NCBI RefSeq assembly: GCF_000341225.1
Contig: NZ_ANAC01000017.1
Span: 1 to 64,000, forward strand
Length of the DNA stretch: 64,000 nt
From: Nocardiopsis alba DSM 43377
GTDB taxonomy: Bacteria; Actinomycetota; Actinomycetes; Streptosporangiales; Streptosporangiaceae
Reading direction: 5' to 3'
Shown here: in pieces, positions 1 to 64,000 of the stretch
Layout: the number at the start of each line of letters is the position of its first letter
Position numbering within the stretch: the stretch's first letter is position 1
Program-made: the position numbers and the translations under genes
Notes under the pieces: model-generated
Databases searched by the model: none
What the model was told of the DNA's origin: nothing
Seen by the model: the letters and a program-made list of their open reading frames with translations, nothing else

Positions 1-1093
1 CGGGGAGGGTGGGCTTGTCGTCCTCGGCGGGCGGGGTGGGCTTGTCGTCACCCGGCGTCGTCGGCTCCTCGGACGGCGAGGGGCTCGGGCTGGGACTGGG
101 GCTCGGAGAGGGGGACGGACTGGGGGAGGGGGTCTCCTCGCCGTCCTCATCGTCCGGCTTGACCTCCCAGGACGCCGAGGCCGACGCGGAGACCGGAACG
201 TCCCCGCCCTCGGCGGTGATCAGCGTCTGGGTGGGCGTGTTCTCGTCCTTGCCCTTGAACAGGCGACCCTGCTCGACGTAGGAGGTGCCCTCCAGGGAGA
301 AGGAGGCCTCGCCGGCCTCGGCGTCCTCGGGGACGGAGAAGCCGACCGTGTCGCCGTCGTCGACCGAGGTGACGACCTCGCCCGTCTCGACGTCGACCAG
401 TTCGACGCCCTCGGGTGCGGTCAGGTTCAGCTCGACCTCGGTGGCGGTCGTCTTCACGAGGAACTCGCCGACGATCTCGCCCGCCGTGCCCTCGGCGGAG
501 CCCGGCTCGATGCTCAGAGCGGGGCCCGGCTCCTGGGGCTGGTCCTCGGCCGCTTCGACCAGGTACTCGTAGACCGCCTCGACGGCCGCGTCGTTACCCG
601 AGCCGAGGTCCATGTCGTTGCTGAAGCGCCAGATGGCGGCCTGGGTGCCGGCCAGGGCGTCGGCGGTGCTCAGACCTTCGACGCCGGCCTTCTCACCGAG
701 CTCCTCGGCCCCGACGGTGGGGTAGGAGTTCTGGAGGATCCAGTGCACCTTGCCGGCCTCGGCGAAGGAGCCGAGACCGGGGTAGTTCGCCCAGTCGTCC
801 TCGACGTACTCGGCGCCGGAGACGATGTTGGTGCGGAAGTCGATGCAGTAGGTGGTGAGCAGGGTGCCGTCGGTCAGCTCCAGGTTGAAGAGGCTGGCCG
901 GGGCCGATCCGCCGGCCATGCGGACGGTGGGGCCGTTCTCGGCGTCACCGACGTACCGGCCCTCGACGGAGCCCTCGTAGGTCTCGACCTCGTCGGCTGC
1001 GGCCGGGCCGGCCAGGCCGAAGGCGAGCAGGGCCGCGGCGGAGGCCGCCAGACCCACGCGTCCGGCGCTGCGGGGGAGGGAGAAGTTGCTCAA
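1..1093 (-). CDS. Thioester-domain cell-surface protein, C-terminus cut by window edge
   Basis: Secreted wall-associated protein with a TQXA-type thioester domain. Such domains form an internal Cys-Gln thioester used for covalent adhesion. The start is a TTG at 1093: a stop lies seven codons upstream in frame and no earlier ATG or GTG exists. A signal peptide with Arg residues and an Ala/Leu core follows (about residues 1-36). The thioester Cys is in the motif TYCID and the Gln in GTQAAIW, both present. A beta-sandwich-like region follows, then a Ser-Pro repeat linker and the repeated block PAEDDKPT, which runs off position 1. The sortase signal seen in the neighbour at 1503-2687 would be expected further left. 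The two genes are tandem paralogues. Family assignment is firm; adhesion function is inferred from the family. Confidence 0.8.
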   Translation of the reverse strand, partial: MSNFSLPRSAGRVGLAASAAALLAFGLAGPAAADEVETYEGSVEGRYVGDAENGPTVRMAGGSAPASLFNLELTDGTLLTTYCIDFRTNIVSGAEYVEDDWANYPGLGSFAEAGKVHWILQNSYPTVGAEELGEKAGVEGLSTADALAGTQAAIWRFSNDMDLGSGNDAAVEAVYEYLVEAAEDQPQEPGPALSIEPGSAEGTAGEIVGEFLVKTTATEVELNLTAPEGVELVDVETGEVVTSVDDGDTVGFSVPEDAEAGEASFSLEGTSYVEQGRLFKGKDENTPTQTLITAEGGDVPVSASASASWEVKPDDEDGEETPSPSPSPSPSPSPSPSPSPSEEPTTPGDDKPTPPAEDDKPTLP

Positions 1094-1502
1094 GTTGTGT
1101 CCCGGTGTCTTCTAGGGGTGACCGGATGGATATCCGCCCTTCCCATCTGAAAGCTGTGGGGAGCGGAAGCGGACGACGTCGACGCGAGCCCTGGTGATGA
1201 AGGCGTGGAAAAGGGTGTCGTCGAAAAGGCGACATGGGAGGACACCACGATCGGGGACAGGGGGTTGTGGGTTCCACGGGAGGGACGTGCCCTTCACCGA
1301 GGGTCTCGAGACGCGGGAGCGGGCCGCGTGCGCCATGGATGGTCGACCGCCCGCCCGATACTAGCGAGCCGCCCCAACGCTTCCAACCGGATTCGCGAAA
1401 ATGTGATGTGTTCCGGTTCCGAATAAAACAGAACACGGGAAATCCGCATTATGGGTGAGTGTTATGGAACGCCGTTCCCCGTTTCGCCGTCGTTCCGATG
1501 GC
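1094..1502. other. Intergenic gap between the two thioester-domain genes
   Basis: This 409-base stretch holds no convincing gene. It is locally AT-richer around 1400-1460, which suits a promoter for the leftward gene ending at 1. A small inverted repeat GGAAC-GCC-GTTCC at 1465-1477 sits just past the stop of the upstream gene and may act as a weak terminator. Open frames across it have poor codon bias. Confidence 0.4.
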
Positions 1503-2687
1503 TCAGTCGCGCCGTTTCCGGCCGAGGACCAGAATGAGCAGCCCGGACACCACCAGAGCGCCGGCGATCACCAGGAGGCCGGACAGCCAGGTTCCGGTGA
1601 TCGCGAGGCCGCTCTTCTCCTGGTTTCGGTCATCACCGTCCGTGGCGGTCGGTGACGCCTCGGGCGGCTCGGTGGCCGTGTCCTCTTCGGGCGGAGGGAT
1701 CTCCGACTCGTCCACCACGGGCGGCGCGGCCTCCTCTTCGTCCTCCACCTCGCTCTCAGGGGGCTCCTCGCCGTTCCAGGTGAGGGTGGCGCTGGTGGCG
1801 CTGGTCGCCACGCCCGGCTCGGCGGTGATGAGGGGCTGGGTGCGGACACCCTCGCGTCCGGTGAACAGTCGCCCCTCCTCCAAGGGGACGTCGCTGCCGC
1901 GCAGGTGCAGGGTGGCCACTCCGGCGGGAACCGACGGGTCCACCGCCAGATAGAGATCCTCGCCGTCCTCGACGGTGGAGATCTCGCGCCCGTCGGCGTC
2001 CACCAACCAGGAGGCCGGGGCGCCGCGCAGCGACGCCTGGACCGAACCGCCTCCGGCCACGGAGACCGTCAACGGGCCCAGCGGCTCTTCGGGGGCGACC
2101 GCCTCCAGTTGGTTCGGGGTGACCTCCAGGGAGCGGGCGGTCGCCCCGGTCTCCGCCGACCGACTGCCCTCGACCAGGTGGTCGTAGAGGCGCAGGACGG
2201 TCTGGGAGTTGCTCTCCTCGTCGAGCTCCGTGCCGTCCAGGACGTTCCAGAGGGCCGCCTGCGTCGCCGCTATCGCGTCCGGCCCCTCCACGAAGGGCAG
2301 ACCGGAGGCCAGGGCCAGGGAGGGGAGGGGCTCGTTCGGGTAGGAGTTGCTCACGATCCAGTTCGCGCGGTCGGCCGGGTTCGGGGCGGCGGACGTCCCG
2401 GTCCAGTGGGGGGTGTCGGTCCACTCGGACTCGACGTAGGCGGTGCGGGGACGCACCTCCTCGTCCAAGAGCATCGGATAGGCGCGCACGGAGTCCTCGT
2501 CGGCGACGCGCAGGCTGAACAGCGCCGTCTCCGCCTCCCGGCCGTCCTCGAGCACGACCGGCGAACCCATGACCGGATCACGGTCCACGCGGGAGAAGTC
2601 CTCGGCGAGGGCCGGAGCGGTGGTGAGGGCACCGATCAGAGCGGATGCGGAAAGCAGCGCGGCGCACCGACGCAGGATGTCGGACAT
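1503..2687 (-). CDS. LAxTG-anchored surface protein with degenerate thioester domain
   Basis: Predicted 394-residue wall-anchored protein. The start at 2687 was chosen because AGGAG lies nine bases upstream and a clean signal peptide follows (MSDILRRCAALL... ending APALA). The first two thirds align with the thioester-domain protein at 1-1093: the Gln motif (ATQAALW) is kept, but the expected Cys of TYCID is replaced by Pro (AYPML), so an internal thioester should not form. The C-terminus has a Glu/Pro/Thr-rich linker, the sorting motif LAITG, a hydrophobic helix and the basic tail GRKRRD. This is typical of class E sortase substrates in actinobacteria. The protein is probably displayed on the cell wall; its ligand is unknown. 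No sortase gene is in the window. Confidence 0.82.
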   Translation of the reverse strand: MSDILRRCAALLSASALIGALTTAPALAEDFSRVDRDPVMGSPVVLEDGREAETALFSLRVADEDSVRAYPMLLDEEVRPRTAYVESEWTDTPHWTGTSAAPNPADRANWIVSNSYPNEPLPSLALASGLPFVEGPDAIAATQAALWNVLDGTELDEESNSQTVLRLYDHLVEGSRSAETGATARSLEVTPNQLEAVAPEEPLGPLTVSVAGGGSVQASLRGAPASWLVDADGREISTVEDGEDLYLAVDPSVPAGVATLHLRGSDVPLEEGRLFTGREGVRTQPLITAEPGVATSATSATLTWNGEEPPESEVEDEEEAAPPVVDESEIPPPEEDTATEPPEASPTATDGDDRNQEKSGLAITGTWLSGLLVIAGALVVSGLLILVLGRKRRD

Positions 2688-2934
2688 GCTCAGGCGCTCC
2701 TGTACGAAGGCGGTCGAGGTGTCGAGGCCTCGACCGGCGAAATCGTGTTCCTGGACCATCCAGACTAATGGTCCGGCACCCTGGGTGACGGTAGATCTCC
2801 TCTACAGCGGCTCAATCGTGCACTGGCCGTGACATCCGTAGGGCCTTCCGTGCTCGGGTGCGGGGACAGTCGACCTCCGAGCGTCGGTAGGCTGACCTGG
2901 AAGGTATGTCCTCTACGGAAACGGGTTTGCGGCG

Positions 2935-4482
2935 ATGGCCCACGCGGTAACTCCTAGCCCTGCCACAGACGATGGCGGCACCACCCCGGTGGCCTTTGAG
3001 CAGGCGCTGACCAGGTACGAGCCCGTACTCGGTCTGGAGACCCACATCGAACTGGGTACCGCCTCCAAGATGTTCTGCTCCTGCCCCACCGCGTTCGGCG
3101 CCGAGCCCAATACGCAGGTGTGTCCGGTCTGTCTCGCCTTCCCCGGCTCTCTGCCGGTGGTGAACGAGAAGGCCGTGGAGAGCGCGATCCGTCTGGGGCT
3201 GGCGCTCAACTGCTCCATCGCCCCCTGGGGCCGTTTCGCCCGGAAGAACTACTTCTACCCGGACATGCCGAAGAACTACCAGATCTCGCAGTACGACGAG
3301 CCGATCTGTGTGGACGGTCACCTCGACGTCACCGTCGACACCCCGGACGGCCCGCGCGAGTTCCGGATCGAGATCGAGCGCGTGCACATGGAGGAGGACA
3401 CCGGCAAGTCCTCCCACGTGGGCGGTTCGACCGGCCGGATCCACGGCGCCAGCCACTCCAACGTGGACTACAACCGCGCCGGGATCCCCCTGCTGGAGAT
3501 CGTGACCAAGCCGATCACCGGGACCGGTGGGCTCGCCCCGCTGGTCGCCCGCGCCTACGCCGCCGAGCTGCGCGACCTCGCGCGCTCCCTGGGCATCTCC
3601 GACGTGCGCATGGAGGAGGGCTCCATGCGCTGCGACGTGAACGTGTCCATCAACGAGATCGGCGCCGCCGAATGGGGCACCCGGAGCGAGACCAAGAACG
3701 TCAACTCGCTGCGTTCGGTCGAGCGGGCCGTGCTCTCGGAGATCGAGCGCCAGGCCGGTGTCCTCGACGCGGGCGGTCGCGTCGTCCAGGAGACCCGTCA
3801 CTTCCAGGAGCACCTCGGTCGCAGCACCTCGGGCCGCTCCAAGGAGGAGGCGCAGGACTACCGTTACTTCCCGGACCCCGACCTGGTCCCGGTCGCGCCC
3901 TCCGCCGAGTGGGTGGAGGAGCTGCGCGCCACCCTGCCCGAGCTGCCCGCCGCCAAGCGCGCCCGGGTCAAGTCCGAGTGGAACCTGAGCGACACCGAGC
4001 TGCGCGACCTGATCAACGCCGACGCGATCGATCTGGTCGAGGCGACCGTGGTCGCCGGAGCGCCCTCCGCCGAGGCCCGCAAGCTGTGGCTGAACGAGCT
4101 GTCCCGGCGCGCCACCGAGCAGGAGACGGAGCTGGGCGCCCTGCCCATCACCCCCGCCCAGGTGGCCCGGATCATCGCCCTGGTGGCCGAGGGGACGCTC
4201 ACCAATAAGCTGGCACGCCAGGTCGTCGAGGGTGTTCTGGCAGGCGAGGGGGAGCCCGACGCCGTCGTGGAGTCCCGCGGCCTCAAGGTCGTCAGCGACG
4301 ACGGTGCCCTCGGCGCCGCCGTCGACGAGGCCATCGCCGCCAACCCCGACGTCGCGGAGAAGGTGCGCGGCGGCAAGGTGGCCGCGGCCGGAGCCCTGGT
4401 GGGCGCGGTCATGAAGGCCACGCGGGGGCAGGCCGACGCGGGCCGCGCACGTGAGCTGATCCTGGCCAAACTGACGGGGTGA
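2935..4482 (+). CDS. gatB: Aspartyl/glutamyl-tRNA amidotransferase subunit B
   Basis: GatB is the kinase/tRNA-binding subunit of the GatCAB complex, which converts Glu-tRNA-Gln to Gln-tRNA-Gln (and Asp-tRNA-Asn to Asn-tRNA-Asn where needed). The 515 residues show the family start [13 protein letters not shown], zinc-site cysteines (MFCSCPT ... CPVCLA), the [17 protein letters not shown] motif, and a C-terminal GatB/YqeY helical domain. Length is typical. There is no strong Shine-Dalgarno before the ATG at 2935. In many actinobacteria gatC-gatA-gatB are close together; here gatB is alone, with a divergent surface-protein gene upstream. gltX and tRNA-Gln/tRNA-Glu lie 27 kb downstream, consistent with indirect Gln charging. 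Confidence 0.96.
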
Positions 4483-4498
4483 GACCCCGGACGGGGTC
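4483..4498 (+). terminator. Hairpin after gatB
   Basis: A GC-rich inverted repeat, GACCCC-GGAC-GGGGTC, begins right after the gatB stop. It has no T-run, as is common for actinobacterial terminators. It probably ends gatB transcription. Confidence 0.5.
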
Positions 4499-4946
4499 GA
4501 TCCGCCGTTCACACGGATCGTCCCAGAGAGTGGTTCGGCGCCGTGGAGAGCGGTACGTCGTCCTCGGACACGCCCGAGAGGTCGTTCGGGGACACACCCG
4601 GAGGGGGCTCCACGGCGCCGTTCCCATATCCGGACACGGCGCGGCGAAACCCGAAAAGGAGATGACCGAGCGTAGTCGCTCCGTCGTCATCTCTCAGCCG
4701 GGCCTCAATCGCCGTGTGACCTTGGTTGCGTAGGGTGTCCACGCACGGGAGGTGCGTGCGGTCCCCGGGGCTCTCCCCTCCATCGCTCGCCCCCGTCCCG
4801 CCGCATGCCGGGCGCCAGCCCACGGCGTGAGCGAACGCCGCGCCCCGAATCGAGTGATCACGAGGTGGGTGCTCCATGTCCGAGGAGAGAGCGGAGCGTC
4901 GGCCACGGGCCGGCCGCGCCGCGCCGCGCTCACGGGGAGGTCGGTG
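4499..4946. other. Intergenic region upstream of the PAS-GGDEF-EAL gene
   Basis: No credible gene. There is a short inverted repeat GAGCG-TAGT-CGCTC near 4668-4681 and a region likely to hold the promoter of the next gene. An in-frame open stretch continues upstream of the chosen start at 4947, but it lacks a ribosome site and reads as low-complexity Arg/Pro/Ala, so it is treated as non-coding. Confidence 0.4.
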
Positions 4947-7652
4947 ATGGGCCTCCAGGCACGTCGCCTGTCGTTGTTCGGGCTGGGCGCGCTCTTCCTC
5001 CTCTATCTCCTGGGAACGCTGATCCCGGCGGGGGAGTCCACCCTGGCCGCCGAGCTGGGGCAGTGGCCGAACGCGTTGGTGGCCGGAGTCGCCGGCGGCT
5101 CTCTGCTGTACGCCTCCAAACGATGGGCCAGGACCGGCGCGGACCGGGAGGCCCATGTGGACGGGGCGGACGGTCCGGCCGCGCTGCGCTTTCTCGGACT
5201 GGCCGCGCTGGCCTGGTGCGCGGGTGCTCTTACTCACGCCATCACCCGGACCTTCAGCGCCGGGTCGGTCTTCTCGATCACTCTGGGTGATCTCTTCGCC
5301 TTGGCGGCCCTGCCACTCTTCGTGATCGGTTTCACCCGATTCGCCCCATGGCCGGGTGGTCTGCGTACGGCCATGCGCCACATCACCGACAGCTACGTGT
5401 GCGCGGCGGCGGTCTTCTCCGTCGTATGGGTCCTGCTGTTCTCGCCCCTGTACAAGGAACTGGGCGAGGGCGCCGGACTGCTCGGCTTCGCCCTGGTGTA
5501 CCCGGTGGCCGACATCGTGGTGCTGTGCCTGCTCATCCCGCTCGTGTTCATGTCGCCGCACAGCACGCGGCGCGCGGTGCTGGTGGCGATCGGGGCGCTC
5601 GTGGTCATCGCCTCCTCCGACCTCATCGGCGCGGTCACCCGACTGACCGGACCGCCCGTGGCGGGCGGCGTCGAACAGCCGGTGCGCTTCCTGGGCTTCG
5701 CCCTGCTGGGCGCCCTGCCGTGGCTGGTGGAGCACCGACCGGGCGCCGAACCGCGCCGGATCACCGGGCGGGGGCTCTACCGTTTCGCCCCCGAGATCGC
5801 CGCCCTGGGAGCGGTCCTGCTGGCCACGATCGTGCTCACGGTGGGAGGCTTGAGCCTGCCGGGCGTGGCACCGGCGCTGCCGCTGGCGGCGGGCACCGCC
5901 GTGCTGGTGCTGGTGGTGCGCGTGCTGGGGATGTTGGAGGAGAACTCCACGCTCACCCGCATGGTCCGCAACCGCGAGGGGCACTTCAACGAACTGGCCC
6001 GCAACAGCGGCGACGTCATCCTGGTCCTGGACCGCGACGGCGGCGTGTTCTACGTCAGTCCGGGGACGGCCGAGGCCTTCGGCTATCGGCTGGACGACGT
6101 GCTGGCGGCCCCGGTCACCACACTCATCCACCCCGAGGACCTCTCCCGGATCAAGGCCGTCACCGACCTGTTCGAGGAGCGGTCGAACCAGGGGGTGCAC
6201 CTGCGCCTGCGCGTGCGGGCCGCCGACGGCACCTGGCGGCACACCGAGTCCACGGTCTCCCTCTACGAACAGCCGGGCGAGCCCGACCGTCTCCTGGTGA
6301 CCACCCGGGACATCAGCGCCCAGGTGGCGCTCCAGGACCAGGTCGAGCACCTGACCTTCCACGACGGGGTCACCGGTCTGCCCAACCGTGCCTACCTGGA
6401 GGAGCGGGCCAGCGACGTGCTGGCGCACCGGGCGATCAACGACGAGAACACCGGCGACATCGCGCTGATCTTCCTGGACCTGGACGGGTTCACCGCCGTC
6501 AACGACTCGGCCGGACACGTGCGCGGCGACCACATGCTCGGGCAGGCCGCGCGCCGCCTGCGCGGAGAGCTGGAGTCCAACGCCACCCTGGCCCGCTGGG
6601 GCGGCGACGAGTTCGCGGTCCTGGTCGAGGACGTGCCGGAGGCCCAGCGGGTGGTCGATCTGGCCGAGCGCCTGGGGCGTGTGATCGCCTCCGAGCCCTT
6701 CCAGGTGGCCGACCGCGACATGGTGCTGACCGCGAGCATCGGGGTGGCCTTCGCCGAGCCGACCACGGACAGCGGAGAGCTGCTGCGCAACGCCGACGTG
6801 GCGATGACCAGGGCCAAGGAGCGCGGGACCGGGCACGTGGAGGTCTACGCCGCGCACATGCACGAGATGGTCGTGGCGCGGTTGGAGTTGCAGATCCGGT
6901 TGCGCCGGGCGCTCGCGGACGGCGAGTTCTTCCTGGAGTATCAGCCGATCGTGGATCTGGGCACCTCCCAGGTGACGGCGGTGGAGGCCCTGGTCCGCTG
7001 GAACCGCGACGGAGAGGTCGTGGGACCGGACGCCTTCATCGGGGCGGCCGAGGAATCGGGTCTGATCGTGCCGCTGGGGGAGTGGATCCTGCGGGAGGCC
7101 TGCGAGAAGGTCGCCGTGTGGCGGGTCTCGGACTGGGACATCGGCCTCTCGGTGAACCTGTCCGTCAAGCAGGTGCTCTCACCCCGCTTCGTCCGGACCG
7201 TCGAAGGGGTGCTCGCGGAGACGGGGCTGTCCGCGGAGGTCCTGACCCTGGAGGTGGACGAGGAGGTCCTCCTGGAGGACGAAGGGGACGCGGTCGCCCG
7301 CCTGGGCGAGCTGCGGGAACTGGGCGTGCGCCTGGCCATCGACGACTACGGCATGGGGTACGCCTCCCTGGCCCATCTGCGCGAGTTGAGCGTGGACTCG
7401 ATCAAGATCGACCCGTCCTTCATCGCCGACCTGGGGCGCGACGACACGGTCACGCTGCTCACGCACACGATCATCCAGCTCGGTCGGGATCTGGGGGTCC
7501 AGGTGGTGGCCGAGGGCATCGAACGCCCGGAACAGTTGGAGCAGCTTCGGGCGATGGGTTGCGACCACGGTCAGGGCTTCCTGGTGGCCCGCCCGATGCC
7601 GGCCGAGGGCGTGGACTCCCTCGCCGGGGGAGAGGCCGGCCCGGACCTGTGA
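4947..7652 (+). CDS. Membrane PAS-GGDEF-EAL cyclic-di-GMP enzyme
   Basis: Predicted 901-residue c-di-GMP turnover protein. The ATG at 4947 is preceded by GGGGAGG six bases away. About eight to nine hydrophobic segments fill the first 330 residues, followed by a PAS domain (around 350-470), a GGDEF domain with intact RWGGDEF, and an EAL domain starting at VEALVRW. EAL catalytic signatures are all visible: EAL, SVNLS, DDYGMGY, IKIDPSF, VAEGIE and GCDHGQGF. The RxxD inhibitory site expected five residues before GGDEF is absent (ESNATLARW). The architecture resembles the Streptomyces membrane composite proteins that govern development. Both activities are possible; phosphodiesterase activity is the safer prediction. 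It is probably a monocistronic gene, closed by a hairpin. Confidence 0.9.
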   Translation: MGLQARRLSLFGLGALFLLYLLGTLIPAGESTLAAELGQWPNALVAGVAGGSLLYASKRWARTGADREAHVDGADGPAALRFLGLAALAWCAGALTHAITRTFSAGSVFSITLGDLFALAALPLFVIGFTRFAPWPGGLRTAMRHITDSYVCAAAVFSVVWVLLFSPLYKELGEGAGLLGFALVYPVADIVVLCLLIPLVFMSPHSTRRAVLVAIGALVVIASSDLIGAVTRLTGPPVAGGVEQPVRFLGFALLGALPWLVEHRPGAEPRRITGRGLYRFAPEIAALGAVLLATIVLTVGGLSLPGVAPALPLAAGTAVLVLVVRVLGMLEENSTLTRMVRNREGHFNELARNSGDVILVLDRDGGVFYVSPGTAEAFGYRLDDVLAAPVTTLIHPEDLSRIKAVTDLFEERSNQGVHLRLRVRAADGTWRHTESTVSLYEQPGEPDRLLVTTRDISAQVALQDQVEHLTFHDGVTGLPNRAYLEERASDVLAHRAINDENTGDIALIFLDLDGFTAVNDSAGHVRGDHMLGQAARRLRGELESNATLARWGGDEFAVLVEDVPEAQRVVDLAERLGRVIASEPFQVADRDMVLTASIGVAFAEPTTDSGELLRNADVAMTRAKERGTGHVEVYAAHMHEMVVARLELQIRLRRALADGEFFLEYQPIVDLGTSQVTAVEALVRWNRDGEVVGPDAFIGAAEESGLIVPLGEWILREACEKVAVWRVSDWDIGLSVNLSVKQVLSPRFVRTVEGVLAETGLSAEVLTLEVDEEVLLEDEGDAVARLGELRELGVRLAIDDYGMGYASLAHLRELSVDSIKIDPSFIADLGRDDTVTLLTHTIIQLGRDLGVQVVAEGIERPEQLEQLRAMGCDHGQGFLVARPMPAEGVDSLAGGEAGPDL

Positions 7653-7684
7653 GGGAGCGGCGTCTCTTCGGGCGGTCCGCTCCC
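7653..7684 (+). terminator. Terminator of the GGDEF-EAL gene
   Basis: Inverted repeat GGGAGCGG ... CCGCTCCC starts immediately after the stop codon and is followed by GTTTC. Confidence 0.65.
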
Positions 7685-7697
7685 GTTTCGGGATGAA

Positions 7698-7713
7698 GGG
7701 GGCGTTGGCCCCC
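7698..7713 (+). terminator. Second hairpin upstream of the ilvB leader
   Basis: Perfect stem GGGGGC-GTTG-GCCCCC followed by a T-containing stretch (GAAGTTCCTTT). It probably backs up the preceding terminator and insulates the ilvB promoter. A further small stem, GCGCC/GGCGC, lies at 7756-7772. Confidence 0.5.
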
Positions 7714-7885
7714 GAAGTTCCTTTATCTGGGCAGTTCGGGAACATCATGTTAAGTGCGCCTAACGAAGGCGCCCGCGAACCCCTGTCGCGTGTTCTCCAT
7801 TACATGAGACGCCCACCTGATCCTTGTTTGTGCAGTTCAGATGGGGTCTGTCGAGTGCGACTCGGATTGAATGTTGATATTTGTG

Positions 7886-7900
7886 TCTCACTATTTGAGA
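7886..7900 (+). promoter_or_regulatory. Palindromic operator-like site before ilvB
   Basis: The 15-mer TCTCA-CTATT-TGAGA is a perfect palindrome in its outer ten bases. It is directly followed by TAATCT (7901-7906), a plausible -10 element, so a bound protein would cover the promoter. Related sites lie before the 29-residue peptide gene, leuB, cimA and leuC. The IclR-family regulator at 38707-39441 is the likely binder; that link is inference. Confidence 0.6.
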
Positions 7901-7947
7901 TAATCTGTAGTTCTGGTTGACGTGCGACCGGCACTTCGGCCAATGTT

Positions 7948-8004
7948 GTGAACGTGCAGAGCAACTCCCTGATTCTCGTACTTGGTCGGCGCGCAGCCCA
8001 CTGA
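7948..8004 (+). CDS. ilvB leader peptide (18 residues)
   Basis: A GTG-started reading frame encodes MNVQSNSLILVLGRRAAH and stops at TGA. The Leu-Ile-Leu-Val-Leu-Gly-Arg-Arg core matches the ILVLG(K/R)R leader peptides known upstream of actinobacterial ilvB. The run of Leu, Ile and Val codons is the sensing element: ribosome stalling when branched-chain aminoacyl-tRNA is scarce would alter folding of the following RNA. No clear Shine-Dalgarno is visible; a downstream GTG at 7954 is an alternative start. Confidence 0.8.
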   Translation: MNVQSNSLILVLGRRAAH

Positions 8005-8058
8005 GCTACTTCTGCTGCGCGCCACCCTCGACCGCCACCCGGCGGTGGGGGTTTTTTT
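7988..8058 (+). promoter_or_regulatory. ilvB transcription attenuator
   Basis: Hairpin one (GGCGCGCAG at 7988-7996 with CTGCGCGCC at 8015-8023) overlaps the end of the leader-peptide frame. Hairpin two (ACCGCC-ACCC-GGCGGT, 8031-8046) is followed by GGGG and a run of seven T at 8052-8058, a textbook intrinsic terminator. The arrangement is classical ribosome-mediated attenuation controlling ilvBNC. The exact antiterminator pairing was not computed. Confidence 0.8.
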
Positions 8059-8139
8059 ATTGCCGCACCAGGTCGAGAAACCGGAACCACCACCACCAGA
8101 GCCCCTGTGCCGCTCTGGGCCTCGCTGAAGGATCTTGAG

Positions 8140-9900
8140 ATGACCGAGCAGATGACCGGCGCCCAATCGCTGATCAGGTCGCTGGAGCACGTCGGCGTTG
8201 ACACCGTCTTCGGGATTCCCGGCGGCAGCATCCTCCCCGCGTACGACCCCCTCTACGACTCGGCGACGGTGCGCCACATCCTCATGCGCCACGAGCAGGG
8301 GGCGGGCCACGCGGCCGAAGGCTACGCCTACGCCACCGGGCGCCCCGGGGTGTGCATGGCCACCAGCGGGCCCGGCGCCACCAACCTCGTCACCCCGCTG
8401 GCCGACGCCCACATGGACTCGGTCCCCATGGTCGCCATCACCGGCCAGGTCGCCGCTCCCAAGATCGGCACCGACGCCTTCCAGGAAGCCGACATCTGCG
8501 GCATCACGATGCCGATCACCAAGCACAACTTCCTGGTCAAGGACGTTCGTGAGATCCCCCGGACCATCGCCGAGGCCTTCCACATCGCCTCCAGCGGGCG
8601 CCCCGGGCCGGTCCTGGTCGACATCTCCAAGGACGCTCTCCAGAACTCCACCGACTTCGTCTGGCCCGAGCGACTCGAACTGCCCGGATACCGTCCGGTC
8701 ACCAAGCCCCACGGCAAGCAGGTCCGTGAGGCGGCCCGCATGATCGCCGAGGCCAAGCGCCCGGTCCTCTACGTCGGCGGCGGCGTCCTGCGCGCCCGCG
8801 CCTCGGCCGAACTGCGCGTCCTCGCCGAGATCACCGGCGTCCCCGTCGTCACCACCCTGATGGCCCGCGGAGTCTTCCCCGACTCGCACCCGCAGTTCGT
8901 GGGCATGCCCGGCATGCACGGCGATGTCTCCGCGGTCGGCGCGCTCCAGCGGGCCGACCTGATCGTCGCCCTCGGCGCCCGCTTCGACGACCGCGTCACC
9001 GGCCGCCTCGACAGCTTCGCCCGCGACGCCAAGATCGTCCACGCCGACATCGACCCGGCCGAGATCTCCAAGAACCGTCACGCCGACGTGCCGATCGTCG
9101 GCGACTGCCGCGAGGTCCTCGCCGACCTGGTCGTGGCCGTGCGCGCCGACCAGGAGAAGGGCCGTCAGGGCGACTACGAGGCCTGGTGGGACCGGCTGAA
9201 CAGGCTCCGCACCACCTACCCCAAGGGTTACGACGTCCCCGACGACGGCACCCTGTCCCCGCAGGGCGTCATCCGGCGGCTGGGCGAGATCGTCGGCCCC
9301 GAGGCCACCTACGTCGCGGGCGTCGGCCAGCACCAGATGTGGGCCGCCCAGTTCATCGACTACGAACGCCCCGGTTCCTTCGTCAACTCCGGCGGACTCG
9401 GCACCATGGGCTTCTCCGTCCCCGCCGCCCTCGGCGCCAAGGTCGGCGACCCCGACCGGGTCGTGTGGTCGGTCGACGGCGACGGCTGCTTCCAGATGAC
9501 CAACCAGGAGTTGGCCACCTGCGCCGTCGAGGGCATCCCCATCAAGGTCGCGGTCGTCAACAACGGCAACCTGGGCATGGTCCGCCAGTGGCAGACCCTG
9601 TACTACGAGGGCCGCTACTCCAACACCGACCTCCAGACCGCCCCCCTGGACGAGCGGATCCGCATCCCGGACTTCGTCCGTCTCGCCGAGGCCTACGGGT
9701 GTGTCGGTCTGCGCTGTGAACGCCCCGAGGACATCGACGCCACCATCGAGAAGGCGATGTCGATCAACGACGTCCCCGTGGTCGTCGACTTCAGCGTCAA
9801 CCACGACGCCATGGTCTGGCCGATGGTCGGCCCCGGCGTCAGCAACGACAACATCCAGTACGCGCGCGACATGGCGCCCGACTGGGAACACCAGGACTAG
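8140..9900 (+). CDS. ilvB: Acetolactate synthase large subunit
   Basis: Catalytic subunit of acetohydroxyacid synthase, the ThDP enzyme that makes acetolactate or acetohydroxybutyrate as the first common step to Val, Leu and Ile. The start at 8140 has AAGGA seven bases upstream; an upstream in-frame ATG lacks a site. The 586 residues show [12 protein letters not shown], the ThDP-activating Glu in [12 protein letters not shown], the flavin/quinone-pocket segment ATSGPGATN, and the ThDP-binding block beginning GDGCFQMT and ending [12 protein letters not shown]. Length is typical. It is followed by ilvN after 17 bases and by ilvC, so one operon is likely, controlled by the attenuator and by the palindromic site upstream. 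Confidence 0.97.
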
Positions 9901-9917
9901 GAGAAGGCCGAACCACC

Positions 9918-10442
9918 ATGAGCAGTCACACGCTTTCCGTTCTGGTGGAGGACACCCCCGGTATCCTCGCCCGGGCCTCCGCTCTCTTCTCCCGTCGTGG
10001 CTTCAACATCGACTCGCTCAGTGTCAGCAGCACCGAGTACACCGGACTGTCCCGGATGACGATCGTGGTCAACTGCGACCTCCACCCTTTGGAGCAGGTG
10101 ACCAAACAGCTCAACAAGCTGGTCAACGTCGTCAAGATCGTGGAGATGGACACCACCGCGTCGGTGCAGCGCGAGCTGCTCCTGATCAAGGTCAAGGCCG
10201 ACGCGTCCAGCCGCACACATGTGCTTCAGACGGCCGAGCTCTTCCGCGCGCACGTCGTGGACGTCAGCCCGGACGTCGTCGTCATCGAGGCCACCGGCGA
10301 CCCCGAGAAGCTCGATGCCCTGGTCAAGAACCTGGAACCCTTCGGGATCCGAGAACTGGTCAAGTCAGGGCTGGTCGCCCTGGGCCGGGGACCGCGTTCG
10401 ATCACCGACCGTTCACTGCGATCGGTCGAACGCAGCGCCTGA
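9918..10442 (+). CDS. ilvN: Acetolactate synthase small (regulatory) subunit
   Basis: Regulatory subunit that binds IlvB and gives valine feedback inhibition. The 174 residues begin with an ACT domain (SHTLSVLVEDTPGILAR ... RGFNIDSLSVS) and continue with the C-terminal AHAS-SS domain (about residues 80-165). The ribosome site AGGAGAAGG precedes the ATG. Size and position between ilvB and ilvC are standard. Confidence 0.97.
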   Translation: MSSHTLSVLVEDTPGILARASALFSRRGFNIDSLSVSSTEYTGLSRMTIVVNCDLHPLEQVTKQLNKLVNVVKIVEMDTTASVQRELLLIKVKADASSRTHVLQTAELFRAHVVDVSPDVVVIEATGDPEKLDALVKNLEPFGIRELVKSGLVALGRGPRSITDRSLRSVERSA

Positions 10443-10515
10443 GGTGAGAGGCTGTTCGCGACACCATCGGGCAGCCCCACCCCCGAGCCCCCAAGAACGT
10501 AGAAACAAGGAGTAA

Positions 10516-11517
<1,002 letters not shown>

Positions 11518-11536
11518 CCCGCCTGTCGGGACGACG

Positions 11537-11572
11537 GCCGTCGGGGAGGGGCACACGCCCCTCCCCGACGGC
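11537..11572 (+). terminator. Terminator of ilvBNC
   Basis: A perfect 15-bp stem (GCCGTCGGGGAGGGG with its complement) and a six-base loop lie just after ilvC. No T-run follows. Confidence 0.75.
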
Positions 11573-11732
11573 GTATGGCCGGGGAGGGTGAGACATCTTT
11601 CCCTACGGGGCGCCCCATCCGCCCGACGGGCTTCCCTACCCCGGCGATAGACTTTGGAAAGGCCGTCACACCCGATCCGGGCAGCGCCTCCACCTGCGCG
11701 ATCGGGTCGTATCCACCCGAAAAGGAACCGTT

Positions 11733-13322
11733 GTGACCAAACCCGTCGTACTCGTCGCGGAAAAGCTCTCGCCCGCAGGAATCGCGCTCCTCGAAGACGA
11801 CTTCGAAGTGCGCCACGTTGACGGAGCGGACCGGTCCCAACTGCTTCCGGCCATCGCCGACGTCGACGCCCTGATCGTGCGCAGCGCCACCCAGGTGGAC
11901 GCCGAGGCCCTCGAGGCCGCCGGCCACCTCCAGGTCGTGGCCCGCGCCGGTGTGGGCCTGGACAACGTCGACGTCGACGCCGCCACCAAGGCGGGCGTGC
12001 TCGTGGTCAACGCACCCACCTCCAACATCATCAGCGCCGCCGAGCAGGCCATCAACCTGCTGCTCGCCAGCGCGCGCAACACCGCCCCCGCCCACAACGC
12101 CCTCGTCCACGGTGAGTGGAAGCGTTCGAAGTACACGGGTGTGGAGCTGTACGAGAAGGTCGTCGGCGTGGTCGGCCTCGGCCGGATCGGCGCCCTGGTC
12201 GCCCAACGGCTGCTGGCGTTCGGTACCAAGGTCATCGCCTACGACCCGTTCGTGCAGCCCGCCCGCGCCGCGCAGATCGGTGTGGAGATGACCACGCTGG
12301 ACGACCTGCTCGAGCGCAGCGACTTCATCACCATCCACCTGCCCAAGAACAAGGACACCCTCGGCCTGATCGGCGACGAGGCGCTGTCCAAGGTCAAGCC
12401 CTCCGTGCGGATCATCAACGCCGCGCGCGGCGGCATCCTCGACGAGGACGCCCTCTACCGGGCCCTCAAGGAGGAGCGCGTGGCCGGCGCGGGCATCGAC
12501 GTGTTCGCCAAGGAGCCCAACACCGACAGCCCGCTGTTCGAGTTCGAGAACGTGGTCGTCGCCCCCCACCTGGGCGCCAGCACCACTGAGGCCCAGGAGA
12601 AGGCGGGCACGCAGGTCGCCCGTTCGGTCAAGCTCGCCCTGTCCGGCGAGTTCGTGCCGGACGCGGTGAACGTCCAGGGCACCGGTGTGGCCGAGGAGAT
12701 CAAGCCGGGTCTGCCGCTCACCGAGAAGCTCGGTCGGGTCTTCACCTCCCTGGCCGGCGCGCTCGCCGCCCGTATCGACGTCGAGGTGCGCGGTGAGATC
12801 GCCGCTCACGACGTCAAGGTCCTGGAGCTCGCGGCCCTCAAGGGCGTGTTCACCGACGTCGTCGAGGACCCGGTGACCTTCGTGAACGCTCCGCTTCTGG
12901 CCAAGGAACGCGGCGTCGAGGTGAACCTCGTCACCAGCGACGACAGCAGCGACTGGCGCAACCTGATCTCGGTGCGCGGCGTGCTGGCCGACGGCACCCG
13001 GGTGTCGGTGTCGGGCACGCTCACCGGCCCCCGCCAGGTCGAGAAGCTGGTGGAGATCAACAACTACACGATGGAGATCGGCCTCGACGAGCACATGGTG
13101 TTCCTCTCCTACGAGGACCGCCCCGGCATCGTCGGCAAGGTCGGCGCCCTGCTCGGCGACGCCGAGGTCAACATCGCCGGTATGCAGGTCATCCGGGACA
13201 AGGAGGGCGGCAAGGCGCTGATCGCGCTGACCGTCGACTCCGCCGTTCCGGACGAGATCCTCACGTCGATCTCCGGTGAGATCGACGCCGAGATCGCCCG
13301 TCAGATCGACCTGGAGGACTGA
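11733..13322 (+). CDS. serA: D-3-phosphoglycerate dehydrogenase
   Basis: First enzyme of serine synthesis: oxidises 3-phosphoglycerate to 3-phosphohydroxypyruvate with NAD. The 529 residues are the long type I form with a substrate/nucleotide domain, an intervening (ASB) domain and a C-terminal ACT domain (EDRPGIVGKVGALLG), as in Mycobacterium tuberculosis SerA. The NAD motif GLGRIGALVAQRL and the catalytic His region HLGASTTEAQEKAG are visible. GTG start at 11733 with AAAGGAA upstream. The upstream region has a single GTGAGACAT half-site at 11588-11596, like those near BCAA genes. A hairpin separates it from ilvC, so it is probably transcribed on its own. Confidence 0.97.
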   Translation: MTKPVVLVAEKLSPAGIALLEDDFEVRHVDGADRSQLLPAIADVDALIVRSATQVDAEALEAAGHLQVVARAGVGLDNVDVDAATKAGVLVVNAPTSNIISAAEQAINLLLASARNTAPAHNALVHGEWKRSKYTGVELYEKVVGVVGLGRIGALVAQRLLAFGTKVIAYDPFVQPARAAQIGVEMTTLDDLLERSDFITIHLPKNKDTLGLIGDEALSKVKPSVRIINAARGGILDEDALYRALKEERVAGAGIDVFAKEPNTDSPLFEFENVVVAPHLGASTTEAQEKAGTQVARSVKLALSGEFVPDAVNVQGTGVAEEIKPGLPLTEKLGRVFTSLAGALAARIDVEVRGEIAAHDVKVLELAALKGVFTDVVEDPVTFVNAPLLAKERGVEVNLVTSDDSSDWRNLISVRGVLADGTRVSVSGTLTGPRQVEKLVEINNYTMEIGLDEHMVFLSYEDRPGIVGKVGALLGDAEVNIAGMQVIRDKEGGKALIALTVDSAVPDEILTSISGEIDAEIARQIDLED

Positions 13323-13360
13323 GTCCTCCCATGCTCCGGATCCGTCGTGCGGATCGGTTC

Positions 13361-13389
13361 GGGCCGTGTCTCCTTCGGGGGCACGGCCC
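13361..13389 (+). terminator. Terminator of serA
   Basis: Stem GGGCCGTG ... CACGGCCC followed by TTCGT. Two smaller inverted repeats (GAGGAC/GTCCTC and GGATCCG/CGGATC) lie between it and the serA stop. Confidence 0.6.
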
Positions 13390-13507
13390 TTCGTACATCC
13401 GGGGACGAATCTCCGTGAATGTCCAGTGCTCTCCCGCTTCCTCTCTTCCTTGATAACGCGCTGACCTGCGTGATCCTGAAGGGGATCGATGCGACGGCGC
13501 GGCCGTC

Positions 13508-13960
13508 GTGACGTCTCAGCGTGTGTTGGGGGGAGTCGTGCGTCGTTCACGTTCGCGTCTTCTGGTCGCAGCGGCGGGGGCTTTTTCGCTCGGAGGTTGC
13601 GGTGTCGGGTTCCTTGTCCACCGAGGGCTGCTGGGCCTGGTCCCGGCGGTGCAGTTGTCGGCGTGCGTGGCGGTACTCGCCGCGACGCTCCTGGTCGTGT
13701 TCCTGCTCCGCCGGACCGATCATCAGGTCCGACGGTTGCGCTCCGGGCTCGATCGACAGGTTCGGGACATCTCCGAGATCGCCGGGGAGAATCGGGCCGA
13801 ACTCATCGGCCGGGCGGACGAGCTGGTCGTTCTCATGGGGCGGGTGGAGGAGCGTCTGAAGCGGGAGGCGACCCCGTGCTCCTGCGGAGCCTCCGCCGGT
13901 CGGATGGTGGTCGAGATCGAGACGGAGCGTTCGGGGGACGGCTCCCGGGTGATGTTGTGA
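13508..13960 (+). CDS. Small membrane protein, first gene of glycosyltransferase operon
   Basis: Not recognised. The 150 residues contain two hydrophobic helices (about residues 18-65), then a charged helical stretch rich in Arg/Glu (about 70-120) that looks like a coiled coil, and a tail with a CSC motif. The N-terminus is uncertain: GTG starts at 13508, 13522 and 13541 are all possible and none has an ideal ribosome site. The stop overlaps the next start as GTGA, so translation is probably coupled to the glycosyltransferase. The topology (short cytoplasmic N-terminus, helical hairpin, cytosolic coil) would suit a membrane scaffold for the following soluble enzymes; this is inference. Confidence 0.65.
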   Translation: MTSQRVLGGVVRRSRSRLLVAAAGAFSLGGCGVGFLVHRGLLGLVPAVQLSACVAVLAATLLVVFLLRRTDHQVRRLRSGLDRQVRDISEIAGENRAELIGRADELVVLMGRVEERLKREATPCSCGASAGRMVVEIETERSGDGSRVML

Positions 13961-15897
13961 TCGCGGAGGTGTGGCGAGACGCCCTGCACCGTCGACATCC
14001 CGGTCCCCTTCTGGCCTGTCATCTGGGCTCGGGGACGGCAGGGGGGATCGACCGGGTGCGCTTCGGGCGTCGGGACACGGTGGTGGACCTGGGGCGACGG
14101 AGCGTCGACGAGGTCTTCGGACCGGACGACCCTCCCCACCCGTTCGAGCAGGTCGTGCTGGTGGTGGGGACGCCCACGGATCTGCGCCGGGCGGTCCCCG
14201 TGGTCGCCGGTCCCGTGCGCGCCGCCCGCTTCACCGTCATCGTGCGCAGGGCGGCGGAACACCTACCGCCGCCCTTTCCCATGGTCCCCGGGACCGGGCG
14301 GTGGACCGGGCTCTTGGACGCCCGGATCAAGAGGGTCCCCGACGCCGGATGGTCGGTCGAACTCCTCCTCACCCGTCCCGTGTCGTTGGCGGAGGTCGTC
14401 ACCGCCCTGTCACACGGGCTGGCGGGCGGTCGTCGAGGGACGGCGACGGGACCGCTGGTGGCGGCGAGGGGGCGGGACGCGGGCGTGTGGCGTCCCGGTG
14501 ACGCCCTCGCGGGCGGGATGGACGAGGTGGACGCGATCCTGGACGTGGGTACGGCCGGGGCCGAACACGATCCGGCGGAGCCCGTAACACCGAGGCTGCG
14601 CCGGTGGAGCCTGGAGGATTCGAGGTGGCGGGCCCTGGGCCGTCCCGGCGCGGTTCCGCGGCCTCGGGGCGGGTTCGAGGTCGACGACGTACCGCCTCTG
14701 GACGAGACGATGATCAACCCCACGGGGTTCGTCCAGGACACCGAGGGCCGTTCGGGACGTCTGGTCTCCCGGGAGGGCCGATGGGCCCTGGTGGTCAACG
14801 GGCGGGTGCGTCGACGCCTGCCCGACGACGGCACCGTCACCGACGCCGACATCGAGGCCGTGCGCGATCTGCGCACGATCCGGGTGGAGTGGGGACGTCA
14901 CAGCGGCCCCTTGGCCTCGGTGAGGGCCGTCGCCGCGTTCGCGGCGGCGGGTGTCCCCCTGCTGGGCGACCCGGGACCGAGCTGGGCGTCCTGCCTGGGA
15001 GAACCCCTTCGTGCGCTGATGTCCTCGGTCTGCCTGAAGGACATGCGGGACCCGCTGCGCCGGGAGGAGCACAGCGTTCGTCTGCGGCGGGCGGCGTTGC
15101 GGGCCCACGGCGCCCGGGCCCGTTGGCGGCGGTTGGGAGAGATCACCGGGGTGGATCTGCCGGCGGAGCCGACGGTCTCGGTGGTGTTGTGCACCCGCAG
15201 GCCCCACATGGTGCCGTTCGCGTTGGGGCAGGTGGCCCGGCAGCGCGGTGTGGACGTGGAACTGGTCCTGGGCATGCACGGTTTCGACCTCGACGCGCCG
15301 GGGGTGGGCGAGGCGGTGGCCGACCATCGGGAACGGGGCGGACGGGTGATCGCCTACGAGGCCGATCCCGCGCTTCCGCTGGGCTCGATCCTGAACCGCG
15401 CCGTGCTCAGGGCGGGCGGCGACCTGGTCGCCAAGATGGACGACGACGACTGGTACGGGCCCGACCATCTGGCCGATCTGGTGTTGGCGCGCTCGTACTC
15501 GGGGGCCGACGTGGTGGGCAACGCCGCCGAGTTCGTCTACCTGGAGGAGCTCGACATGACGGTGCGGCTGCCCTTGGGCGAGAGCGAACGCGCGTCGCGT
15601 CGTCTCGGCGGCGGGACGCTGATGATGGACCGCAGGGTGTGGGAGGAGACCGGGGGGTTCCGCCCCATCCCGACCTCGGAGGACACGCAGTTCCTCGCCG
15701 GGGTGGAGCTCATGGGCGGTCGGCTCTATCGCACCCACGGCTGTAACTACGTGCTCCGCCGCAGGTCCGGCGGGCACACCTGGAAGGTCGGCTCGGGGTA
15801 CTTCCTGAAGGGGACGGTGCGGGCGCAGTGGCCGGGATGGCGCCCCAGCGCCCTCCTGGAACCCCGTGAGCACGAGCTCGTCGGAGGTGGACGATGA
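13957..15897 (+). CDS. Glycosyltransferase with GT-A core and long unknown N-terminus
   Basis: A 646-residue protein starting GTG at 13957, overlapping the previous gene by four bases. Residues from about 403 onward form a family-2-like GT-A fold: PTVSVVLCTRRP, then the nucleotide-sugar metal motif AKMDDDDWYGPDH (Asp run at 495-498), and GGTLMMDRRVWEETGGF. A later region, SGGHTWKVGSGYF, is reminiscent of C-terminal segments seen in some wall-polymer transferases. The first 400 residues resemble nothing I can name. No signal peptide or membrane helix is seen, so it is probably cytosolic. It overlaps the next gene as ATGA. Acceptor and sugar donor are unknown; a surface polysaccharide or glycoprotein role is likely. 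Confidence 0.8.
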   Translation: MIAEVWRDALHRRHPGPLLACHLGSGTAGGIDRVRFGRRDTVVDLGRRSVDEVFGPDDPPHPFEQVVLVVGTPTDLRRAVPVVAGPVRAARFTVIVRRAAEHLPPPFPMVPGTGRWTGLLDARIKRVPDAGWSVELLLTRPVSLAEVVTALSHGLAGGRRGTATGPLVAARGRDAGVWRPGDALAGGMDEVDAILDVGTAGAEHDPAEPVTPRLRRWSLEDSRWRALGRPGAVPRPRGGFEVDDVPPLDETMINPTGFVQDTEGRSGRLVSREGRWALVVNGRVRRRLPDDGTVTDADIEAVRDLRTIRVEWGRHSGPLASVRAVAAFAAAGVPLLGDPGPSWASCLGEPLRALMSSVCLKDMRDPLRREEHSVRLRRAALRAHGARARWRRLGEITGVDLPAEPTVSVVLCTRRPHMVPFALGQVARQRGVDVELVLGMHGFDLDAPGVGEAVADHRERGGRVIAYEADPALPLGSILNRAVLRAGGDLVAKMDDDDWYGPDHLADLVLARSYSGADVVGNAAEFVYLEELDMTVRLPLGESERASRRLGGGTLMMDRRVWEETGGFRPIPTSEDTQFLAGVELMGGRLYRTHGCNYVLRRRSGGHTWKVGSGYFLKGTVRAQWPGWRPSALLEPREHELVGGGR

Positions 15898-17456
15898 CGG
15901 TCGACGTCGGCGCGTGGACGGTGCCCCGTCCGCTTCTGAGACTGAACGATCACGGGGCTCTCGAACCCCCGCCGTCGGGGGAATGGACCCCTTGGCTGGA
16001 CGTGAGCGTGGTGATCCCGGCGCACGGCGGACAGGAACGGCTGGACCTGACCCTGGCGTCGCTGACCGCCCAGACCTATCCGTCGTCGCTGACCCAGGTC
16101 GTGGTGGTCGACGACGGCAGCGATCCGCCCCTGCGGTTGCCGGATCTGCGGCCGGAGAACACCCTCCTCGTGCCCTCCGGCCCCGGCGGGTGGGGGCCCG
16201 GGCACGCGGTCCGTTCCGGGATCGCGGTGGCGGACGGGACGGTCCTGCTGCGTCTGGACGCCGACATGGTGGCCTTTCGAGACCATGTGGAATCCCAGAT
16301 GCGGTGGCATCACCTGGCCGACTACGTGGTGGTCATCGGTGGCCTGAGGTTCGTGGAGCACGGACCGGGCGGTCCGGGGCCGGAGGAGGTGGCGGCCGCG
16401 GTCCGCGAGGGCACCGCTCAGGGGCTGTTCGGCGACGGCGAGGAGATGGAGTGGCTGGTCGAGTCCTATCGCCGGACCGGGCGCCTGCGTCGGGCGGGGC
16501 ACACGGCCTACCGGAACTTCATCGGGGCCACGAACTCGATGGGACGGGACCTGTACCGCCGTTCCGGAGGTTCCGACCCCGAGCTGGTGTTGGGGGAGGA
16601 CACCCACCTGGCGTATCGGCTCGCGCGACAGGGGGCGGTCTTCCTGCCGGACCCCGACAGCGGAAGCCTGCATCTGGGGCTGCCCCAGATGCAGCGGCGG
16701 CGTGAGGAGGGCTTCCGGTATCGGGCCCCCTTCGTCGGCAACCGTCTGCCCCTGACGGCGGATCGGGAGAGGATCACCGGTCGCAGCTGGCAGGTGCCGA
16801 TGGTGGACGTGGTGATGGAGATCGGCGACGTTCCGTCGGCGCTGGTGGCGGACACCGTGGACCGCCTGCTGGGCGGGACGACCACGGATCTGCGGATCAC
16901 CCTGGTGGCCGATCGGCCGTGGGAGGGGCGCGGTGACGGTCTTCCCGCGTTGCGGGCCTACCTGGAGAGCGATCCGAGGACGAGGTTCCGGACGAGCCCG
17001 CCCGAACCCGATCTCGACGTGCCGTTCGTCCTGTGGACGCGCCCGGGGTTCGCGTTCGCCCCGGACGCGGTGGGCGAGATGCTGCGCCAGGCGCGGCTGA
17101 CCAAGGCGGGTCTGGTCCGTGCCGCGATGCCCCGGGGCGGGCCCGAGGGTCCCAGGCTGGAGCGCCTTTCGAGTTTCGCCCGGGCACGGCATCTGGCGGA
17201 GGGGGACGCCGACGTCGACCGGCTGGTCGACGAGGTGGCCGGTGTGCGCTGGATGGACGGCACCTCCCTGCTCGACCCGGAGGAGGACGTGGAGGAGCCC
17301 GAGGAGAGGGAGGGGGCGGAGGAATGGCGGACACGCCTGGAGGAGACCGAACGGGAGGCCGCGTCGTGGCGGTCGTGCGCCGACCGGTGGAAACGCCGCC
17401 ACCGGTGGTTGACCGGGACGGGGACGGGACGGCGTGTGCTCAGGGCGCTCGGTTGA
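15894..17456 (+). CDS. Family-2 glycosyltransferase with extra C-terminal domain
   Basis: A 520-residue protein, start overlapping the upstream stop by four bases. The N-terminal GT-A core has DVSVVIPAHGGQERLDLTL (from about 35), the metal motif LRLDADMV (Asp 122 and 124), a small basic-residue region and GEDTHLAYRLARQG (about 234), the usual acceptor-side acidic motif. From about residue 300 a second domain begins (WQVPMVDVVMEIGD ... TDLRITLVADRPWEG), which recurs in the next gene. The end is a Glu-rich helix ending in a basic tail. Cytosolic by sequence. Probably acts with its neighbours on the same glycan. Confidence 0.85.
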   Translation: MTVDVGAWTVPRPLLRLNDHGALEPPPSGEWTPWLDVSVVIPAHGGQERLDLTLASLTAQTYPSSLTQVVVVDDGSDPPLRLPDLRPENTLLVPSGPGGWGPGHAVRSGIAVADGTVLLRLDADMVAFRDHVESQMRWHHLADYVVVIGGLRFVEHGPGGPGPEEVAAAVREGTAQGLFGDGEEMEWLVESYRRTGRLRRAGHTAYRNFIGATNSMGRDLYRRSGGSDPELVLGEDTHLAYRLARQGAVFLPDPDSGSLHLGLPQMQRRREEGFRYRAPFVGNRLPLTADRERITGRSWQVPMVDVVMEIGDVPSALVADTVDRLLGGTTTDLRITLVADRPWEGRGDGLPALRAYLESDPRTRFRTSPPEPDLDVPFVLWTRPGFAFAPDAVGEMLRQARLTKAGLVRAAMPRGGPEGPRLERLSSFARARHLAEGDADVDRLVDEVAGVRWMDGTSLLDPEEDVEEPEEREGAEEWRTRLEETEREAASWRSCADRWKRRHRWLTGTGTGRRVLRALG

Positions 17457-17472
17457 CGAGGGGACGGTGACC

Positions 17473-18558
17473 ATGGACGGGGTGACGGTGGTCCCTCCGG
17501 TCGGAGGGCGCGTTCCGTACGCGGGGCTGGAGAAGGCGCGGGCGGGGACGGTGTTCGTTCCGGCCCGAGAGGACGGGACGGGACCGGCGGTGACGAGCGC
17601 GCTCGCGCCACCTCCCGAGAACACCGTGGTGGTGGGCGGGGCCGACCCCGCCGAGGTCGACGGGGTGGAACGGCCGTGGGAGGCGTGCCCGGGGGCCTCC
17701 CTGTCCTTCGCCGGGACGTGGGTCGAGGAGCTCGGGGAGCCGTACGGGGGAGACGAGACGGTCGAGGAGCTCGCCTACCGCCTGTACCAGCGCGGAGCGC
17801 GTTTCGTCGCGGGTCCCGGTCGGCGCTCGGTGACGGACGTGGAGACCGGGTTCGCCTCGGTGGACCGGATCCCCTTGGCCCCCTCGCGGAGGGCACGGCC
17901 GACCCGGACGTGGCGGGTCCCGTTCGCGGACGTCGTCGTCGACACGGCCGGAGCGTCGGCGGAGCGGGTGATGGAGACGGTCGACGCCCTGCTCATGGGC
18001 CGGACCGGCGACCTTCGGATCACCCTGGTGGGCGACTGGCGACGGTTGGGGGAGGGGCGGCACACCACGATCGACGACCCGGACCTGGATCCGCGGCTGG
18101 TCCGGGAGCACTACCGCTGTGAGGGGAGGGTGCGGTTCCTGGAGGAGATCCCCGAGAGGGACCCGGACGTTCCCTTCCGTCTGTTCCCGCCGGTGGGTGT
18201 CCGACCTCGCGAGGACGCGTTGGAGCGGTTGTTCCTGATCTGCTCGGAGCGCGGACACGGACTGGTGGTCGGCGACGGCGGGTGGCGCTGGGAACGCACG
18301 GTGGTGTTCGCGCGGGCCCGTCGGGCGGGTGTGGCCGAGAGCGGTATCGACGCCCTGGTGCGGACGTACACGGTGCGGGACGGTGAGCTCTCCGAGGACG
18401 TCGATCTTCCGAGGGCGGAGGAGCGCCGGAGGCTGATGGAGGAGGCGTCGAGGAGGGCGGCCGGGGCGCGGGCCGCGGCCGAGCTCTGGGAGCGGAGGCT
18501 GTGGGCTCTGACGGGGGGCCGGTGGTCCCGGTTGCTGTTGGGCCGGCGCCCTCTCTGA
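17473..18558 (+). CDS. Truncated paralogue of the preceding glycosyltransferase
   Basis: 361 residues; start chosen at ATG 17473 with GAGGGG ten bases upstream. It matches the preceding protein from its acceptor-side motif to the end: GGDETVEELAYRLYQRGARF corresponds to GEDTHLAYRLARQGAVF, and TWRVPFADVVVD ... GDLRITLVGDW to WQVPMVDVVME ... TDLRITLVADR. The donor-binding half with its DxD motif has no counterpart, only a shortened N-terminal region. It is therefore probably not an active transferase on its own and may be a partner or regulatory subunit. The reading frame is intact with strong GC3 bias, so it is not an obvious pseudogene. A hairpin follows. Confidence 0.72.
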   Translation: MDGVTVVPPVGGRVPYAGLEKARAGTVFVPAREDGTGPAVTSALAPPPENTVVVGGADPAEVDGVERPWEACPGASLSFAGTWVEELGEPYGGDETVEELAYRLYQRGARFVAGPGRRSVTDVETGFASVDRIPLAPSRRARPTRTWRVPFADVVVDTAGASAERVMETVDALLMGRTGDLRITLVGDWRRLGEGRHTTIDDPDLDPRLVREHYRCEGRVRFLEEIPERDPDVPFRLFPPVGVRPREDALERLFLICSERGHGLVVGDGGWRWERTVVFARARRAGVAESGIDALVRTYTVRDGELSEDVDLPRAEERRRLMEEASRRAAGARAAAELWERRLWALTGGRWSRLLLGRRPL

Positions 18559-18578
18559 GCGGCGAAGACGAAGAGGTG

Positions 18579-18593
18579 TCTCACATGTTGAGA
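18579..18593 (+). promoter_or_regulatory. TCTCA-N5-TGAGA palindrome before the 29-residue peptide gene
   Basis: TCTCA-CATGT-TGAGA repeats the outer sequence of the ilvB site exactly. Symmetry extends to AGAGGT and ACCTCT on the flanks (18572-18599) with one extra G, so the RNA could also form a hairpin ending the glycosyltransferase transcript. AT-rich sequence (TCATATAGTTGGACA) follows at about 18602. Both readings, operator and terminator, are possible. Confidence 0.5.
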
Positions 18594-18904
18594 ACCTCTG
18601 GTCATATAGTTGGACATCCGATATTCTGACGTCCTAGGAGATCGGTGGTGTCGGCCTCCGTGCCGCGCATCATGGTCCGCCGTCGCGCCCGCCCCCACCG
18701 GGGCCCGCGCGGGCGGTCCCGGCAGACGATCCCGCCGGGTGGGGCCCTGACTCCTTCGTCGTCGTGGACGTCGTCGCCCACGACCCGCGCCCGTCCGTGC
18801 CGCCCGGCCTCGACCGCCCGGGAACGGTGGGCGCTCCTCAACGTCGAACGCGAACGGCCGTTCCGTGCCTTTCGGGCCGTCGCTCACCGTACTTGGAGGA
18901 TCAC
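18594..18904. other. Leader or relic region before the 29-residue peptide gene
   Basis: About 310 bases without an accepted gene. AGGAG followed by two GTG codons (18645, 18648) opens a frame that reads as Arg/Pro-rich. A second frame has almost pure G/C third positions from roughly 18715 to 18830 (WGPDSFVVVDVVAHDPRPS), but it lacks a start with a ribosome site and loses bias near 18835. This could be a decayed gene or a long untranslated leader. Confidence 0.3.
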
Positions 18905-18994
18905 ATGTACGACATGATCGAGTACCCGTCCACGCCCGACACCGACGACGAGATCGCTCGCGCTCTCCAGGACGCGCTCAATCGCCGTTGCTGA
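18905..18994 (+). CDS. Orphan 29-residue peptide
   Basis: Not recognised. The ATG has a very good ribosome site (TTGGAGG, five bases before the start) and third positions are mostly G or C, so translation is likely. The peptide starts MYDMIEYP, is acidic in the middle (PDTDDEIA), has a short amphipathic helix (ARALQDAL) and ends in NRRC, with a single C-terminal Cys. It follows the glycosyltransferase operon by 346 bases and precedes leuB; hairpins lie on both sides. It has no run of Leu, Ile or Val codons, so it is not a classical attenuation leader. A modified peptide precursor, a small regulator or an upstream frame for leuB are all open. Confidence 0.55.
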   Translation: MYDMIEYPSTPDTDDEIARALQDALNRRC

Positions 18995-19016
18995 GACGCG
19001 AGTAGGGGGAAAGGGG

Positions 19017-19043
19017 CTGTGCCGGTCCGCGGGGCCGGTACAG
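19017..19043 (+). terminator. Hairpin after the 29-residue peptide gene
   Basis: CTGTGCCGG (19017-19025) pairs with CCGGTACAG (19035-19043), with one wobble, and is followed by TTGTCT. It lies between the peptide stop and the leuB promoter region. Confidence 0.45.
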
Positions 19044-19046
19044 TTG

Positions 19047-19061
19047 TCTCACCTACTGTTC
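19047..19061 (+). promoter_or_regulatory. Imperfect operator-like site before leuB
   Basis: TCTCA-CCTAC-TGTTC keeps the left half and the TG of the right half of the TCTCA-N5-TGAGA pattern. It is 61 bases before the leuB start, a suitable distance for control of the leuB promoter. Confidence 0.4.
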
Positions 19062-19122
19062 ATTCGATCTCGCCATGTGAGAAATCGCCGGTGGGGTCGC
19101 CTCCGAGTCGAAGGCAGTCCGT

Positions 19123-20187
19123 ATGGCAGCGCGCACCGTGAAACTGGCCGTCATCCCCGGGGACGGAATCGGTCCCGAGGTCGTCGCCGAGGGCCTCAAG
19201 GTGCTGGGGGTCGTCGCCGCCCAGCACGACCTGGCCATCGAGACCACCGAGTACGAGCTGGGGGCCAGGCTCTGGCATCGCACCGGTGAGACGCTGCCCG
19301 ACCCGGTCGCCGCCGAGCTGCGCGAACACGAGGCCGTCTACCTGGGCGCCGTCGGAGACCCCTCGGTCCCCAGCGGTGTCCTGGAGCGGGGGCTGCTGCT
19401 GCGCCTGCGCTTCGACTTCGACCACTACGTCAACCTGCGTCCGGTCCGGCTCTTCCCGGGGGTCGACAGCCCCTTGGCCGGTGTCTCGCCCGAGGACATC
19501 GACATGCTGGTGGTGCGCGAGGGGACCGAGGGTCCCTACGCCGGCGCCGGTGGCGTCCTGCGCAAGGGCACCCCGCACGAGATCGCCACCCAGGACAGCG
19601 TCAACACCCGTTTCGGGGTCGAGCGCGTGGTCCGCTACGCCTTCGCCAAGGCCGCCGAGCGTCCGCGTCGGCAGTTGACCCTGGTGCACAAGGACAACGT
19701 CCTGACCTACGCAGGTGAGCTGTGGAAGCGCACGGTCGAGGAGGTCGGCGCCGAATACCCGCAGGTCGCCGTGGACTACTGCCACGTCGACGCCGCCTCG
19801 ATGTTCTTCGTCGACCGGCCCGGGCGCTTCGACGTGGTCGTCACCGACAACCTCTTCGGCGACATCATCACCGACATCGGCGCGGCCATCACCGGTGGTA
19901 TCGGTCTGGCGGCCAGCGGTAACATCAACCCGGACAACACCTTCCCCAGCATGTTCGAGCCGGTCCACGGCTCGGCGCCCGACATCGCGGGCCAGGGCAA
20001 GGCCGACCCGACCGCCACCGTGCTGTCGGCCGCGCTCATGCTGGACCACCTGGGGGTGCCCGAGGCGGCCCGCCGGATCGAGGCGGCGGTCTCGGCCGAC
20101 CTGAAGACCCGCGCCCAGAGCGACGAGGTCCGGTCCACCTCCCGTATCGGCGACGACCTCGCCGCGCGAGTAGCCGAGCAGGGCTGA
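19123..20187 (+). CDS. leuB: 3-isopropylmalate dehydrogenase
   Basis: Third leucine-specific step: NAD-dependent oxidative decarboxylation of 3-isopropylmalate to 2-oxoisocaproate. The 354 residues show [14 protein letters not shown], the substrate loop VYLGAVGDP and [24 protein letters not shown], the metal-site segment [17 protein letters not shown] and the NAD-binding [18 protein letters not shown]. Length fits the actinobacterial type. The ATG has GAAGG nine bases upstream. It is flanked by the peptide gene and ilvE, each separated by hairpins, so it is probably a single-gene unit under the upstream operator-like site. Confidence 0.97.
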
Positions 20188-20255
20188 GGCGACCGCTTTC
20201 GGCCCTGCCTTCACGACAGGCGCGGCCGTGGCGGGAACACCACTTCACGACCCTT

Positions 20256-20293
20256 GCGACGGGCGCGTCTGGAACCTCCGGCGCGCCCGTCGC
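20256..20293 (+). terminator. Terminator of leuB
   Basis: Twelve-base stem GCGACGGGCGCG with CGCGCCCGTCGC, 14-base loop, followed by CCTTTTC. A TAGATT -10-like hexamer (about 20347) for ilvE lies downstream. Confidence 0.7.
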
Positions 20294-20402
20294 CCTTTTC
20301 GCGGCCTTGGCCTGGTCTGGCACCGGGTGCGCTCTTCCGACACACTAGATTCCAGGTCGGCGGCGCTGCCGACCCGTTGCATCCGAGAGGACCACCGACA
20401 AC

Positions 20403-21518
20403 ATGAACAACAACACCACCACCACTGGGTTGACGTTCGACATCCGGCTCTCCGACCGGCGGAAGACCCCGCGGGAACGTGAGGAACTGCTGGAGAACCC
20501 CGGGTTCGGTCAGGTGTTCACCGATCACATGGTGAGCATCCGTTACACAGAGGGCAAGGGCTGGCACGACGCGGCCCTGGAGCCGTACGGGCCGCTCAGC
20601 CTGGACCCGGCCACCTCCGCCCTTCACTACGCGCAGGAGATCTTCGAGGGGCTCAAGGCCTACCGCCACCCGGACGGTTCGCTGGCCTCCTTCAGGCCGG
20701 AGGCCAACGCGGCGCGCTTCAACCGGAGCGCCGAGCGGATGGCGATGCCGGCCCTCCCCGAAGAGCTCTTCCTCAAGTCCATCGAGCTGCTGCTGGAGCA
20801 CGACGGGGACTGGGTCCCGTCCAAGGAGTACTTCAGCCTCTACCTCCGTCCGTTCATGATCTCCACGGACGTGGGCCTGGGGGTCAACAACCCCTCCCGT
20901 ACCTACGTCTACCTGCTCATCGCCTCGCCCGTGGGCTCCTACTTCTCCGGCGGCGTCAAGCCGGTGACGGTCTGGCTGTCCAAGGACTACACGCGTGCCG
21001 CCCCCGGCGGCACGGGCGCGGCCAAGTTCGCGGGCAACTACGCCGCGAGCTTCCTGGCCCAGTCCCAGGCGGTCGAGAAGGGCTGCGACCAGGTCGTGTG
21101 GCTGGACGCCCGCGAGCACCGATGGGTCGAGGAGATGGGCGGCATGAACCTGTGGTTCGTGTTCGGCGAGGGCGAGAACGCGCGCCTGCGCACGCCTCCG
21201 CTCACCGGCACCCTGCTGCCGGGGATCACCCGCGAATCACTGCTCACCCTCGCCCCCGACCTGGGTATTCCGGCGGAGGAGAAGCCCCTCTCCATCGAGG
21301 AGTGGCGCGAGGCGGCCGAGTCCGGCGAGATGACCGAGGTCTTCGCGTGCGGCACCGCCGCGGTGGTCACCCCGGTCGGCCACGTCAAGAGCGACGACGG
21401 CGAGTTCACCATCGGCGACGGCACTCCCGGGCCGATCACGATGCGTCTGCGCGAGGAGCTGGTCGGGTTGCAGACCGGTCTGCGCAAGGACGAGCACGGC
21501 TGGATCACCCGCTTCTAG
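20403..21518 (+). CDS. ilvE: Branched-chain amino acid aminotransferase
   Basis: PLP enzyme of fold type IV that performs the last transamination to Leu, Ile and Val. The 371 residues include the substrate/PLP region [17 protein letters not shown], the PLP-binding Lys in [12 protein letters not shown], the GGMNLWFVF strand and [13 protein letters not shown] near the phosphate cup. Length and motifs match the class II BCAT of actinobacteria. The start ATG at 20403 follows GAGAGGA. It has its own terminators on both sides. Confidence 0.96.
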
Positions 21519-21526
21519 GAAGGCGG

Positions 21527-21565
21527 GGCGTGGGCCGCTCGGGGGATCTCCGGGCGGCCCACGCC
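21527..21565 (+). terminator. Terminator of ilvE
   Basis: Twelve-base stem GGCGTGGGCCGC with GCGGCCCACGCC, followed by GTTTCCCC. Confidence 0.75.
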
Positions 21566-21649
21566 GTTTCCCCCGGGCCGTCGGCGGAGGGTTCCGGCCG
21601 ATGGGCGGCCTCGCGAAGGCCGGTCGGAAGCCACCCGATACGTCCGAAG

Positions 21650-21677
21650 TGAGAAATTCTCATCTCGTAGAGTGAGA
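21650..21677 (+). promoter_or_regulatory. Double palindrome upstream of the cimA leader
   Basis: Two abutting sites: TGAGAAATTCTCA (21650-21662), a perfect palindrome, and TCTCG-TAGAG-TGAGA (21663-21677), one mismatch from the ilvB-type pattern. They lie about 50 bases before the cimA leader-peptide frame. A regulator dimer could occupy either or both. Confidence 0.55.
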
Positions 21678-21728
21678 CATCTGCCCCCGAACAGGACCTC
21701 CTCGGTGGCCATGTGGCACACTGGCCTC

Positions 21729-21770
21729 ATGCCGTCCCAGGTCGTGATTATTCAGGGGCGCGCCGGCTGA
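21729..21770 (+). CDS. cimA leader peptide (13 residues)
   Basis: ATG-started frame encoding MPSQVVIIQGRAG with consecutive Val-Val-Ile-Ile codons (GTC GTG ATT ATT). ATT is a rare codon in this genome, which would strengthen stalling. The last part of the frame forms the left arm of the first attenuator hairpin. Ribosome binding sequence is weak. Isoleucine is the end product of the citramalate route, which fits the codon content. Confidence 0.75.
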   Translation: MPSQVVIIQGRAG

Positions 21771-21849
21771 CGACTTCCCGCGAACGCGCAGGGAAGGATC
21801 CGGACCCTGCCGGCGCGCTGACCTCTCGTGTCCACGAGGGGTCTTTTTT
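21758..21849 (+). promoter_or_regulatory. cimA transcription attenuator
   Basis: Stem one pairs GCGCGCCGGC (21758-21767, inside the leader peptide frame) with GCCGGCGCGC (21809-21818). The terminator stem pairs GACCTCTCG (from 21820) with CGAGGGGTC (to 21843) and is followed by six T (21844-21849). The layout is peptide, long hairpin, terminator, then the gene, as for ilvB. A ribosome stalled at the Val/Ile codons would free the right arm of stem one. Precise alternative folds were not computed. Confidence 0.75.
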
Positions 21850-21895
21850 GTTGGCCGGGACCGCCTTAAACCAGACCACTTCGGGAGTTCCACCC

Positions 21896-23506
21896 ATGAG
21901 GGACGACAGTTTCCACGTCTTCGACACCACGCTCCGCGACGGGGCCCAGCGCGAGGGGATCAACCTCCGGGTCTCCGACAAACTGGCCATCGCGAAGCTG
22001 CTGGACGACTTCGGAGTGGCCTTCATCGAGGGCGGATGGCCGGGGGCCAACCCCAAGGACACCGAGTTCTTCCGGAGGGCTTCACAAGAGCTCGATCTGG
22101 AACACGCGCTGCTCACCGCGTTCGGCGCGACCCGCCGTGCCGGTGTGAGGGCCGCCGACGACCCACAGGTGGCCGCCCTGCGCGACAGCGGCGCGTCGGT
22201 CGTCACTCTGGTCGCCAAGAGTGACGACCGACACGTCGAACGTGCCCTGCGCACGACCCTCGACGAGAACCTCGCGATGATCGCCGACACCGTCTCCCAC
22301 CTTCGCGAACACGGCCAACGCGTGTTCGTGGACTGTGAGCACTTCTTCGACGGCTACCGTCACCACCCCGAGTACGCCCTGTCCGTGGTCCGGACGGCGG
22401 CCGAGGCCGGGGCGGACGTGGTCGTCCTGTGCGACACCAACGGCGGCATGCTTCCCGCCGACATCACCCGCGTGGTGACCGAGGTGCGCGAGGCCACCGG
22501 GGTCCGTCTGGGTATCCACGCCCAGGACGACACCGGCTGCGCCGTCGCCAACACCCTGGCCGCCGTGGACGCCGGCGCCACGCACGTGCAGTGCACCGCC
22601 AACGGCTACGGCGAGCGGGTCGGCAACGCCGACCTGTTCTCGGTGGTGGGCGCCCTCGCCCTCAAACGCGGCCGGGAGATCCTTCCCGAGGGCTGCCTGG
22701 GGGAGATGACCCGGGTGTCGACCGCGATCGCGGAGATCGTCAACCTGGCCCCCGACACCCACCGGCCCTACGTGGGGGTCTCCGCCTTCGCCCACAAGGC
22801 CGGGCTGCACGCCTCCGCCATCAAGGTCGACCCGGACCTGTACCAGCACACCGACCCCGAGCTGGTCGGCAACCGTATGCGCATGCTCGTCTCCGACATG
22901 GCCGGGCGCGCGTCGGTGGAGCTCAAGGCCCGCGAGCTGGGTCTGGACCTGGGCGACGACCGGGCGCTGTCCGGACGCGTGGTGGAGCGGATCAAGGGGT
23001 TGGAGCTGTCCGGGTACAGTTTCGAGGCGGCCGATGCCTCGTTGGAGCTGCTGCTGAGGGAGGAGCTCGGGGAGTCGGTCCGCTATTTCGAGACCGAGTC
23101 GTGGCGGGTGCTGACCGAGCGCCGTCCGACCGCCGGTTCCAGCCCGTTGGCCGGTGAGGACGAGAGCCTGTCCGAGGCGACCGTCAAGCTCCGGGTCAAG
23201 GGCGAGCGGGTCATCGCCACGGCCGAGGGCAATGGTCCGGTCAACGCGTTGGACCGGGCCCTGCGCAGCTCGCTGGAGCACGCCTTCACCGCTCTGGGCG
23301 GCCTGGAACTGACCGACTACAAGGTCCGCATCCTGGAGGGCGCCTCGGGCACCGACGCGGTCACCCGCATCCTCGTCACGTTCAGCGACGGGGGCGAGGA
23401 GTGGACGACGGTGGGCGTGGGGCCCAACGTCGTGGACGCCTCCTGGGTGGCGTTGGAGCAGGCCATCACCTACGGACTGTTGCGACAGGGCTACCCGCGC
23501 GACTGA
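21896..23506 (+). CDS. cimA: Citramalate synthase
   Basis: Condenses acetyl-CoA with pyruvate to (R)-citramalate, the threonine-independent entry to isoleucine. The start ATG at 21896 has GGGAG eight bases upstream and lies after the attenuator. Of 536 residues, the first 280 are an HMGL-type TIM barrel (VFDTTLRDGAQREG, GWPGANPKD, LGIHAQDDTGCAVAN), the middle has the mobile SAFAHKAGLHASA loop, and residues from about 390 form a LeuA-type allosteric dimer domain. Length and the GWPGANPKD signature separate it from 2-isopropylmalate synthase. The product would be processed by the leuCD and leuB enzymes, all in this window. Confidence 0.92.
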   Translation: MRDDSFHVFDTTLRDGAQREGINLRVSDKLAIAKLLDDFGVAFIEGGWPGANPKDTEFFRRASQELDLEHALLTAFGATRRAGVRAADDPQVAALRDSGASVVTLVAKSDDRHVERALRTTLDENLAMIADTVSHLREHGQRVFVDCEHFFDGYRHHPEYALSVVRTAAEAGADVVVLCDTNGGMLPADITRVVTEVREATGVRLGIHAQDDTGCAVANTLAAVDAGATHVQCTANGYGERVGNADLFSVVGALALKRGREILPEGCLGEMTRVSTAIAEIVNLAPDTHRPYVGVSAFAHKAGLHASAIKVDPDLYQHTDPELVGNRMRMLVSDMAGRASVELKARELGLDLGDDRALSGRVVERIKGLELSGYSFEAADASLELLLREELGESVRYFETESWRVLTERRPTAGSSPLAGEDESLSEATVKLRVKGERVIATAEGNGPVNALDRALRSSLEHAFTALGGLELTDYKVRILEGASGTDAVTRILVTFSDGGEEWTTVGVGPNVVDASWVALEQAITYGLLRQGYPRD

Positions 23507-23531
23507 GTCCGAGGGGGTTCGGAAAGTGCAT

Positions 23532-23573
23532 CGGGCGGGTGACAGGAGTGTCACGTTCTCTGTCACCCGTCCG
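23532..23573 (+). terminator. Terminator of cimA
   Basis: Long stem CGGGCGGGTGACAG with CTGTCACCCGTCCG (one wobble) 25 bases after the cimA stop, followed by TACATCTCCTGTTT. Confidence 0.7.
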
Positions 23574-23611
23574 TACATCTCCTGTTTCCCGTGCAGGTCA
23601 GAGCTTTGAAA

Positions 23612-23647
23612 CTTACTTACGGGTAAGAAAGACCTGTCCGGCAGGTC
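23612..23647 (+). promoter_or_regulatory. Two palindromes upstream of the ABC importer operon
   Basis: CTTAC-TTACGG-GTAAG (23612-23627) and GACCTG-TCCGG-CAGGTC (23631-23647) sit in the 346-base gap before the importer genes. Both look like repressor operators. No regulator gene is adjacent, so the binder is unknown. Nothing else gene-like is seen between 23574 and 23852. Confidence 0.4.
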
Positions 23648-23852
23648 ATAGCCAGTGTGTCTTGAGCCACTCGATACTGCGAACTTTGAGGAAGTTCCAT
23701 ATGTACGAATGGTGATAGATGCCGGATATAACCGTCGCGCGCCTCGCAGTTGGCGCGCTGTTCGCCCTCCCGCGATCCGCAGGTCACCCTTCCCCTGAAG
23801 ACTGCGGGTCGTGTCCTCACCCGAGATCCGAACCCGGGGTGGAGGTAAAGGC

Positions 23853-24800
23853 GTGACCACCGGTCCGGTGATCGAGCGTCGCGTCGCGTCACCGCACTCC
23901 TCCAGTACCCGGCACAAACGAGCCCGCCGAGGGAAGGACGCCCTGCTCGCCTGGGGCTTCCTGCTTCCCTCCGCGGTGGTCTTCGCGCTCTTCCTGGTCT
24001 ATCCGTTGGGGCGCACCGTCTACCTGTCGATGCACGGCAACGACATCATCGGTCGGCCCAGCCGCTTCGTCGGCCTGAGCCACTTCGCCGAGATGGCCAC
24101 GCCCCAGTTCGGCCAGACCCTGATGACCACGGTGCTCTTCACCGTCGGTGTGGTCGTTCCCGGGGTCGCCGGAGCTCTCGTGATCGTTCTCCTCCTGGAG
24201 GGCGTCATCAAGGGGCAACGGTTCCTGCGCGGCGCCTTCGCGCTGCCGTTCGCCTTCTCCGTGGCCAGCGCCTCGGTGATCTTCTCCGTGTTCTACAGCC
24301 CCGGCAACAGCGTGCTCAACGGCATCCTGTACCGGCTGGGAATGGACCAGGTCCCCTGGCTGACCTCCCAGGAGATGGCCCTGTGGTCCGTCTGCATCAC
24401 CACGGTGTGGATGAACCTCGGCTACGGGGTGCTGGTGCTCGCCGCCGGCATCGGCTCCATCCCCAAGGAGGTCAACGAGGCGGCCCGCATCGACGGAGCC
24501 ACCGGGCCGCGCCTGGCCTGGGACGTCACCATCCCGATGCTCGGCCCCCAGCTCTTCTTCCTGATCGTCATCTCCACGATCAACGCCCTACAGAGCTTCG
24601 GCCAGATCCACATCCTCACCGCGGGGGGACCGGTCGGATCCACGACCACCCTCGTCTACTCGATCTTCCAGGACGCCTTCGCGTACGGAACCAGCGACTT
24701 CGGTCGGGCCAGCGCCCAGGCGCTCGTCCTGCTGCTGGTGGTCCTGGTGTGCACCATGGTCCAGTTCGGTGTCATCGAACGGAAGGTGCACTACTCATGA
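23853..24800 (+). CDS. Sugar/glycerol-phosphate ABC transporter permease (UgpA-type)
   Basis: 315-residue inner-membrane permease of the carbohydrate-uptake-1 family. GTG at 23853 chosen because GGAGG lies seven bases upstream. Six membrane segments are visible, the first at LLAWGFLLPSAVVFALFLVYP. The coupling-helix EAA motif reads EVNEAARIDGATGPRLAW, the site that docks onto the ATPase. The stop overlaps the next start as ATGA. Similarity to glycerol-3-phosphate permeases is my impression; substrate is not proven. Confidence 0.9.
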   Translation: MTTGPVIERRVASPHSSSTRHKRARRGKDALLAWGFLLPSAVVFALFLVYPLGRTVYLSMHGNDIIGRPSRFVGLSHFAEMATPQFGQTLMTTVLFTVGVVVPGVAGALVIVLLLEGVIKGQRFLRGAFALPFAFSVASASVIFSVFYSPGNSVLNGILYRLGMDQVPWLTSQEMALWSVCITTVWMNLGYGVLVLAAGIGSIPKEVNEAARIDGATGPRLAWDVTIPMLGPQLFFLIVISTINALQSFGQIHILTAGGPVGSTTTLVYSIFQDAFAYGTSDFGRASAQALVLLLVVLVCTMVQFGVIERKVHYS

Positions 24801-25675
24801 CGCTCACCGCAGAGGGCAAGGGCACCGTCGAGAAGGTGTCGCGGCCCCGACCCACCCTCGGGCACGTCGCCGGTCGCGTCCTGCTGTACCTGATGCTGGC
24901 CCTGCTCCTGGTCCCCGTACTGTTCCCCGTCTACTACGTGTTCGTGGGAACGTTCATGGAGCCCCGGGAACTGGCGACCTTCCCGTCCAGACTGTTGCCC
25001 ACCGGCTTCGACACCGGCAACATCGAGGGCGCGCTCAAGGCGGTCCCCCTGGCGCGCATGTACTGGAACTCGCTGGTCATGGCGGGCATCATCACCGTCA
25101 GCCAGCTGTGCACCTCGGCCCTGGCCGCGTACGCGTTCGTGTTCCTGCGCTTCCGAGGCAGCGCGGTGATCTTCGCGCTCTTCCTGTCCACCCTCATGGT
25201 CCCGGCCGAGGCGACCTTCATCCCCAACTACCTCACCATCACCGGATGGGGCCTGGGCAACAGCTACGCCGGACTGGTCATGCCGTTCCTGGCCTACGCC
25301 TTCGGCACCTTCCTCCTGCGGCAGAGCTTCAAGCAGTTCCCCCGCGAGCTGTACGACGCCGCCCGGATGGACGGCATGGGCCATCTCCGGTTCCTCTGGA
25401 CCATCCTGCTCCCTCTGAGCAGACCCGCTCTGACCGCGGTCGGCATGTACGTGTTCATCACCAGCTGGAACATGTACTTCTGGCCGCTGATCATCACCCG
25501 CAGCACCGAGATGCAGACCCTCCAGATCGGCCTCAACAGCCTCAAGACGGGCGAGGCCGCCAACCCCGGACTCCTTCTGGCAGGGGCCGCGCTGTCGGTC
25601 ATCCCCACACTCGTCCTCGTGATCTTCGGGCAGCGCTTCATCGTCCGAGGACTCACCGCGGGCGCGGTCAAGTAG
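24797..25675 (+). CDS. Sugar/glycerol-phosphate ABC transporter permease (UgpE-type)
   Basis: 292-residue second permease, overlapping the first by four bases. Membrane segments begin at VLLYLMLALLLVPVLFPVYY, and the EAA-type loop reads ELYDAARMDGMGHLRFLW. MalG/UgpE-like length and topology. It pairs with the upstream permease to form the channel. Confidence 0.9.
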   Translation: MTLTAEGKGTVEKVSRPRPTLGHVAGRVLLYLMLALLLVPVLFPVYYVFVGTFMEPRELATFPSRLLPTGFDTGNIEGALKAVPLARMYWNSLVMAGIITVSQLCTSALAAYAFVFLRFRGSAVIFALFLSTLMVPAEATFIPNYLTITGWGLGNSYAGLVMPFLAYAFGTFLLRQSFKQFPRELYDAARMDGMGHLRFLWTILLPLSRPALTAVGMYVFITSWNMYFWPLIITRSTEMQTLQIGLNSLKTGEAANPGLLLAGAALSVIPTLVLVIFGQRFIVRGLTAGAVK

Positions 25676-25705
25676 GTCTTGGAGTACTTAGTGGAGACGA
25701 AAGAG

Positions 25706-27106
25706 ATGACAACCACCTTCCGCCGTAGAGGCATCAAGGCCGCGGCCCTGATCGCGAGCCTGGGCCTGTTCCTCAGCGCCTGTTCGAGTGAGGACGGCGG
25801 GGCCGGCGACGCCGATCTCAGCGCGCCCGGTCCCGAGGTCCTGGACGACCTCGACGAAGCGGTGGAGATCGAGTTCTGGCACAGCATGGACGCCACCAAC
25901 GGCCAGGTGCTGGACGGCCTGATCGAGGACTTCAACTCCCAGAACGAGGGCCGCGTGCACGTCACCGGTTCCTTCCAGGGGGACTACGACGAGGCCCTGG
26001 CCGGACACCGCGCCGCCATCCAGCAGGGCGACACCGCCGAGCTCATCATGATCTACGACCTGGGCACCCAGTTCATGATCGACTCGGGCCAGACGGTCCC
26101 CGCCCAGTCCTTCATCGACGCCGACGACTACGACACCGCCCCCATCGAGGAGGCGCTGCTCAACTACTTCACCGTCGGCGGTGAGCTGCGTTCCTTCCCC
26201 TTCAACAACTCCACCCCGTTGATGTACATCAACCGGGACGCCTTCGAGGAGGCCGGCCTCGACCCGGACTCCCCGCCCACGGACCTCGCCGAGATCCGCG
26301 AGGCCGCGGAGAAGCTGACCGTCACCGACGACGACGGCACGGTCGTGCAGTACGGCTTCGGCGCCGCCGTGTACGGCTGGTTCGTCGAGCAGTTCATGGC
26401 CCGCGCCGCCGCCCCCTACTGCGACAACTCCAACGGCCGTGACGGCCGCGCCACCGAGGTGCTCTTCGACGATCCCAAGATCGTCGAGCTCGTCGAGTGG
26501 TGGGACCAGATGATCGAGGACGACCTCGCCGTCCAGATCGGCCGTAACACCGACGACGGCCAGGCCGCCTTCACCTCCGGTCGCGCCGCCATGACCCTGG
26601 AGTCCACCGGCTCCCTGGGCGGCTTCATCGAGCAGTCCGACTTCGAGGTCGGCGCCGGCTACTTCCCGCTGATCGAGTCCGGTGACCCGGGCGGCTCCAT
26701 CATCGGCGGCGCCTCCCTGTGGATCAACGGCGTGGGCCACAGCCCCGAGGAGATCCGCGGCTCCTGGGAGTTCGTGCAGTACCTGCTCACCTCCGAGGCC
26801 CAGTCCACCTGGCACGCGGGCACCGGCTACCTCGCGGTCAACACCGAGGGCTACGAGGGCGCCGAGGCGCAGGAGCGCGCCGAGGAGTTCCCGCAGTTCT
26901 CCGTGGCCGCGAGCCAGCTCGCCGACTCCGAGATCAACGAGAACACGGCCGGCTGCATGATGGGCGTCATGTCCGAGGCCCGGGTCGCCGCGGAGGAGGG
27001 CTGGGAGACCGCCCTGACCAGTGACACCTCCGCCGAGGACGCGATGGCCGCCGCCGCCGACGGCGTGGCGCGCACCATCGAGGAGTACAACGCCTCGGTC
27101 GAGTAA
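25706..27106 (+). CDS. Extracellular solute-binding lipoprotein (UgpB-type)
   Basis: 466-residue substrate-binding lipoprotein of the importer. ATG at 25706 chosen (GGAG nine bases upstream) over upstream TTG and GTG codons. The signal peptide ends in a lipobox LSAC, followed by a Gly/Asp-rich linker. The mature start VEIEFWHSMDATNG is typical of UgpB-like binding proteins. No ATPase gene follows: a bidirectional hairpin closes the operon. The importer probably borrows a shared MsiK-type ATPase encoded elsewhere, as is common in actinomycetes (family knowledge). Substrate could be glycerol-3-phosphate, a glycerophosphodiester or a sugar. Confidence 0.88.
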   Translation: MTTTFRRRGIKAAALIASLGLFLSACSSEDGGAGDADLSAPGPEVLDDLDEAVEIEFWHSMDATNGQVLDGLIEDFNSQNEGRVHVTGSFQGDYDEALAGHRAAIQQGDTAELIMIYDLGTQFMIDSGQTVPAQSFIDADDYDTAPIEEALLNYFTVGGELRSFPFNNSTPLMYINRDAFEEAGLDPDSPPTDLAEIREAAEKLTVTDDDGTVVQYGFGAAVYGWFVEQFMARAAAPYCDNSNGRDGRATEVLFDDPKIVELVEWWDQMIEDDLAVQIGRNTDDGQAAFTSGRAAMTLESTGSLGGFIEQSDFEVGAGYFPLIESGDPGGSIIGGASLWINGVGHSPEEIRGSWEFVQYLLTSEAQSTWHAGTGYLAVNTEGYEGAEAQERAEEFPQFSVAASQLADSEINENTAGCMMGVMSEARVAAEEGWETALTSDTSAEDAMAAAADGVARTIEEYNASVE

Positions 27107-27142
27107 CACGTGAGGGGCGGGTCCGACCACCGCCCGAACGAA

Positions 27143-27173
27143 GAGGGCGCACCCCCGCCGGGGGTGCGCCCTC
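27143..27173. terminator. Bidirectional terminator between the importer and DUF3152 genes
   Basis: Near-perfect palindrome GAGGGCGCACCCCC ... GGGGGTGCGCCCTC between two convergent genes. Confidence 0.8.
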
Positions 27174-27188
27174 GATGTTCCGAAGGGA

Positions 27189-28010
27189 TCACTCGGCGTC
27201 GGGGTCGACCCAGCCGTTCGCCTCGCAACCCTGGAGCCCCAGGGTCTGCTGCTGCATGACCGGGGCGATCTCACCCTCGCCGGGACAGTTCACGTGACCG
27301 TGGCCCAGGGTGTGGCCGACCTCGTGGTTGATCAGATAGATCCGGTAGGTCTCCAGGTCATCGTCGAAGTGCTCCACGCCCGAGACCCAGCGGTTCTGGT
27401 TGATGATGGCGCGGTTGCCGTTGGCGCACGAGACGAACCCGTTGGTGTTCAAGGGGGCGCACAGACGGTCCACCGTCTCCGGGGCGGCCAGCAGGACGCG
27501 GATGTCGGCGTCGTCGCCGTCCACGCGCTGCAACGAGCGCGCGCCGCTCTCACCCCAGCTGCGCGGGTCCCCCAGGATCTCCTCGACCGCGTCGGAGAAG
27601 TCGGCCTTCTTACCGGGCAGCCCCTTCTCGAACTCCACGGCGAAGGTGGTCAGCGGGCCCTCGCCCATGACCTCGCTCTCGCCCTTCATCACCGAGAACT
27701 CGCCGTCGGCGCTGTCGACCTCCTTCTCGACGGAGCGCAACAGCACCGGAAGGTCCTCGTCCGAGGGGGAGGCGCTCGGGTCGTTCTCGGCGGAGGTGGA
27801 GGGGGCGGGGCGGGCGCTCTCGTCCAGGCTCCCGTCGCCGAACGGCCCCTCGGCCGAGGTCTCCTCGGTGTGGTCCGTGCCGGTGTCCGGAGGGGGCACG
27901 CTCACCATCAACACGGCGGAGGCCCCCGAGACCAGGCACAGGCCGAGAGCCAGACCCATGGGGTACCTGCGACGCCTACGGTGCTTGGCGCGGGGACTGC
28001 GAGTGGGCAC
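27189..28010 (-). CDS. DUF3152 secreted metalloprotease-like protein
   Basis: Predicted 273-residue exported or membrane-anchored protein. The GTG at 28010 is chosen because an Arg/Lys-rich n-region (KHRRRRRYP) and hydrophobic helix (MGLALGLCLVSGASAVLMV) follow directly, with AGAGG upstream; longer frames to 28214 lack typical features. A Ser/Glu/Pro-rich linker precedes the DUF3152 domain, which carries the zinc-binding signature INHEVGHTLGHGH and conserved Cys residues (RLCAPLN, SCANGNRA, NCPGEG, QGCEANGW). The HExGHxxGxxH-like motif is that of metzincin-type peptidases. Substrate unknown. Divergent from the FAH-family gene. Confidence 0.82.
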   Translation of the reverse strand: MPTRSPRAKHRRRRRYPMGLALGLCLVSGASAVLMVSVPPPDTGTDHTEETSAEGPFGDGSLDESARPAPSTSAENDPSASPSDEDLPVLLRSVEKEVDSADGEFSVMKGESEVMGEGPLTTFAVEFEKGLPGKKADFSDAVEEILGDPRSWGESGARSLQRVDGDDADIRVLLAAPETVDRLCAPLNTNGFVSCANGNRAIINQNRWVSGVEHFDDDLETYRIYLINHEVGHTLGHGHVNCPGEGEIAPVMQQQTLGLQGCEANGWVDPDAE

Positions 28011-28201
28011 GGGGCTTGAACCTCTCGATGATGGTCGTGACCGCGGCCTCCGGGTGCTTGCTCCCGGGAGTTTCGGACAACGAAACCCAGCATGCCAGAG
28101 TTCCCCGCCCGCGCGGAGCAGACCTGCGGACACGGTGGTGGTCCCGACCCCGTTACGCTTCGAACGGACAGTGAGAGCAGAGGGCTGCTGGGAGGAATCA
28201 G

Positions 28202-29002
28202 GTGCGTATCGCACGTTTCGCGGCCGGCGACGAGGTCGGTTTCGGTCTGGTCGAGACGGACACGGACAGCGGAGAGGACTTCATCGCACGACTGAGCGGT
28301 CACCCTCTCCTCGGGGACATCAAACTCACCGGTGAGCGTGCCGCGCTCGCCGACGTGCGGCTGTTGTCGCCGGTGCTGCCGACCAAGGTCGTGTGCATCG
28401 GCAAGAACTACGCGGAACACGTCGCGGAGATGAAGGAGATCACAGGGGAGAGCACCGAGGAGCCGGTGGTCTTCCTCAAGCCCTCCACGGCGGTCTCCGG
28501 ACCGAACGACCCCATCTTTCACCCGTCGGTCTCCGAGAGGGTCGACTTCGAGGGCGAGATGGCCATCGTCATCTCCCGGCCCTGCCGGGAGGTGCCGCGC
28601 GAGCGGGTCAAGGACGTGATCTTCGGATACACGGTGGCCAACGACGTCACCGCGCGCGACCTTCAGAAGAAGGACAAGCAGTGGACCCGGGCCAAGGGCT
28701 TCGACTCCTTCTGCCCGATCGGCCCGTGGATCACCACGGGGTTGAGCATCGAGGAGGCGCAGGACCTGGAGGTCACCACCACGGTGGACGGCGAGACGCG
28801 CCAGAACGGGCGTACGTCACAGTTCATCCACGACATTCCGGGCATCATCTCCTACGTCAGCTCGTTCATGACGCTCCTCCCGGGTGATGTGGTCCTGACC
28901 GGCACCCCCGCCGGGGTCGGACCCGTCTCCATCGGCCAGGAGGTGTCCGTCACCGTCCAGGGGCTGGGCACCATCAGCAACCGGGTGGTCGCCCGGGACT
29001 GA
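28202..29002 (+). CDS. Fumarylacetoacetate hydrolase-family enzyme
   Basis: 266-residue FAH-fold enzyme, probably a 2-oxo acid hydrolase, decarboxylase or isomerase of small acids such as acylpyruvates or oxaloacetate. The signatures are KVVCIGKNYAEHV, the metal ligands in RVDFEGEMAIVI and ANDVTARDLQ, and GTPAGVGPV at the C-terminus. GTG start with GGGAGGA six bases upstream. It precedes gltX in other actinomycetes as well (my recollection). The exact substrate cannot be read from sequence. Confidence 0.9.
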   Translation: MRIARFAAGDEVGFGLVETDTDSGEDFIARLSGHPLLGDIKLTGERAALADVRLLSPVLPTKVVCIGKNYAEHVAEMKEITGESTEEPVVFLKPSTAVSGPNDPIFHPSVSERVDFEGEMAIVISRPCREVPRERVKDVIFGYTVANDVTARDLQKKDKQWTRAKGFDSFCPIGPWITTGLSIEEAQDLEVTTTVDGETRQNGRTSQFIHDIPGIISYVSSFMTLLPGDVVLTGTPAGVGPVSIGQEVSVTVQGLGTISNRVVARD

Positions 29003-29012
29003 CCCCGAACAC

Positions 29013-29043
29013 GCCGTGCGCGGGCCTCGTGCCCGCGTACGGC
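29013..29043 (+). terminator. Terminator of the FAH-family gene
   Basis: Stem GCCGTGCGCGGG with CCCGCGTACGGC (one wobble), seven-base loop. Confidence 0.65.
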
Positions 29044-29092
29044 CCACCCCTCGGGGCCGCACTCCGGTCCCGACCGAACGGAAGGTCGAGAC

Positions 29093-30025
29093 TTGGCCAC
29101 CGGACGTCGCCGTATCCGCCCCCTGGTCCTGACCGGGGCCCTCACCCTGGTCCTGGCCGTGGTGGGGGCCGGTCTCTGGCTGATCAATCGCCCCTCGTCC
29201 CTCTCGGAGGAGGACACCGAGGCCGCGCCCTGGGAGGGGAGGGGCCAGGTGCGGTTGATGCTCGCCGGGGACTCGATGACCCACGGGGCCGACGGCGACC
29301 GGACCTGGCGCTACCACCTGTGGAACCACCTGGAACCGCATGTGGAGGGGCTGGACTTCGTGGGTCCCTTCAGCGCCCCCGCCACCCCCGAACAGATCGT
29401 TCCGCCGGAGCTGTTCGGGAACGAGCCGACCCCGGGGGCCCCGGAGGGCGACCCCGAGGGCGTGGAGTACCTGGACCCCGACTTCGACCAGGACCACAAC
29501 GCCCGTTGGGGACGCACCCTGGCCGACGCGTCCACCACGATCACCCGGGACGTCGCCGTGTACCGACCGGACGTGTTGTGCGTCATGATCGGCATCAACG
29601 ACCTGTTGCACCCCATCACCGCCGAGGAGATGGAGGGGCGCCTGCGCGCCTACGTGGCCGGTGCCCGGTCGGCCTCCCCGAAGATCAGGATCCTCTTCGC
29701 CGAGGCCCCGCCCACCGTCATCGCCGACCAGGACCAGGGGTTCGCCCTGCGTCTGTACGTCTACAACGAACTGGTGCGCGAACTCTCGGCCGAACTGTCC
29801 ACCCCCGAGTCCCCGGTGGTCTCCTTCGACCTGGCCGGCGCCGAGAAGTGGGACGTGGAGACCGACACCTACGACGGGACCCACCCCGACGACTCCGGGG
29901 AGATCAAGATCGCGGCGGGGTTCGCCGACGCCCTGTCCCGTGAGTTCGGCCTGGGCCCGGGGTACCCGCGCCCCCTGCCGATCGCTCCGGCGGAGGCCGG
30001 TGGCGAGGGCACGGCCGCACCCTGA
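29093..30025 (+). CDS. Membrane-anchored SGNH/GDSL hydrolase
   Basis: 310-residue esterase-like protein. The start is TTG at 29093, backed by GGAAGG seven bases upstream and no other start before the membrane helix. Residues 8-30 are a single hydrophobic anchor or uncleaved signal. The SGNH blocks are present: LAGDSMTHG (catalytic Ser), an IGINDL block III, and DGTHPDDSG with the catalytic Asp-His pair. The catalytic domain should face outside. Substrates may be acylated sugars or lipids. It ends 52 bases before gltX and may share a transcript with it. Confidence 0.85.
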
Positions 30026-30077
30026 GGAGGCGACGACTTCCCACAGGTCATCTCGGGCCACCGATACCCTGGGGACC

Positions 30078-31526
30078 GTGACTGAGACTCCGATTCGTAC
30101 CCGCTTCGCCCCGTCCCCCACGGGCATGTTCCACGTCGGTGGCGCCCGCTCCGCGCTCTTCAACTGGGCTCTGGCCCAGCAGCGGCCCGACGGCCGCATG
30201 GTGCTGCGCATCGAGGACACCGACGCCGCACGCAACCGCCCTGAGTGGACCGAGGGCATCATCCGCGCGATGTCCTGGATCGGCATCGACGAGAACGACC
30301 CGCACTTCGAGGGCCCCTACTTCCAGTCGGCCTACGCCGAGAAACACCGTGAGACCGCGCAGGAGTTGTACCGCTCCGGTCGCGCCTACTACTGCGACTG
30401 CACCCGTGAGCAGGTGCAGGAGCGGCGGGACAACCCCAACCTGGGCTACGACGGTTTCTGCCGTGACCGCGGCCTGGAGCCGGGCCCGGGCCGGGCGCTG
30501 CGCTTCCGGGTGCCCGAGGGCGGCCCGACGGTGGTCGACGACCAGATCCGCGGACGCGTGGAGTTCGACCACTCCGCGATCGAGGACTTCGTGATCGCGC
30601 GGGCCGACGGCTCCCCGCTCTTCGTCCTGGCCAACGTGGTCGACGACGTCGAGATGCGTATCACGCACGTCATCCGCGGCGAGGAGCACCTGTCCAACAC
30701 CCCCAAGCAGCAGCTGCTGTGGGAGGCGCTGGACCTGACCCCGCCGGTGTGGGCGCACCTGCCCGTCATCGTCAACGAGCAGCGCAAGAAGCTGTCCAAG
30801 CGTCGGGACAAGGTCGCCCTGGAGTCCTACCAGGAGGAGGGCTACCTGGCCGAGGCGATGGTCAACTACCTGATGCTGCTGGGCTGGGCCCCCGGGGACG
30901 ACCGCGAGATCATGCCGTGGTCGGAGATGATGCCGCTGTTCCGCATCCAGGACGTCAACAGCTCCAGCGCCTTCTTCGACGAGAAGAAGCTCCGTTCCTT
31001 CAACGGCGAGTACATCCGTGAGCTCTCCGTCGAGGACTTCATCGAGCGCTGCGCCCCGTGGCTCACCGGTGAGAACACCCCCTGGGCCCCCGAGGACTAC
31101 GACCCGGAGGTCTTCGCCGCCGTCGCCCCCCTCGCGCAGAGCCGGGTGGCCGTTCTCAGCGAGATCGTCCCCAACGTGGACTTCCTGTTCCTGTCGGAGC
31201 CGGTCGAGGACGAGAAGAGCTGGAAGAAGGCGATGAAGCCGGGTGTGGGCAAGGAGATGGTCGAGGCCTCCCTGGCACGCTTCGCCGACCCCGACCTGTC
31301 CTGGACCGCCGAGGCCCTCAAGACCGCCACCGAGGAGACCGGCGCCTCCCTCGGCCTGAAGCTGGGCAAGGCCCAGGCTCCGGTGCGGGTGGCCGTGACC
31401 GGGCGGACCGTGGGCCTTCCGTTGTTCGAATCCCTGGAGCTTCTGGGCCGCGAGCGCGTCCAGGCGCGGCTGGAGGCCGCTCTGGAGAGGCTGCGGGCCG
31501 AGGAGAAGGACGCCCAGGAGGGTTGA
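30078..31526 (+). CDS. gltX: Glutamyl-tRNA synthetase
   Basis: Charges tRNA-Glu, and in GatCAB organisms also mischarges tRNA-Gln for amidation. GTG at 30078 gives 482 residues. Class I signatures are [20 protein letters not shown] (the HIGH-type motif is HVGG) and [10 protein letters not shown] (KMSKS-type). Zinc-site and anticodon domains follow in the normal order. Longer open frame upstream overlaps the previous gene and is not coding. tRNA-Gln and two tRNA-Glu genes lie directly downstream, matching the gltX role. Confidence 0.96.
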
Positions 31527-31533
31527 CCGGCGC

Positions 31534-31564
31534 GGGGTGGTCGGGCCCACAGTCCGACCGCCCC
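31534..31564 (+). terminator. Terminator of gltX
   Basis: Stem GGGGTGGTCGG with CCGACCGCCCC (one wobble), nine-base loop. Confidence 0.6.
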
Positions 31565-31659
31565 GATTCCGGTTCGCGAGCACTCCGAATGTCCGCTAGA
31601 GTTGAACACGTCGCCGAGGGGGACAGGGAAGCGAAAGCGACCGGGTCCCTCGAGAACAC

Positions 31660-31731
31660 TGGCCTATGGTGTAATCGGCAGCACGACTGATTCTGGTTCA
31701 GTTAGTCTAGGTTCGAGTCCTGGTAGGCCAG
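31660..31731 (+). tRNA. tRNA-Gln (CTG)
   Basis: 72-nt cloverleaf: acceptor TGGCCTA/TAGGCCA, D-stem GTGT/GCAC, anticodon stem ACTGA/TCAGT around loop TTCTGGT (anticodon CTG), T-arm CTAGG-TTCGAGT-CCTGG, discriminator G. No CCA is encoded. Confidence 0.95.
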
Positions 31732-31782
31732 CGCGTGATCACGGTTCTCCGTGGTCGGCACGGGTCTCGCGACCCGATGTGC

Positions 31783-31855
31783 GCCCCCGTCGTCTAGTGG
31801 CCTAGGACGCCGCCCTCTCAAGGCGGTAACGGCGGTTCGAATCCGCTCGGGGGTA
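31783..31855 (+). tRNA. tRNA-Glu (CTC), copy 1
   Basis: 73-nt cloverleaf: acceptor GCCCCCG/CGGGGGT, anticodon stem CCGCC/GGCGG with loop CTCTCAA (anticodon CTC), T-arm with GGTTCGAATCC, discriminator A. The following bases are CTG, so no CCA is encoded. Identical over 73 nt to copy 2. Confidence 0.95.
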
Positions 31856-31866
31856 CTGGAGAGAGC

Positions 31867-31887
31867 GGCTCTCACATGGTGAGAGCC
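31867..31887 (+). terminator. Hairpin between the two tRNA-Glu genes
   Basis: Perfect stem GGCTCTCAC-ATG-GTGAGAGCC followed by TTCTTTCT. A terminator or processing signal after tRNA-Glu copy 1. Its core happens to match the TCTCA-N5-TGAGA pattern, but the longer stem and T-rich tail favour a terminator. Confidence 0.65.
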
Positions 31888-31958
31888 TTCTTTCTGGCCG
31901 ATGCTCGCCATCGGTGTCCGGTTCGAGTGGGTATGACCATCCACGAGAACCACGTCCG

Positions 31959-32031
31959 GCCCCCGTCGTCTAGTGGCCTAGGACGCCGCCCTCTCAAGGC
32001 GGTAACGGCGGTTCGAATCCGCTCGGGGGTA
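31959..32031 (+). tRNA. tRNA-Glu (CTC), copy 2
   Basis: Identical to copy 1 in all 73 positions, 176 bases downstream. Here the discriminator A is followed by CCA, so the mature 3' end is gene-encoded. Sequences before, between and after the two copies are unrelated, so only the tRNA body is shared. Confidence 0.95.
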
Positions 32032-32140
32032 CCAACAGGCTCCATCCACCAGGGTGGGGCCTTCGGTGTTTCCAAGGGTGCGCGGAACCCCGGAAGACCC
32101 CGGCCCGGCCGGACGACCGGGCCGTCCGGCCGAGCGCCGA

Positions 32141-33118
32141 TCAGGCGTTCGGAGCCTCGATCTCCAGGGAACGGATCACCGTCCCCGCCTTCAGATCACG
32201 GGCGTGCACGGTCACCGCTCCGTCGGCGGCCACCTCGATCCGCAGCCCCTGGGCGGCGGAACCGTCGATCGCCCGCTCGCCTCCCCTGCCGTCCGGCCCG
32301 AACAGGGTCTGGACGAAGCCCGTGTTGACGACGGTGAAACCGCGCGGATCCCCGCCGGAGACCACCTTGCGCGTGGCCCAGTCGTCGCGCTCCAACGACC
32401 AGTGCGTGTGACCGGACAGGAACACCACTCCCGAGCGCGAGCCGAGGACCTCCAACAGTTCCGTCTCGTCGACGAAGTCCCGGTCGTAGAAGCGGGCCGA
32501 GTCGTCCCCGGTCGTGCCCGAGACGCTGTCCGGGAGCACGTGGTGGCCGAACACGAACACCGGTCGTCCGTTCCGCGCGTGCTCGGACAGGCGGCCGTCC
32601 AACCAGGAGAGCTGCTCCGCGCCGAGGGTGACGAACGGGCCGCTCGTTCCGGCGATCGGTTCGGTGGTGCCGATGGTGAGCAGGGGGACGTCGCCGACCA
32701 GGGTCTCGGTGTACACGTCGGCCATGCCCGTGTACCCCAGGAAACGGTCGACCTGAGCGTCGAAGGGGGCGTCGTTGTACTGCTCGTGGTTGCCGATCGT
32801 GCTGATCACCCGCTCGGGGTGGGGGTGGGAGTCGAGCACCTCCCGGTAGGCCTCGTACTCCGACACGTGGCCGTTGGCGACCAGATCGCCGTTGACCACC
32901 AGGGCGTCGGCGGTGCCCAGGGAGTCCAGATGGTTCAGGACGTGGGAGAAGTCGGCCAGGTCCCCTTGGACGTCGGAGAGCACGTCCAGTGTGGTGACCC
33001 CTTCCCCGGCCGAGGCGGTGCCGGCCGGCAGGAAGGCGAGCCCGGCGGCGGCCGCCGCGCTCCCGGTGAGGGTCGTGAGGAAGCCGCGTCGGTCGAAGGA
33101 GGCGGGAGGTCCGGACAT
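32141..33118 (-). CDS. Tat-exported calcineurin-like metallophosphoesterase
   Basis: 325-residue secreted phosphoesterase. The N-terminus has a Tat motif (FDRRGFLTTLTG) and an Ala-rich signal core ending ASA. Metallophosphoesterase blocks follow: LSDVQGD, VVNGDLVANG, TIGNHEQ, VFGHHVL and LSGHTHW. In the first block the usual His of DxH is Gln, a variant seen in some exported members. It probably hydrolyses phosphodiesters or nucleotides outside the cell. It stands alone on the minus strand between the tRNA genes and the TetR gene. Confidence 0.88.
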   Translation of the reverse strand: MSGPPASFDRRGFLTTLTGSAAAAAGLAFLPAGTASAGEGVTTLDVLSDVQGDLADFSHVLNHLDSLGTADALVVNGDLVANGHVSEYEAYREVLDSHPHPERVISTIGNHEQYNDAPFDAQVDRFLGYTGMADVYTETLVGDVPLLTIGTTEPIAGTSGPFVTLGAEQLSWLDGRLSEHARNGRPVFVFGHHVLPDSVSGTTGDDSARFYDRDFVDETELLEVLGSRSGVVFLSGHTHWSLERDDWATRKVVSGGDPRGFTVVNTGFVQTLFGPDGRGGERAIDGSAAQGLRIEVAADGAVTVHARDLKAGTVIRSLEIEAPNA

Positions 33119-33188
33119 GGGCGGGCCCTTCTGTGAGGGGGCGGACGAACCGCCACCGTAGAAGGGCCCGGTGGCCTCGGGGTGTACC

Positions 33189-33803
33189 TCACGTGACCAC
33201 TCGGCTCACGTGGGCGACGAGCCGGTCCAGCTCCTCTCGGGGGCCTCCGGAGGCGGCCACCACCGCCACCAACTGGTCCAGTAGCCAGTCGGCCAGCTCG
33301 TCCCGTGTCATGTCGTGCGTGCGCAGCCAGAGCATGACGGCGGTCTCCACCATCGACACCCAACAGCGCAGCCCGAGGAGCAGCCGGGGTGAGGGCGCGT
33401 CGATCCCCGCCCGATCCAGGATGAGCTCGCGCACCCCTCGACGGACCCGGTCGATCTCGGCCTCCGTCTCCTCGGTCGCCACCGTGGAGCCGCCGTTCAG
33501 CAGGGCGGTGTAGGAGGGGGCGTAGGCGGCGGCGAAATCGATGAAGGAATGCAGCGCCGTTCGGACCTGCTCCAGCGGAGGCGCCCCCTCCGGAGGCCGC
33601 AACTCCTCCAGCAGCTCCGTCATCGCCCGCTCCAGTGCCGCCCGCCGCAGCTCCGCCATGTTGGGGAAGTAGCGGTAGACCAGTGCTCGGGAGACGTCGG
33701 CCTCCTCGGCGATCTCCTCCGGGGTGACCTCGGCCGGAGGGCGCCGCGCGAACACGAGCAGCGCCGTCCGGATCAGATCGTCGCGACGTTGATGTGGCGC
33801 CAT
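33189..33803 (-). CDS. TetR-family transcriptional regulator
   Basis: 204 residues. The N-terminal helix-turn-helix reads VTPEEIAEEADVSRALVYRYFPNM, typical of TetR repressors; the C-terminal part is a helical ligand-binding domain. ATG at 33803 lacks a clear ribosome site, and longer frames upstream are not TetR-like. It lies at the downstream end of a same-strand set of enzymes (33958-38577) and is a good candidate to control them through the palindrome at 38587-38602. Confidence 0.88.
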   Translation of the reverse strand: MAPHQRRDDLIRTALLVFARRPPAEVTPEEIAEEADVSRALVYRYFPNMAELRRAALERAMTELLEELRPPEGAPPLEQVRTALHSFIDFAAAYAPSYTALLNGGSTVATEETEAEIDRVRRGVRELILDRAGIDAPSPRLLLGLRCWVSMVETAVMLWLRTHDMTRDELADWLLDQLVAVVAASGGPREELDRLVAHVSRVVT

Positions 33804-33957
33804 GCGGCGTGGCCGCCGTCCGGGCCCCGGTCTGCCGACCGGGGCCGCCGAACCCGTCACCCGCGCCTGGTGACGGTCGGTTCCTGGGGACACCACCGTC
33901 GGTCGCCACCTCCCGAGAAAGCCGATTCGATGGTCCGAAACTACCCTCCTCGCGGCC

Positions 33958-35046
33958 TCACAGATCCAGGACGATCCGCTCGCCCTCCCCGGCCCGGGAG
34001 ACGCACGGGGTGAACCCCCCGTCCCGTGGAGCGCCTCCGGTCGGCCGATCCCGGTGCTCGGGTTCTCCTTCGACGAGCCCCACCCGGCAGGTGCCGCAGA
34101 ACCCCTGTCGACAGGAGTAGGGGGTGCCCGGGCGGACCCGGAGCAGCACGTCCAGGGCGGTCTCGTGCGCCTCGACCGGCAGCACCGGGCCGGAGCGTCC
34201 CAGCCGGATCTCGAAGGGGCGGCCGTCCACGACCGGGGGCGGCGAGAAACGCTCGGAGTAGAACGGTGTCCCCGTGGGCACCAGGGCACCCACGGCGGCG
34301 ATGAGCGGGGCCGGGCCGCAGACGTACACCGGGGTCCCCGGTTCGAGTCCTCGTGTCAGGTCGGCGGCCTTCGGAGGCCCGTACTCGTCGTCGGGGCGCA
34401 CGAACACGTCGGGGCCCTCGGGCAGTTCGTCCAGGAAGGGCATGCCGCTTCGTGACCGGCCCGTGTAGACCAGGCGGTAGGGGAGGCCCGCGGCGTGGGC
34501 CGCCACGACCATCGGCAGGATCGGGGTGATGCCGATGCCGCCGGCCACGAACAGGTACCGCTCGGCCCTGGCGAAGGGGAAGGCGTTGCGCGGTCCGCGC
34601 AGCCCGAGGACGTCTCCCTCGCGCAGCCCGTGCGCCAGCCCCGAACCGAGTCCGCCTTCGATACGACGTACCGCGATCCGGTAACGGGACCGGTCGGAGG
34701 GGTCGCCGTTGAGCGAGTACTGACGCACCACGCCGCCGTCCAGCACCACGTCCACGTGATGTCCGGGCTGCCAGGCGGGCAGTGTGGTCTCGGGGGCGAC
34801 GGGGGCCAGGGTGAGGACGGCGACGTCCGGGGAAGGACGTTCCGTCCTCACCACACGCACCGGCAGATCCCCGGTCGGCTTCGGCGGAGGATGCCCGGGA
34901 CGGAGTCGGGCGGTGAGGGGTTCGAGCCGGGCGGCCAGCCGCGCCAGACCCAGCATGAAGCGGTCGGGGCGCCCGGACCGGAACAGGTCGGTCGGCGGCC
35001 GCGGGTCCGCGTGGTGCCCGACGCGTCGTTCACGGTCGTCGCTCAT
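33958..35046 (-). CDS. Ferredoxin reductase with C-terminal [2Fe-2S] domain
   Basis: 362-residue electron-transfer protein. After a variable N-terminus (about 60 residues) come an FAD/FMN barrel with RQYSLNGD, an NAD(P)H domain with AGGIGITPIL and VYVCGPAPLI, and a plant-type [2Fe-2S] domain with CRQGFCGTC and a fourth Cys in TPCVSRA. This order is that of phthalate dioxygenase reductase-like proteins. The start overlaps the preceding di-iron protein gene by four bases, implying coupled translation and a probable redox partnership. Confidence 0.92.
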   Translation of the reverse strand: MSDDRERRVGHHADPRPPTDLFRSGRPDRFMLGLARLAARLEPLTARLRPGHPPPKPTGDLPVRVVRTERPSPDVAVLTLAPVAPETTLPAWQPGHHVDVVLDGGVVRQYSLNGDPSDRSRYRIAVRRIEGGLGSGLAHGLREGDVLGLRGPRNAFPFARAERYLFVAGGIGITPILPMVVAAHAAGLPYRLVYTGRSRSGMPFLDELPEGPDVFVRPDDEYGPPKAADLTRGLEPGTPVYVCGPAPLIAAVGALVPTGTPFYSERFSPPPVVDGRPFEIRLGRSGPVLPVEAHETALDVLLRVRPGTPYSCRQGFCGTCRVGLVEGEPEHRDRPTGGAPRDGGFTPCVSRAGEGERIVLDL

Positions 35047-35966
35047 CGGGCCGCTTCCCGTTCCGCGGCCTCGGCGGCCCTGGCGGCCGGAGAGACCGCC
35101 AGGTAGGCGACGGCCTGCGCGGTGGAGCCGTGGTGCGAGGGGTGGTATCGGCGACGCAGGTACTCGGGTATCGCCCGGGCCAGACGGCCCAGATGCGGGA
35201 TGAGGCCCCGGCGGCCGTCGCGCAGCGCCCACGACGCCTTGGGCCGCACCCCGTCGATCCGCCCCCGGAGATAGGGGTCGTTGACGACGAGGAAGCGCAC
35301 ACCGCGCACCCACAGGGAGGCCAGGGCGAAGGCGGCCACCCCCATGGCCAGGGCACGACGGGCGTATCCGCCGTCCACGTGCATGTACAGGTCGTAGGCG
35401 ACCGAGCGGTGCTCGACCTCCTCGGCCCCGTGCCAGCGCAGCAGATCCAGCATGGTGGGGTCGGTGCCGACCTCGTCGAGTCTCTTCGCGTCCAGTACCC
35501 ACTGGCCCAGCACGGCGGTGTAGTGCTCGATCCCCGCGATGACCGCCAGCCGGGTGCGCAGCCAGGCGAACTCCCGTGCTCCGGACAGGTCGCGGTCGCC
35601 GAGCACCACCCGGAACAGCCAGGCGATCTGTTCCACGTAGGGGCGGGGGTCCAGACCGTGGGCGTCCATGTGGTCGAGGACACCGGCGTGGGCCTCGGCG
35701 TGCACGGCCTCCTGGCCGATGAAGCCGAGCACCTGTTCGCGCAGTTCGTGATCGGTGATGTGGGGGACCGCCTGTTTGAAGACCTCCACGAACCACCGCT
35801 CTCCCTCGGGAAGCAGCAGGTGCAGCACGTTGATGACGTGGGTGGCGAAGGGTTCGTCGGGGATCCAGTGCAGGTCCAGCGCGCTCCAGTCGAAGTGGAC
35901 GTCGCGGGCGCGCAGGACGAGCCGGTCGGGTTCGTCGGTCGTGACGGGGGCGGGATCGGTGTTCAT
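35043..35966 (-). CDS. PF10118-type metal-dependent hydrolase (putative di-iron protein)
   Basis: 307 residues. Family members carry a helical bundle with Glu/His metal ligands; here they appear as EGERWFVEVFK, GQEAVHAEAH, GIEHYTAV and GAEEVEHRSVAYD. This pattern resembles ferritin-like di-iron oxygenases more than classical hydrolases. The adjoining reductase (33958-35046), overlapping by ATGA, could supply electrons. ATG at 35966 has GAAGGA five bases upstream. The substrate is unknown; hydrophobic or fatty-acid compounds are plausible from context. Confidence 0.82.
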   Translation of the reverse strand: MNTDPAPVTTDEPDRLVLRARDVHFDWSALDLHWIPDEPFATHVINVLHLLLPEGERWFVEVFKQAVPHITDHELREQVLGFIGQEAVHAEAHAGVLDHMDAHGLDPRPYVEQIAWLFRVVLGDRDLSGAREFAWLRTRLAVIAGIEHYTAVLGQWVLDAKRLDEVGTDPTMLDLLRWHGAEEVEHRSVAYDLYMHVDGGYARRALAMGVAAFALASLWVRGVRFLVVNDPYLRGRIDGVRPKASWALRDGRRGLIPHLGRLARAIPEYLRRRYHPSHHGSTAQAVAYLAVSPAARAAEAAEREAAR

Positions 35967-36004
35967 GGAGGTCCTTCGAGTGGTGCCGGAGAGGGGGAGG
36001 AGAC

Positions 36005-37738
36005 CTAGACCGGGGGAGCCAGGCGGGCGTAGGCGCGCAGGGCGGCGGGGGACAGGCGCGACAGGGCCAGTCCGACGTGGGCCTCGGCGGTGACCGGGAC
36101 GAGCTCCGGGTCGGAGTCGAGGGCTCCGGCGATACGAGAGGCGGCCTTCTCCGGCGTGTAACCGCGTAGGCGGTACAGCCGGTTGAGCCGTTCCTTGGCA
36201 CGGCCGATCTCGCCCATGCCGGAGAGACGCGCGTTGGAGATGATCCCGGTGTCGATCAGACCGGGGCAGACCGCGGTGACGGTGATCCCGCGACCCGCCA
36301 GCTCTCCGCGCAGGGAACGGCTGAGCGCCAGGACGGCCGCCTTGGTGGCCGAATAGGCGCCGTACAGGCGCGAGGGCAGGTAGGAGGCGGCGGAGGCGGT
36401 GTTGACGATGCGGCCGCCGCCTCCGGCCTCGATCATCATCGGAGCGAAGGCCCGACAGCCGTTGATCACGCCCCACAGGTTGACGTCGACCACGCGTTCG
36501 ATGTCCTCGGTGGCGGCCTCCAGGAACGGCCCGGCCACACCGATGCCGGCGTTGTTGACCACCAGGTCGGGGGCCCCGTACTCGTCGTCGACCCAGGCCG
36601 CGAGCCCGCGCACGGCGTCGGCGTCGGTGACGTCCACACGACGGGCCGCGGCGCCCGGTGTGATCATCGCGCACAGTTCGGCGGTGCGTTCGGCCGAGGG
36701 GCCGTCGATGTCGACCGCCACGATCCGCGCTCCGCGTTCGGCCAGTTCGAAGGAGAGGCAGCGGCCGATACCGCTGCCGGCGCCGGTGATCACGGCCACC
36801 TGTCCGGCGAACGCCCCACCATGCCGTCGGGTCCGTCGAAGGGCGGGGTCGGTTTTCGGGCGGGAGGTCCCGGACTCGATCTCCTCCACGAAGGCGCGCA
36901 CTCTTCGGGCCACGGGCGCGGGGTTCGAACGCAGCGACCAGTGTCCGCCCTGGAAACGGTGGAAACGGAAGTCCTCCACCCAGCGACCGGCGTTGGACTG
37001 CACCTGCTCGACCATGAACGCGTCGTGGGTGGGGGCCAGCGCCTGCACGGGCACGGTGGTGCGGCGTTCCATGGGGCGGGCGAAGCGGCGTGGCATGTTG
37101 ACCCGGTACAGGGCCAGTCCGTTGAGGTGGTCGCGGGTGGAGCGTCGGGCGGGCACGCGAGGTCCGCCGCCGACGCGTTCCAGACCGGCCAGGGCCAGCC
37201 CGCCGATCCCGCTGAGCCAGGCGGCCTCGGGCAGCCCCGGGAGGGAGAAGAAACCGATGTAGCCGGAGCGGACCATCTGGCGCAGGACGTTGCGGACGCC
37301 GTCGGGGGCCTTGCGGAGCCAGTGCCCGGCGTGGTCGAGGTCGGGCCCCGAGATCGAGGTGAAGGAGGCGAACCGGTGGGCGTGCTCCGGTTCGGTGACG
37401 GCGTGCCAGGTCTGGATGGAGCCCCAGTCGTGGGCGACCAGGTGGACGGGGCGGTCGGGGCTGACGGCGTCGACCACGGCGCGCAGGTCGTCGGCGAGCC
37501 GGTCCACCAGATAGCCGGACCGGTCGTCGGGGGCGGTGGAACGGCCCGCGCCGCGGACGTCGTAGGCGACGACGTGGAAGTCGGGGAGCAGCGCGTCGAT
37601 CAGCGCGTCCCAGACGGTGGAGTTGTCCGGATAGCCGTGGACCAGCACCAGAGTGGGGCGATCGGGGGAACCGTGGGTGTGGACGGCCAGATGTTGGCCG
37701 TCGCTCGTGGAGACGTAGCGGTGGGGGCGGGTGCTCAT
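36005..37738 (-). CDS. Alpha/beta hydrolase - short-chain dehydrogenase fusion
   Basis: 577 residues with two enzymes in one chain. Residues 1-290 are an epoxide hydrolase-like alpha/beta hydrolase: HGYPDN oxyanion region, nucleophile Asp in VAHDWGS, acid in APTHDAF and His in QGGHWSL. After an Arg-rich linker, residues from about 315 form an SDR: TGAGSGIGR cofactor loop, NNAGIG, catalytic YSATKAA. The fusion suggests a hydrolysed product is passed to oxidation. Start at 37738 was chosen by homology to the hydrolase N-terminus, with GAGGAG upstream. It lies in the middle of the operon. Confidence 0.9.
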   Translation of the reverse strand: MSTRPHRYVSTSDGQHLAVHTHGSPDRPTLVLVHGYPDNSTVWDALIDALLPDFHVVAYDVRGAGRSTAPDDRSGYLVDRLADDLRAVVDAVSPDRPVHLVAHDWGSIQTWHAVTEPEHAHRFASFTSISGPDLDHAGHWLRKAPDGVRNVLRQMVRSGYIGFFSLPGLPEAAWLSGIGGLALAGLERVGGGPRVPARRSTRDHLNGLALYRVNMPRRFARPMERRTTVPVQALAPTHDAFMVEQVQSNAGRWVEDFRFHRFQGGHWSLRSNPAPVARRVRAFVEEIESGTSRPKTDPALRRTRRHGGAFAGQVAVITGAGSGIGRCLSFELAERGARIVAVDIDGPSAERTAELCAMITPGAAARRVDVTDADAVRGLAAWVDDEYGAPDLVVNNAGIGVAGPFLEAATEDIERVVDVNLWGVINGCRAFAPMMIEAGGGGRIVNTASAASYLPSRLYGAYSATKAAVLALSRSLRGELAGRGITVTAVCPGLIDTGIISNARLSGMGEIGRAKERLNRLYRLRGYTPEKAASRIAGALDSDPELVPVTAEAHVGLALSRLSPAALRAYARLAPPV

Positions 37739-37806
37739 GCGGTCGTGTTCTCCTCGCTCGCGTCCGCGATGGTCGGGTGCGCGTGGTCGGGCAGGACGGT
37801 GAGGGG

Positions 37807-38577
37807 TCAGGCGGACAGGGGGACGGCCGCGGGGGTCCGGTGACGTACGTGCGGCAGGTCGTCGTCGAGCCAGAAGGCGTCGTCCTCGGTGACGACGAGG
37901 ATCTCCTCGAACTTGGCGCCCATGTCGCGGAAGCCGATGTGCGGTTCGACCGCCCACAGACCGGGGGTGGCCGGGTGGGCCGAGATGTCGCCGTCGGCCC
38001 ACAGTGGTGAGCGGTGGTGGAGACGTTCGACGAGCAGGTCGCCGAACAGGGTCTGGAGGGAGCGGACGCCGAACCCGGCGACGATCACCCGGGGCAGGCG
38101 TGAGCGCACCCGGCCGACCTGGTGGGCGATGACCCGTCCCGGGTAGACCCGGTGCCGGTTGTCGTAGCCCTGCGCGCGGATGAGGTCGTCCACGAGGCGG
38201 TCGTGCAGGGGGCTTCGGCCGAGTACGCCGGAGTAGCCGATGTCGGCGACGTATCCGTCCCGGACGGGGGCGCAGTCGAGGATGAAGGGCATGCCCTTCT
38301 CCAGCCTCCGCCGGGTCGGGAAGAACTGGAGCGGTACGCGGAGGTTCCGGAAGGCGGTCCGATCGCCGAACCAGGCGAAGGGGGTGTGGAACCAGTCCCG
38401 GACACCGTGGGACTCCAGGTGCTCACGGATCCGTCGGGCGGCCTCCCGCTCGGTGACCCCGGGTTCGAGGCTCGCGGCCACGTCTTCGGCCGCGCGGTAG
38501 GCGAGTCGTTGAAGCTCACGGAAGGCGTCGAGTTCGGCCGGAGTCGTTGTGTCTCCGGTCACGTTCTTGTGAGACAT
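37807..38577 (-). CDS. M24-family metallopeptidase-like protein
   Basis: 256 residues with the pita-bread fold of Xaa-Pro aminopeptidase/creatinase. Candidate metal ligands are the two Asp of LDCAPVRDGYVADIGYSG, the His of IAHQVG, the Glu of VEPHIG and the Glu of KFEEILVV. The N-terminal half of full-length aminopeptidases is absent, so it is a single-domain M24 protein. First gene of the minus-strand operon; its start lies ten bases from the palindrome at 38587-38602. Role in the operon is unclear. Confidence 0.85.
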   Translation of the reverse strand: MSHKNVTGDTTTPAELDAFRELQRLAYRAAEDVAASLEPGVTEREAARRIREHLESHGVRDWFHTPFAWFGDRTAFRNLRVPLQFFPTRRRLEKGMPFILDCAPVRDGYVADIGYSGVLGRSPLHDRLVDDLIRAQGYDNRHRVYPGRVIAHQVGRVRSRLPRVIVAGFGVRSLQTLFGDLLVERLHHRSPLWADGDISAHPATPGLWAVEPHIGFRDMGAKFEEILVVTEDDAFWLDDDLPHVRHRTPAAVPLSA

Positions 38578-38586
38578 TCCGTCATG

Positions 38587-38602
38587 TTAGACAGACTGTC
38601 AA
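38587..38602 (-). promoter_or_regulatory. TetR-type operator candidate before the minus-strand operon
   Basis: Perfect inverted repeat GACAG-A-CTGTC (38590-38600) within TTAGACAGACTGTCAA. On the minus strand it contains TTGACA, so the operator overlaps a -35-like element just before the M24 gene. The TetR gene at 33189-33803 is the obvious candidate ligand; this is inference. Confidence 0.5.
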
Positions 38603-38644
38603 TAACTGTCCATGGGAGGGGAGGCTCTTCCGCGGGCGCGACAC

Positions 38645-38684
38645 ACGTCGAGGGCGGCACCCGATCGGGTGCCGCCCTCGACGT
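38645..38684 (-). terminator. Terminator of the IclR-family gene
   Basis: A 40-base perfect palindrome with arms starting ACGTCGAGGGCGGCACCCGA, 23 bases past the regulator stop. Confidence 0.75.
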
Positions 38685-38706
38685 CAGGGGTGGGGTGGGG
38701 CGGGGG

Positions 38707-39441
38707 TCAGTGCCCTCCCTCGTAGGTGTGCAGGGACTCGCTGATCTTCTCGGCGGCCGAGATCACCGCCTGGGAGTGGACGCGTCCGGGGGAGCGGGTC
38801 AGTCGCTCTATCGGGCCGGAGACCGAGACGGCGGCGATCACCCGTCCGCCGGGGCCGGCCACGGGGGCGGAGACCGAGGCCACGCCCTGTTCGCGCTCGG
38901 CCACGCTCTGGGCCCAGCGGCGGCGGCGGACCTGGGCCAGGCCCGCGGCGGTGAAGCGGGCGCCCACCAGCGAACGGCGGATGCGGTCGGAGTCCTCCCA
39001 GGCGAGGAGGACCTGGGCCGCCGAGCCCGCGTTCATGGGGAGTTCGCTGCCGACGGGCACCGTGTCGCGCAGGCCGCTGCTGCGTTCGGAGGCGGCCACG
39101 CACACGCGCAGGTCGCCCTGGCGACGGTAGAGCTGGGCGCTCTCGCCGGTCAGGTCGCGCAACTGGACCAGGACCGGGGCGGCCACGGCCAGGAGGCGGT
39201 CCTCGCCGGTGGCGATCGACAGCTCACCCAGACGAGGGCCGAGAACGAAGCGTCCCTGGCTGTCCCTGGTCACCATGCGGTGGCGTTCCAGGGCGACGGC
39301 GAGACGGTGGGCGGTGGGGCGGGCCAGACCGGTGATCTGGACCAACTGGGCCAGCGAGGCCGGTCCCGACTCCAGGGCGTCGAGGACGGACATCGTCTTG
39401 TCCAGGACACCGACACCGCTGGATGAGCTAGAGTTGTCCAT
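38707..39441 (-). CDS. ndgR: IclR-family regulator of leucine genes (NdgR/LtbR-like)
   Basis: 244 residues with an N-terminal winged helix (SLAQLVQITGLARPTAHRLAVALE) and an IclR effector domain ending in a helical tail. Divergent position directly beside leuCD is that of NdgR in Streptomyces and LtbR in Corynebacterium, which control leuCD and other amino acid genes. The start at 39441 is reached only six bases after the -10 hexamer CAATAT, so the mRNA is probably leaderless. The TCTCA-N5-TGAGA sites in this window are candidate targets. Assignment rests on family and synteny. Confidence 0.88.
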   Translation of the reverse strand: MDNSSSSSGVGVLDKTMSVLDALESGPASLAQLVQITGLARPTAHRLAVALERHRMVTRDSQGRFVLGPRLGELSIATGEDRLLAVAAPVLVQLRDLTGESAQLYRRQGDLRVCVAASERSSGLRDTVPVGSELPMNAGSAAQVLLAWEDSDRIRRSLVGARFTAAGLAQVRRRRWAQSVAEREQGVASVSAPVAGPGGRVIAAVSVSGPIERLTRSPGRVHSQAVISAAEKISESLHTYEGGH

Positions 39442-39447
39442 GGCTTG

Positions 39448-39476
39448 ATATTGCCGTCTCGAAATATGGAATGCAA
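39448..39476 (-). promoter_or_regulatory. Divergent ndgR-leuC promoter with operator-like core
   Basis: On the minus strand TTGCAT (39471-39476) and CAATAT (39448-39453) are separated by 17 bases, a good promoter for the regulator gene. On the plus strand TTGATA (39445-39450) may serve leuC. Between them is TCTCG-AAATA-TGGAA (39457-39471), a weak version of the shared palindrome, so one site could control both genes. Confidence 0.6.
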
Positions 39477-39571
39477 GTCGGCCCGTACATCCGCGCGATG
39501 GTCCCGGGCCCGCACGAGGCCAGAACCGAGACGGGCCCGAGACCCTACAGACACGAGAGAGGCGATCGCCC

Positions 39572-40978
39572 ATGGCACGCACGATGGCCGAGAAGGTGTG
39601 GGAGGAGCACGTCGTCCGACGTGCCGAAGGCGAGCCGGACCTGCTCTACATCGACCTCCACCTCGTCCACGAGGTGACCAGCCCCCAGGCCTTCGAGGGG
39701 CTGCGACTGGCCGGTCGTTCCGTGCGTCGCCCGGACCTGACCATCGCCACCGAGGACCACAACGTCCCCACGATGGACCTCCTCGCCCCGATCGCGGACC
39801 CGGTCTCCCGCAAGCAGGTCGAGACGCTGCGCAAGAACTGCTCCGACTTCGGCGTGCACCTGTACCCCATGGGCGACATCGAGCAGGGCGTCGTTCACGT
39901 GGTCGGCCCCCAGCTGGGTCTGACCCAGCCCGGCATGACCGTCGTCTGCGGTGACAGCCACACCAGCACCCACGGCGCGTTCGGCGCGCTGGCCTTCGGT
40001 ATCGGCACCAGCCAGGTCGAGCATGTCCTGGCCACCCAGACCCTGCCGATGCAGCCCTTCAAGACCATGGCCGTCACGGTCAACGGTCGCCTGAAGCCCG
40101 GTGTCTCCGCCAAGGACATCATCCTCGCCGTGATCGCGAAGATCGGCACCGGCGGCGGCCAGGGCTACGTCATCGAGTACCGGGGCGAGGCCATCGAGGC
40201 CCTGTCCATGGAGGCCCGCATGACGGTGTGCAACATGTCCATCGAGGCGGGCGCCCGCGCCGGGATGATCGCCCCGGACCAGACCACCTTCGACTACGTC
40301 CAGGGCCGCCCGCACGCGCCCCAGGGCGCCGACTTCGACGCCGCCGTGGAGCACTGGAAGAGCCTGCGGACCGACGAGGGCGCCGAGTTCGACGCCGAGG
40401 TCGTGCTGGACGCCGACGAGCTCAGCCCGTTCGTCACCTGGGGCACCAACCCGGGCCAGGGTGTTCCGCTGGACGCCTCGGTCCCCGACCCCGCCTCCTA
40501 CGAGGACCCCTCGGCTCGCGCCGCCGCCGAGAAGGCCTTGGCCTACATGGACCTGAAGGCCGGAACGCCGATGCGCGAGGTCGAGGTGGACACGGTCTTC
40601 CTGGGCTCCTGCACCAACGGCCGGATCGAGGACCTGCGGGCCGCCGCCGAGATCATCCGCGGCCGCAAGGTCGCCGACGGTGTGCGCATGCTGGTGGTCC
40701 CCGGCTCCATGCGGGTCAAGGAACAGGCCAACGAGGAGGGACTGGGCCGGGTGTTCGAGGAGGCCGGCGCCGAGTGGCGCGAGGCGGGCTGCTCCATGTG
40801 CCTGGGCATGAACCCCGACCAGCTCAAGCCGGGCGAGCGCAGCGCCTCCACCTCCAACCGCAACTTCGAGGGCCGTCAGGGCCGGGGCGGGCGTACCCAC
40901 CTGGTCTCGCCGCAGGTCGCCGCCGCCACCGCGGTACGCGGCACGCTGTCCTCCCCGTCCGACCTGGCCGCCCTGTAG
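39572..40978 (+). CDS. leuC: 3-isopropylmalate dehydratase large subunit
   Basis: Aconitase-family subunit carrying the [4Fe-4S] cluster; with LeuD isomerises 2- to 3-isopropylmalate (and citramalate to 3-methylmalate). 468 residues with [23 protein letters not shown], cluster cysteines in LGSCTNGR and GCSMCLGMN, and the C-terminal [20 protein letters not shown]. Start ATG at 39572 with GAGAGG upstream. leuD follows 30 bases later. The promoter is shared divergently with the IclR gene. Confidence 0.97.
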
Positions 40979-41008
40979 CGTCCCCGACCTCGTCAGGAGA
41001 GTCCTCTC

Positions 41009-41611
41009 ATGGAGAAGTTCGACGTCCACACCGGTCGGGCCGTGCCGCTGCGCGCGAGCAACGTCGACACCGACCAGATCATCCCCGCCGTCTACCTCAA
41101 GCGCGTGAGCCGCACCGGCTTCGAGGACGGCCTGTTCGCCGAGTGGCGCAAGTCCGACCCGGACTTCGTGCTCAACCGCCCCGAGTACGAGGGCGCGTCC
41201 GTACTGGTGGCCGGGCCCGACTTCGGCACCGGTTCCTCGCGCGAGCACGCCGTGTGGGCGCTACAGGACTACGGTTTCAAGGCCGTGCTGTCGTCCCGCT
41301 TCGCCGACATCTTCCGCGGTAACTCCCTCAAGGGCGGACTGCTGACCGTCCTGTTGGAGCAGGAGGTCATCGACCGGATCTGGGCGGCCGTGGAGGCCGA
41401 CCCGACGATCGAGGTGACCGTGGACCTGGTGGAGCGCGAGGTGCGCGTTCCGGCGGCGGACGTGAAGGAGTCGTTCGATTTGGACGACTACACCCGATGG
41501 CGGCTTCTGGAAGGTCTGGACGACATCGCGCTGACGCTCCGTCACACGGACGACATCTCCGCTTTCGAGACCACCCGAGAGAGCTGGAAGCCGGTCACGA
41601 TCCTCTCGTGA
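41009..41611 (+). CDS. leuD: 3-isopropylmalate dehydratase small subunit
   Basis: 200-residue swivel-domain partner of LeuC. Shows [24 protein letters not shown], the family [17 protein letters not shown] substrate loop and [10 protein letters not shown]. Good ribosome site (AGGAG) before the ATG. Cotranscribed with leuC. Confidence 0.97.
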
Positions 41612-41964
41612 GGGTGGCCGTAAGGCCCTTCGGGAACGGGATCGGGGGTGGATGTGACGCAGCACACCTCCGGTCCCGAATAATTTTACCTTTACTTGAC
41701 GTGAGCATTCGCTTACCGTCTTTGTGTCCTTAAGGCGGACAGCTCGGGCGCCCGGAATCCGGTTATACGTAGGCTTTTGAGGCTCGCACAAGGGGGCAAA
41801 AAGGACTCGCCCCGCGGGCTCGTCCCCTCTGTCCCATCCGTTGCGGAGCGTGACATCGCAGGTCGGGAGGGACTCGACACGCCTTCCCTACGGGCGTTTG
41901 TATTTGTGTAAGGGCCGCTGCTTCCCCTAATTTCGTGCGAGCAAGGGGGAACCGGAGGAACCTT
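41612..41964. other. hup upstream region
   Basis: 353 bases without a gene. It is unusually AT-rich for this genome around 41680-41740 and contains TTGACG (about 41696) and TTATAC (about 41762), which may be promoter elements for the HU gene; HU promoters in actinomycetes are strong. A palindrome CGGGCGCCCG lies near 41747-41756. Confidence 0.4.
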
Positions 41965-42246
41965 ATGAACAAGCGTGACCTGATCGACGCGATCTCCGAC
42001 CGTCTCGGAGACAAGAAGACCGCGACCGAAGCGGTCAACGCTGTGCTTGAGACCATTCAGGCCACCGTGGCGTCGGGCGACAAGGTCGCCATCACGGGCT
42101 TCGGCGTTTTCGAGAAGTCCGAGCGCGCGGCTCGCACCGCTCGCAACCCCGCCACCGGCGCCACCATCAACGTCCCCGCGAGCTTCGTTCCGAAGTTCCG
42201 CGCCGGCGCTGACTTCAAGGCCCTGGTCAACGGCGACAAGAAGTAG
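41965..42246 (+). CDS. hup: DNA-binding protein HU
   Basis: 93-residue histone-like nucleoid protein. MNKRDLIDAISDRLGDKK start, then the beta-arm signature GFGVFEKSERAARTARNPATG, with the DNA-intercalating arm. The canonical short HU form, without the Lys/Ala tail of HupS. The ATG at 41965 has a strong GGAGGAACC ribosome site. A very strong hairpin follows. Confidence 0.97.
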   Translation: MNKRDLIDAISDRLGDKKTATEAVNAVLETIQATVASGDKVAITGFGVFEKSERAARTARNPATGATINVPASFVPKFRAGADFKALVNGDKK

Positions 42247-42265
42247 TCCTCTCACCCATGTGAGC

Positions 42266-42314
42266 GGACAGCACTCCGCCCGGGCCCCTCTGGGGTCCGG
42301 GCGGAGTGCTGTCC
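42266..42314. terminator. Terminator between hup and cofC
   Basis: Perfect 18-bp stem starting GGACAGCACTCCGCCCGG, 13-base loop, between convergent genes; probably serves hup, and cofC in the other direction. Confidence 0.8.
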
Positions 42315-42384
42315 GGGGGGCATCGGGGGAGGGCGTCCAAGAGGCGCTCAGAGCGACGCAGCGGGACGTGAGGGCTCGGAAGGC

Positions 42385-43032
42385 TCAATGAGCCTCTTCC
42401 GCCTCATGGGGCGCCATGCGTGCCCAGAGCGGGCGTGTACGGGGCCCCAGGCCGAGCGCGGCGGCTTCGGTCAGATCCTCGGGGGTGTCCACGTCCCGGC
42501 GCACGGACTCCACCCCGACCGGTGACAGTTCGCGGGCGCCGCCCTCACGGTGCCGGCTCCGGGACCCGCCCTCGAAGGACGGAGCGAGCCGATGACCGGG
42601 GGTCGCCGCCAACAGGGTGGTCCCCACACCGGGGGAGTCCGCCAGGAAGGATCGCCCGTGCTCGGAGGCGGCCGCCAGGACCAGCCCCAACTCGTCGGGA
42701 CGCAGCGCCGGCAGGTCGGCGGACATCGCGCACACCCCCGTTCGCGGGTCCCGTGCGCGCGCCGCGGCCTCCCCGTGCTCCAGGGCCGGGTTCATGCCGC
42801 CACCGGGCTCTCCGGACACCACCACGGCCCCCAGCGACGACAGCTCCGCGTCGGCCAGGGGATCGTCGGTCACCACGAACAACGTGTCCACGGTCGGACA
42901 CGACAGCGCGGCGGAGACCGTGTCACAGGCGATCGCGAGAGCCAGCCCCTCGCGCATCGTCCCCGCCGCCCGGGCCAGCCGGCTCTTGGCCAGGCCGAGG
43001 TGCTTGACTGGGACGATCAGGGACCAGCGCAC
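42385..43032 (-). CDS. cofC: 2-phospho-L-lactate (or PEP) guanylyltransferase
   Basis: Coenzyme F420 synthesis: joins GTP to 2-phospholactate or phosphoenolpyruvate (CofC/FbiD). 215 residues from the GTG at 43032, the family-typical start (RWSLIVPVKHLGLAKSRLA). The nucleotidyltransferase features are FVVTDDPLADAE, GGGMNPALEHG, SADLPALRPDEL and the terminal RRDVDTPEDLTEA. A longer open frame to 43191 is low-complexity and is not used. Placement next to plsC-gpsA-ddl is usual in actinobacteria. Confidence 0.88.
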   Translation of the reverse strand: MRWSLIVPVKHLGLAKSRLARAAGTMREGLALAIACDTVSAALSCPTVDTLFVVTDDPLADAELSSLGAVVVSGEPGGGMNPALEHGEAAARARDPRTGVCAMSADLPALRPDELGLVLAAASEHGRSFLADSPGVGTTLLAATPGHRLAPSFEGGSRSRHREGGARELSPVGVESVRRDVDTPEDLTEAAALGLGPRTRPLWARMAPHEAEEAH

Positions 43033-43268
43033 CCCGAGACACGAAGCCCCGCTCCGCTCTCCAAAGCCGGTCACGGTTCCCCCGGGACGTTGATGGGCGA
43101 CGACAGTGATGAGGGTAGGTGCTCGGGACCCGGCGCGGCGCGGGCGCCCTGGGTGTGTCGAATCGAGCGTCCGAGCGGTACACCTCGGCATGGTGCGACA
43201 CGTCCTAGACTGAATCGGTTGTGCTTCCGGGGCGGCGAACCCCCAGGAAGCGAGAAGTGAGGAGTCCC

Positions 43269-44099
43269 GTGGCCAAGCAACGAGAATCGCGATGGGTCAA
43301 GTGGGTCGTGTCCCGCATCGTGCGATTCGTCCTGTGGTTCGTGACCAAGCCCGAATGGAAGGGCACGGAGAACGTTCCGGAGCGGGGCGGGGTGATCATC
43401 GCCGCCAACCACCTGTCGGTGACCGACCCCCTGACGGTCGCCCACTTCCTCTACATCGGGGCCCGGCGCTGGCCGACCTTCACCATGAAGGACGGGGTCA
43501 TGAAGATCCCCGTGGTCCGCTCGGTGGCCAGGAGCACCGGCCAGATCCCGATCAAGCGCGGCAGCGCGGACGCGGTCAAGGCGCTGGGAGCGGCCGAGAA
43601 GGCGCTCACCGAGGACGGCTCGTCGGTGATCTTCTACCCCGAGGGCACCTGCACCCGCGACCCCGACCTGTGGCCCATGACCGCCAAGAACGGTGTGGCC
43701 CGCCTGGCCCTGACCACCGGGGTCCCGGTCGTCCCGGTCGCGCACTGGGGCGAGCAGGAGATCCTCCCCTACGGTGAGAAGAGGCCCCGGCTGTTCCCGC
43801 GCAAGCGCGTGCAGTTCAAGGCGGGGCCGCCCGTGGACCTGTCGCCCTACCTGGACCGGCCCATCACGGCCACCCTGTTGGACGACGCGACCCGGGCGAT
43901 CATGGCCGACATCACCGCCCTCCAGGCCGAGATCCGCGGCGAGGAGCCGCCCGCCGAACCCTTCGACTTCAAGAAGGCCCGTCAGAAGGAGGCGGAGGCC
44001 CGACGCGCCTCGGCCGAGACGGAGACGGACGAGCGACCCGAGGTCGGGGCGACCGAACCGGTCGAGGGCGATAACGGGAAGAACAACGCGGGGGCATGA
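43269..44099 (+). CDS. plsC: 1-acyl-glycerol-3-phosphate acyltransferase-like protein
   Basis: 276-residue lysophospholipid acyltransferase family member that would make phosphatidic acid. Catalytic NHLSVTDP (HX4D) and PEGTCTRDPD motifs are intact; QIPIKRGSADA is a further block. GTG at 43269 has GAGGAG upstream. The C-terminus is an acidic, Lys-Ala-Glu-rich low-complexity tail from about residue 220. It overlaps gpsA by ATGA, an arrangement that couples glycerol-phosphate supply to acylation. Confidence 0.88.
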   Translation: MAKQRESRWVKWVVSRIVRFVLWFVTKPEWKGTENVPERGGVIIAANHLSVTDPLTVAHFLYIGARRWPTFTMKDGVMKIPVVRSVARSTGQIPIKRGSADAVKALGAAEKALTEDGSSVIFYPEGTCTRDPDLWPMTAKNGVARLALTTGVPVVPVAHWGEQEILPYGEKRPRLFPRKRVQFKAGPPVDLSPYLDRPITATLLDDATRAIMADITALQAEIRGEEPPAEPFDFKKARQKEAEARRASAETETDERPEVGATEPVEGDNGKNNAGA

Positions 44100-45178
44100 C
44101 CGAACAGATGAGCGACCACAAGGGTGACGACGGCGCCGACCTTCGGGTCACGGTCCTGGGCAGCGGCTCCTGGGGAACGACCTTCGCCAACATCGTCGCG
44201 GACGCGGCGGACCTGGCCCGGGGGTCCGGTGAGGGACCCGTGGCCGAGGTGGTCCTGTGGGGGCGCCGCTCCTCGGTCGTCGAGGCGATCGACACGACCT
44301 CGGAGAACCCGGACTACCTTCCGGGGATCGGGCTCAACCCGCGACTGCGGGCCACCACCGACGCGGCCGAGGCCCTCGCCGGCAGCCGGGTCGTGGTGCT
44401 GGCGGTGCCCTCCCAGTCACTGCGGGCCAACCTCGCCGACTGGAAGCGGCACATCCCCGAGGACGCGGTGGTCGTCAGTCTCATGAAGGGCGTCGAACTC
44501 GGCACCCTCATGCGGATGAGTCAGGTGGTCGGCGAGGTCCTCGACTTCCCCGAAGAGCGCATCGCCGTGGTCTCCGGCCCCAACCTGGCCCGGGAGATCG
44601 CCGAACGCCAGCCGGCCACCGCCGTGGTGGCCTGCCCCCACGAACCCACGGCACGGCTCCTCCAGTCGCTCTTCAAGTCCTCCTACTTCCGCCCCTACAC
44701 CAGCACCGACCTGGTCGGGGTGGAGATCGGCGGCGCGATGAAGAACGTCATCGGTCTGGCCGTGGGCGTGGCCGAGGGCATGGGCTTCGGAGACAACACC
44801 AAGGCCTCGCTCATCACCCGGGGCCTGGCCGAGACCACTCGCCTGGCGGTGACCCTGGGAGCCGACGAGCACACCCTGTCCGGACTGGCGGGGATGGGTG
44901 ATCTGGTCGCGACATGCTCCTCTCCGCTGTCGCGGAACCGGACCTTCGGTGAGAAACTGGGCGCCGGTAAGACCCTCGAACAGGTCGTCGCGGAGACCAG
45001 ACAGACGGCAGAGGGGGTCAAGTCCTCCGAGTCGATCCTCGAACTCGGTTGGACCCACGGTGTCGACATGCCGATCACCGAGTCCGTCGTCAAGATGATG
45101 CACCACGACCTGAGCCCCGCCGAGGCGCTCGCGGCGTTCATGTCGCGCAGCACCAAGCCGGAGCGCTACGGGGTCTGA
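44096..45178 (+). CDS. gpsA: Glycerol-3-phosphate dehydrogenase [NAD(P)+]
   Basis: Reduces dihydroxyacetone phosphate to glycerol-3-phosphate for phospholipids. 360 residues: Rossmann GSGSWGTTFAN, the catalytic Lys region GGAMKNVIGLAVG, GLGDNTKASLITRG-like block (here GFGDNTKASL) and the GMGDLVATCSSPLSRNR C-terminal signature. Overlaps plsC by four bases. Confidence 0.96.
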   Translation: MTEQMSDHKGDDGADLRVTVLGSGSWGTTFANIVADAADLARGSGEGPVAEVVLWGRRSSVVEAIDTTSENPDYLPGIGLNPRLRATTDAAEALAGSRVVVLAVPSQSLRANLADWKRHIPEDAVVVSLMKGVELGTLMRMSQVVGEVLDFPEERIAVVSGPNLAREIAERQPATAVVACPHEPTARLLQSLFKSSYFRPYTSTDLVGVEIGGAMKNVIGLAVGVAEGMGFGDNTKASLITRGLAETTRLAVTLGADEHTLSGLAGMGDLVATCSSPLSRNRTFGEKLGAGKTLEQVVAETRQTAEGVKSSESILELGWTHGVDMPITESVVKMMHHDLSPAEALAAFMSRSTKPERYGV

Positions 45179-45189
45179 GAGCGAGCACG

Positions 45190-46410
45190 ATGTCACACAC
45201 ACCCGGCTCCGGGGTCGAGGGCGAGAACACCAGGGCGGTCTCCCCGCCCACGCCCCCCGTCCCCCGGGAACGTCCGATGCGGATGCCCGTCCACCGGGCG
45301 ACCACCTACGCGTTCGACACCTCACAGGGGTTCGCCGACGTGCTGGCGGGGTCGCGGAACGGCTACTCCTACGCGCGCATCGACAGCCCCACCGTGGACG
45401 CCTTCGCGGACGCGGTCGCCGCGCTGGAGGGCGCGGGACTCCCGGACCGGGTGCGTGGCCAGGCCTTCGCCTCGGGCATGGCGGCGCTCAGCACCGTGCT
45501 GCTCTCCCTCACCGAGTCCGGTTCGCACGTGGTGGCCGCCCGCTCCATCTACGGCAACACCCATTCGCTGCTGGACCGGCTGATGCGCCGATTCGGAGTG
45601 CGGACCGACTTCGTGGACATCACCGATCTCGACGCCGTGTGCGCCGCGGTGACCTCCGAGACGAGCGTGGTGTTCACCGAGACGCTGTCCAACCCGACGA
45701 TGACCGTCTCCGACCTTCCCGGTCTGGCGGAGATCTCGCGTGAGGCGGGCGCCGTCCTGGTGGTGGACTCCACGTTCGCCTCTCCGGCGGTCTGTCGTCC
45801 GTTGGAGTACGGCGCCGACGTGGTCGTGCACTCGGCCACCAAGTACCTGGGCGGCCACAGCGACACCACCGGTGGGGTGGCCGTGGCCTCACCCGCCCTG
45901 ATCGACCGGATCCGGGCGGCCCGGATCGACCTGGGTCCCTGCCTGGCCCCGGACGAGGCCTACCTGCTGCACCGGGGGCTGGAGACCCTGCCGTTGCGGG
46001 TCGCGCGACAGTGCGAGACCGCCGCGGCCTTCGCCTCCGCCCTGGAGGGGCATCCCGCGGTGGAGAGGGTCGATCACCCCTCGCTGGCCTCGCACCCCCA
46101 GCACGGGCTGGCGGACGCGCTGTTCGACACCGGACGTCACGGCGCGGTGGTCACCGTGCACCCGCGCGGCGGGCGCTGGGAGGACGGTATGGCCTTCGCC
46201 GACCGGTTGAAGGTGGCGACCATCGCGGCCTCCCTGGGAGGCACCCATACCCTGGTCGGCCATGTGGCCTCGACCTCGCATCGGAACATGAGCGACGCCG
46301 AGTTGGCGGACGCCGGCATCACTCCGGGCGCCGTCCGGTTCTCCATCGGTCTGGAGGACCCACGAGACCTCATCGACGACGCCTTGGCGGCGCTCGACGA
46401 GGGACATTGA
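45190..46410 (+). CDS. Cys/Met metabolism PLP-dependent lyase/synthase
   Basis: 406-residue fold type I enzyme of the cystathionine gamma-synthase/lyase family. It shows GYSYARIDSPTVDAFADAVA, FASGMAALSTVLLSL, the Asp/PLP strand VDSTFASPAVCRPL and the PLP Lys in HSATKYLGGHSD. Which reaction (cystathionine gamma-lyase, beta-lyase, or methionine gamma-lyase) cannot be told. Start at ATG 45190 lies 11 bases after gpsA, so it is probably in the same operon. The long Pro-rich N-terminus (about 30 residues) is unusual for the family. Confidence 0.85.
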   Translation: MSHTPGSGVEGENTRAVSPPTPPVPRERPMRMPVHRATTYAFDTSQGFADVLAGSRNGYSYARIDSPTVDAFADAVAALEGAGLPDRVRGQAFASGMAALSTVLLSLTESGSHVVAARSIYGNTHSLLDRLMRRFGVRTDFVDITDLDAVCAAVTSETSVVFTETLSNPTMTVSDLPGLAEISREAGAVLVVDSTFASPAVCRPLEYGADVVVHSATKYLGGHSDTTGGVAVASPALIDRIRAARIDLGPCLAPDEAYLLHRGLETLPLRVARQCETAAAFASALEGHPAVERVDHPSLASHPQHGLADALFDTGRHGAVVTVHPRGGRWEDGMAFADRLKVATIAASLGGTHTLVGHVASTSHRNMSDAELADAGITPGAVRFSIGLEDPRDLIDDALAALDEGH

Positions 46411-46468
46411 CATCCGGGACATCTCATCCCGTACCGGTTCACTATTAGGCGAGATAAGGTCAGGCAGC

Positions 46469-47593
46469 ATGTCGTCCGAGCAGCGCAAGATTCGGATCGC
46501 CGTCGTCTTCGGCGGACGTAGTTCCGAACACGAGATCTCCTGCGTCACCGCGGGCAGCGTCCTGTCCGTCATCGACCCCGACCGCTATGAGGTCGTCCCG
46601 GTCGGGATCACCCGTACCGGCAACTGGGTGCTCGCGTCGGGCGACCCCGAGAGCCTGCGCATCGACCCGGCCACCAAGGCGCTGCCGAGCGTTTCCGAGG
46701 ACGGCCTCGAGTTGGCGCTGCCCTTCGACACCGCCGGACAGCTCATGACCGTGAGCCCGAGCCGGGGCACCGAGCGCCTGGCCGAGGTGGACGTGGTCCT
46801 GCCGCTGCTGCACGGGCCCTTCGGCGAGGACGGCACCATCCAGGGGCTGTTCGAGATGATGGGCGTGCGCTACGCGGGCGCCGGGGTGTTCTCCAGCGCC
46901 GCCGCTATGGACAAGGTGTTCATGAAGGCCATGCTGGTCGGCAACGGCATCCCCACCAGCCCCTACGTCGCCATCACCGCCCGCGCCTGGGAGACCGAGC
47001 GCAAGAAGGTGCTGGACGACATCGCGGAGCTGGGCACGACGGTGTTCGTCAAGCCCGCCCGGGCGGGCAGCAGCGTGGGCATCAGCAAGGTGCGCGACTC
47101 CGGTGACGCCGACGCGGTCGTCGCCGCCGTCGAGGCCGCCCGCGAGCACGACCCGAAGGTCCTGGTCGAGGCGCAGGTCGTCGGCCGTGAGATCGAATGC
47201 GGAGTCCTGGAGTCCGAGGACGGAGGGACCCCTGACGTCTCCTTCCCGGCCGAGGTGCACGTGGCCGAGGGCTTCGACTTCTACGACTTCGAGGCCAAGT
47301 ACCTGTCCACGAGCGGTCTGACCATCCCCGCCGAGATTCCGGAGGAGGCCACCGCCCGCCTGCGCGCGATGGCCGCCGACGTCTTCGAGGCGATGGGTTG
47401 CGAGGGCCTGGCCCGGGTCGACTTCTTCTACACCGAGGACGGCGAGGTCCTCGTCAACGAGCTCAACACGATGCCCGGCTTCACGCCGTCGTCGGCCTTC
47501 CCGCAGATGTGGGAGGCCACCGGCGTGGACTACGCGACCCTGGTCGAGCGGATGATCACCACCGCGCTGCGTCGCTCTCCCGGGCTGCGCTGA
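46469..47593 (+). CDS. ddl: D-alanine--D-alanine ligase
   Basis: ATP-grasp ligase making D-Ala-D-Ala for peptidoglycan. 374 residues with GRSSEHEISCVTAGSV, LLHGPFGEDGTIQG, KPARAGSSVGISKV, and ELNTMPGFTPSS. The residue after Lys in FEAKYLS is Tyr, the D-Ala-D-Ala type rather than the Phe of D-Ala-D-Lac ligases, so the normal vancomycin-sensitive precursor is expected. Weakly spaced from the previous gene by 58 bases with AT-rich sequence that may be a promoter. Confidence 0.95.
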   Translation: MSSEQRKIRIAVVFGGRSSEHEISCVTAGSVLSVIDPDRYEVVPVGITRTGNWVLASGDPESLRIDPATKALPSVSEDGLELALPFDTAGQLMTVSPSRGTERLAEVDVVLPLLHGPFGEDGTIQGLFEMMGVRYAGAGVFSSAAAMDKVFMKAMLVGNGIPTSPYVAITARAWETERKKVLDDIAELGTTVFVKPARAGSSVGISKVRDSGDADAVVAAVEAAREHDPKVLVEAQVVGREIECGVLESEDGGTPDVSFPAEVHVAEGFDFYDFEAKYLSTSGLTIPAEIPEEATARLRAMAADVFEAMGCEGLARVDFFYTEDGEVLVNELNTMPGFTPSSAFPQMWEATGVDYATLVERMITTALRRSPGLR

Positions 47594-47613
47594 ACGCGAC
47601 CGTGAACGTCGAA

Positions 47614-47644
47614 GGGGCGGGTCCGACCATGTCGGACCCGCCCC
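47614..47644. terminator. Bidirectional terminator between ddl and the EI24-type gene
   Basis: Perfect stem GGGGCGGGTCCGAC-CAT-GTCGGACCCGCCCC between convergent genes. Confidence 0.85.
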
Positions 47645-47654
47645 TCACGTGTGT

Positions 47655-48455
47655 CTAGGGTGCCGGTGGGGGCGGACCGGAGGTGAGCCCGGTGTTCCTC
47701 GGCGGTTCGGCGGGCAGGAGCTCGCGGGCGAGGATGGTGCCGCCTGCGGTCGCCGCTGGGAAGACCACCACGGCCACGAACGGGATCGCCAGCAGGAAGT
47801 ACGTGGGGATGGCGAAGCCCAGGACGCGCATCCGCCGGAGCCCCATGAAACGGCGACGGTCACGGACCAGGAGCAGCCCTCGACGGTCGAAGGCGCTCGC
47901 GGTGAGCTCGATCCCCAACAGCCAGCCGCCCATCACCGCGGTCAGGACCGGGCCGATCAGCCACCCCACCAGAGGGACCAGCCCGATGAGGAAGGCGCAC
48001 ACCGTCACCGTCAGGGAGACCAGCACCATGCCGATCGACTGGCGGATCGCCCGCGCCACCGAGGCGGCCAGGGATTCCTCGGGGGCCTCGGGCGCACCGC
48101 CGAGGTCCTCCTCCACCATCTCGGCGATCTTGTCGTAGATCGGCGCGCCGAGGGTCAGGGTCACGGTGGTGAAGGCCACCACCATGATCAGGACCGCCCC
48201 GGCCAGGAGCGCCAGGGACAGGGCGCCGCGTACCAGCCCCTGCCAGGGGGTGTCCCAACCGTCGGCGAACGGGGTGGCCCAGGTGATCAGGCCGCCCAGG
48301 TTGGCGATCAGTGTGATCAGCACCGCGAGGAACAGCAGTGAGGTGATGAGCGCGGGAAGGGCCCCGAGCAGGAACAGGCGTGGTCTGCGCAGAAGGAGGC
48401 CGAAGCCGCGCAGCAGTGTGCCGAGACCGGCGAGGAGCTCGTGTACGGAGTTCAC
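47655..48455 (-). CDS. EI24/CysZ-family membrane protein
   Basis: 266-residue polytopic protein with about six to seven hydrophobic stretches. GTG at 48455 is chosen because AGGG lies eight bases upstream and the family start (VHELLAGLGTLLRGFGLLL) follows; an upstream GTG at 48473 is possible. Conserved features include LGAPIYDKIAEMVEE and GRLP-like membrane loops. CysZ members import sulfate in proteobacteria, but actinobacterial homologues are uncharacterised, so no function is assigned. It ends in a Pro-rich tail. Confidence 0.8.
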   Translation of the reverse strand: MNSVHELLAGLGTLLRGFGLLLRRPRLFLLGALPALITSLLFLAVLITLIANLGGLITWATPFADGWDTPWQGLVRGALSLALLAGAVLIMVVAFTTVTLTLGAPIYDKIAEMVEEDLGGAPEAPEESLAASVARAIRQSIGMVLVSLTVTVCAFLIGLVPLVGWLIGPVLTAVMGGWLLGIELTASAFDRRGLLLVRDRRRFMGLRRMRVLGFAIPTYFLLAIPFVAVVVFPAATAGGTILARELLPAEPPRNTGLTSGPPPPAP

Positions 48456-48506
48456 CGGAAGAACCCTACCCACACGAACCCCGTCATGAGGATCTCCGCC
48501 CCGGTG

Positions 48507-48690
48507 CCCTCGACGGGCGCCTACGGCGCGGTACCTCCCGCCCGTCGCCCGCCACCACCCTCAACGGACGCCTACGGCGCGGTACCTCCCGCCCGTCGCC
48601 CGCCACCGCCCTCAACGGACTCCTACGGATCTGTTCCCGCCCGTCGCCCGCCACCACCCTCAACGGACGCCTACGGCGCGGTACCACCCT
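48507..48690. repeat. 51-bp tandem repeat at the cydC 3' end
   Basis: Four head-to-tail units begin at 48507, 48558, 48609 and 48657, with spacings of 51, 51 and 48 bases. The shared core on the plus strand is CCCTCAACGGACGCCTACGG. The last unit is partial and lies within the cydC coding end, including its stop codon (rc of TCA at 48660-48662). The array therefore looks like amplification of the cydC terminus into the gap before the EI24-type gene. All spacings are multiples of three. Confidence 0.8.
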
Positions 48691-50447
48691 TCTACGGCGA
48701 GGAGCTCTTCGTGGGTACCGGACTGGACCACGCGTCCATCGCGGATCACGTAGATCCGGTCCACCCGGTCCAGGCCGGTGAGGTCATGGGTGATGAGCAG
48801 CGTCGAGAAGCCCCGGGCGGCCGACAACAGATCCTCCACCACCGCGTCACGGGTGTCCGGGTCCAGATGCGCGGTCGGCTCGTCCAACACCAGTACCCGG
48901 GGCGCCGCCAGGACGGCACGGGCCAGGGCCAGACGCTGACGCATCCCCCCGCTCAACCCCAGGCCGTGCGACCCCACCCGGGTGTCCAGCCCCCGGGGCA
49001 TCGCCTCGACGTCGTGGGCCAGCCGGGCCCGGCGCAGGGCCTCCCACAGCTCCTCGTCGTCGGCCCCCGGACGGGCCAGACGCAGGTTCTCCCGGAGGGT
49101 GGAGGCGAACACGTGCGGATCCTGGGGCACGCCGGAGACGACCCCGCGCACCTCGTCGGCGGGACGATCGGTGATGTCGGTTCCGCCGACCTCCACCCGG
49201 CCGCCGTCCGGGTCCCGGAAACGCAGCAGGATCGAGGCGAGCGTGCTCTTGCCCGCCCCGCTCGGTCCGATCACGGCCACGGTCGCCCCGGCGGGGATCT
49301 CCAGATCGATCCCGTCCAGGGCCCAGGGCTCGTCGGGGCCGTAGCGGACCCGCAGCCCCTCGACCCGGACCGAGGCCTCGGTGTCGGGGTCGATGACCGG
49401 CGTTCCGCCGTCCCGTTCGCGTTCCTCGTCGACGGTGATGGCGGGAGGGGTGTCCAGGACACCGAAGAGCCGTGCGCCGCTCTCCCGGATCGCCCCCAGC
49501 CTGGCCGCGACGGCGGGCAGCGGGGCGACGATCTCGAAGGCGGCGAGCGTGGTCAGCACCAGCACGGCCAGAGCGGTGGCGTCGATGCTCCCGTCCTCGA
49601 CCGCGAGCACCCCCAGGAACAGGGCGCCCCACACTGTCAGACCGGTGATCAGGGCATGGGCCCCGGCGCTCAGCCCGAGCGTCGCGGCGTCGCGCCGGGC
49701 CACCCGGGTGAGTTCGGCGTCGGCCTCCTCGACCTTGGCGACCTGGCGGTCCATGGCGCCGTAGGCGATCAGGTCCGGAGCGCCCTGGAGGGTGTCCACC
49801 AGGGTGGTGGACAGTGTCCCCCGGGCCCGCGCCTCCCGCCGCCCCGGCCCCCGGCTCAGGGCCGCCGCCATCAGCGGGACCGCGAGCCCGGCGAGCAGCA
49901 GGCCCCCGGCCAGCAGCATCCCGCCGGGCACGTACACGACGGTCAGGAAGAGCACGGTGGCCCCACCGGTGACCACCGACACCAGCGGCGGGGTGAGCCC
50001 GCGCACCAGTAGGTCCAGAGTGGACTCGGTGTCGTTGACCAGGCGGGAGACCAGGTCGCCCGACCGGAAACGGCCGAACGGTTCGGTGCGGGCCAGGCGC
50101 TCGTACACCCTGACCCGTACCTCGGCCAGAGTGCGGAAGGCGGCGTCGTGGGTGACCAGCCGCTCCATGTAGCGGCTCACCCCCTTGGAGACACCGAGGG
50201 CCCGGGTGGCGACGACGGCCACGCTCAGAGCGGTGATCGAGGGGTGGTCGGCGGCGGTGGCCAACATCCACGCGGCCACTCCCAGCAGGGCCACCCCGGA
50301 GCCGGTGGCGGCGGCGCCGAGCAGGACCCCCAGCGCGAAGCGGGCGCTCCGCGGGCGGGCCAGGGCGATCATCCGTCGTAGGGGGTCCCGGCGTCGTTCG
50401 CGTTCGTCGACGAACAGCGGGTCGGTGGGGGTGGACGGGCCGGTCAT
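48660..50447 (-). CDS. cydC: CydC-type ABC exporter subunit (cytochrome bd assembly)
   Basis: 595-residue half-transporter with six membrane helices and an ATPase domain. Walker A GPSGAGKS, signature LSGGMRQRLALARAV and Walker B VLVLDEPTAHLD are intact. With CydD it forms the heterodimer needed to assemble cytochrome bd; the transported molecule (reduced thiols or heme) is debated in the literature. Start overlaps the cydD stop by ATGA. The C-terminal end is the source of the tandem repeat downstream. Confidence 0.92.
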   Translation of the reverse strand: MTGPSTPTDPLFVDERERRRDPLRRMIALARPRSARFALGVLLGAAATGSGVALLGVAAWMLATAADHPSITALSVAVVATRALGVSKGVSRYMERLVTHDAAFRTLAEVRVRVYERLARTEPFGRFRSGDLVSRLVNDTESTLDLLVRGLTPPLVSVVTGGATVLFLTVVYVPGGMLLAGGLLLAGLAVPLMAAALSRGPGRREARARGTLSTTLVDTLQGAPDLIAYGAMDRQVAKVEEADAELTRVARRDAATLGLSAGAHALITGLTVWGALFLGVLAVEDGSIDATALAVLVLTTLAAFEIVAPLPAVAARLGAIRESGARLFGVLDTPPAITVDEERERDGGTPVIDPDTEASVRVEGLRVRYGPDEPWALDGIDLEIPAGATVAVIGPSGAGKSTLASILLRFRDPDGGRVEVGGTDITDRPADEVRGVVSGVPQDPHVFASTLRENLRLARPGADDEELWEALRRARLAHDVEAMPRGLDTRVGSHGLGLSGGMRQRLALARAVLAAPRVLVLDEPTAHLDPDTRDAVVEDLLSAARGFSTLLITHDLTGLDRVDRIYVIRDGRVVQSGTHEELLAVEGWYRAVGVR

Positions 50448-52171
50448 CGGACGATCCCCTCGGTCGGCAGCGGCAGATGGGCGGTGCGCAGGTGTGCTCC
50501 GGACACGGACTCGGCCCACCCCGTGTCGTGGGCGACGATCACCGCGGTGCGCCCCTCCAGCAGGCGGGCCACGGCCGTGCGCACGGCGGCGGCGTTCTCG
50601 GGGTCCAGATGCGCGGTGGGTTCGTCCAGAAGTACCAAGGGGGCGTCGCGGCACAGGGCGCGGGCCAAAGCGATCCTCTGCCGTTGTCCGGCGGACAGAC
50701 GCGCACCGCGTTCGCCGAGCAGGGTGTCGTAGCCCTGGGGCAGCGCGGAGACGAAGTCGTGGGCCTCGGCCATTCGGGCGGCCCGGCGTACCCGTTCCAT
50801 GTCGGCGTCGGGAGCGCCCAAACGGATGTTGTCGGCCACCGACACGTCGAAGAGGTAGGGGTGCTGGGGCACCCAGGCGATGCCCAGGCGCCAGTCGTCG
50901 GCGGCCACGGAGTCCAACGCCACCGGTTCGCCGTCCGGAGGGCGGACGGTGATCCGTCCCTCCGTGGGTTCGGCGAGCCGGAGCATCAGGGACAACAGGG
51001 AGGTCTTGCCCGAACCACTGGGGCCGGTGAGCAACAGATGTTCCCCCGCGCGCAGGGTCAGGTCCACACCGGACAGGGCGGGCACGTCCCGTCCCGGGTA
51101 GCGCAGCCCCACCCCCTCGAAGCGGATGTCGCCGGAGGCGGCGGGCGAGGGGCGTCCGGTCGGGGCCGGTCGGGGGCGGTCACCGCCGCCGTCACGTCGG
51201 CGCTCCAATTCGGTGAAGACCTGGTCGGCGGCGGCGACGCCCTCCATGCTCGCGTGGAACCGGGCTCCGACCTCGCGCAGCGGAAGGTAGGCCTCGGGGG
51301 CCAGGATCAGCACGAGCAGGGCGGTCTGGTAGTCCATGTGGCCGCCCAACAGGCGCAGGCCCACCTCGACCGCGACCAGCGCCACCGCGAGAGTGGCGAG
51401 CAGTTCCAGGGCGAAGGCGGACAGGAAGGCGATCCGCAGGGTTCCCATGGTGGCCTTGCGGTGGTCCTCGCCCACCTGCCGGATGATGGCGGCCTGCGCC
51501 TTGGCCCGCCGGAACACGGCCAGGGTGGGCAGCCCCTCCACGACGTCGAGGAAGTGCCCGCCCAACCGGCTCAACAGCCTCCACTGACGTTCGGTGCGCT
51601 GCTGGGTGTGCATCCCGATCAGGGCCATGAAGATCGGGATGAGCGGCAGGGTCACCAGGATGACGATCCCGGAGATCCAGTCCGCCCAGAACACCACGGC
51701 CAGCACCGCCACGGGCACGATCGCGGACAGGACCAGCTGGGGCAGGTAACGGGAGAAGTACTCGTCGAGGGCGTCCAGGCCCCGGGTGGCGAGGGTGGCG
51801 AGCTCCCCGGCCTGGGGAGAGCCGCCATCACCGTCGTCGTCCTCGGCCGCCCACACCCGGCCGGGACCGGTCACGTGGGCGACGAGCTCGCGGCGCAGCT
51901 GCGACTTGGTGCGGGCCGCGCTGTGCAGGGCCGAGGTCTCGGAGAGATAGGACAGCAGGGCGCGCGCCACGGCGACACCGGCGACCGCGGCGATCATCCA
52001 GCCGACGACGTCCATCCCGTCCCCGGCCCAGACCCCGGTGATGACACGGGACAGCAGCCAGGCCTGGGCGAGGATCAGCCCGGTGATCAGTACACCGCTG
52101 ACGACGGTGACGGCCAGATGGGAGCGGACCGCGCTCGCGGTGCGGACCAGACGCGGATCGAGCGGTTTCAT
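50444..52171 (-). CDS. cydD: CydD-type ABC exporter subunit (cytochrome bd assembly)
   Basis: 575-residue half-transporter: membrane domain (about 1-320) then ATPase domain with Walker A GPSGSGKT, signature LSAGQRQRIALARAL and Walker B LVLLDEPTAHLD. Order cydA-cydB-cydD-cydC is the one found in many actinobacteria. Separated from cydB by a 170-base gap with a strong hairpin, so it may have reduced expression compared with cydAB. Confidence 0.92.
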   Translation of the reverse strand: MKPLDPRLVRTASAVRSHLAVTVVSGVLITGLILAQAWLLSRVITGVWAGDGMDVVGWMIAAVAGVAVARALLSYLSETSALHSAARTKSQLRRELVAHVTGPGRVWAAEDDDGDGGSPQAGELATLATRGLDALDEYFSRYLPQLVLSAIVPVAVLAVVFWADWISGIVILVTLPLIPIFMALIGMHTQQRTERQWRLLSRLGGHFLDVVEGLPTLAVFRRAKAQAAIIRQVGEDHRKATMGTLRIAFLSAFALELLATLAVALVAVEVGLRLLGGHMDYQTALLVLILAPEAYLPLREVGARFHASMEGVAAADQVFTELERRRDGGGDRPRPAPTGRPSPAASGDIRFEGVGLRYPGRDVPALSGVDLTLRAGEHLLLTGPSGSGKTSLLSLMLRLAEPTEGRITVRPPDGEPVALDSVAADDWRLGIAWVPQHPYLFDVSVADNIRLGAPDADMERVRRAARMAEAHDFVSALPQGYDTLLGERGARLSAGQRQRIALARALCRDAPLVLLDEPTAHLDPENAAAVRTAVARLLEGRTAVIVAHDTGWAESVSGAHLRTAHLPLPTEGIVR

Positions 52172-52276
52172 GCGCGGAGGACCTCATATGGTCGTCGGGG
52201 CCGGTCTCTCGGGGGAGGCGGCTCGGTCGGGCACGGGGTACGCCGCACCCAGTATCCCCTTCGGGGCGCGGAACGC

Positions 52277-52321
52277 CGTGCCCTCCGCCCCCCGGGGCGA
52301 TACGGGGGAGCGGAGGGCACG
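52277..52321 (-). terminator. Hairpin between cydB and cydD
   Basis: Stem CGTGCCCTCCGC with GCGGAGGGCACG around a 21-base GC-rich loop. It may attenuate read-through from cydAB into cydDC. Confidence 0.65.
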
Positions 52322-52341
52322 CGGTCCGGTCACGGCGGTGG

Positions 52342-53385
52342 TCAGGCGACCTTCTCGGGTTCCGGCTCGGCCCCTCCGTCCACGGTGGCGCCGGTGATCT
52401 GCTCGCCGGTGACCCGCTTGCGGAACACCCAGTAGCTCCAGGCCTGGTAGCCCAGGATCACGGGGAGGGCCACCAGCGTCAGCCAGGTCATGACGGTGAG
52501 GGTGTAGTCGGCCGAGGCGGCGTTCTCGATGGTGAGCGAGTACGCCGGGTCCGTGGTCGACGGCAGCACGTTCGGATACAGCGCGCCGAACACCGTCACG
52601 GTCAGGGTGAGCACGGCCACCGCCATGGCCGTGAACGACCATCCCTCGCGTCCCTGCCAGGTCAAGAGGACCCCGAGGACCAGCGCGGCCACCGCGGCCA
52701 CCGCGGTGACGGCGGTCCAGCCCTGGCCGTGGGCGCTCTGGGTCCACCCCAGGAACGCGGCGCTCGCGGGCAGCGCCACCACGGCGCTGCCCAGCGCGGC
52801 CTTACGGGAGCGCACCCGGACCGGACCGTCGGTCTTCAGCGCCAGGAAGACGGCGCCGTGCAGGGTGAACAGGGCCAGGGTCGTGAGCCCGCCCAACAGC
52901 GCGTAGGGCGAGAACAGGTCGAGCGGGCCGGCGGTGACGATGTGGTCGGCGTCCATGGCCACGCCTTGGACGAGGTTGGCGAAGAGCACCCCCCACAGGA
53001 AGGAGGGCACCACGCTGCCGAGGAAGATCGCCCGGTCCCAGACGTCGCGCCAGCGGTCGCTGTCGTGGCTGCTGCGGTACTTGAAGGCCACGCCGCGGGC
53101 GATGAGCGCGATGAGGATCGCCAGGACCGGGAGGTAGAACCCGCTGAGCATCGACGCGTACCAGGGCGGGAACGCCGCGAAGGTCGCGCCGACCGCGGTG
53201 AGCAGCCACACCTCGTTCGCGCTCCAGACGGGACCGATGGAGTTGATGGCGACCCTGCGTTCGATGGAGTTCCGCCGGCCGGTGAAGGGCAGGAGCACCC
53301 CGACCCCGAAGTCGAACCCCTCCAGGAAGAAGTAGCCGGTCCACAGGACCGCGATGGCCACGAACCAGATCAGTGCGAGATCCAT
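52342..53385 (-). CDS. cydB: Cytochrome bd oxidase subunit II
   Basis: 347-residue, about nine-helix subunit of the bd quinol oxidase. N-terminus WFVAIAVLWTGYFFLEGFDFGVG and the block RRVAINSIGPVWSANEVWLL are diagnostic. Ten bases after cydA, so cotranscribed. Confidence 0.95.
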   Translation of the reverse strand: MDLALIWFVAIAVLWTGYFFLEGFDFGVGVLLPFTGRRNSIERRVAINSIGPVWSANEVWLLTAVGATFAAFPPWYASMLSGFYLPVLAILIALIARGVAFKYRSSHDSDRWRDVWDRAIFLGSVVPSFLWGVLFANLVQGVAMDADHIVTAGPLDLFSPYALLGGLTTLALFTLHGAVFLALKTDGPVRVRSRKAALGSAVVALPASAAFLGWTQSAHGQGWTAVTAVAAVAALVLGVLLTWQGREGWSFTAMAVAVLTLTVTVFGALYPNVLPSTTDPAYSLTIENAASADYTLTVMTWLTLVALPVILGYQAWSYWVFRKRVTGEQITGATVDGGAEPEPEKVA

Positions 53386-53394
53386 CCGATGCTC

Positions 53395-54840
53395 CTAGTA
53401 GCTGAAGTGGGGGAGGGCGGATTCGTCCTTGTCGTCCTTCAGATCGGGGACGAGGTGTGTGGGGCCCTTCTTGACGTACTTCCAGAGCAGTCCGACCTCC
53501 ACCACGAAGAGCACTCCGTACACGGCGGTGAAGACGGCCAGGCTCGTGGCCACGGTGGCGAGGTCGACGCCGGGGGAGACGCTCTCCGCGGTGAGGAGTT
53601 CACCGTGCACGGTCCAGGGCTGGCGGCCCATCTCGGTGAGGACCCAGCCGAAGATGTTGGCCAGCAGCGCCGCGGGGAGGGCGGCCATCGCCGCGTAGTA
53701 GAACCACCGGTGACGGGGCAGCCGCTCGCGGCCGCGCATGAGCAGGAGGCCGACGGCGGCGACGGCGACACCGAACATGCCCAGCCCCATCATGAGGCGG
53801 AAGGACCAGTAGACGACGAACACGTTCGGGATGTAGTTCCCGGGGCCGTAGTACTCCTCGTAGGCCTCCTGGAGGTCGTTCATGCCGTGCACCTCGCCGT
53901 CGAAGTGCCCGGTGGCCAGGAAGCTGAGGACGTTGGGGATCGTGACGTCGATGGGGTTGTGGCGGGCCTCGGTGTCCCCGACCGCGAACGTGGAGAAGGG
54001 CGCGCCCTCCTCGGTGTCCCACAGGGCCTCGGCGGCGGCGAGCTTCATGGGTTCGAACTCGGCGGCGAGCTTGGCCTGGTTGTCTCCGGAGAGGACGGTG
54101 AACGCGCCGGCGACGAGGACGACGACGAGGCCGACCTTCATGGCGCCGCGGAACAGGGCGCGTTCGCTCGTGGAGGGGGCCACCCCGGTCTCACCGGTGT
54201 CACCGTGCTTGATGTCGCGCCAGAGCTTGAAGGCGCAGACCGCGACGACGAAGAGTCCGGCGGTGATGAAGGCGGCGCCGACGGTGTGGATGTAGGTGGA
54301 CCAGGCCTGGTCGTTGGTGAGCACGGCCCAGATGTCGTTGAGCTCGGCGCGGCCGGTCTCCTCGTTGATCTCGTAGCCGACCGGGTTCCGCATCCAGGCG
54401 TTGGCGGCCAGGATGAAGTAGGCCGACAGGTTGGTGCCGATCGCGACCAGCCAGATGCAGGCCAGGTGAACGCCTCGGGGGAGGCGGTGCCAGCCGAAGA
54501 TCCACAGGCCGATGAAGGTGGACTCCAGGAAGAAGGCGAGCAGGGCCTCCATGGCCAGGGGTGCTCCGAAGACGTCGCCGACGAAGCGGGAGTACTCGCT
54601 CCAGTTCATGCCGAACTGGAACTCCTGCACGATGCCGGTGACCACGCCCATGGCGAAGTTGATCAGGAACAACTTGCCGAAGAACTGGGTGGCCTGAAGG
54701 TACTCGTGGCGTCCCGTGCGGTACCAGAAGGTCTGGAGGATGGCCACGATGAACGACAGTCCGATGGTCAGGGGCACGAACAGGAAGTGGTAGATCGTGG
54801 TGACCCCGAACTGCCATCGCGCCAGGTCTAGAGCTTCCAT
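53395..54840 (-). CDS. cydA: Cytochrome bd oxidase subunit I
   Basis: 481-residue heme-bearing subunit of the high-affinity terminal oxidase. Candidate heme ligands are His in TTIYHFLFVPL, His in STYIHTVGAAF and Met in LMMGLGMFG; the quinol-loop region (KLAAEFEPMKLAAAEALW) is of the short type seen in actinobacteria and firmicutes. Electron donor is menaquinol. First gene of cydABDC. The upstream dyad (54867-54902) suggests repression by a dimeric regulator. Confidence 0.96.
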   Translation of the reverse strand: MEALDLARWQFGVTTIYHFLFVPLTIGLSFIVAILQTFWYRTGRHEYLQATQFFGKLFLINFAMGVVTGIVQEFQFGMNWSEYSRFVGDVFGAPLAMEALLAFFLESTFIGLWIFGWHRLPRGVHLACIWLVAIGTNLSAYFILAANAWMRNPVGYEINEETGRAELNDIWAVLTNDQAWSTYIHTVGAAFITAGLFVVAVCAFKLWRDIKHGDTGETGVAPSTSERALFRGAMKVGLVVVLVAGAFTVLSGDNQAKLAAEFEPMKLAAAEALWDTEEGAPFSTFAVGDTEARHNPIDVTIPNVLSFLATGHFDGEVHGMNDLQEAYEEYYGPGNYIPNVFVVYWSFRLMMGLGMFGVAVAAVGLLLMRGRERLPRHRWFYYAAMAALPAALLANIFGWVLTEMGRQPWTVHGELLTAESVSPGVDLATVATSLAVFTAVYGVLFVVEVGLLWKYVKKGPTHLVPDLKDDKDESALPHFSY

Positions 54841-54866
54841 GTACGCCTCTCAAGTACCGACTGCCG

Positions 54867-54902
54867 GTAGTACTACAAACTGTAGTGCTACGAGTTGTCG
54901 TA
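54867..54902 (-). promoter_or_regulatory. Two overlapping dyads upstream of cydA
   Basis: TACTACA-AAC-TGTAGTG forms the centre of an inverted repeat (54867-54891, one mismatch over ten base pairs). A second inverted repeat, TACGA-GTTG-TCGTA (54889-54902), overlaps its end. The TACTACA/TGTAGTA form resembles operators of BlaI/MecI-family repressors. It is not the TTGTGAA-type Rex site described for cyd genes in Streptomyces. Binder unknown; no BlaI gene is in the window. Confidence 0.5.
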
Positions 54903-54965
54903 ATCGAGGGACCCCCCTGTGAAACAGGGCTCACCCGGCTCCGCGTCGGTGTCGAGGGCACGAGA

Positions 54966-55004
54966 ACGGCGGCGCGCCCCCGGGGTCCGGGGGTGCGCCG
55001 CCGT
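54966..55004 (-). terminator. Terminator of the DUF305 gene
   Basis: Stem ACGGCGGCGC ... GCGCCGCCGT with a further CCCCCG/CGGGGG pairing, in the gap between the DUF305 gene and cydA. Confidence 0.7.
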
Positions 55005-55106
55005 GTGTCCGTCCTGCGTCGGCGAGGCGTCGTCGCAGGTGAGGAGGGGTGCGGGGAGAGAAGCGGCGAGACCGGGATCGACCGTCGGTGGTCTCGACCA
55101 CATCCG

Positions 55107-55817
55107 TCAGCCGCGCGTCTCCAGCATCCGTTCCATGTTCTCCATCTCGGAGGTCTGGGCGTCGACCATGCCCTGGGCGAGGTTCACGACCAGATCCTCG
55201 TTGCCCAGGTCCACCTCGGCCTCGGCCATCTCGATCCCGCCCAGGTGGTGGGCGATCATCAGGTCGAGGAACATCACCTCGGCCTCCTCGCCCTCCGACT
55301 CCTGGAGGGCGACGAGTTGTTCGCTGGTGGCCAGGCCCGGCATGGTGTCGGGCACCTCGCCCTCACCGCCGCCGTGGTCGTGGCCCTCCATCCAGGTCAT
55401 CGGAGGCTCCGACGCCCGGGAGTTGAGTCCCCACGCGGCCAGCCATCCCTGCATCATCCCGATCTGGGCCTGCTGGGTCCGGGCCATGTCCATCGCCACG
55501 GTGTGCAGCTCGGGATCGTCGGTCTTGTCGAGGATGATCATCGACATGTCCACCGCCTGAGCGTGGTGGGCGCTCATGTCCCGCAGGAAGCCGGCGTCGG
55601 GGCCGGTGTCCAGCGGGTGTGAGGGACGTCCCACCAGAAAACCGCCGGCCAGCGCCAGAACCACGAGGACCACGGCCGTCCAGAGCGGAACGGAACGTGG
55701 CCCGGCGGGCGACTCCCGCTTCGGGGAGAAACCCTCGGGCAGGTCCGATTCGTCATCGTGTACGGCGTTGTCGTCGTCGCGGGTATCCCCGGACGCCGAT
55801 CCGGTTACTCGGTCCAT
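55107..55817 (-). CDS. DUF305 membrane-anchored protein
   Basis: 236 residues from ATG 55817 (GGGG eight bases upstream; a TTG at 55856 is a longer option). A single membrane helix (about residues 43-62) is followed by an extracellular DUF305 region with two HH motifs, FLRDMSAHHAQAVDMS and DLMIAHHLGGIEMAE, and many Met and His residues. Family members are ferritin-like and often sit near metal-handling genes; copper binding is suspected, not proven. Divergent from the DUF3105 gene, 90 bases apart. Confidence 0.88.
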   Translation of the reverse strand: MDRVTGSASGDTRDDDNAVHDDESDLPEGFSPKRESPAGPRSVPLWTAVVLVVLALAGGFLVGRPSHPLDTGPDAGFLRDMSAHHAQAVDMSMIILDKTDDPELHTVAMDMARTQQAQIGMMQGWLAAWGLNSRASEPPMTWMEGHDHGGGEGEVPDTMPGLATSEQLVALQESEGEEAEVMFLDLMIAHHLGGIEMAEAEVDLGNEDLVVNLAQGMVDAQTSEMENMERMLETRG

Positions 55818-55907
55818 TCGATTCACCCCGGTCAAATCGCCCCACTCTGGTGACAAAGTAGAGGATAGGTAAAGTCCTGTTCGACCACATGTATCCCAGG
55901 AGACTCA

Positions 55908-56690
55908 GTGGCCAAGAAATCGAAGGCGGAGGAGCGTCGCGCCCGAGCGGCCGCGCTGCGTGAGGCGCAGCGGAAGAAGGACCGCCGTAACAAAGCCCTC
56001 AAGATCGCTGGTGCCAGCGTAGCGGGGGCCGCTGTACTGGGCCTCCTGGGTACCGCGATCTTCATGGAGTTGAAGAGCCGCAACATCGAAGGCGTCGCCG
56101 AGTACGAGGTCGGTGACTTCAGCCATGTGGACGTCGGCGAGAAGGTGGACTACGAACAGTCCCCTCCGGTGGGCGGACAGCACTGGCCCTACTGGCAGAA
56201 CTGTGGCGTCTACACCGACCCGATCACGCCCGAGTTCGGCGTCCACTCCCTGGAACACGGCGCCGTATGGATCAATTACGACCCGGAGCTGCCCGAGGAG
56301 AAGGTGACGGCTCTGGAAGGCTTCTACAACCCGGGCGACTACCTTCTGGTGACCCCCTACGAGGGTGACATGGACGCCCCGATCGTCGCCTCCAGTTGGG
56401 GCAGACAGATCTCCGTCGACGCCCCCGACGACGAGAACCTCCTCCGCTTCGTGCAGCTCTACGAGCGCGGTACCGACGTCCCCGAACCGGGCGCGGCCTG
56501 CTCCGGATCGGTCCAGGAGACCCAGGCCGACTTCGAGGCCCAGCTCGCCGAACAGGCCGAGAACCCCGAGGCCCTCGAAGGCGCGGAGAACGACGACCAG
56601 GGTTCCGACCCCGACAACGAGGACACCGACGGCGAGGCCGCCAAGGAGGACGAGGCGACCGAGGACGACGGGTCCGCGGAGGACGAGTAG
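55908..56690 (+). CDS. DUF3105 membrane protein
   Basis: 260 residues from GTG 55908 (AGGAG upstream). A Lys/Arg-rich cytosolic head and one membrane helix (about 30-52) precede the DUF3105 domain, marked by SPPVGGQHWPYWQNCGVY and FGVHSLEHGAVWINYDP, with a CS-containing end. The tail (about 210-260) is a highly acidic low-complexity stretch. The family pairs with DUF305 in many actinobacteria; the His-rich blocks suggest a metal or redox role, still unproven. Confidence 0.9.
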   Translation: MAKKSKAEERRARAAALREAQRKKDRRNKALKIAGASVAGAAVLGLLGTAIFMELKSRNIEGVAEYEVGDFSHVDVGEKVDYEQSPPVGGQHWPYWQNCGVYTDPITPEFGVHSLEHGAVWINYDPELPEEKVTALEGFYNPGDYLLVTPYEGDMDAPIVASSWGRQISVDAPDDENLLRFVQLYERGTDVPEPGAACSGSVQETQADFEAQLAEQAENPEALEGAENDDQGSDPDNEDTDGEAAKEDEATEDDGSAEDE

Positions 56691-56719
56691 CGATACCGGC
56701 CCCGAACCCGCCGGACGGA

Positions 56720-56757
56720 ACGGGGGCGGGGAACGATCCGTCGTTCCCCGCCCCCGT
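56720..56757. terminator. Bidirectional terminator between the DUF3105 and DUF3515 genes
   Basis: Perfect stem of about 16 bp (ACGGGGGCGGGGAACG with its complement), six-base loop, between convergent genes. Confidence 0.8.
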
Positions 56758-56771
56758 GCGCGTGTCCGGGG

Positions 56772-57230
56772 TCAGACCCCGCTGTCGGCGCGCTCGTCCA
56801 GATGCTCGGCGATCAGCTCGCTCACCTCGGACAGCGCGGCCGCGGGCGCGCCGTAGGAGCTCGGGACGCTCAGCTCCACGTAGGCCTCCCGCTGGACGGC
56901 GGTGAACACCGTGGGGGCGTCCTCCGGCTGCGGCAGCCAGGCCACGTCGCCCACCTCCATGAGGACCGAGTCCATCTCCAGACCGGAGGGGCGGGGAACG
57001 CCGCAACGCAGACCGATGGGCGGGTCCCCCCAGGCCGCCATGACCTCGGACTCGGGCTGGAGGGTGGCGCGGTCGGCGCCGAGAAGGGTGTCGGGAAGGT
57101 CGGCGACCAGGGCGGCGCAGGGCTCGGCCGTGTTCGGTTCGGCTTCGAAGGGCTGCATCTGCACGGTCTGGCCACAGCCCGCCGTCAGCAGGGCGACGAC
57201 ACATGCCACCCCGAAGTACCGTTTCAGCAC
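56772..57230 (-). CDS. DUF3515 lipoprotein
   Basis: 152 residues from GTG 57230 (GAGG six bases upstream). Signal peptide ends in a lipobox LTAGC, so a membrane lipoprotein outside the cell. The DUF3515 domain carries CAALVADLP, a WGDPPIGLRCGVPRP segment and a C-terminal helix. Function unknown. Position next to ddl/thiL is conserved in many actinobacteria. Confidence 0.88.
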   Translation of the reverse strand: MLKRYFGVACVVALLTAGCGQTVQMQPFEAEPNTAEPCAALVADLPDTLLGADRATLQPESEVMAAWGDPPIGLRCGVPRPSGLEMDSVLMEVGDVAWLPQPEDAPTVFTAVQREAYVELSVPSSYGAPAAALSEVSELIAEHLDERADSGV

Positions 57231-57262
57231 AAGCAACCTCGCTCCGTCGACGCGATCGACAC

Positions 57263-57496
57263 TCAGATGTTGATGATGGGACAGGTCAGAGTACGCGCGA
57301 TACCGTCGAGCCGCTGGATTCGGGCCACCACGAGAGCGCCCAGGGCGTCGATGTCCTCGGCCTCGGCCTGAACGATCACATCGTAGGGACCCGTGACGTC
57401 ACTCGCCTTCTCGACCCCTTCGATCCCGCGGATACGCTCGGTGACCTCTCCGGACCGCTCGACCTCGGTCTGGACCAGAATGTACGCCTGCACCAT
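57263..57496 (-). CDS. Stand-alone Lrp/AsnC ligand-binding (RAM) domain protein
   Basis: 77 residues covering only the C-terminal RAM domain of Lrp-type regulators: MVQAYILVQTEVE, then VTGPYDVIVQAEAED and a final CPIINI. There is no DNA-binding helix-turn-helix. AAGGAG lies six bases before the ATG. Such small proteins may oligomerise and bind amino acids, or modulate full-length Lrp proteins. Divergent from thiL. Confidence 0.9.
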   Translation of the reverse strand: MVQAYILVQTEVERSGEVTERIRGIEGVEKASDVTGPYDVIVQAEAEDIDALGALVVARIQRLDGIARTLTCPIINI

Positions 57497-57658
57497 GTTC
57501 TACTCCTTCGCGCTGTGCCGTGTGTGAGCCGAGAGCGGACGCCGTCCGGGTCGGGCACAGCAGAGGACGACGGAGGACGAACGCGGGGTCCGGACTCGGT
57601 ACCCGATCGCGGGGTCCGGACCACCGTGCCGGAGCGTCACCGTACCCTGATCTGCGTG

Positions 57659-58648
57659 ATGACCACCATTGAGGGCCTTGGTGAGTTCGCTCTGATCACA
57701 CGCGTGACGAGCCAATTCCCCAGGACGGCCGATGTAATCCTCGGACCGGGTGACGATGCCGCCGTCGTGGCCTCTCCCGACGGGCGCACCGTCGCCAGTA
57801 CGGACCTGCTGGTCGAGGGGCGCCACTTCAAACGGGAATGGTCGACCGCGCGTGACGTCGGACACCGTGCCGTGGCGCAGAACTACGCCGACATCATGGC
57901 GATGGGCGCGCGCCCGACCGGGATGCTCATCGGTTTCGCCGCCCCGCCCGACCTTCCCGTGGTGTGGGCCGAGGAGTTCACCGCCGGCGCCCGGGACGAG
58001 TGCGCGCTCGCCGGCGGGGCCGTCGTCGGCGGGGACATGGTGGGGTCGGACGTGCTGACCATCGCCGTCACCGCGCTGGGTGACCTGGAGGGGCGTTCCC
58101 CGGTGCGGAGGGACGGCGCGGGACCGGGAGAGATCGTCGCCTACACCGGGCATCTGGGGCTCTCCGCCGCCGGACTGGCCCTGCTCGATCAAGGGCTGGA
58201 GGGGCCCGGTGAGTGCCTGGACGAGCACCGTAGGCCCTCGCCCCCCTACACCGCCGGCCCGGAGGCGGCCCGACTCGGAGCCACGGCCATGCTCGACGTC
58301 AGCGACGGGCTCCTCCAGGACCTGGGGCACATCGCCGCTTCGAGCGGGGTGGCCATCGACCTGGAATCGGAGGCGTTCTCCCCCGAGCCGGCGCTCCTCG
58401 AAGCCGTCCGTGTACTCGGTGCCCCCGAAGGGAAGGCTCTGGACGCCGCCCGCCGTCTCATGCTCTCGGGAGGAGAGGATCACGCGCTGGCCGCGGTCTT
58501 CCCCTCCGAGGTCGAACTCCCCGATCACTGGCGCAGGGTGGGGGCCACACGTTCTCTCCCGGAAGGGGCGCGAAGCGGTGACGTACGTGTCACCGTGGAC
58601 GGAACCGTGATGGACGGTGGAGGGTGGGATCATTTCCGTCGAGGGTGA
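57659..58648 (+). CDS. thiL: Thiamine-monophosphate kinase
   Basis: Phosphorylates thiamine monophosphate to the active diphosphate (TPP), the cofactor of the IlvB protein. 329 residues with LGEFALITR, the Asp-rich metal site GPGDDAAVV, STDLLVEGRHF, QNYADIMAMGARP and a C-terminal AIR-synthase-like fold including LDVSDGLLQDL. ATG 57659 (or GTG 57656) has no ribosome site; TACCCT at about 57643 suggests a leaderless mRNA. Confidence 0.94.
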   Translation: MTTIEGLGEFALITRVTSQFPRTADVILGPGDDAAVVASPDGRTVASTDLLVEGRHFKREWSTARDVGHRAVAQNYADIMAMGARPTGMLIGFAAPPDLPVVWAEEFTAGARDECALAGGAVVGGDMVGSDVLTIAVTALGDLEGRSPVRRDGAGPGEIVAYTGHLGLSAAGLALLDQGLEGPGECLDEHRRPSPPYTAGPEAARLGATAMLDVSDGLLQDLGHIAASSGVAIDLESEAFSPEPALLEAVRVLGAPEGKALDAARRLMLSGGEDHALAAVFPSEVELPDHWRRVGATRSLPEGARSGDVRVTVDGTVMDGGGWDHFRRG

Positions 58649-58660
58649 TCCCTTTTGGAT

Positions 58661-58688
58661 TTGTCCCGTTTACCGATCGCGCTAGGCT
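58661..58688 (+). promoter_or_regulatory. Promoter of the CBM2-like gene
   Basis: TTGTCC (58661-58666) and TAGGCT (58683-58688) with a 16-base spacer, about 138 bases before the next start. Confidence 0.5.
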
Positions 58689-58825
58689 TTGCCATCGCGG
58701 CCGGCGTCGCCCCAAGGGCGGCCGATCGGCCCATCGAGCGGCACCGGGCCGATCCACCGGGACCATTCCGATCACGGTCGAGGTAGGAAGACGGAGCAGC
58801 GTCGAGAGGCGGTCTATGAGGCGGC

Positions 58826-59476
58826 ATGGCTAAGCGGTACGGCCCCCGCCGCGGAGCCCACCGCAGCGAACCGGAGAACGCCGGTGCCCTGCGGCGGATC
58901 GGCGGCTTCCTCGAGAGCACGGTCCCCAAACGGGTCGAACCTCCCCGACTCCTCAACGTCCTCATCGTCTCCGGCGTGATCCTGGGCCTGCTCCTCTTCG
59001 GCTACAGCACCACTCAGATCTACCTTCAGTTCGGCGGGGCCCCCGGCGCGACCGAGGAGACCGGGCCCCGCGACGGGAGCGACCACGACGAGGTCTCACC
59101 CGGGCCCGAGGAGAGCGACCCCGCCGGGCGACAGGAGCGGGAGGGCCCCCGGACCCAGGCCGGGACCGAACCGGCCACGGTCGTCTACCAGGTACTGGAG
59201 TCCTCGGAACTCGGGTTCACCGGACACGTCATCGTCACCAACACCTCCAGGAGCTCCCTCGACGGCTGGGAACTGGCCCTGGCCTTCGACAGTGTCCAGA
59301 TCACCCACGTCGACGGCGCGGACTGGGAACCGATGGAGGACGGGATCCTGGCCCGCCGCTCCGGACCCGACGCCGGATTGGCCCCGGGAGACTCGGTCTC
59401 GCTCACCTTCGAGGCCATCGGTTCCGCCCAGAGCCCGACCCGCTGTTCGCTCAACGGCCACGTGTGCCGACTCTGA
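58826..59476 (+). CDS. Membrane-anchored CBM2-like domain protein
   Basis: 216 residues. A basic N-terminus, one membrane helix (about 43-62, LNVLIVSGVILGLLLFGYST), an acidic/Pro linker (65-115), and a C-terminal domain resembling carbohydrate-binding module family 2: VIVTNTSRSSLDGWELALAF, then ITHVDGADWEP and a final Cys pair (TRCSLNGHVCRL). No catalytic domain is present. The module should face outside and may bind cell-surface or environmental polysaccharide. It is a single gene between thiL and rpmB. Confidence 0.8.
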   Translation: MAKRYGPRRGAHRSEPENAGALRRIGGFLESTVPKRVEPPRLLNVLIVSGVILGLLLFGYSTTQIYLQFGGAPGATEETGPRDGSDHDEVSPGPEESDPAGRQEREGPRTQAGTEPATVVYQVLESSELGFTGHVIVTNTSRSSLDGWELALAFDSVQITHVDGADWEPMEDGILARRSGPDAGLAPGDSVSLTFEAIGSAQSPTRCSLNGHVCRL

Positions 59477-59524
59477 ACCGCTCCGAGGGGCCCGGAGGCG
59501 CCGGCCACCGGACGCGCACACGGA

Positions 59525-59556
59525 AAAGGCCCCCCGACCGAAGTCGGAGGGCCTTT
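59525..59556. terminator. Bidirectional terminator between the CBM2-like gene and rpmB
   Basis: AAAGGCCC ... GGGCCTTT arms with inner CCGAC/GTCGG and loop CGAA; T/A-flanked on both sides, serving convergent genes. Confidence 0.8.
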
Positions 59557-59584
59557 CCCACAATCTCGAAAAGGGGCGGGAGAC

Positions 59585-59770
59585 CTAGCGGGTCACCTTG
59601 CCGGCCTTGATGCACGAGGTGCACGCGTTCACACGCTTGGGCGTGCCGCCCACGCGGGTGCGAACGGTCTGGATGTTGGGGTTCCAGCGGCGGCGGGTGC
59701 GACGGTGCGAGTGGGAAACACTGTTACCGAACCCTGGTCCCTTGCCGCAGACGTCGCAGACGGAAGCCAC
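59585..59770 (-). CDS. rpmB: 50S ribosomal protein L28
   Basis: 61-residue L28. GTG 59770 preceded by GGAG. Zinc-binding pairs CDVC and CTSC are present (the C+ form), with the usual [14 protein letters not shown] core. Ribosomal protein placement divergent from recG is standard. Confidence 0.96.
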
Positions 59771-60195
59771 GGTAACTCCATTCAAGCGCTCGGGATCGCG
59801 CACGTCGCCGCACGCGAAGGTTCATCCGACCGGGAGAGGTCGGGCGGACAGGTCGGCGAGAACGCCAACCTCGGAAGAGTACACGACGGACATGTCCGAA
59901 GGTGGAATCGGACCACTGGACGGTATCCGTTCGCGCAACGGTGGGGCATGGTGCGGCCGAAGCCTTGCGCACCTCACCGAAGCATCGAGATCAGCCACAC
60001 GGGCATGGCGAAAACGCGATGAACTCTGCCGAGTATACCGTTCCTGAGCAGTGGACGTGTGGCTCGCCGGAGAGCACCCCGATCGATCCGGGGCCGACGG
60101 CGCTCCGATCCGCCTTCGTGCGGCGGGACCGGCGCGTCTCACCGGAGGTCTAACGTGGCGTTGGATCGACGTACCAGTCCAGGACGGGGACGACA
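59771..60195. other. Gap between rpmB and recG
   Basis: 425 bases without a supported gene. A perfect palindrome CGGACATGTCCG is at 59887-59898. On the minus strand TATACT (complement of 60034-60039) could be a -10 element for rpmB. A DAK-domain gene often found here in actinomycetes is absent. Open frames (59902-60153 plus strand; 59822-60142 minus strand) have weak codon bias. Confidence 0.4.
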
Positions 60196-62415
60196 GTGAG
60201 CACCTGGGACGAGCCGCTGCGCAAGGGACCGCTCGGCGGCAGGACGGCCAAGGCCCTGGCCGACAAACTCGACCTGCGCACCCTCGGGGACCTGCTGCGC
60301 TACTACCCGCGCCGCTACGACCGCCGTGGCGACCTCACCGACCTCGCGCTGCTACGCGAGGGCGAGGACGTCACCGTGCAGGCCAAGGTCCTCGACGCCC
60401 GCAGGAAGACCGTTCCGGCCCGGCAGGGACGCCGCCGCATGGACATGATGGAGGCCACCGTCACCGACGGCACCGGCCGCCTGCACCTGACCTTCTTCAA
60501 CCGCGGCTCCTACCACCAGAACGCCCTGGTTCCGGGACGACTGGCGATGTTCTCCGGTCGGGTCTCGACCTTCAAGGGACGCCGACAGCTCGACCATCCC
60601 GAGTACGTCCTGCTCGACGAGGACGGCTCGGAAGGGGAGGCCGCCCGCGCCTACGCCGACGAGGTCATCCCGGTCTACCCCGCGGTGAAGGGGCTGGACT
60701 CGGCCACCATCGCCCGCTCCATCGGGGTCGCCCTCGACTACGCGGTGGACATACCCGACCCGCTCCCGCCCCGGCTGCGCGAGGACCGGGGACTTCTGGG
60801 CGTGCACGAGGCCCTGACCCGTATCCATCGGCCCCGGGACATGGATCAACTGCGCCCGGCCCGGCGCAGGTTGAAGTGGGACGAGGCGTTCGTCCTCCAA
60901 CTGGCCCTGGCTCGACGCCGCCGTGAATCCGAGGACCTGCCCGCCCGACCCCGACCGGGAGCGGAGGGCGGCATCCTCGACTCCTTCGACGCACGGCTGC
61001 CCTTCACCCTCACCGACGGTCAGCGCGAGGTCGGCGATCGATTGGCCGAACGGCTGGACGCCACCCACCCCATGCACTGCCTCCTCCAAGGGGACGTGGG
61101 CGCGGGCAAGACCCTCGTGGCCCTGCGCGCCATGCTGCGGGTGGTCGACTCCGGTGGACAGGCCGTCATGCTCGCCCCCACCGAGGTCCTCGCCCAGCAG
61201 CACCACCGCTCGATCGGCGCCATGCTCGGGGACCTGGCCAGGGCCGGGCAGATCGACGGAGCGGAGAACGCCACACGCGTGGCCCTGCTGACCGGTTCGA
61301 TGAACGCCGCCTCCCGCAGGGAGGCCCTGTTGGACGCCGCGTCGGGGGCCGCGGGGATCGTGGTGGGCACCCACGCCCTCCTCCAAGAGCACGTCTCCTT
61401 CGCCGACCTGGGCCTGGTCGTGGTCGACGAACAGCACCGCTTCGGGGTGGAACAGCGCGACGCCCTGCGGGAGAAGGCCACCGACGGTCGACCCCACGTC
61501 CTGGTCATGACCGCCACACCCATCCCGCGCACGGTCGCGATGACCGTCTACGGAGACCTGGACGTGGTGGCGCTGACCCAGCTGCCCCAGGGACGGTCCC
61601 CGGTGTCCACGCACGTGGTCCCCACCGGTGAGAAACCCCACTACCTGGCCCGGGCCTGGGAACGGATCCGCGAGGAGGTCGGTCGAGGACACCAGGCGTT
61701 CGTGGTCTGCCCCCGGATCGGCGATGGACCCGACGGCTCCGGCGGGGGAGAGGCCGGAGACGAGGTGGACGCCCCGAAGGAGGAGGAAGCCCAGGGGGCC
61801 CGGCCGCCGTTGGCCGTCCTCGACGTCCTGGCCCGGCTGAAGGAGGGGCCGTTGGCCGATGTGCGCCTGGAGGCCCTGCACGGCCGGATGGCGCCCGACG
61901 ACAAGGACGCGGTCATGCGCCGCCTCAACGCGGGGGAGACCGACGTCGTCGTCTCCACCACCGTCATCGAGGTGGGAGTGGACGTCCCCAACGCCACCGT
62001 CATGGCGATCATGGACGCCGACCGCTTCGGGATCTCCCAGCTCCACCAGCTCCGCGGACGGGTGGGCCGTGGTCGGCTTCCGGGGCTGTGCCTGCTGGTC
62101 ACCGACTCCGAGGAGGGCACCCCGGCCCGTGAGCGCCTGGCCGCGGTGGCCTCCACCACGGACGGCTTCGAGCTCTCCCGCGCCGACCTGGAGATGCGGC
62201 GTGAGGGCGACGTGCTCGGCGACGCCCAGTCCGGGAACCGCTCCAGCCTGCGGATGCTCACCCTGGCCTATGACGAGGAACTCATCGGCCAGGCCCGGGA
62301 GGAGGCCACCCGCCACGTGGCGGAGGACCCCGACCTGAAGGCGTATCCGCCCTTGGCGGAGGCGCTGGCGGCCCTGCTCCCCGAGGAGCGGGCCGAGTAC
62401 CTCGACAAGACCTGA
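60196..62415 (+). CDS. recG: ATP-dependent DNA helicase RecG
   Basis: 739-residue branch-migration helicase for fork reversal and recombination intermediates. An N-terminal wedge/OB region (about 30-170) leads to two helicase domains: Walker A GDVGAGKT, DEQHRFGVEQ (DEAD-box variant), TATPIPRT, and motif VI LRGRVGRG. A ~30-residue Gly/Glu/Pro insertion (SGGGEAGDEVDAPKEEEA) in the second domain is uncommon. GTG 60196 with GGGGA upstream. Confidence 0.96.
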   Translation: MSTWDEPLRKGPLGGRTAKALADKLDLRTLGDLLRYYPRRYDRRGDLTDLALLREGEDVTVQAKVLDARRKTVPARQGRRRMDMMEATVTDGTGRLHLTFFNRGSYHQNALVPGRLAMFSGRVSTFKGRRQLDHPEYVLLDEDGSEGEAARAYADEVIPVYPAVKGLDSATIARSIGVALDYAVDIPDPLPPRLREDRGLLGVHEALTRIHRPRDMDQLRPARRRLKWDEAFVLQLALARRRRESEDLPARPRPGAEGGILDSFDARLPFTLTDGQREVGDRLAERLDATHPMHCLLQGDVGAGKTLVALRAMLRVVDSGGQAVMLAPTEVLAQQHHRSIGAMLGDLARAGQIDGAENATRVALLTGSMNAASRREALLDAASGAAGIVVGTHALLQEHVSFADLGLVVVDEQHRFGVEQRDALREKATDGRPHVLVMTATPIPRTVAMTVYGDLDVVALTQLPQGRSPVSTHVVPTGEKPHYLARAWERIREEVGRGHQAFVVCPRIGDGPDGSGGGEAGDEVDAPKEEEAQGARPPLAVLDVLARLKEGPLADVRLEALHGRMAPDDKDAVMRRLNAGETDVVVSTTVIEVGVDVPNATVMAIMDADRFGISQLHQLRGRVGRGRLPGLCLLVTDSEEGTPARERLAAVASTTDGFELSRADLEMRREGDVLGDAQSGNRSSLRMLTLAYDEELIGQAREEATRHVAEDPDLKAYPPLAEALAALLPEERAEYLDKT

Positions 62416-62490
62416 TCGGTCTCCCCGCGTCGTCGATCCACCGGGCGGCGCGGGGGAGGGGCGGCCGAAGACCCCACTACCGTGGTGGCC

Positions 62491-63057
62491 ATGACCCGCA
62501 TCATCGCAGGGGCGGCGGGTGGCCGACGGATCACCGCCCCCGACGGCCGCACCACCAGGCCCACCAGTGACCGCGCCCGGGAGGCGTTGTTCTCCTCGGT
62601 CCAATCCGACCTGGGCTCCCTCGAGGGGGTCCGGGTGATGGACCTGTACGCGGGATCGGGGGCGATCGGTCTGGAGGCCCTCTCCCGCGGCGCCGCGCAC
62701 GCCCTACTGGTGGAGGCCGACCGCAGGGCCGCCCAGGTGGTCCGCGACAACATCGCCGCCCTGCGCATGCCCGGAGCGCGCCTGGTCGCCGACCGGGTGG
62801 AGCGGGTCCTGGCCCGGGACAACACCGGTGACCCCTACGACCTGGTCGTCGCCGACCCGCCCTACGCGGTCACCGACGAGGAGGTCGGCTCGATCCTGTC
62901 GGACCTGGTCGCCCACGGCTGGACCACGACGGACACGGTGGTCGTGGTCGAGCGCTCCAAACGCGGTCCGGAACCCGCCTGGCCGAAGGGGATCGAGCTC
63001 GATCGCAGCCGGAAGTACGGCGAGGCGATCCTCTGGTACGCGAGGGCAACCGGGTAG
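62491..63057 (+). CDS. rsmD: 16S rRNA (guanine(966)-N2)-methyltransferase
   Basis: 188 residues. The SAM-binding motif DLYAGSGAIGLEALSRGA and catalytic VVADPPYAV (NPPY-type DPPY) are typical of RsmD. Start at ATG 62491; TACCGT at about 62478 suggests a leaderless mRNA. Sits between recG and coaD as in many actinobacteria. Confidence 0.94.
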   Translation: MTRIIAGAAGGRRITAPDGRTTRPTSDRAREALFSSVQSDLGSLEGVRVMDLYAGSGAIGLEALSRGAAHALLVEADRRAAQVVRDNIAALRMPGARLVADRVERVLARDNTGDPYDLVVADPPYAVTDEEVGSILSDLVAHGWTTTDTVVVVERSKRGPEPAWPKGIELDRSRKYGEAILWYARATG

Positions 63058-63256
63058 AAAGCGGGCACACGTCACGTTTTCCGGCTTATCGCACGGGAAG
63101 GTTCACACGATCCATGGAAGGTCGTGGGGATGACGTTCTTCGAACCCACCCTGGGTGATTGCGGGCATGATGTGAGTGTTGTCCGAATCGGGGGTCGGGT
63201 GAGGAACCCCGACGACCATGAGAGTCGTGAGCAGTTCTGGAGAGGGGCGATCCATC

Positions 63257-63730
63257 GTGCGCCGAGCCGTCTGTCCGGGTTCCTTCGACCCGGTGACCTA
63301 CGGTCACATCGACATCATCGGTCGAGCCGCCAAGCAGTACGACGAGGTCGTCACCGCCGTGCTCAACAACGTCAACAAGCGGGGCCTGTTCACCGTCCCC
63401 GAGAAACTCGACATGCTCCGTGAGAGCACCTCCGAGTTCGACAACGTGAGCGTCAGCGAGTTCGACGGACTCCTCGTCGACTTCTGCCGCGAGAACGGCA
63501 TCGAGACCATCGTGCGCAGCCTGAGGTCCGTGAGCGACTTCGACTACGAACTCCAGATCGCCCAGATGAACTACCGCCTCTCCGGGGTCGAGACCATGTT
63601 CATGACCGCGAACCCGCAGTACTCGTTCCTCTCCTCCAGCCTCGTCCGAGAGCTGGCCCTGCACCGGGGCGACGTCTCCAGCCTGGTCACCCCTTACGTC
63701 CAGGAGCGCCTTCGCGAGAAGTACGCCTGA
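63257..63730 (+). CDS. coaD: Phosphopantetheine adenylyltransferase
   Basis: Transfers AMP to 4'-phosphopantetheine in coenzyme A synthesis. 157 residues: RAVCPGSFDPVTYGHIDII with the (T/S)xGH motif, ISSTxVR-like FLSSSLVRELA, RSLRSVSDFDYE. GTG 63257 has GAGGGG nine bases upstream; the longer frame from 63218 is not typical. Confidence 0.96.
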   Translation: MRRAVCPGSFDPVTYGHIDIIGRAAKQYDEVVTAVLNNVNKRGLFTVPEKLDMLRESTSEFDNVSVSEFDGLLVDFCRENGIETIVRSLRSVSDFDYELQIAQMNYRLSGVETMFMTANPQYSFLSSSLVRELALHRGDVSSLVTPYVQERLREKYA

Positions 63731-63847
63731 ACCGCTCGAACACGGTCCGAAGCGGAGCGGAGGACCGGAGCGAACACGGTTCGGGGGCCGGGAGTGTTCT
63801 ACAGGACGACTCGAGCCGCCCGTGGACCAAGGCGAGCACAGCACGAT

Positions 63848-63876
63848 TTGGGTGGTCGGGACATGGTAGGTAGAAT
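63848..63876 (+). promoter_or_regulatory. Promoter at right edge
   Basis: TTGGGT (63848-63853) and TAGAAT (63871-63876) with a 17-base spacer form a good vegetative promoter. In related genomes yceD (DUF177)-rpmF-rnc follow coaD, so this is a likely promoter for them. Confidence 0.6.
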
Positions 63877-63888
63877 CGTGGTTCGATC

Positions 63889-63996
63889 ATGGGCGTCGCC
63901 GGTCTTCGGCGTGCGCTCAGGCCGGTCAGCACCACCGTGACCGACCGACGCCTCGGCGTCGGCGAGCTCGTGCCCGGCCCCCGGAACCTCTCCTGA
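63889..63996 (+). CDS. Possible 35-residue leader frame before the next operon
   Basis: ATG 12 bases after the -10 element TAGAAT, running to TGA at 63994-63996 (MGVAGLRRALRPVSTTV... ending LVPGPRNLS). It would be almost leaderless. It resembles no known protein; it may be a regulatory frame or just leader sequence for the gene beyond the window. Confidence 0.3.
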   Translation: MGVAGLRRALRPVSTTVTDRRLGVGELVPGPRNLS

Positions 63997-64000
63997 AAGC

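Follow-up and report, generated by a model that had tools for sequence, protein, structure and literature searches.

What governs expression of the citramalate synthase gene cimA in Nocardiopsis alba, and does the short open reading frame (ORF) in front of the gene take part in its control? We addressed this in the window, a 64,000-nucleotide stretch of the genome (contig NZ_ANAC01000017.1, positions 1 to 64,000), following an earlier note that had read an amino acid attenuator into the region. The gene (21896–23506, forward strand) encodes a protein of 536 residues assigned to the TIGR00977 equivalog, which it matches with 627.2 bits (cut-off 450). The branched-chain aminotransferase gene ilvE (20403–21518) lies 5' of the element, and the gap of 377 bases between ilvE and cimA holds, in this order, a −10-like box, a leader ORF, a helix that we refer to as P1, and a predicted intrinsic terminator.

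All of these parts lie on the forward strand. The −10-like box, CACACT (21717–21722), was recognized by reading the sequence and is located 6 nt upstream of the leader ATG; a consensus scan of the element region returned no sigma-70 promoter-like site. The box suggests a leaderless transcript that begins close to the leader ATG, and a loose pattern for such a box, 6–10 nt before the start, is matched in 74 of 182 distinct loci with an Ile-Ile leader. The leader ORF, MPSQVVIIQGRAG, comprises 13 codons (21729–21770), with its ATG at 21729, its TGA stop at 21768–21770 and the candidate regulatory codons ATT ATT at 21747–21752. P1 has 11 pairs, one of them G-U. Its 5' arm, GGCGCGCCGGC (21757–21767), lies inside the leader ORF, while its 3' arm, GCCGGCGCGCT (21809–21819), is flush with the terminator, as in relatives; both arms are supported by the predicted fold and by covariation among 52 relatives. 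The predicted terminator, GACCTCTCGTGTCCACGAGGGGTC followed by T6 (21820–21849), consists of a 10-pair stem at 21820–21843 and the T-run at 21844–21849, is supported by scan, fold and covariation, and ends 46 nt 5' of the cimA ATG at 21896. The leader peptide, stem and terminator that had been proposed for this region are all present in the sequence. The stem had been described as ten bases long and overlapping the coding region; the overlap holds, but the helix has 11 pairs. The terminator had been placed 130 bases before cimA, a distance that must be revised to 46 nt; it is the leader stop codon that sits about 125 nt upstream.

Could such an arrangement arise by chance? The terminator alone is weak evidence, because the scan found one terminator-like site where shuffled sequences gave 0.6 ± 0.8. 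The fold of 21755–21855 has a z-score of −3.5, with none of 200 shuffles equally stable, and both P1 and the terminator are present in the predicted minimum-energy fold. Covariation was assessed in an alignment (A1) of 52 elements with short P1 loops, excluding the window element and Streptomycetaceae. With P1 and the terminator taken as the structure, 94.0% of the cells in A1 are paired, compared with 87.3% after shuffling, and 89 cells carry double changes, compared with 24.4 ± 3.9, a level reached in 0 of 500 shuffles. When the pairing partner was slid by 1–3 columns, at most 14 double-change cells were obtained. Changes on both sides of a pair occur in 6 of the 10 P1 pairs and 6 of the 11 terminator pairs of this alignment. 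A flush helix of such quality was also compared with those available in shuffled versions of the upstream 115 nt: at 126 of 179 distinct loci it beat all 20 shuffles, and at 160 it was better than at least 19 of the 20. At the gathering threshold, the only Rfam families in the whole window were three tRNAs; extending the search up to E = 1 within 21500–22000 gave one chance-level match and no T-box.

The element is conserved well beyond N. alba. A DNA search with 21640–21900 matched 40 of 40 genomes of the genus, the window's own genome included. The alignments are conserved from the −10-like box through the U-run, with drifting flanks. The script placed 38 distinct sequences from the genus, and every one of them has Ile-Ile 4–5 nt before P1. 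In the family, a CimA protein search gave matches in 150 of 150 genomes at E ≤ 0.001; a few were weak (as poor as 2.7e-6), and the set therefore includes proteins other than CimA. We examined the upstream regions of the 30 best loci and of 20 more, hand-chosen over genera; among the latter 20, a terminator is present in 17, and 3 have neither terminator nor Ile leader. The nearest genera share the leader type [MV]PSQVIIIVRRAG with few changes, and other types, such as MFYGLLIIGRRAG, occur in the remainder of the family. A set of 80 CimA loci divided into 12 Nocardiopsis-like and 68 from Streptomycetaceae; in the latter, leaders read VLSFAMIIGSRRAGPQ or variants (19 of the 68 loci aligned), and Ile-Ile precedes P1 in 70 of 84 distinct Streptomycetaceae sequences. 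Two cimA loci labelled Glycomyces fuscus carry a Nocardiopsis-type leader and a CimA 90% identical to that of the window; this label may be wrong.

Across the class, CimA was found at E ≤ 1e-100 in 195 of 246 sampled genomes. From these we hand-picked 60 upstream stretches over families (one as a filler), of which 57 were placed: 30 have an Ile-Ile leader and a terminator, in 7 a terminator is present but the codons differ or no ORF was accepted, and for 20 the script gave no terminator, although an Ile leader is present in 3 of these 20, along with what looks by eye like a hairpin. Sequences of the Ile-Ile leaders include VSTQVIIT, VHDQVIIR, VALPLIIA, VAQALIIG, MNTQVIII and VTAVIIII. A covariance model (R1) built on the cimA elements of A1 scored 71.8 bits at the cimA element and 33.7 bits at the ilvB leader of the window, with the next matches at 9 bits or less. 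At E ≤ 0.01 it matched at least 168 of the 246 class genomes, some by construction because their elements belong to the training set. The search scored 19 candidates per genome under strict filters, and its count is a lower bound, since it missed the ilvB element of the window's own genome. Among the cimA positions listed, R1 lies on the same strand within 225 nt upstream of cimA in 115 of 150 class genomes (median 62 nt), and 8 more genomes beyond these 150 have a match before cimA, identified by N-terminal sequence. Family f3, which has Streptomyces-type leaders and lies outside the training set, has R1 before cimA in 20 of 21 cases.

No match was listed upstream of cimA in the remaining 35 of the 150, of which 19 belong to family f85, 6 to family f92 and 10 to others. 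In f85, none of the 19 listed genomes has R1 before cimA, and seven upstream regions inspected from this family contain no Ile leader and no terminator. Four of these seven share another stretch before cimA (aacccgtc..cgtcGCGCG ... ccggGCGCGtga), with a possible helix by eye and no Ile codons. In three small genomes of f92, cimA directly follows what appears by eye to be an ilvE-like end.

Outside the class, an Ile-run leader precedes cimA at 5 of 17 loci, and at 11 of 16 further loci that were chosen partly because their family had shown a leader. By eye, a P1-like helix followed by a terminator-like hairpin is present in families f30 (4 of 4) and f36 (1 of 1), and a GCTCCCGTAG/CTGCGGGAGC-type helix without a U-run in f48 and f17. 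Ten extra-class loci (L323–L327, L337, L184, L186, L195 and L198) have Ile-run leaders that, by eye, end in a GCTCCCGTAG...CTGCGGGAGC-type helix lacking a U-run, which perhaps represents a different output, Rho-dependent or translational. The peptide codons and the terminator, whose conservation in close relatives the earlier note had made the test of its proposal, are kept beyond the genera it named, the codons being those for isoleucine. Because of this conservation across relatives we consider the observation real, and it is close to certain, as judged from comparative sequence analysis, that the region is a conserved regulatory leader of cimA.

Which amino acid does the leader address? Both a terminator and a flush helix are present at 204 distinct loci, and 182 of these encode Ile-Ile within 18 nt 5' of P1, compared with 0.5% in control windows; an ATT codon falls within the same distance in 193, compared with 3.8% in upstream control windows. 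P1 was re-picked for this count; the automatic choice of P1 failed at some loci, for example L091, L137, L144, L148, L151, L181, L183 and L204, and in the re-picked set L231, L235, L236, L238, L241 and L247, which lowered the counts. The loci without Ile-Ile include some with Ile-Met, Ile-Thr, Val-Ile, Ile-Val-Ile, Cys-Ile-Thr-Thr or single Ile codons. The rest of the peptide varies freely between families, as in VSTQVIIT, VALPLIIA, MNTQVIII and LLIIGRRAG, which argues for codon sensing rather than peptide sensing. The earlier note had pointed to codons for both isoleucine and valine. The isoleucine part stands, whereas valine as a second sensed amino acid was dropped, as the valine positions vary, drifting to Leu, Ile or Ala, and isoleucine is constant; the conserved regulatory amino acid thus appears from the comparison to be isoleucine and not valine.

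ATT had been called rare in this genome, and the count agrees: 32 long, high-GC3 ORFs contain 482 Ile codons, of which 7 are ATT, a baseline taken from the window alone. Among leader Ile codons, ATT accounts for 54 of 79 in the genus, 34 of 84 in near genera, 123 of 140 in Streptomycetaceae, 19 of 34 in the rest of the family and 41 of 71 in the rest of the class. A rare tRNA was considered as the cause and dropped: ATT and ATC are decoded by one tRNA(Ile). Slower wobble decoding is our guess at the reason for the use of ATT. TAG serves as the leader stop codon at 23 of 31 loci that fall outside family f1 and Streptomycetaceae (for example L213, L224 and L232). The idea that TAG is kept for the sake of P1 was abandoned, as the last base of the stop is the first base of P1, as picked, in only 11 of the 31 and lies directly before P1 in 10.

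Relative to the terminator stem, the 3' arm of P1 ends between −2 and +1 nt at 211 of 228 loci (a count with duplicates), with a gap of −2 in 63 of the 228; this range makes an overlap of 1–3 nt possible. Over 175 distinct loci we found no conserved helix that competes with either arm of the terminator. The best upstream pairing of the terminator 5' arm is −7.41 kcal/mol, compared with −8.02 in shuffled sequences (median rank 60 of 100), and that of the 3' arm −10.33, compared with −10.17 kcal/mol (rank 45). Given that P1 and the terminator coexist and that no competing helix is conserved, pairing alone leaves antitermination unexplained. The fold of 21770–21855 also pairs GUUGGC, which follows the U-run, with the 3' arm of P1; we rejected this helix because it becomes possible only once the polymerase has moved beyond the terminator.

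Ribosome geometry was considered at 165 distinct Ile-Ile loci, with the front edge of the ribosome assumed to lie 12 nt past the first A-site base. Under this assumed footprint, a ribosome whose A site holds the first Ile codon of the run leaves 8 nt or more of the P1 5' arm uncovered in 158 of the 165, and one whose A site holds the last leaves 5 nt or more in 156; with the stop codon in the A site, the arm is wholly covered in 148. P1 would thus be exposed when the ribosome stalls at isoleucine and hidden when it reaches the stop, so that P1 would be expected to favour read-through if the element serves end-product control. The isoleucine codons, P1, the terminator, the flush junction and the spacings are all conserved in this comparison.

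From these features we consider it likely that the element is an isoleucine-sensing, ribosome-mediated transcription attenuator of cimA, acting via leader translation and termination. We infer from the sequences that the ORF is translated, that the hairpin terminates transcription, that the element responds to isoleucine and that P1 hinders the terminator. The amount of citramalate synthase would be governed by the supply of charged isoleucyl-tRNA. The transcript probably begins at the leader ATG, with a ribosome trailing RNA polymerase through the 13-codon ORF. When isoleucine is ample, the ribosome would reach the stop codon and mask the 5' arm, preventing P1 from forming; in the absence of P1 the terminator would fold and transcription would halt before cimA. 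When isoleucine is scarce, the ribosome would stall at the two ATT codons with its front edge at the start of P1, allowing P1 to form against the terminator base and hinder the terminator, so that cimA would be transcribed. For the action of P1, we favour steric hindrance or a 1–3-nt overlap over a long competing helix. In the steric version, P1 would abut the base of the terminator on one side, be held against the stalled ribosome on the other, and impede closure of the terminator; if this model is true, antitermination depends on the spacing between P1 and the terminator. Published work on related leaders bears on the proposal from both sides. According to excerpts of the respective papers, expression was low and unresponsive when the LVVI codons in the ilvB1 leader of M. 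tuberculosis were replaced (PMC13236596), and mutations in C. glutamicum ilvBNC support an antiterminator overlapping the terminator by about 3 nt (PMC11857589). Against it, changing the regulatory codons of the S. coelicolor ilvB leader was reportedly without effect, as stated in an excerpt of PMC1262725.

The same mutations in C. glutamicum, with their 3-nt overlap (PMC11857589, in excerpt), also lend weight to a different possibility, that the element is a classical attenuator whose competing antiterminator was missed by our comparison, for example a bulged helix between RGG in the P1 5' arm and CCU in the terminator. RRAG-type leaders have an AGG or GGG that overlaps the beginning of the 5' arm of P1 and, judged by eye, could base-pair with CCU(C) in the 5' arm of the terminator. 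Leaders that stop right after the Ile run, however, typically have TA(G) at this position, which is unable to form the pairing, and over the 175 distinct loci upstream pairing with the terminator arms is no better than in shuffles; we regard a missed antiterminator as possible rather than probable. It is far harder to see the hairpin as a constitutive terminator that might, for example, close the ilvE unit upstream, with the short ORF incidental. The element does come after ilvE in the window, and terminator-like sites are common enough on their own (one found, 0.6 expected), but this reading, the least credible of those considered, leaves aside the class-wide conservation of P1, of the Ile codons and of the spacing between the two, and also the fact that related elements with codons suited to the gene precede cimA, ilvB, leuA, leuS and threonine-dehydratase-like genes.

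Two further explanations retain the leader and alter how it works. Sensing not by stalling at codons but through a nascent arrest peptide, with isoleucine or a pathway intermediate as its ligand, would fit the near-constant peptide [MV]PSQVIIIVRRAG of the nearest genera. Yet little beyond the Ile run persists across families, RRAG is constant because its codons form the P1 5' arm, and the preference for ATT, a rare codon in this genome, leaves the peptide unchanged; an arrest peptide therefore appears improbable to us. We give similarly little credence to control of cimA at translation initiation, through masking of the Shine-Dalgarno sequence, instead of at termination. Some other classes of the phylum do have leader peptides before a hairpin that lacks a U-run, but the hairpin in the window has one and lies 46 nt before the start codon, and the GGGAG before cimA falls outside P1 and the terminator, likewise in the aligned near genera. 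The isoleucine-responsive attenuator remains our preferred reading.

The cimA element is not the only one of its kind. The earlier note had likened it to the attenuator of ilvB, a resemblance that is borne out for the architecture by the R1 match to the window's ilvB leader (33.7 bits at 7975–8059, forward strand). There, the leader ORF VQSNSLILVLGRRAAH (7954–8004) contains ATT CTC GTA CTT, and the P1 arms GGCGCGCAGC and GCTGCGCGCC (7988–7997 and 8014–8023) are followed by a terminator with a T-run that extends to 8058; the stretch 7948–8058 has the same P1-flush-terminator anatomy as at cimA. We examined 20 further R1 matches in class genomes, among them the 8 before cimA given above. Four lie before ilvB, three of them assigned by family (L303, L305 and L312) and one by N-terminus (L313), two before leuA (L304 and L306) and one before leuS (L315). 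The two leuA genes, both in family f79, follow short Leu leaders, MKHLLLIESARH and MTNLLLT, each ending at a stop and accompanied by P1 and a terminator, unlike the described LEU element. Three matches in f85 (L309–L311) precede threonine-dehydratase-like genes, whose best match is to threonine ammonia-lyase models, below cut-offs; in two of them, L309 and L310, the leader ends in Met-Gly-Ile-Thr (MGIT). These positions raise the prospect that control in f85 may have moved from cimA to ilvA. In family f86, two Ile leaders, MFTPRIII and MFALVIIM, with P1 and a terminator, precede a gene without an assignment; at one of these loci (L307), the ORF after the element resembles an ACT-domain protein by eye. 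We propose, tentatively, that this chassis might be general in Actinomycetota, with codon swaps serving cimA (Ile), ilvB (Ile/Leu/Val), leuA and leuS (Leu) and threonine-dehydratase-like genes (Ile/Thr), and with variants of the cimA leader in other classes; so broad a scheme is possible but still doubtful.

How does the element relate to known systems? As in trp/his/ilv-type attenuators, a leader ORF carries consecutive codons for what would be the end product (182 of 204 loci), and a terminator lies, in silico, between the leader ORF and the structural gene. The T-box of actinobacterial ileS likewise responds to isoleucine supply. T-boxes bind tRNA directly, and the window differs in having no Rfam T-box match. 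The closest likeness is to the ilvB leaders of actinobacteria (the Corynebacterium ilvBNC/ilvB-II motif, Mycobacterium ilvB1 and Streptomyces ilvB), which, in excerpts of the papers describing them, combine an ORF with branched-chain codons, an upstream helix and a U-tailed terminator (PMC10272879, PMC11857589, PMC13236596, PMC1262725). The cimA element differs from these in targeting citramalate synthase and in a run of isoleucine only; it has no conserved helix competing with the terminator arms, a result obtained on cimA leaders and not on ilvB leaders. The ilvB-II motif is located before ilvB, whereas the element described here precedes cimA in a window that has a separate ilvB leader. According to excerpts of PMC1262725, the LEU element of leuA similarly places a leader ORF with an end-product run before a related synthase, but works through a pseudoknot of the Leu codons with the Shine-Dalgarno box; the cimA element has a terminator and no Leu run. 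The Streptomyces leuS and trp attenuators, in the same excerpts (PMC1262725), share a leader peptide and a predicted terminator and antiterminator, and differ in their amino acids and genes.

The earlier note had known of no description of the element, and our literature search found no paper on a cimA leader. Leader peptides of actinobacteria are described before ilvB, leuA, leuS, trp, trpS and cys genes in the excerpts of PMC1262725, and the reannotation of S. lividans, as excerpted, lists 8 leader peptides, none for cimA (PMC8079986). A cimA leader did not appear in the available excerpts of this leader-peptide literature (PMC1262725, PMC8079986, PMC11857589, PMC2965389, PMC8632094, PMC10272879, PMC13236596, PMC4833913, PMC11550727 and PMC8269248, the last without a search for the word cimA), and the word cimA has 0 occurrences in PMC11857589 and PMC1262725; a prior mention is possible, for example in Lopatovskaya 2010 or in S. 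clavuligerus lists of premature transcripts. As far as we have seen, the kind of element is already known, and its target, its isoleucine-only sensor and its flush arrangement without a conserved competing helix are apparently undescribed.

The arrangement raises the question of whether a helix flush with a terminator, held in place by a stalled ribosome, can block termination without sharing bases with it. For strain work, an isoleucine attenuator would be a possible bottleneck for cimA expression. If our reading is correct, cimA, ilvB, leuA, leuS and perhaps ilvA would be under versions of one element, and the citramalate route to isoleucine would be under specific, RNA-level end-product control in a large part of the class, including Streptomyces and Nocardiopsis.
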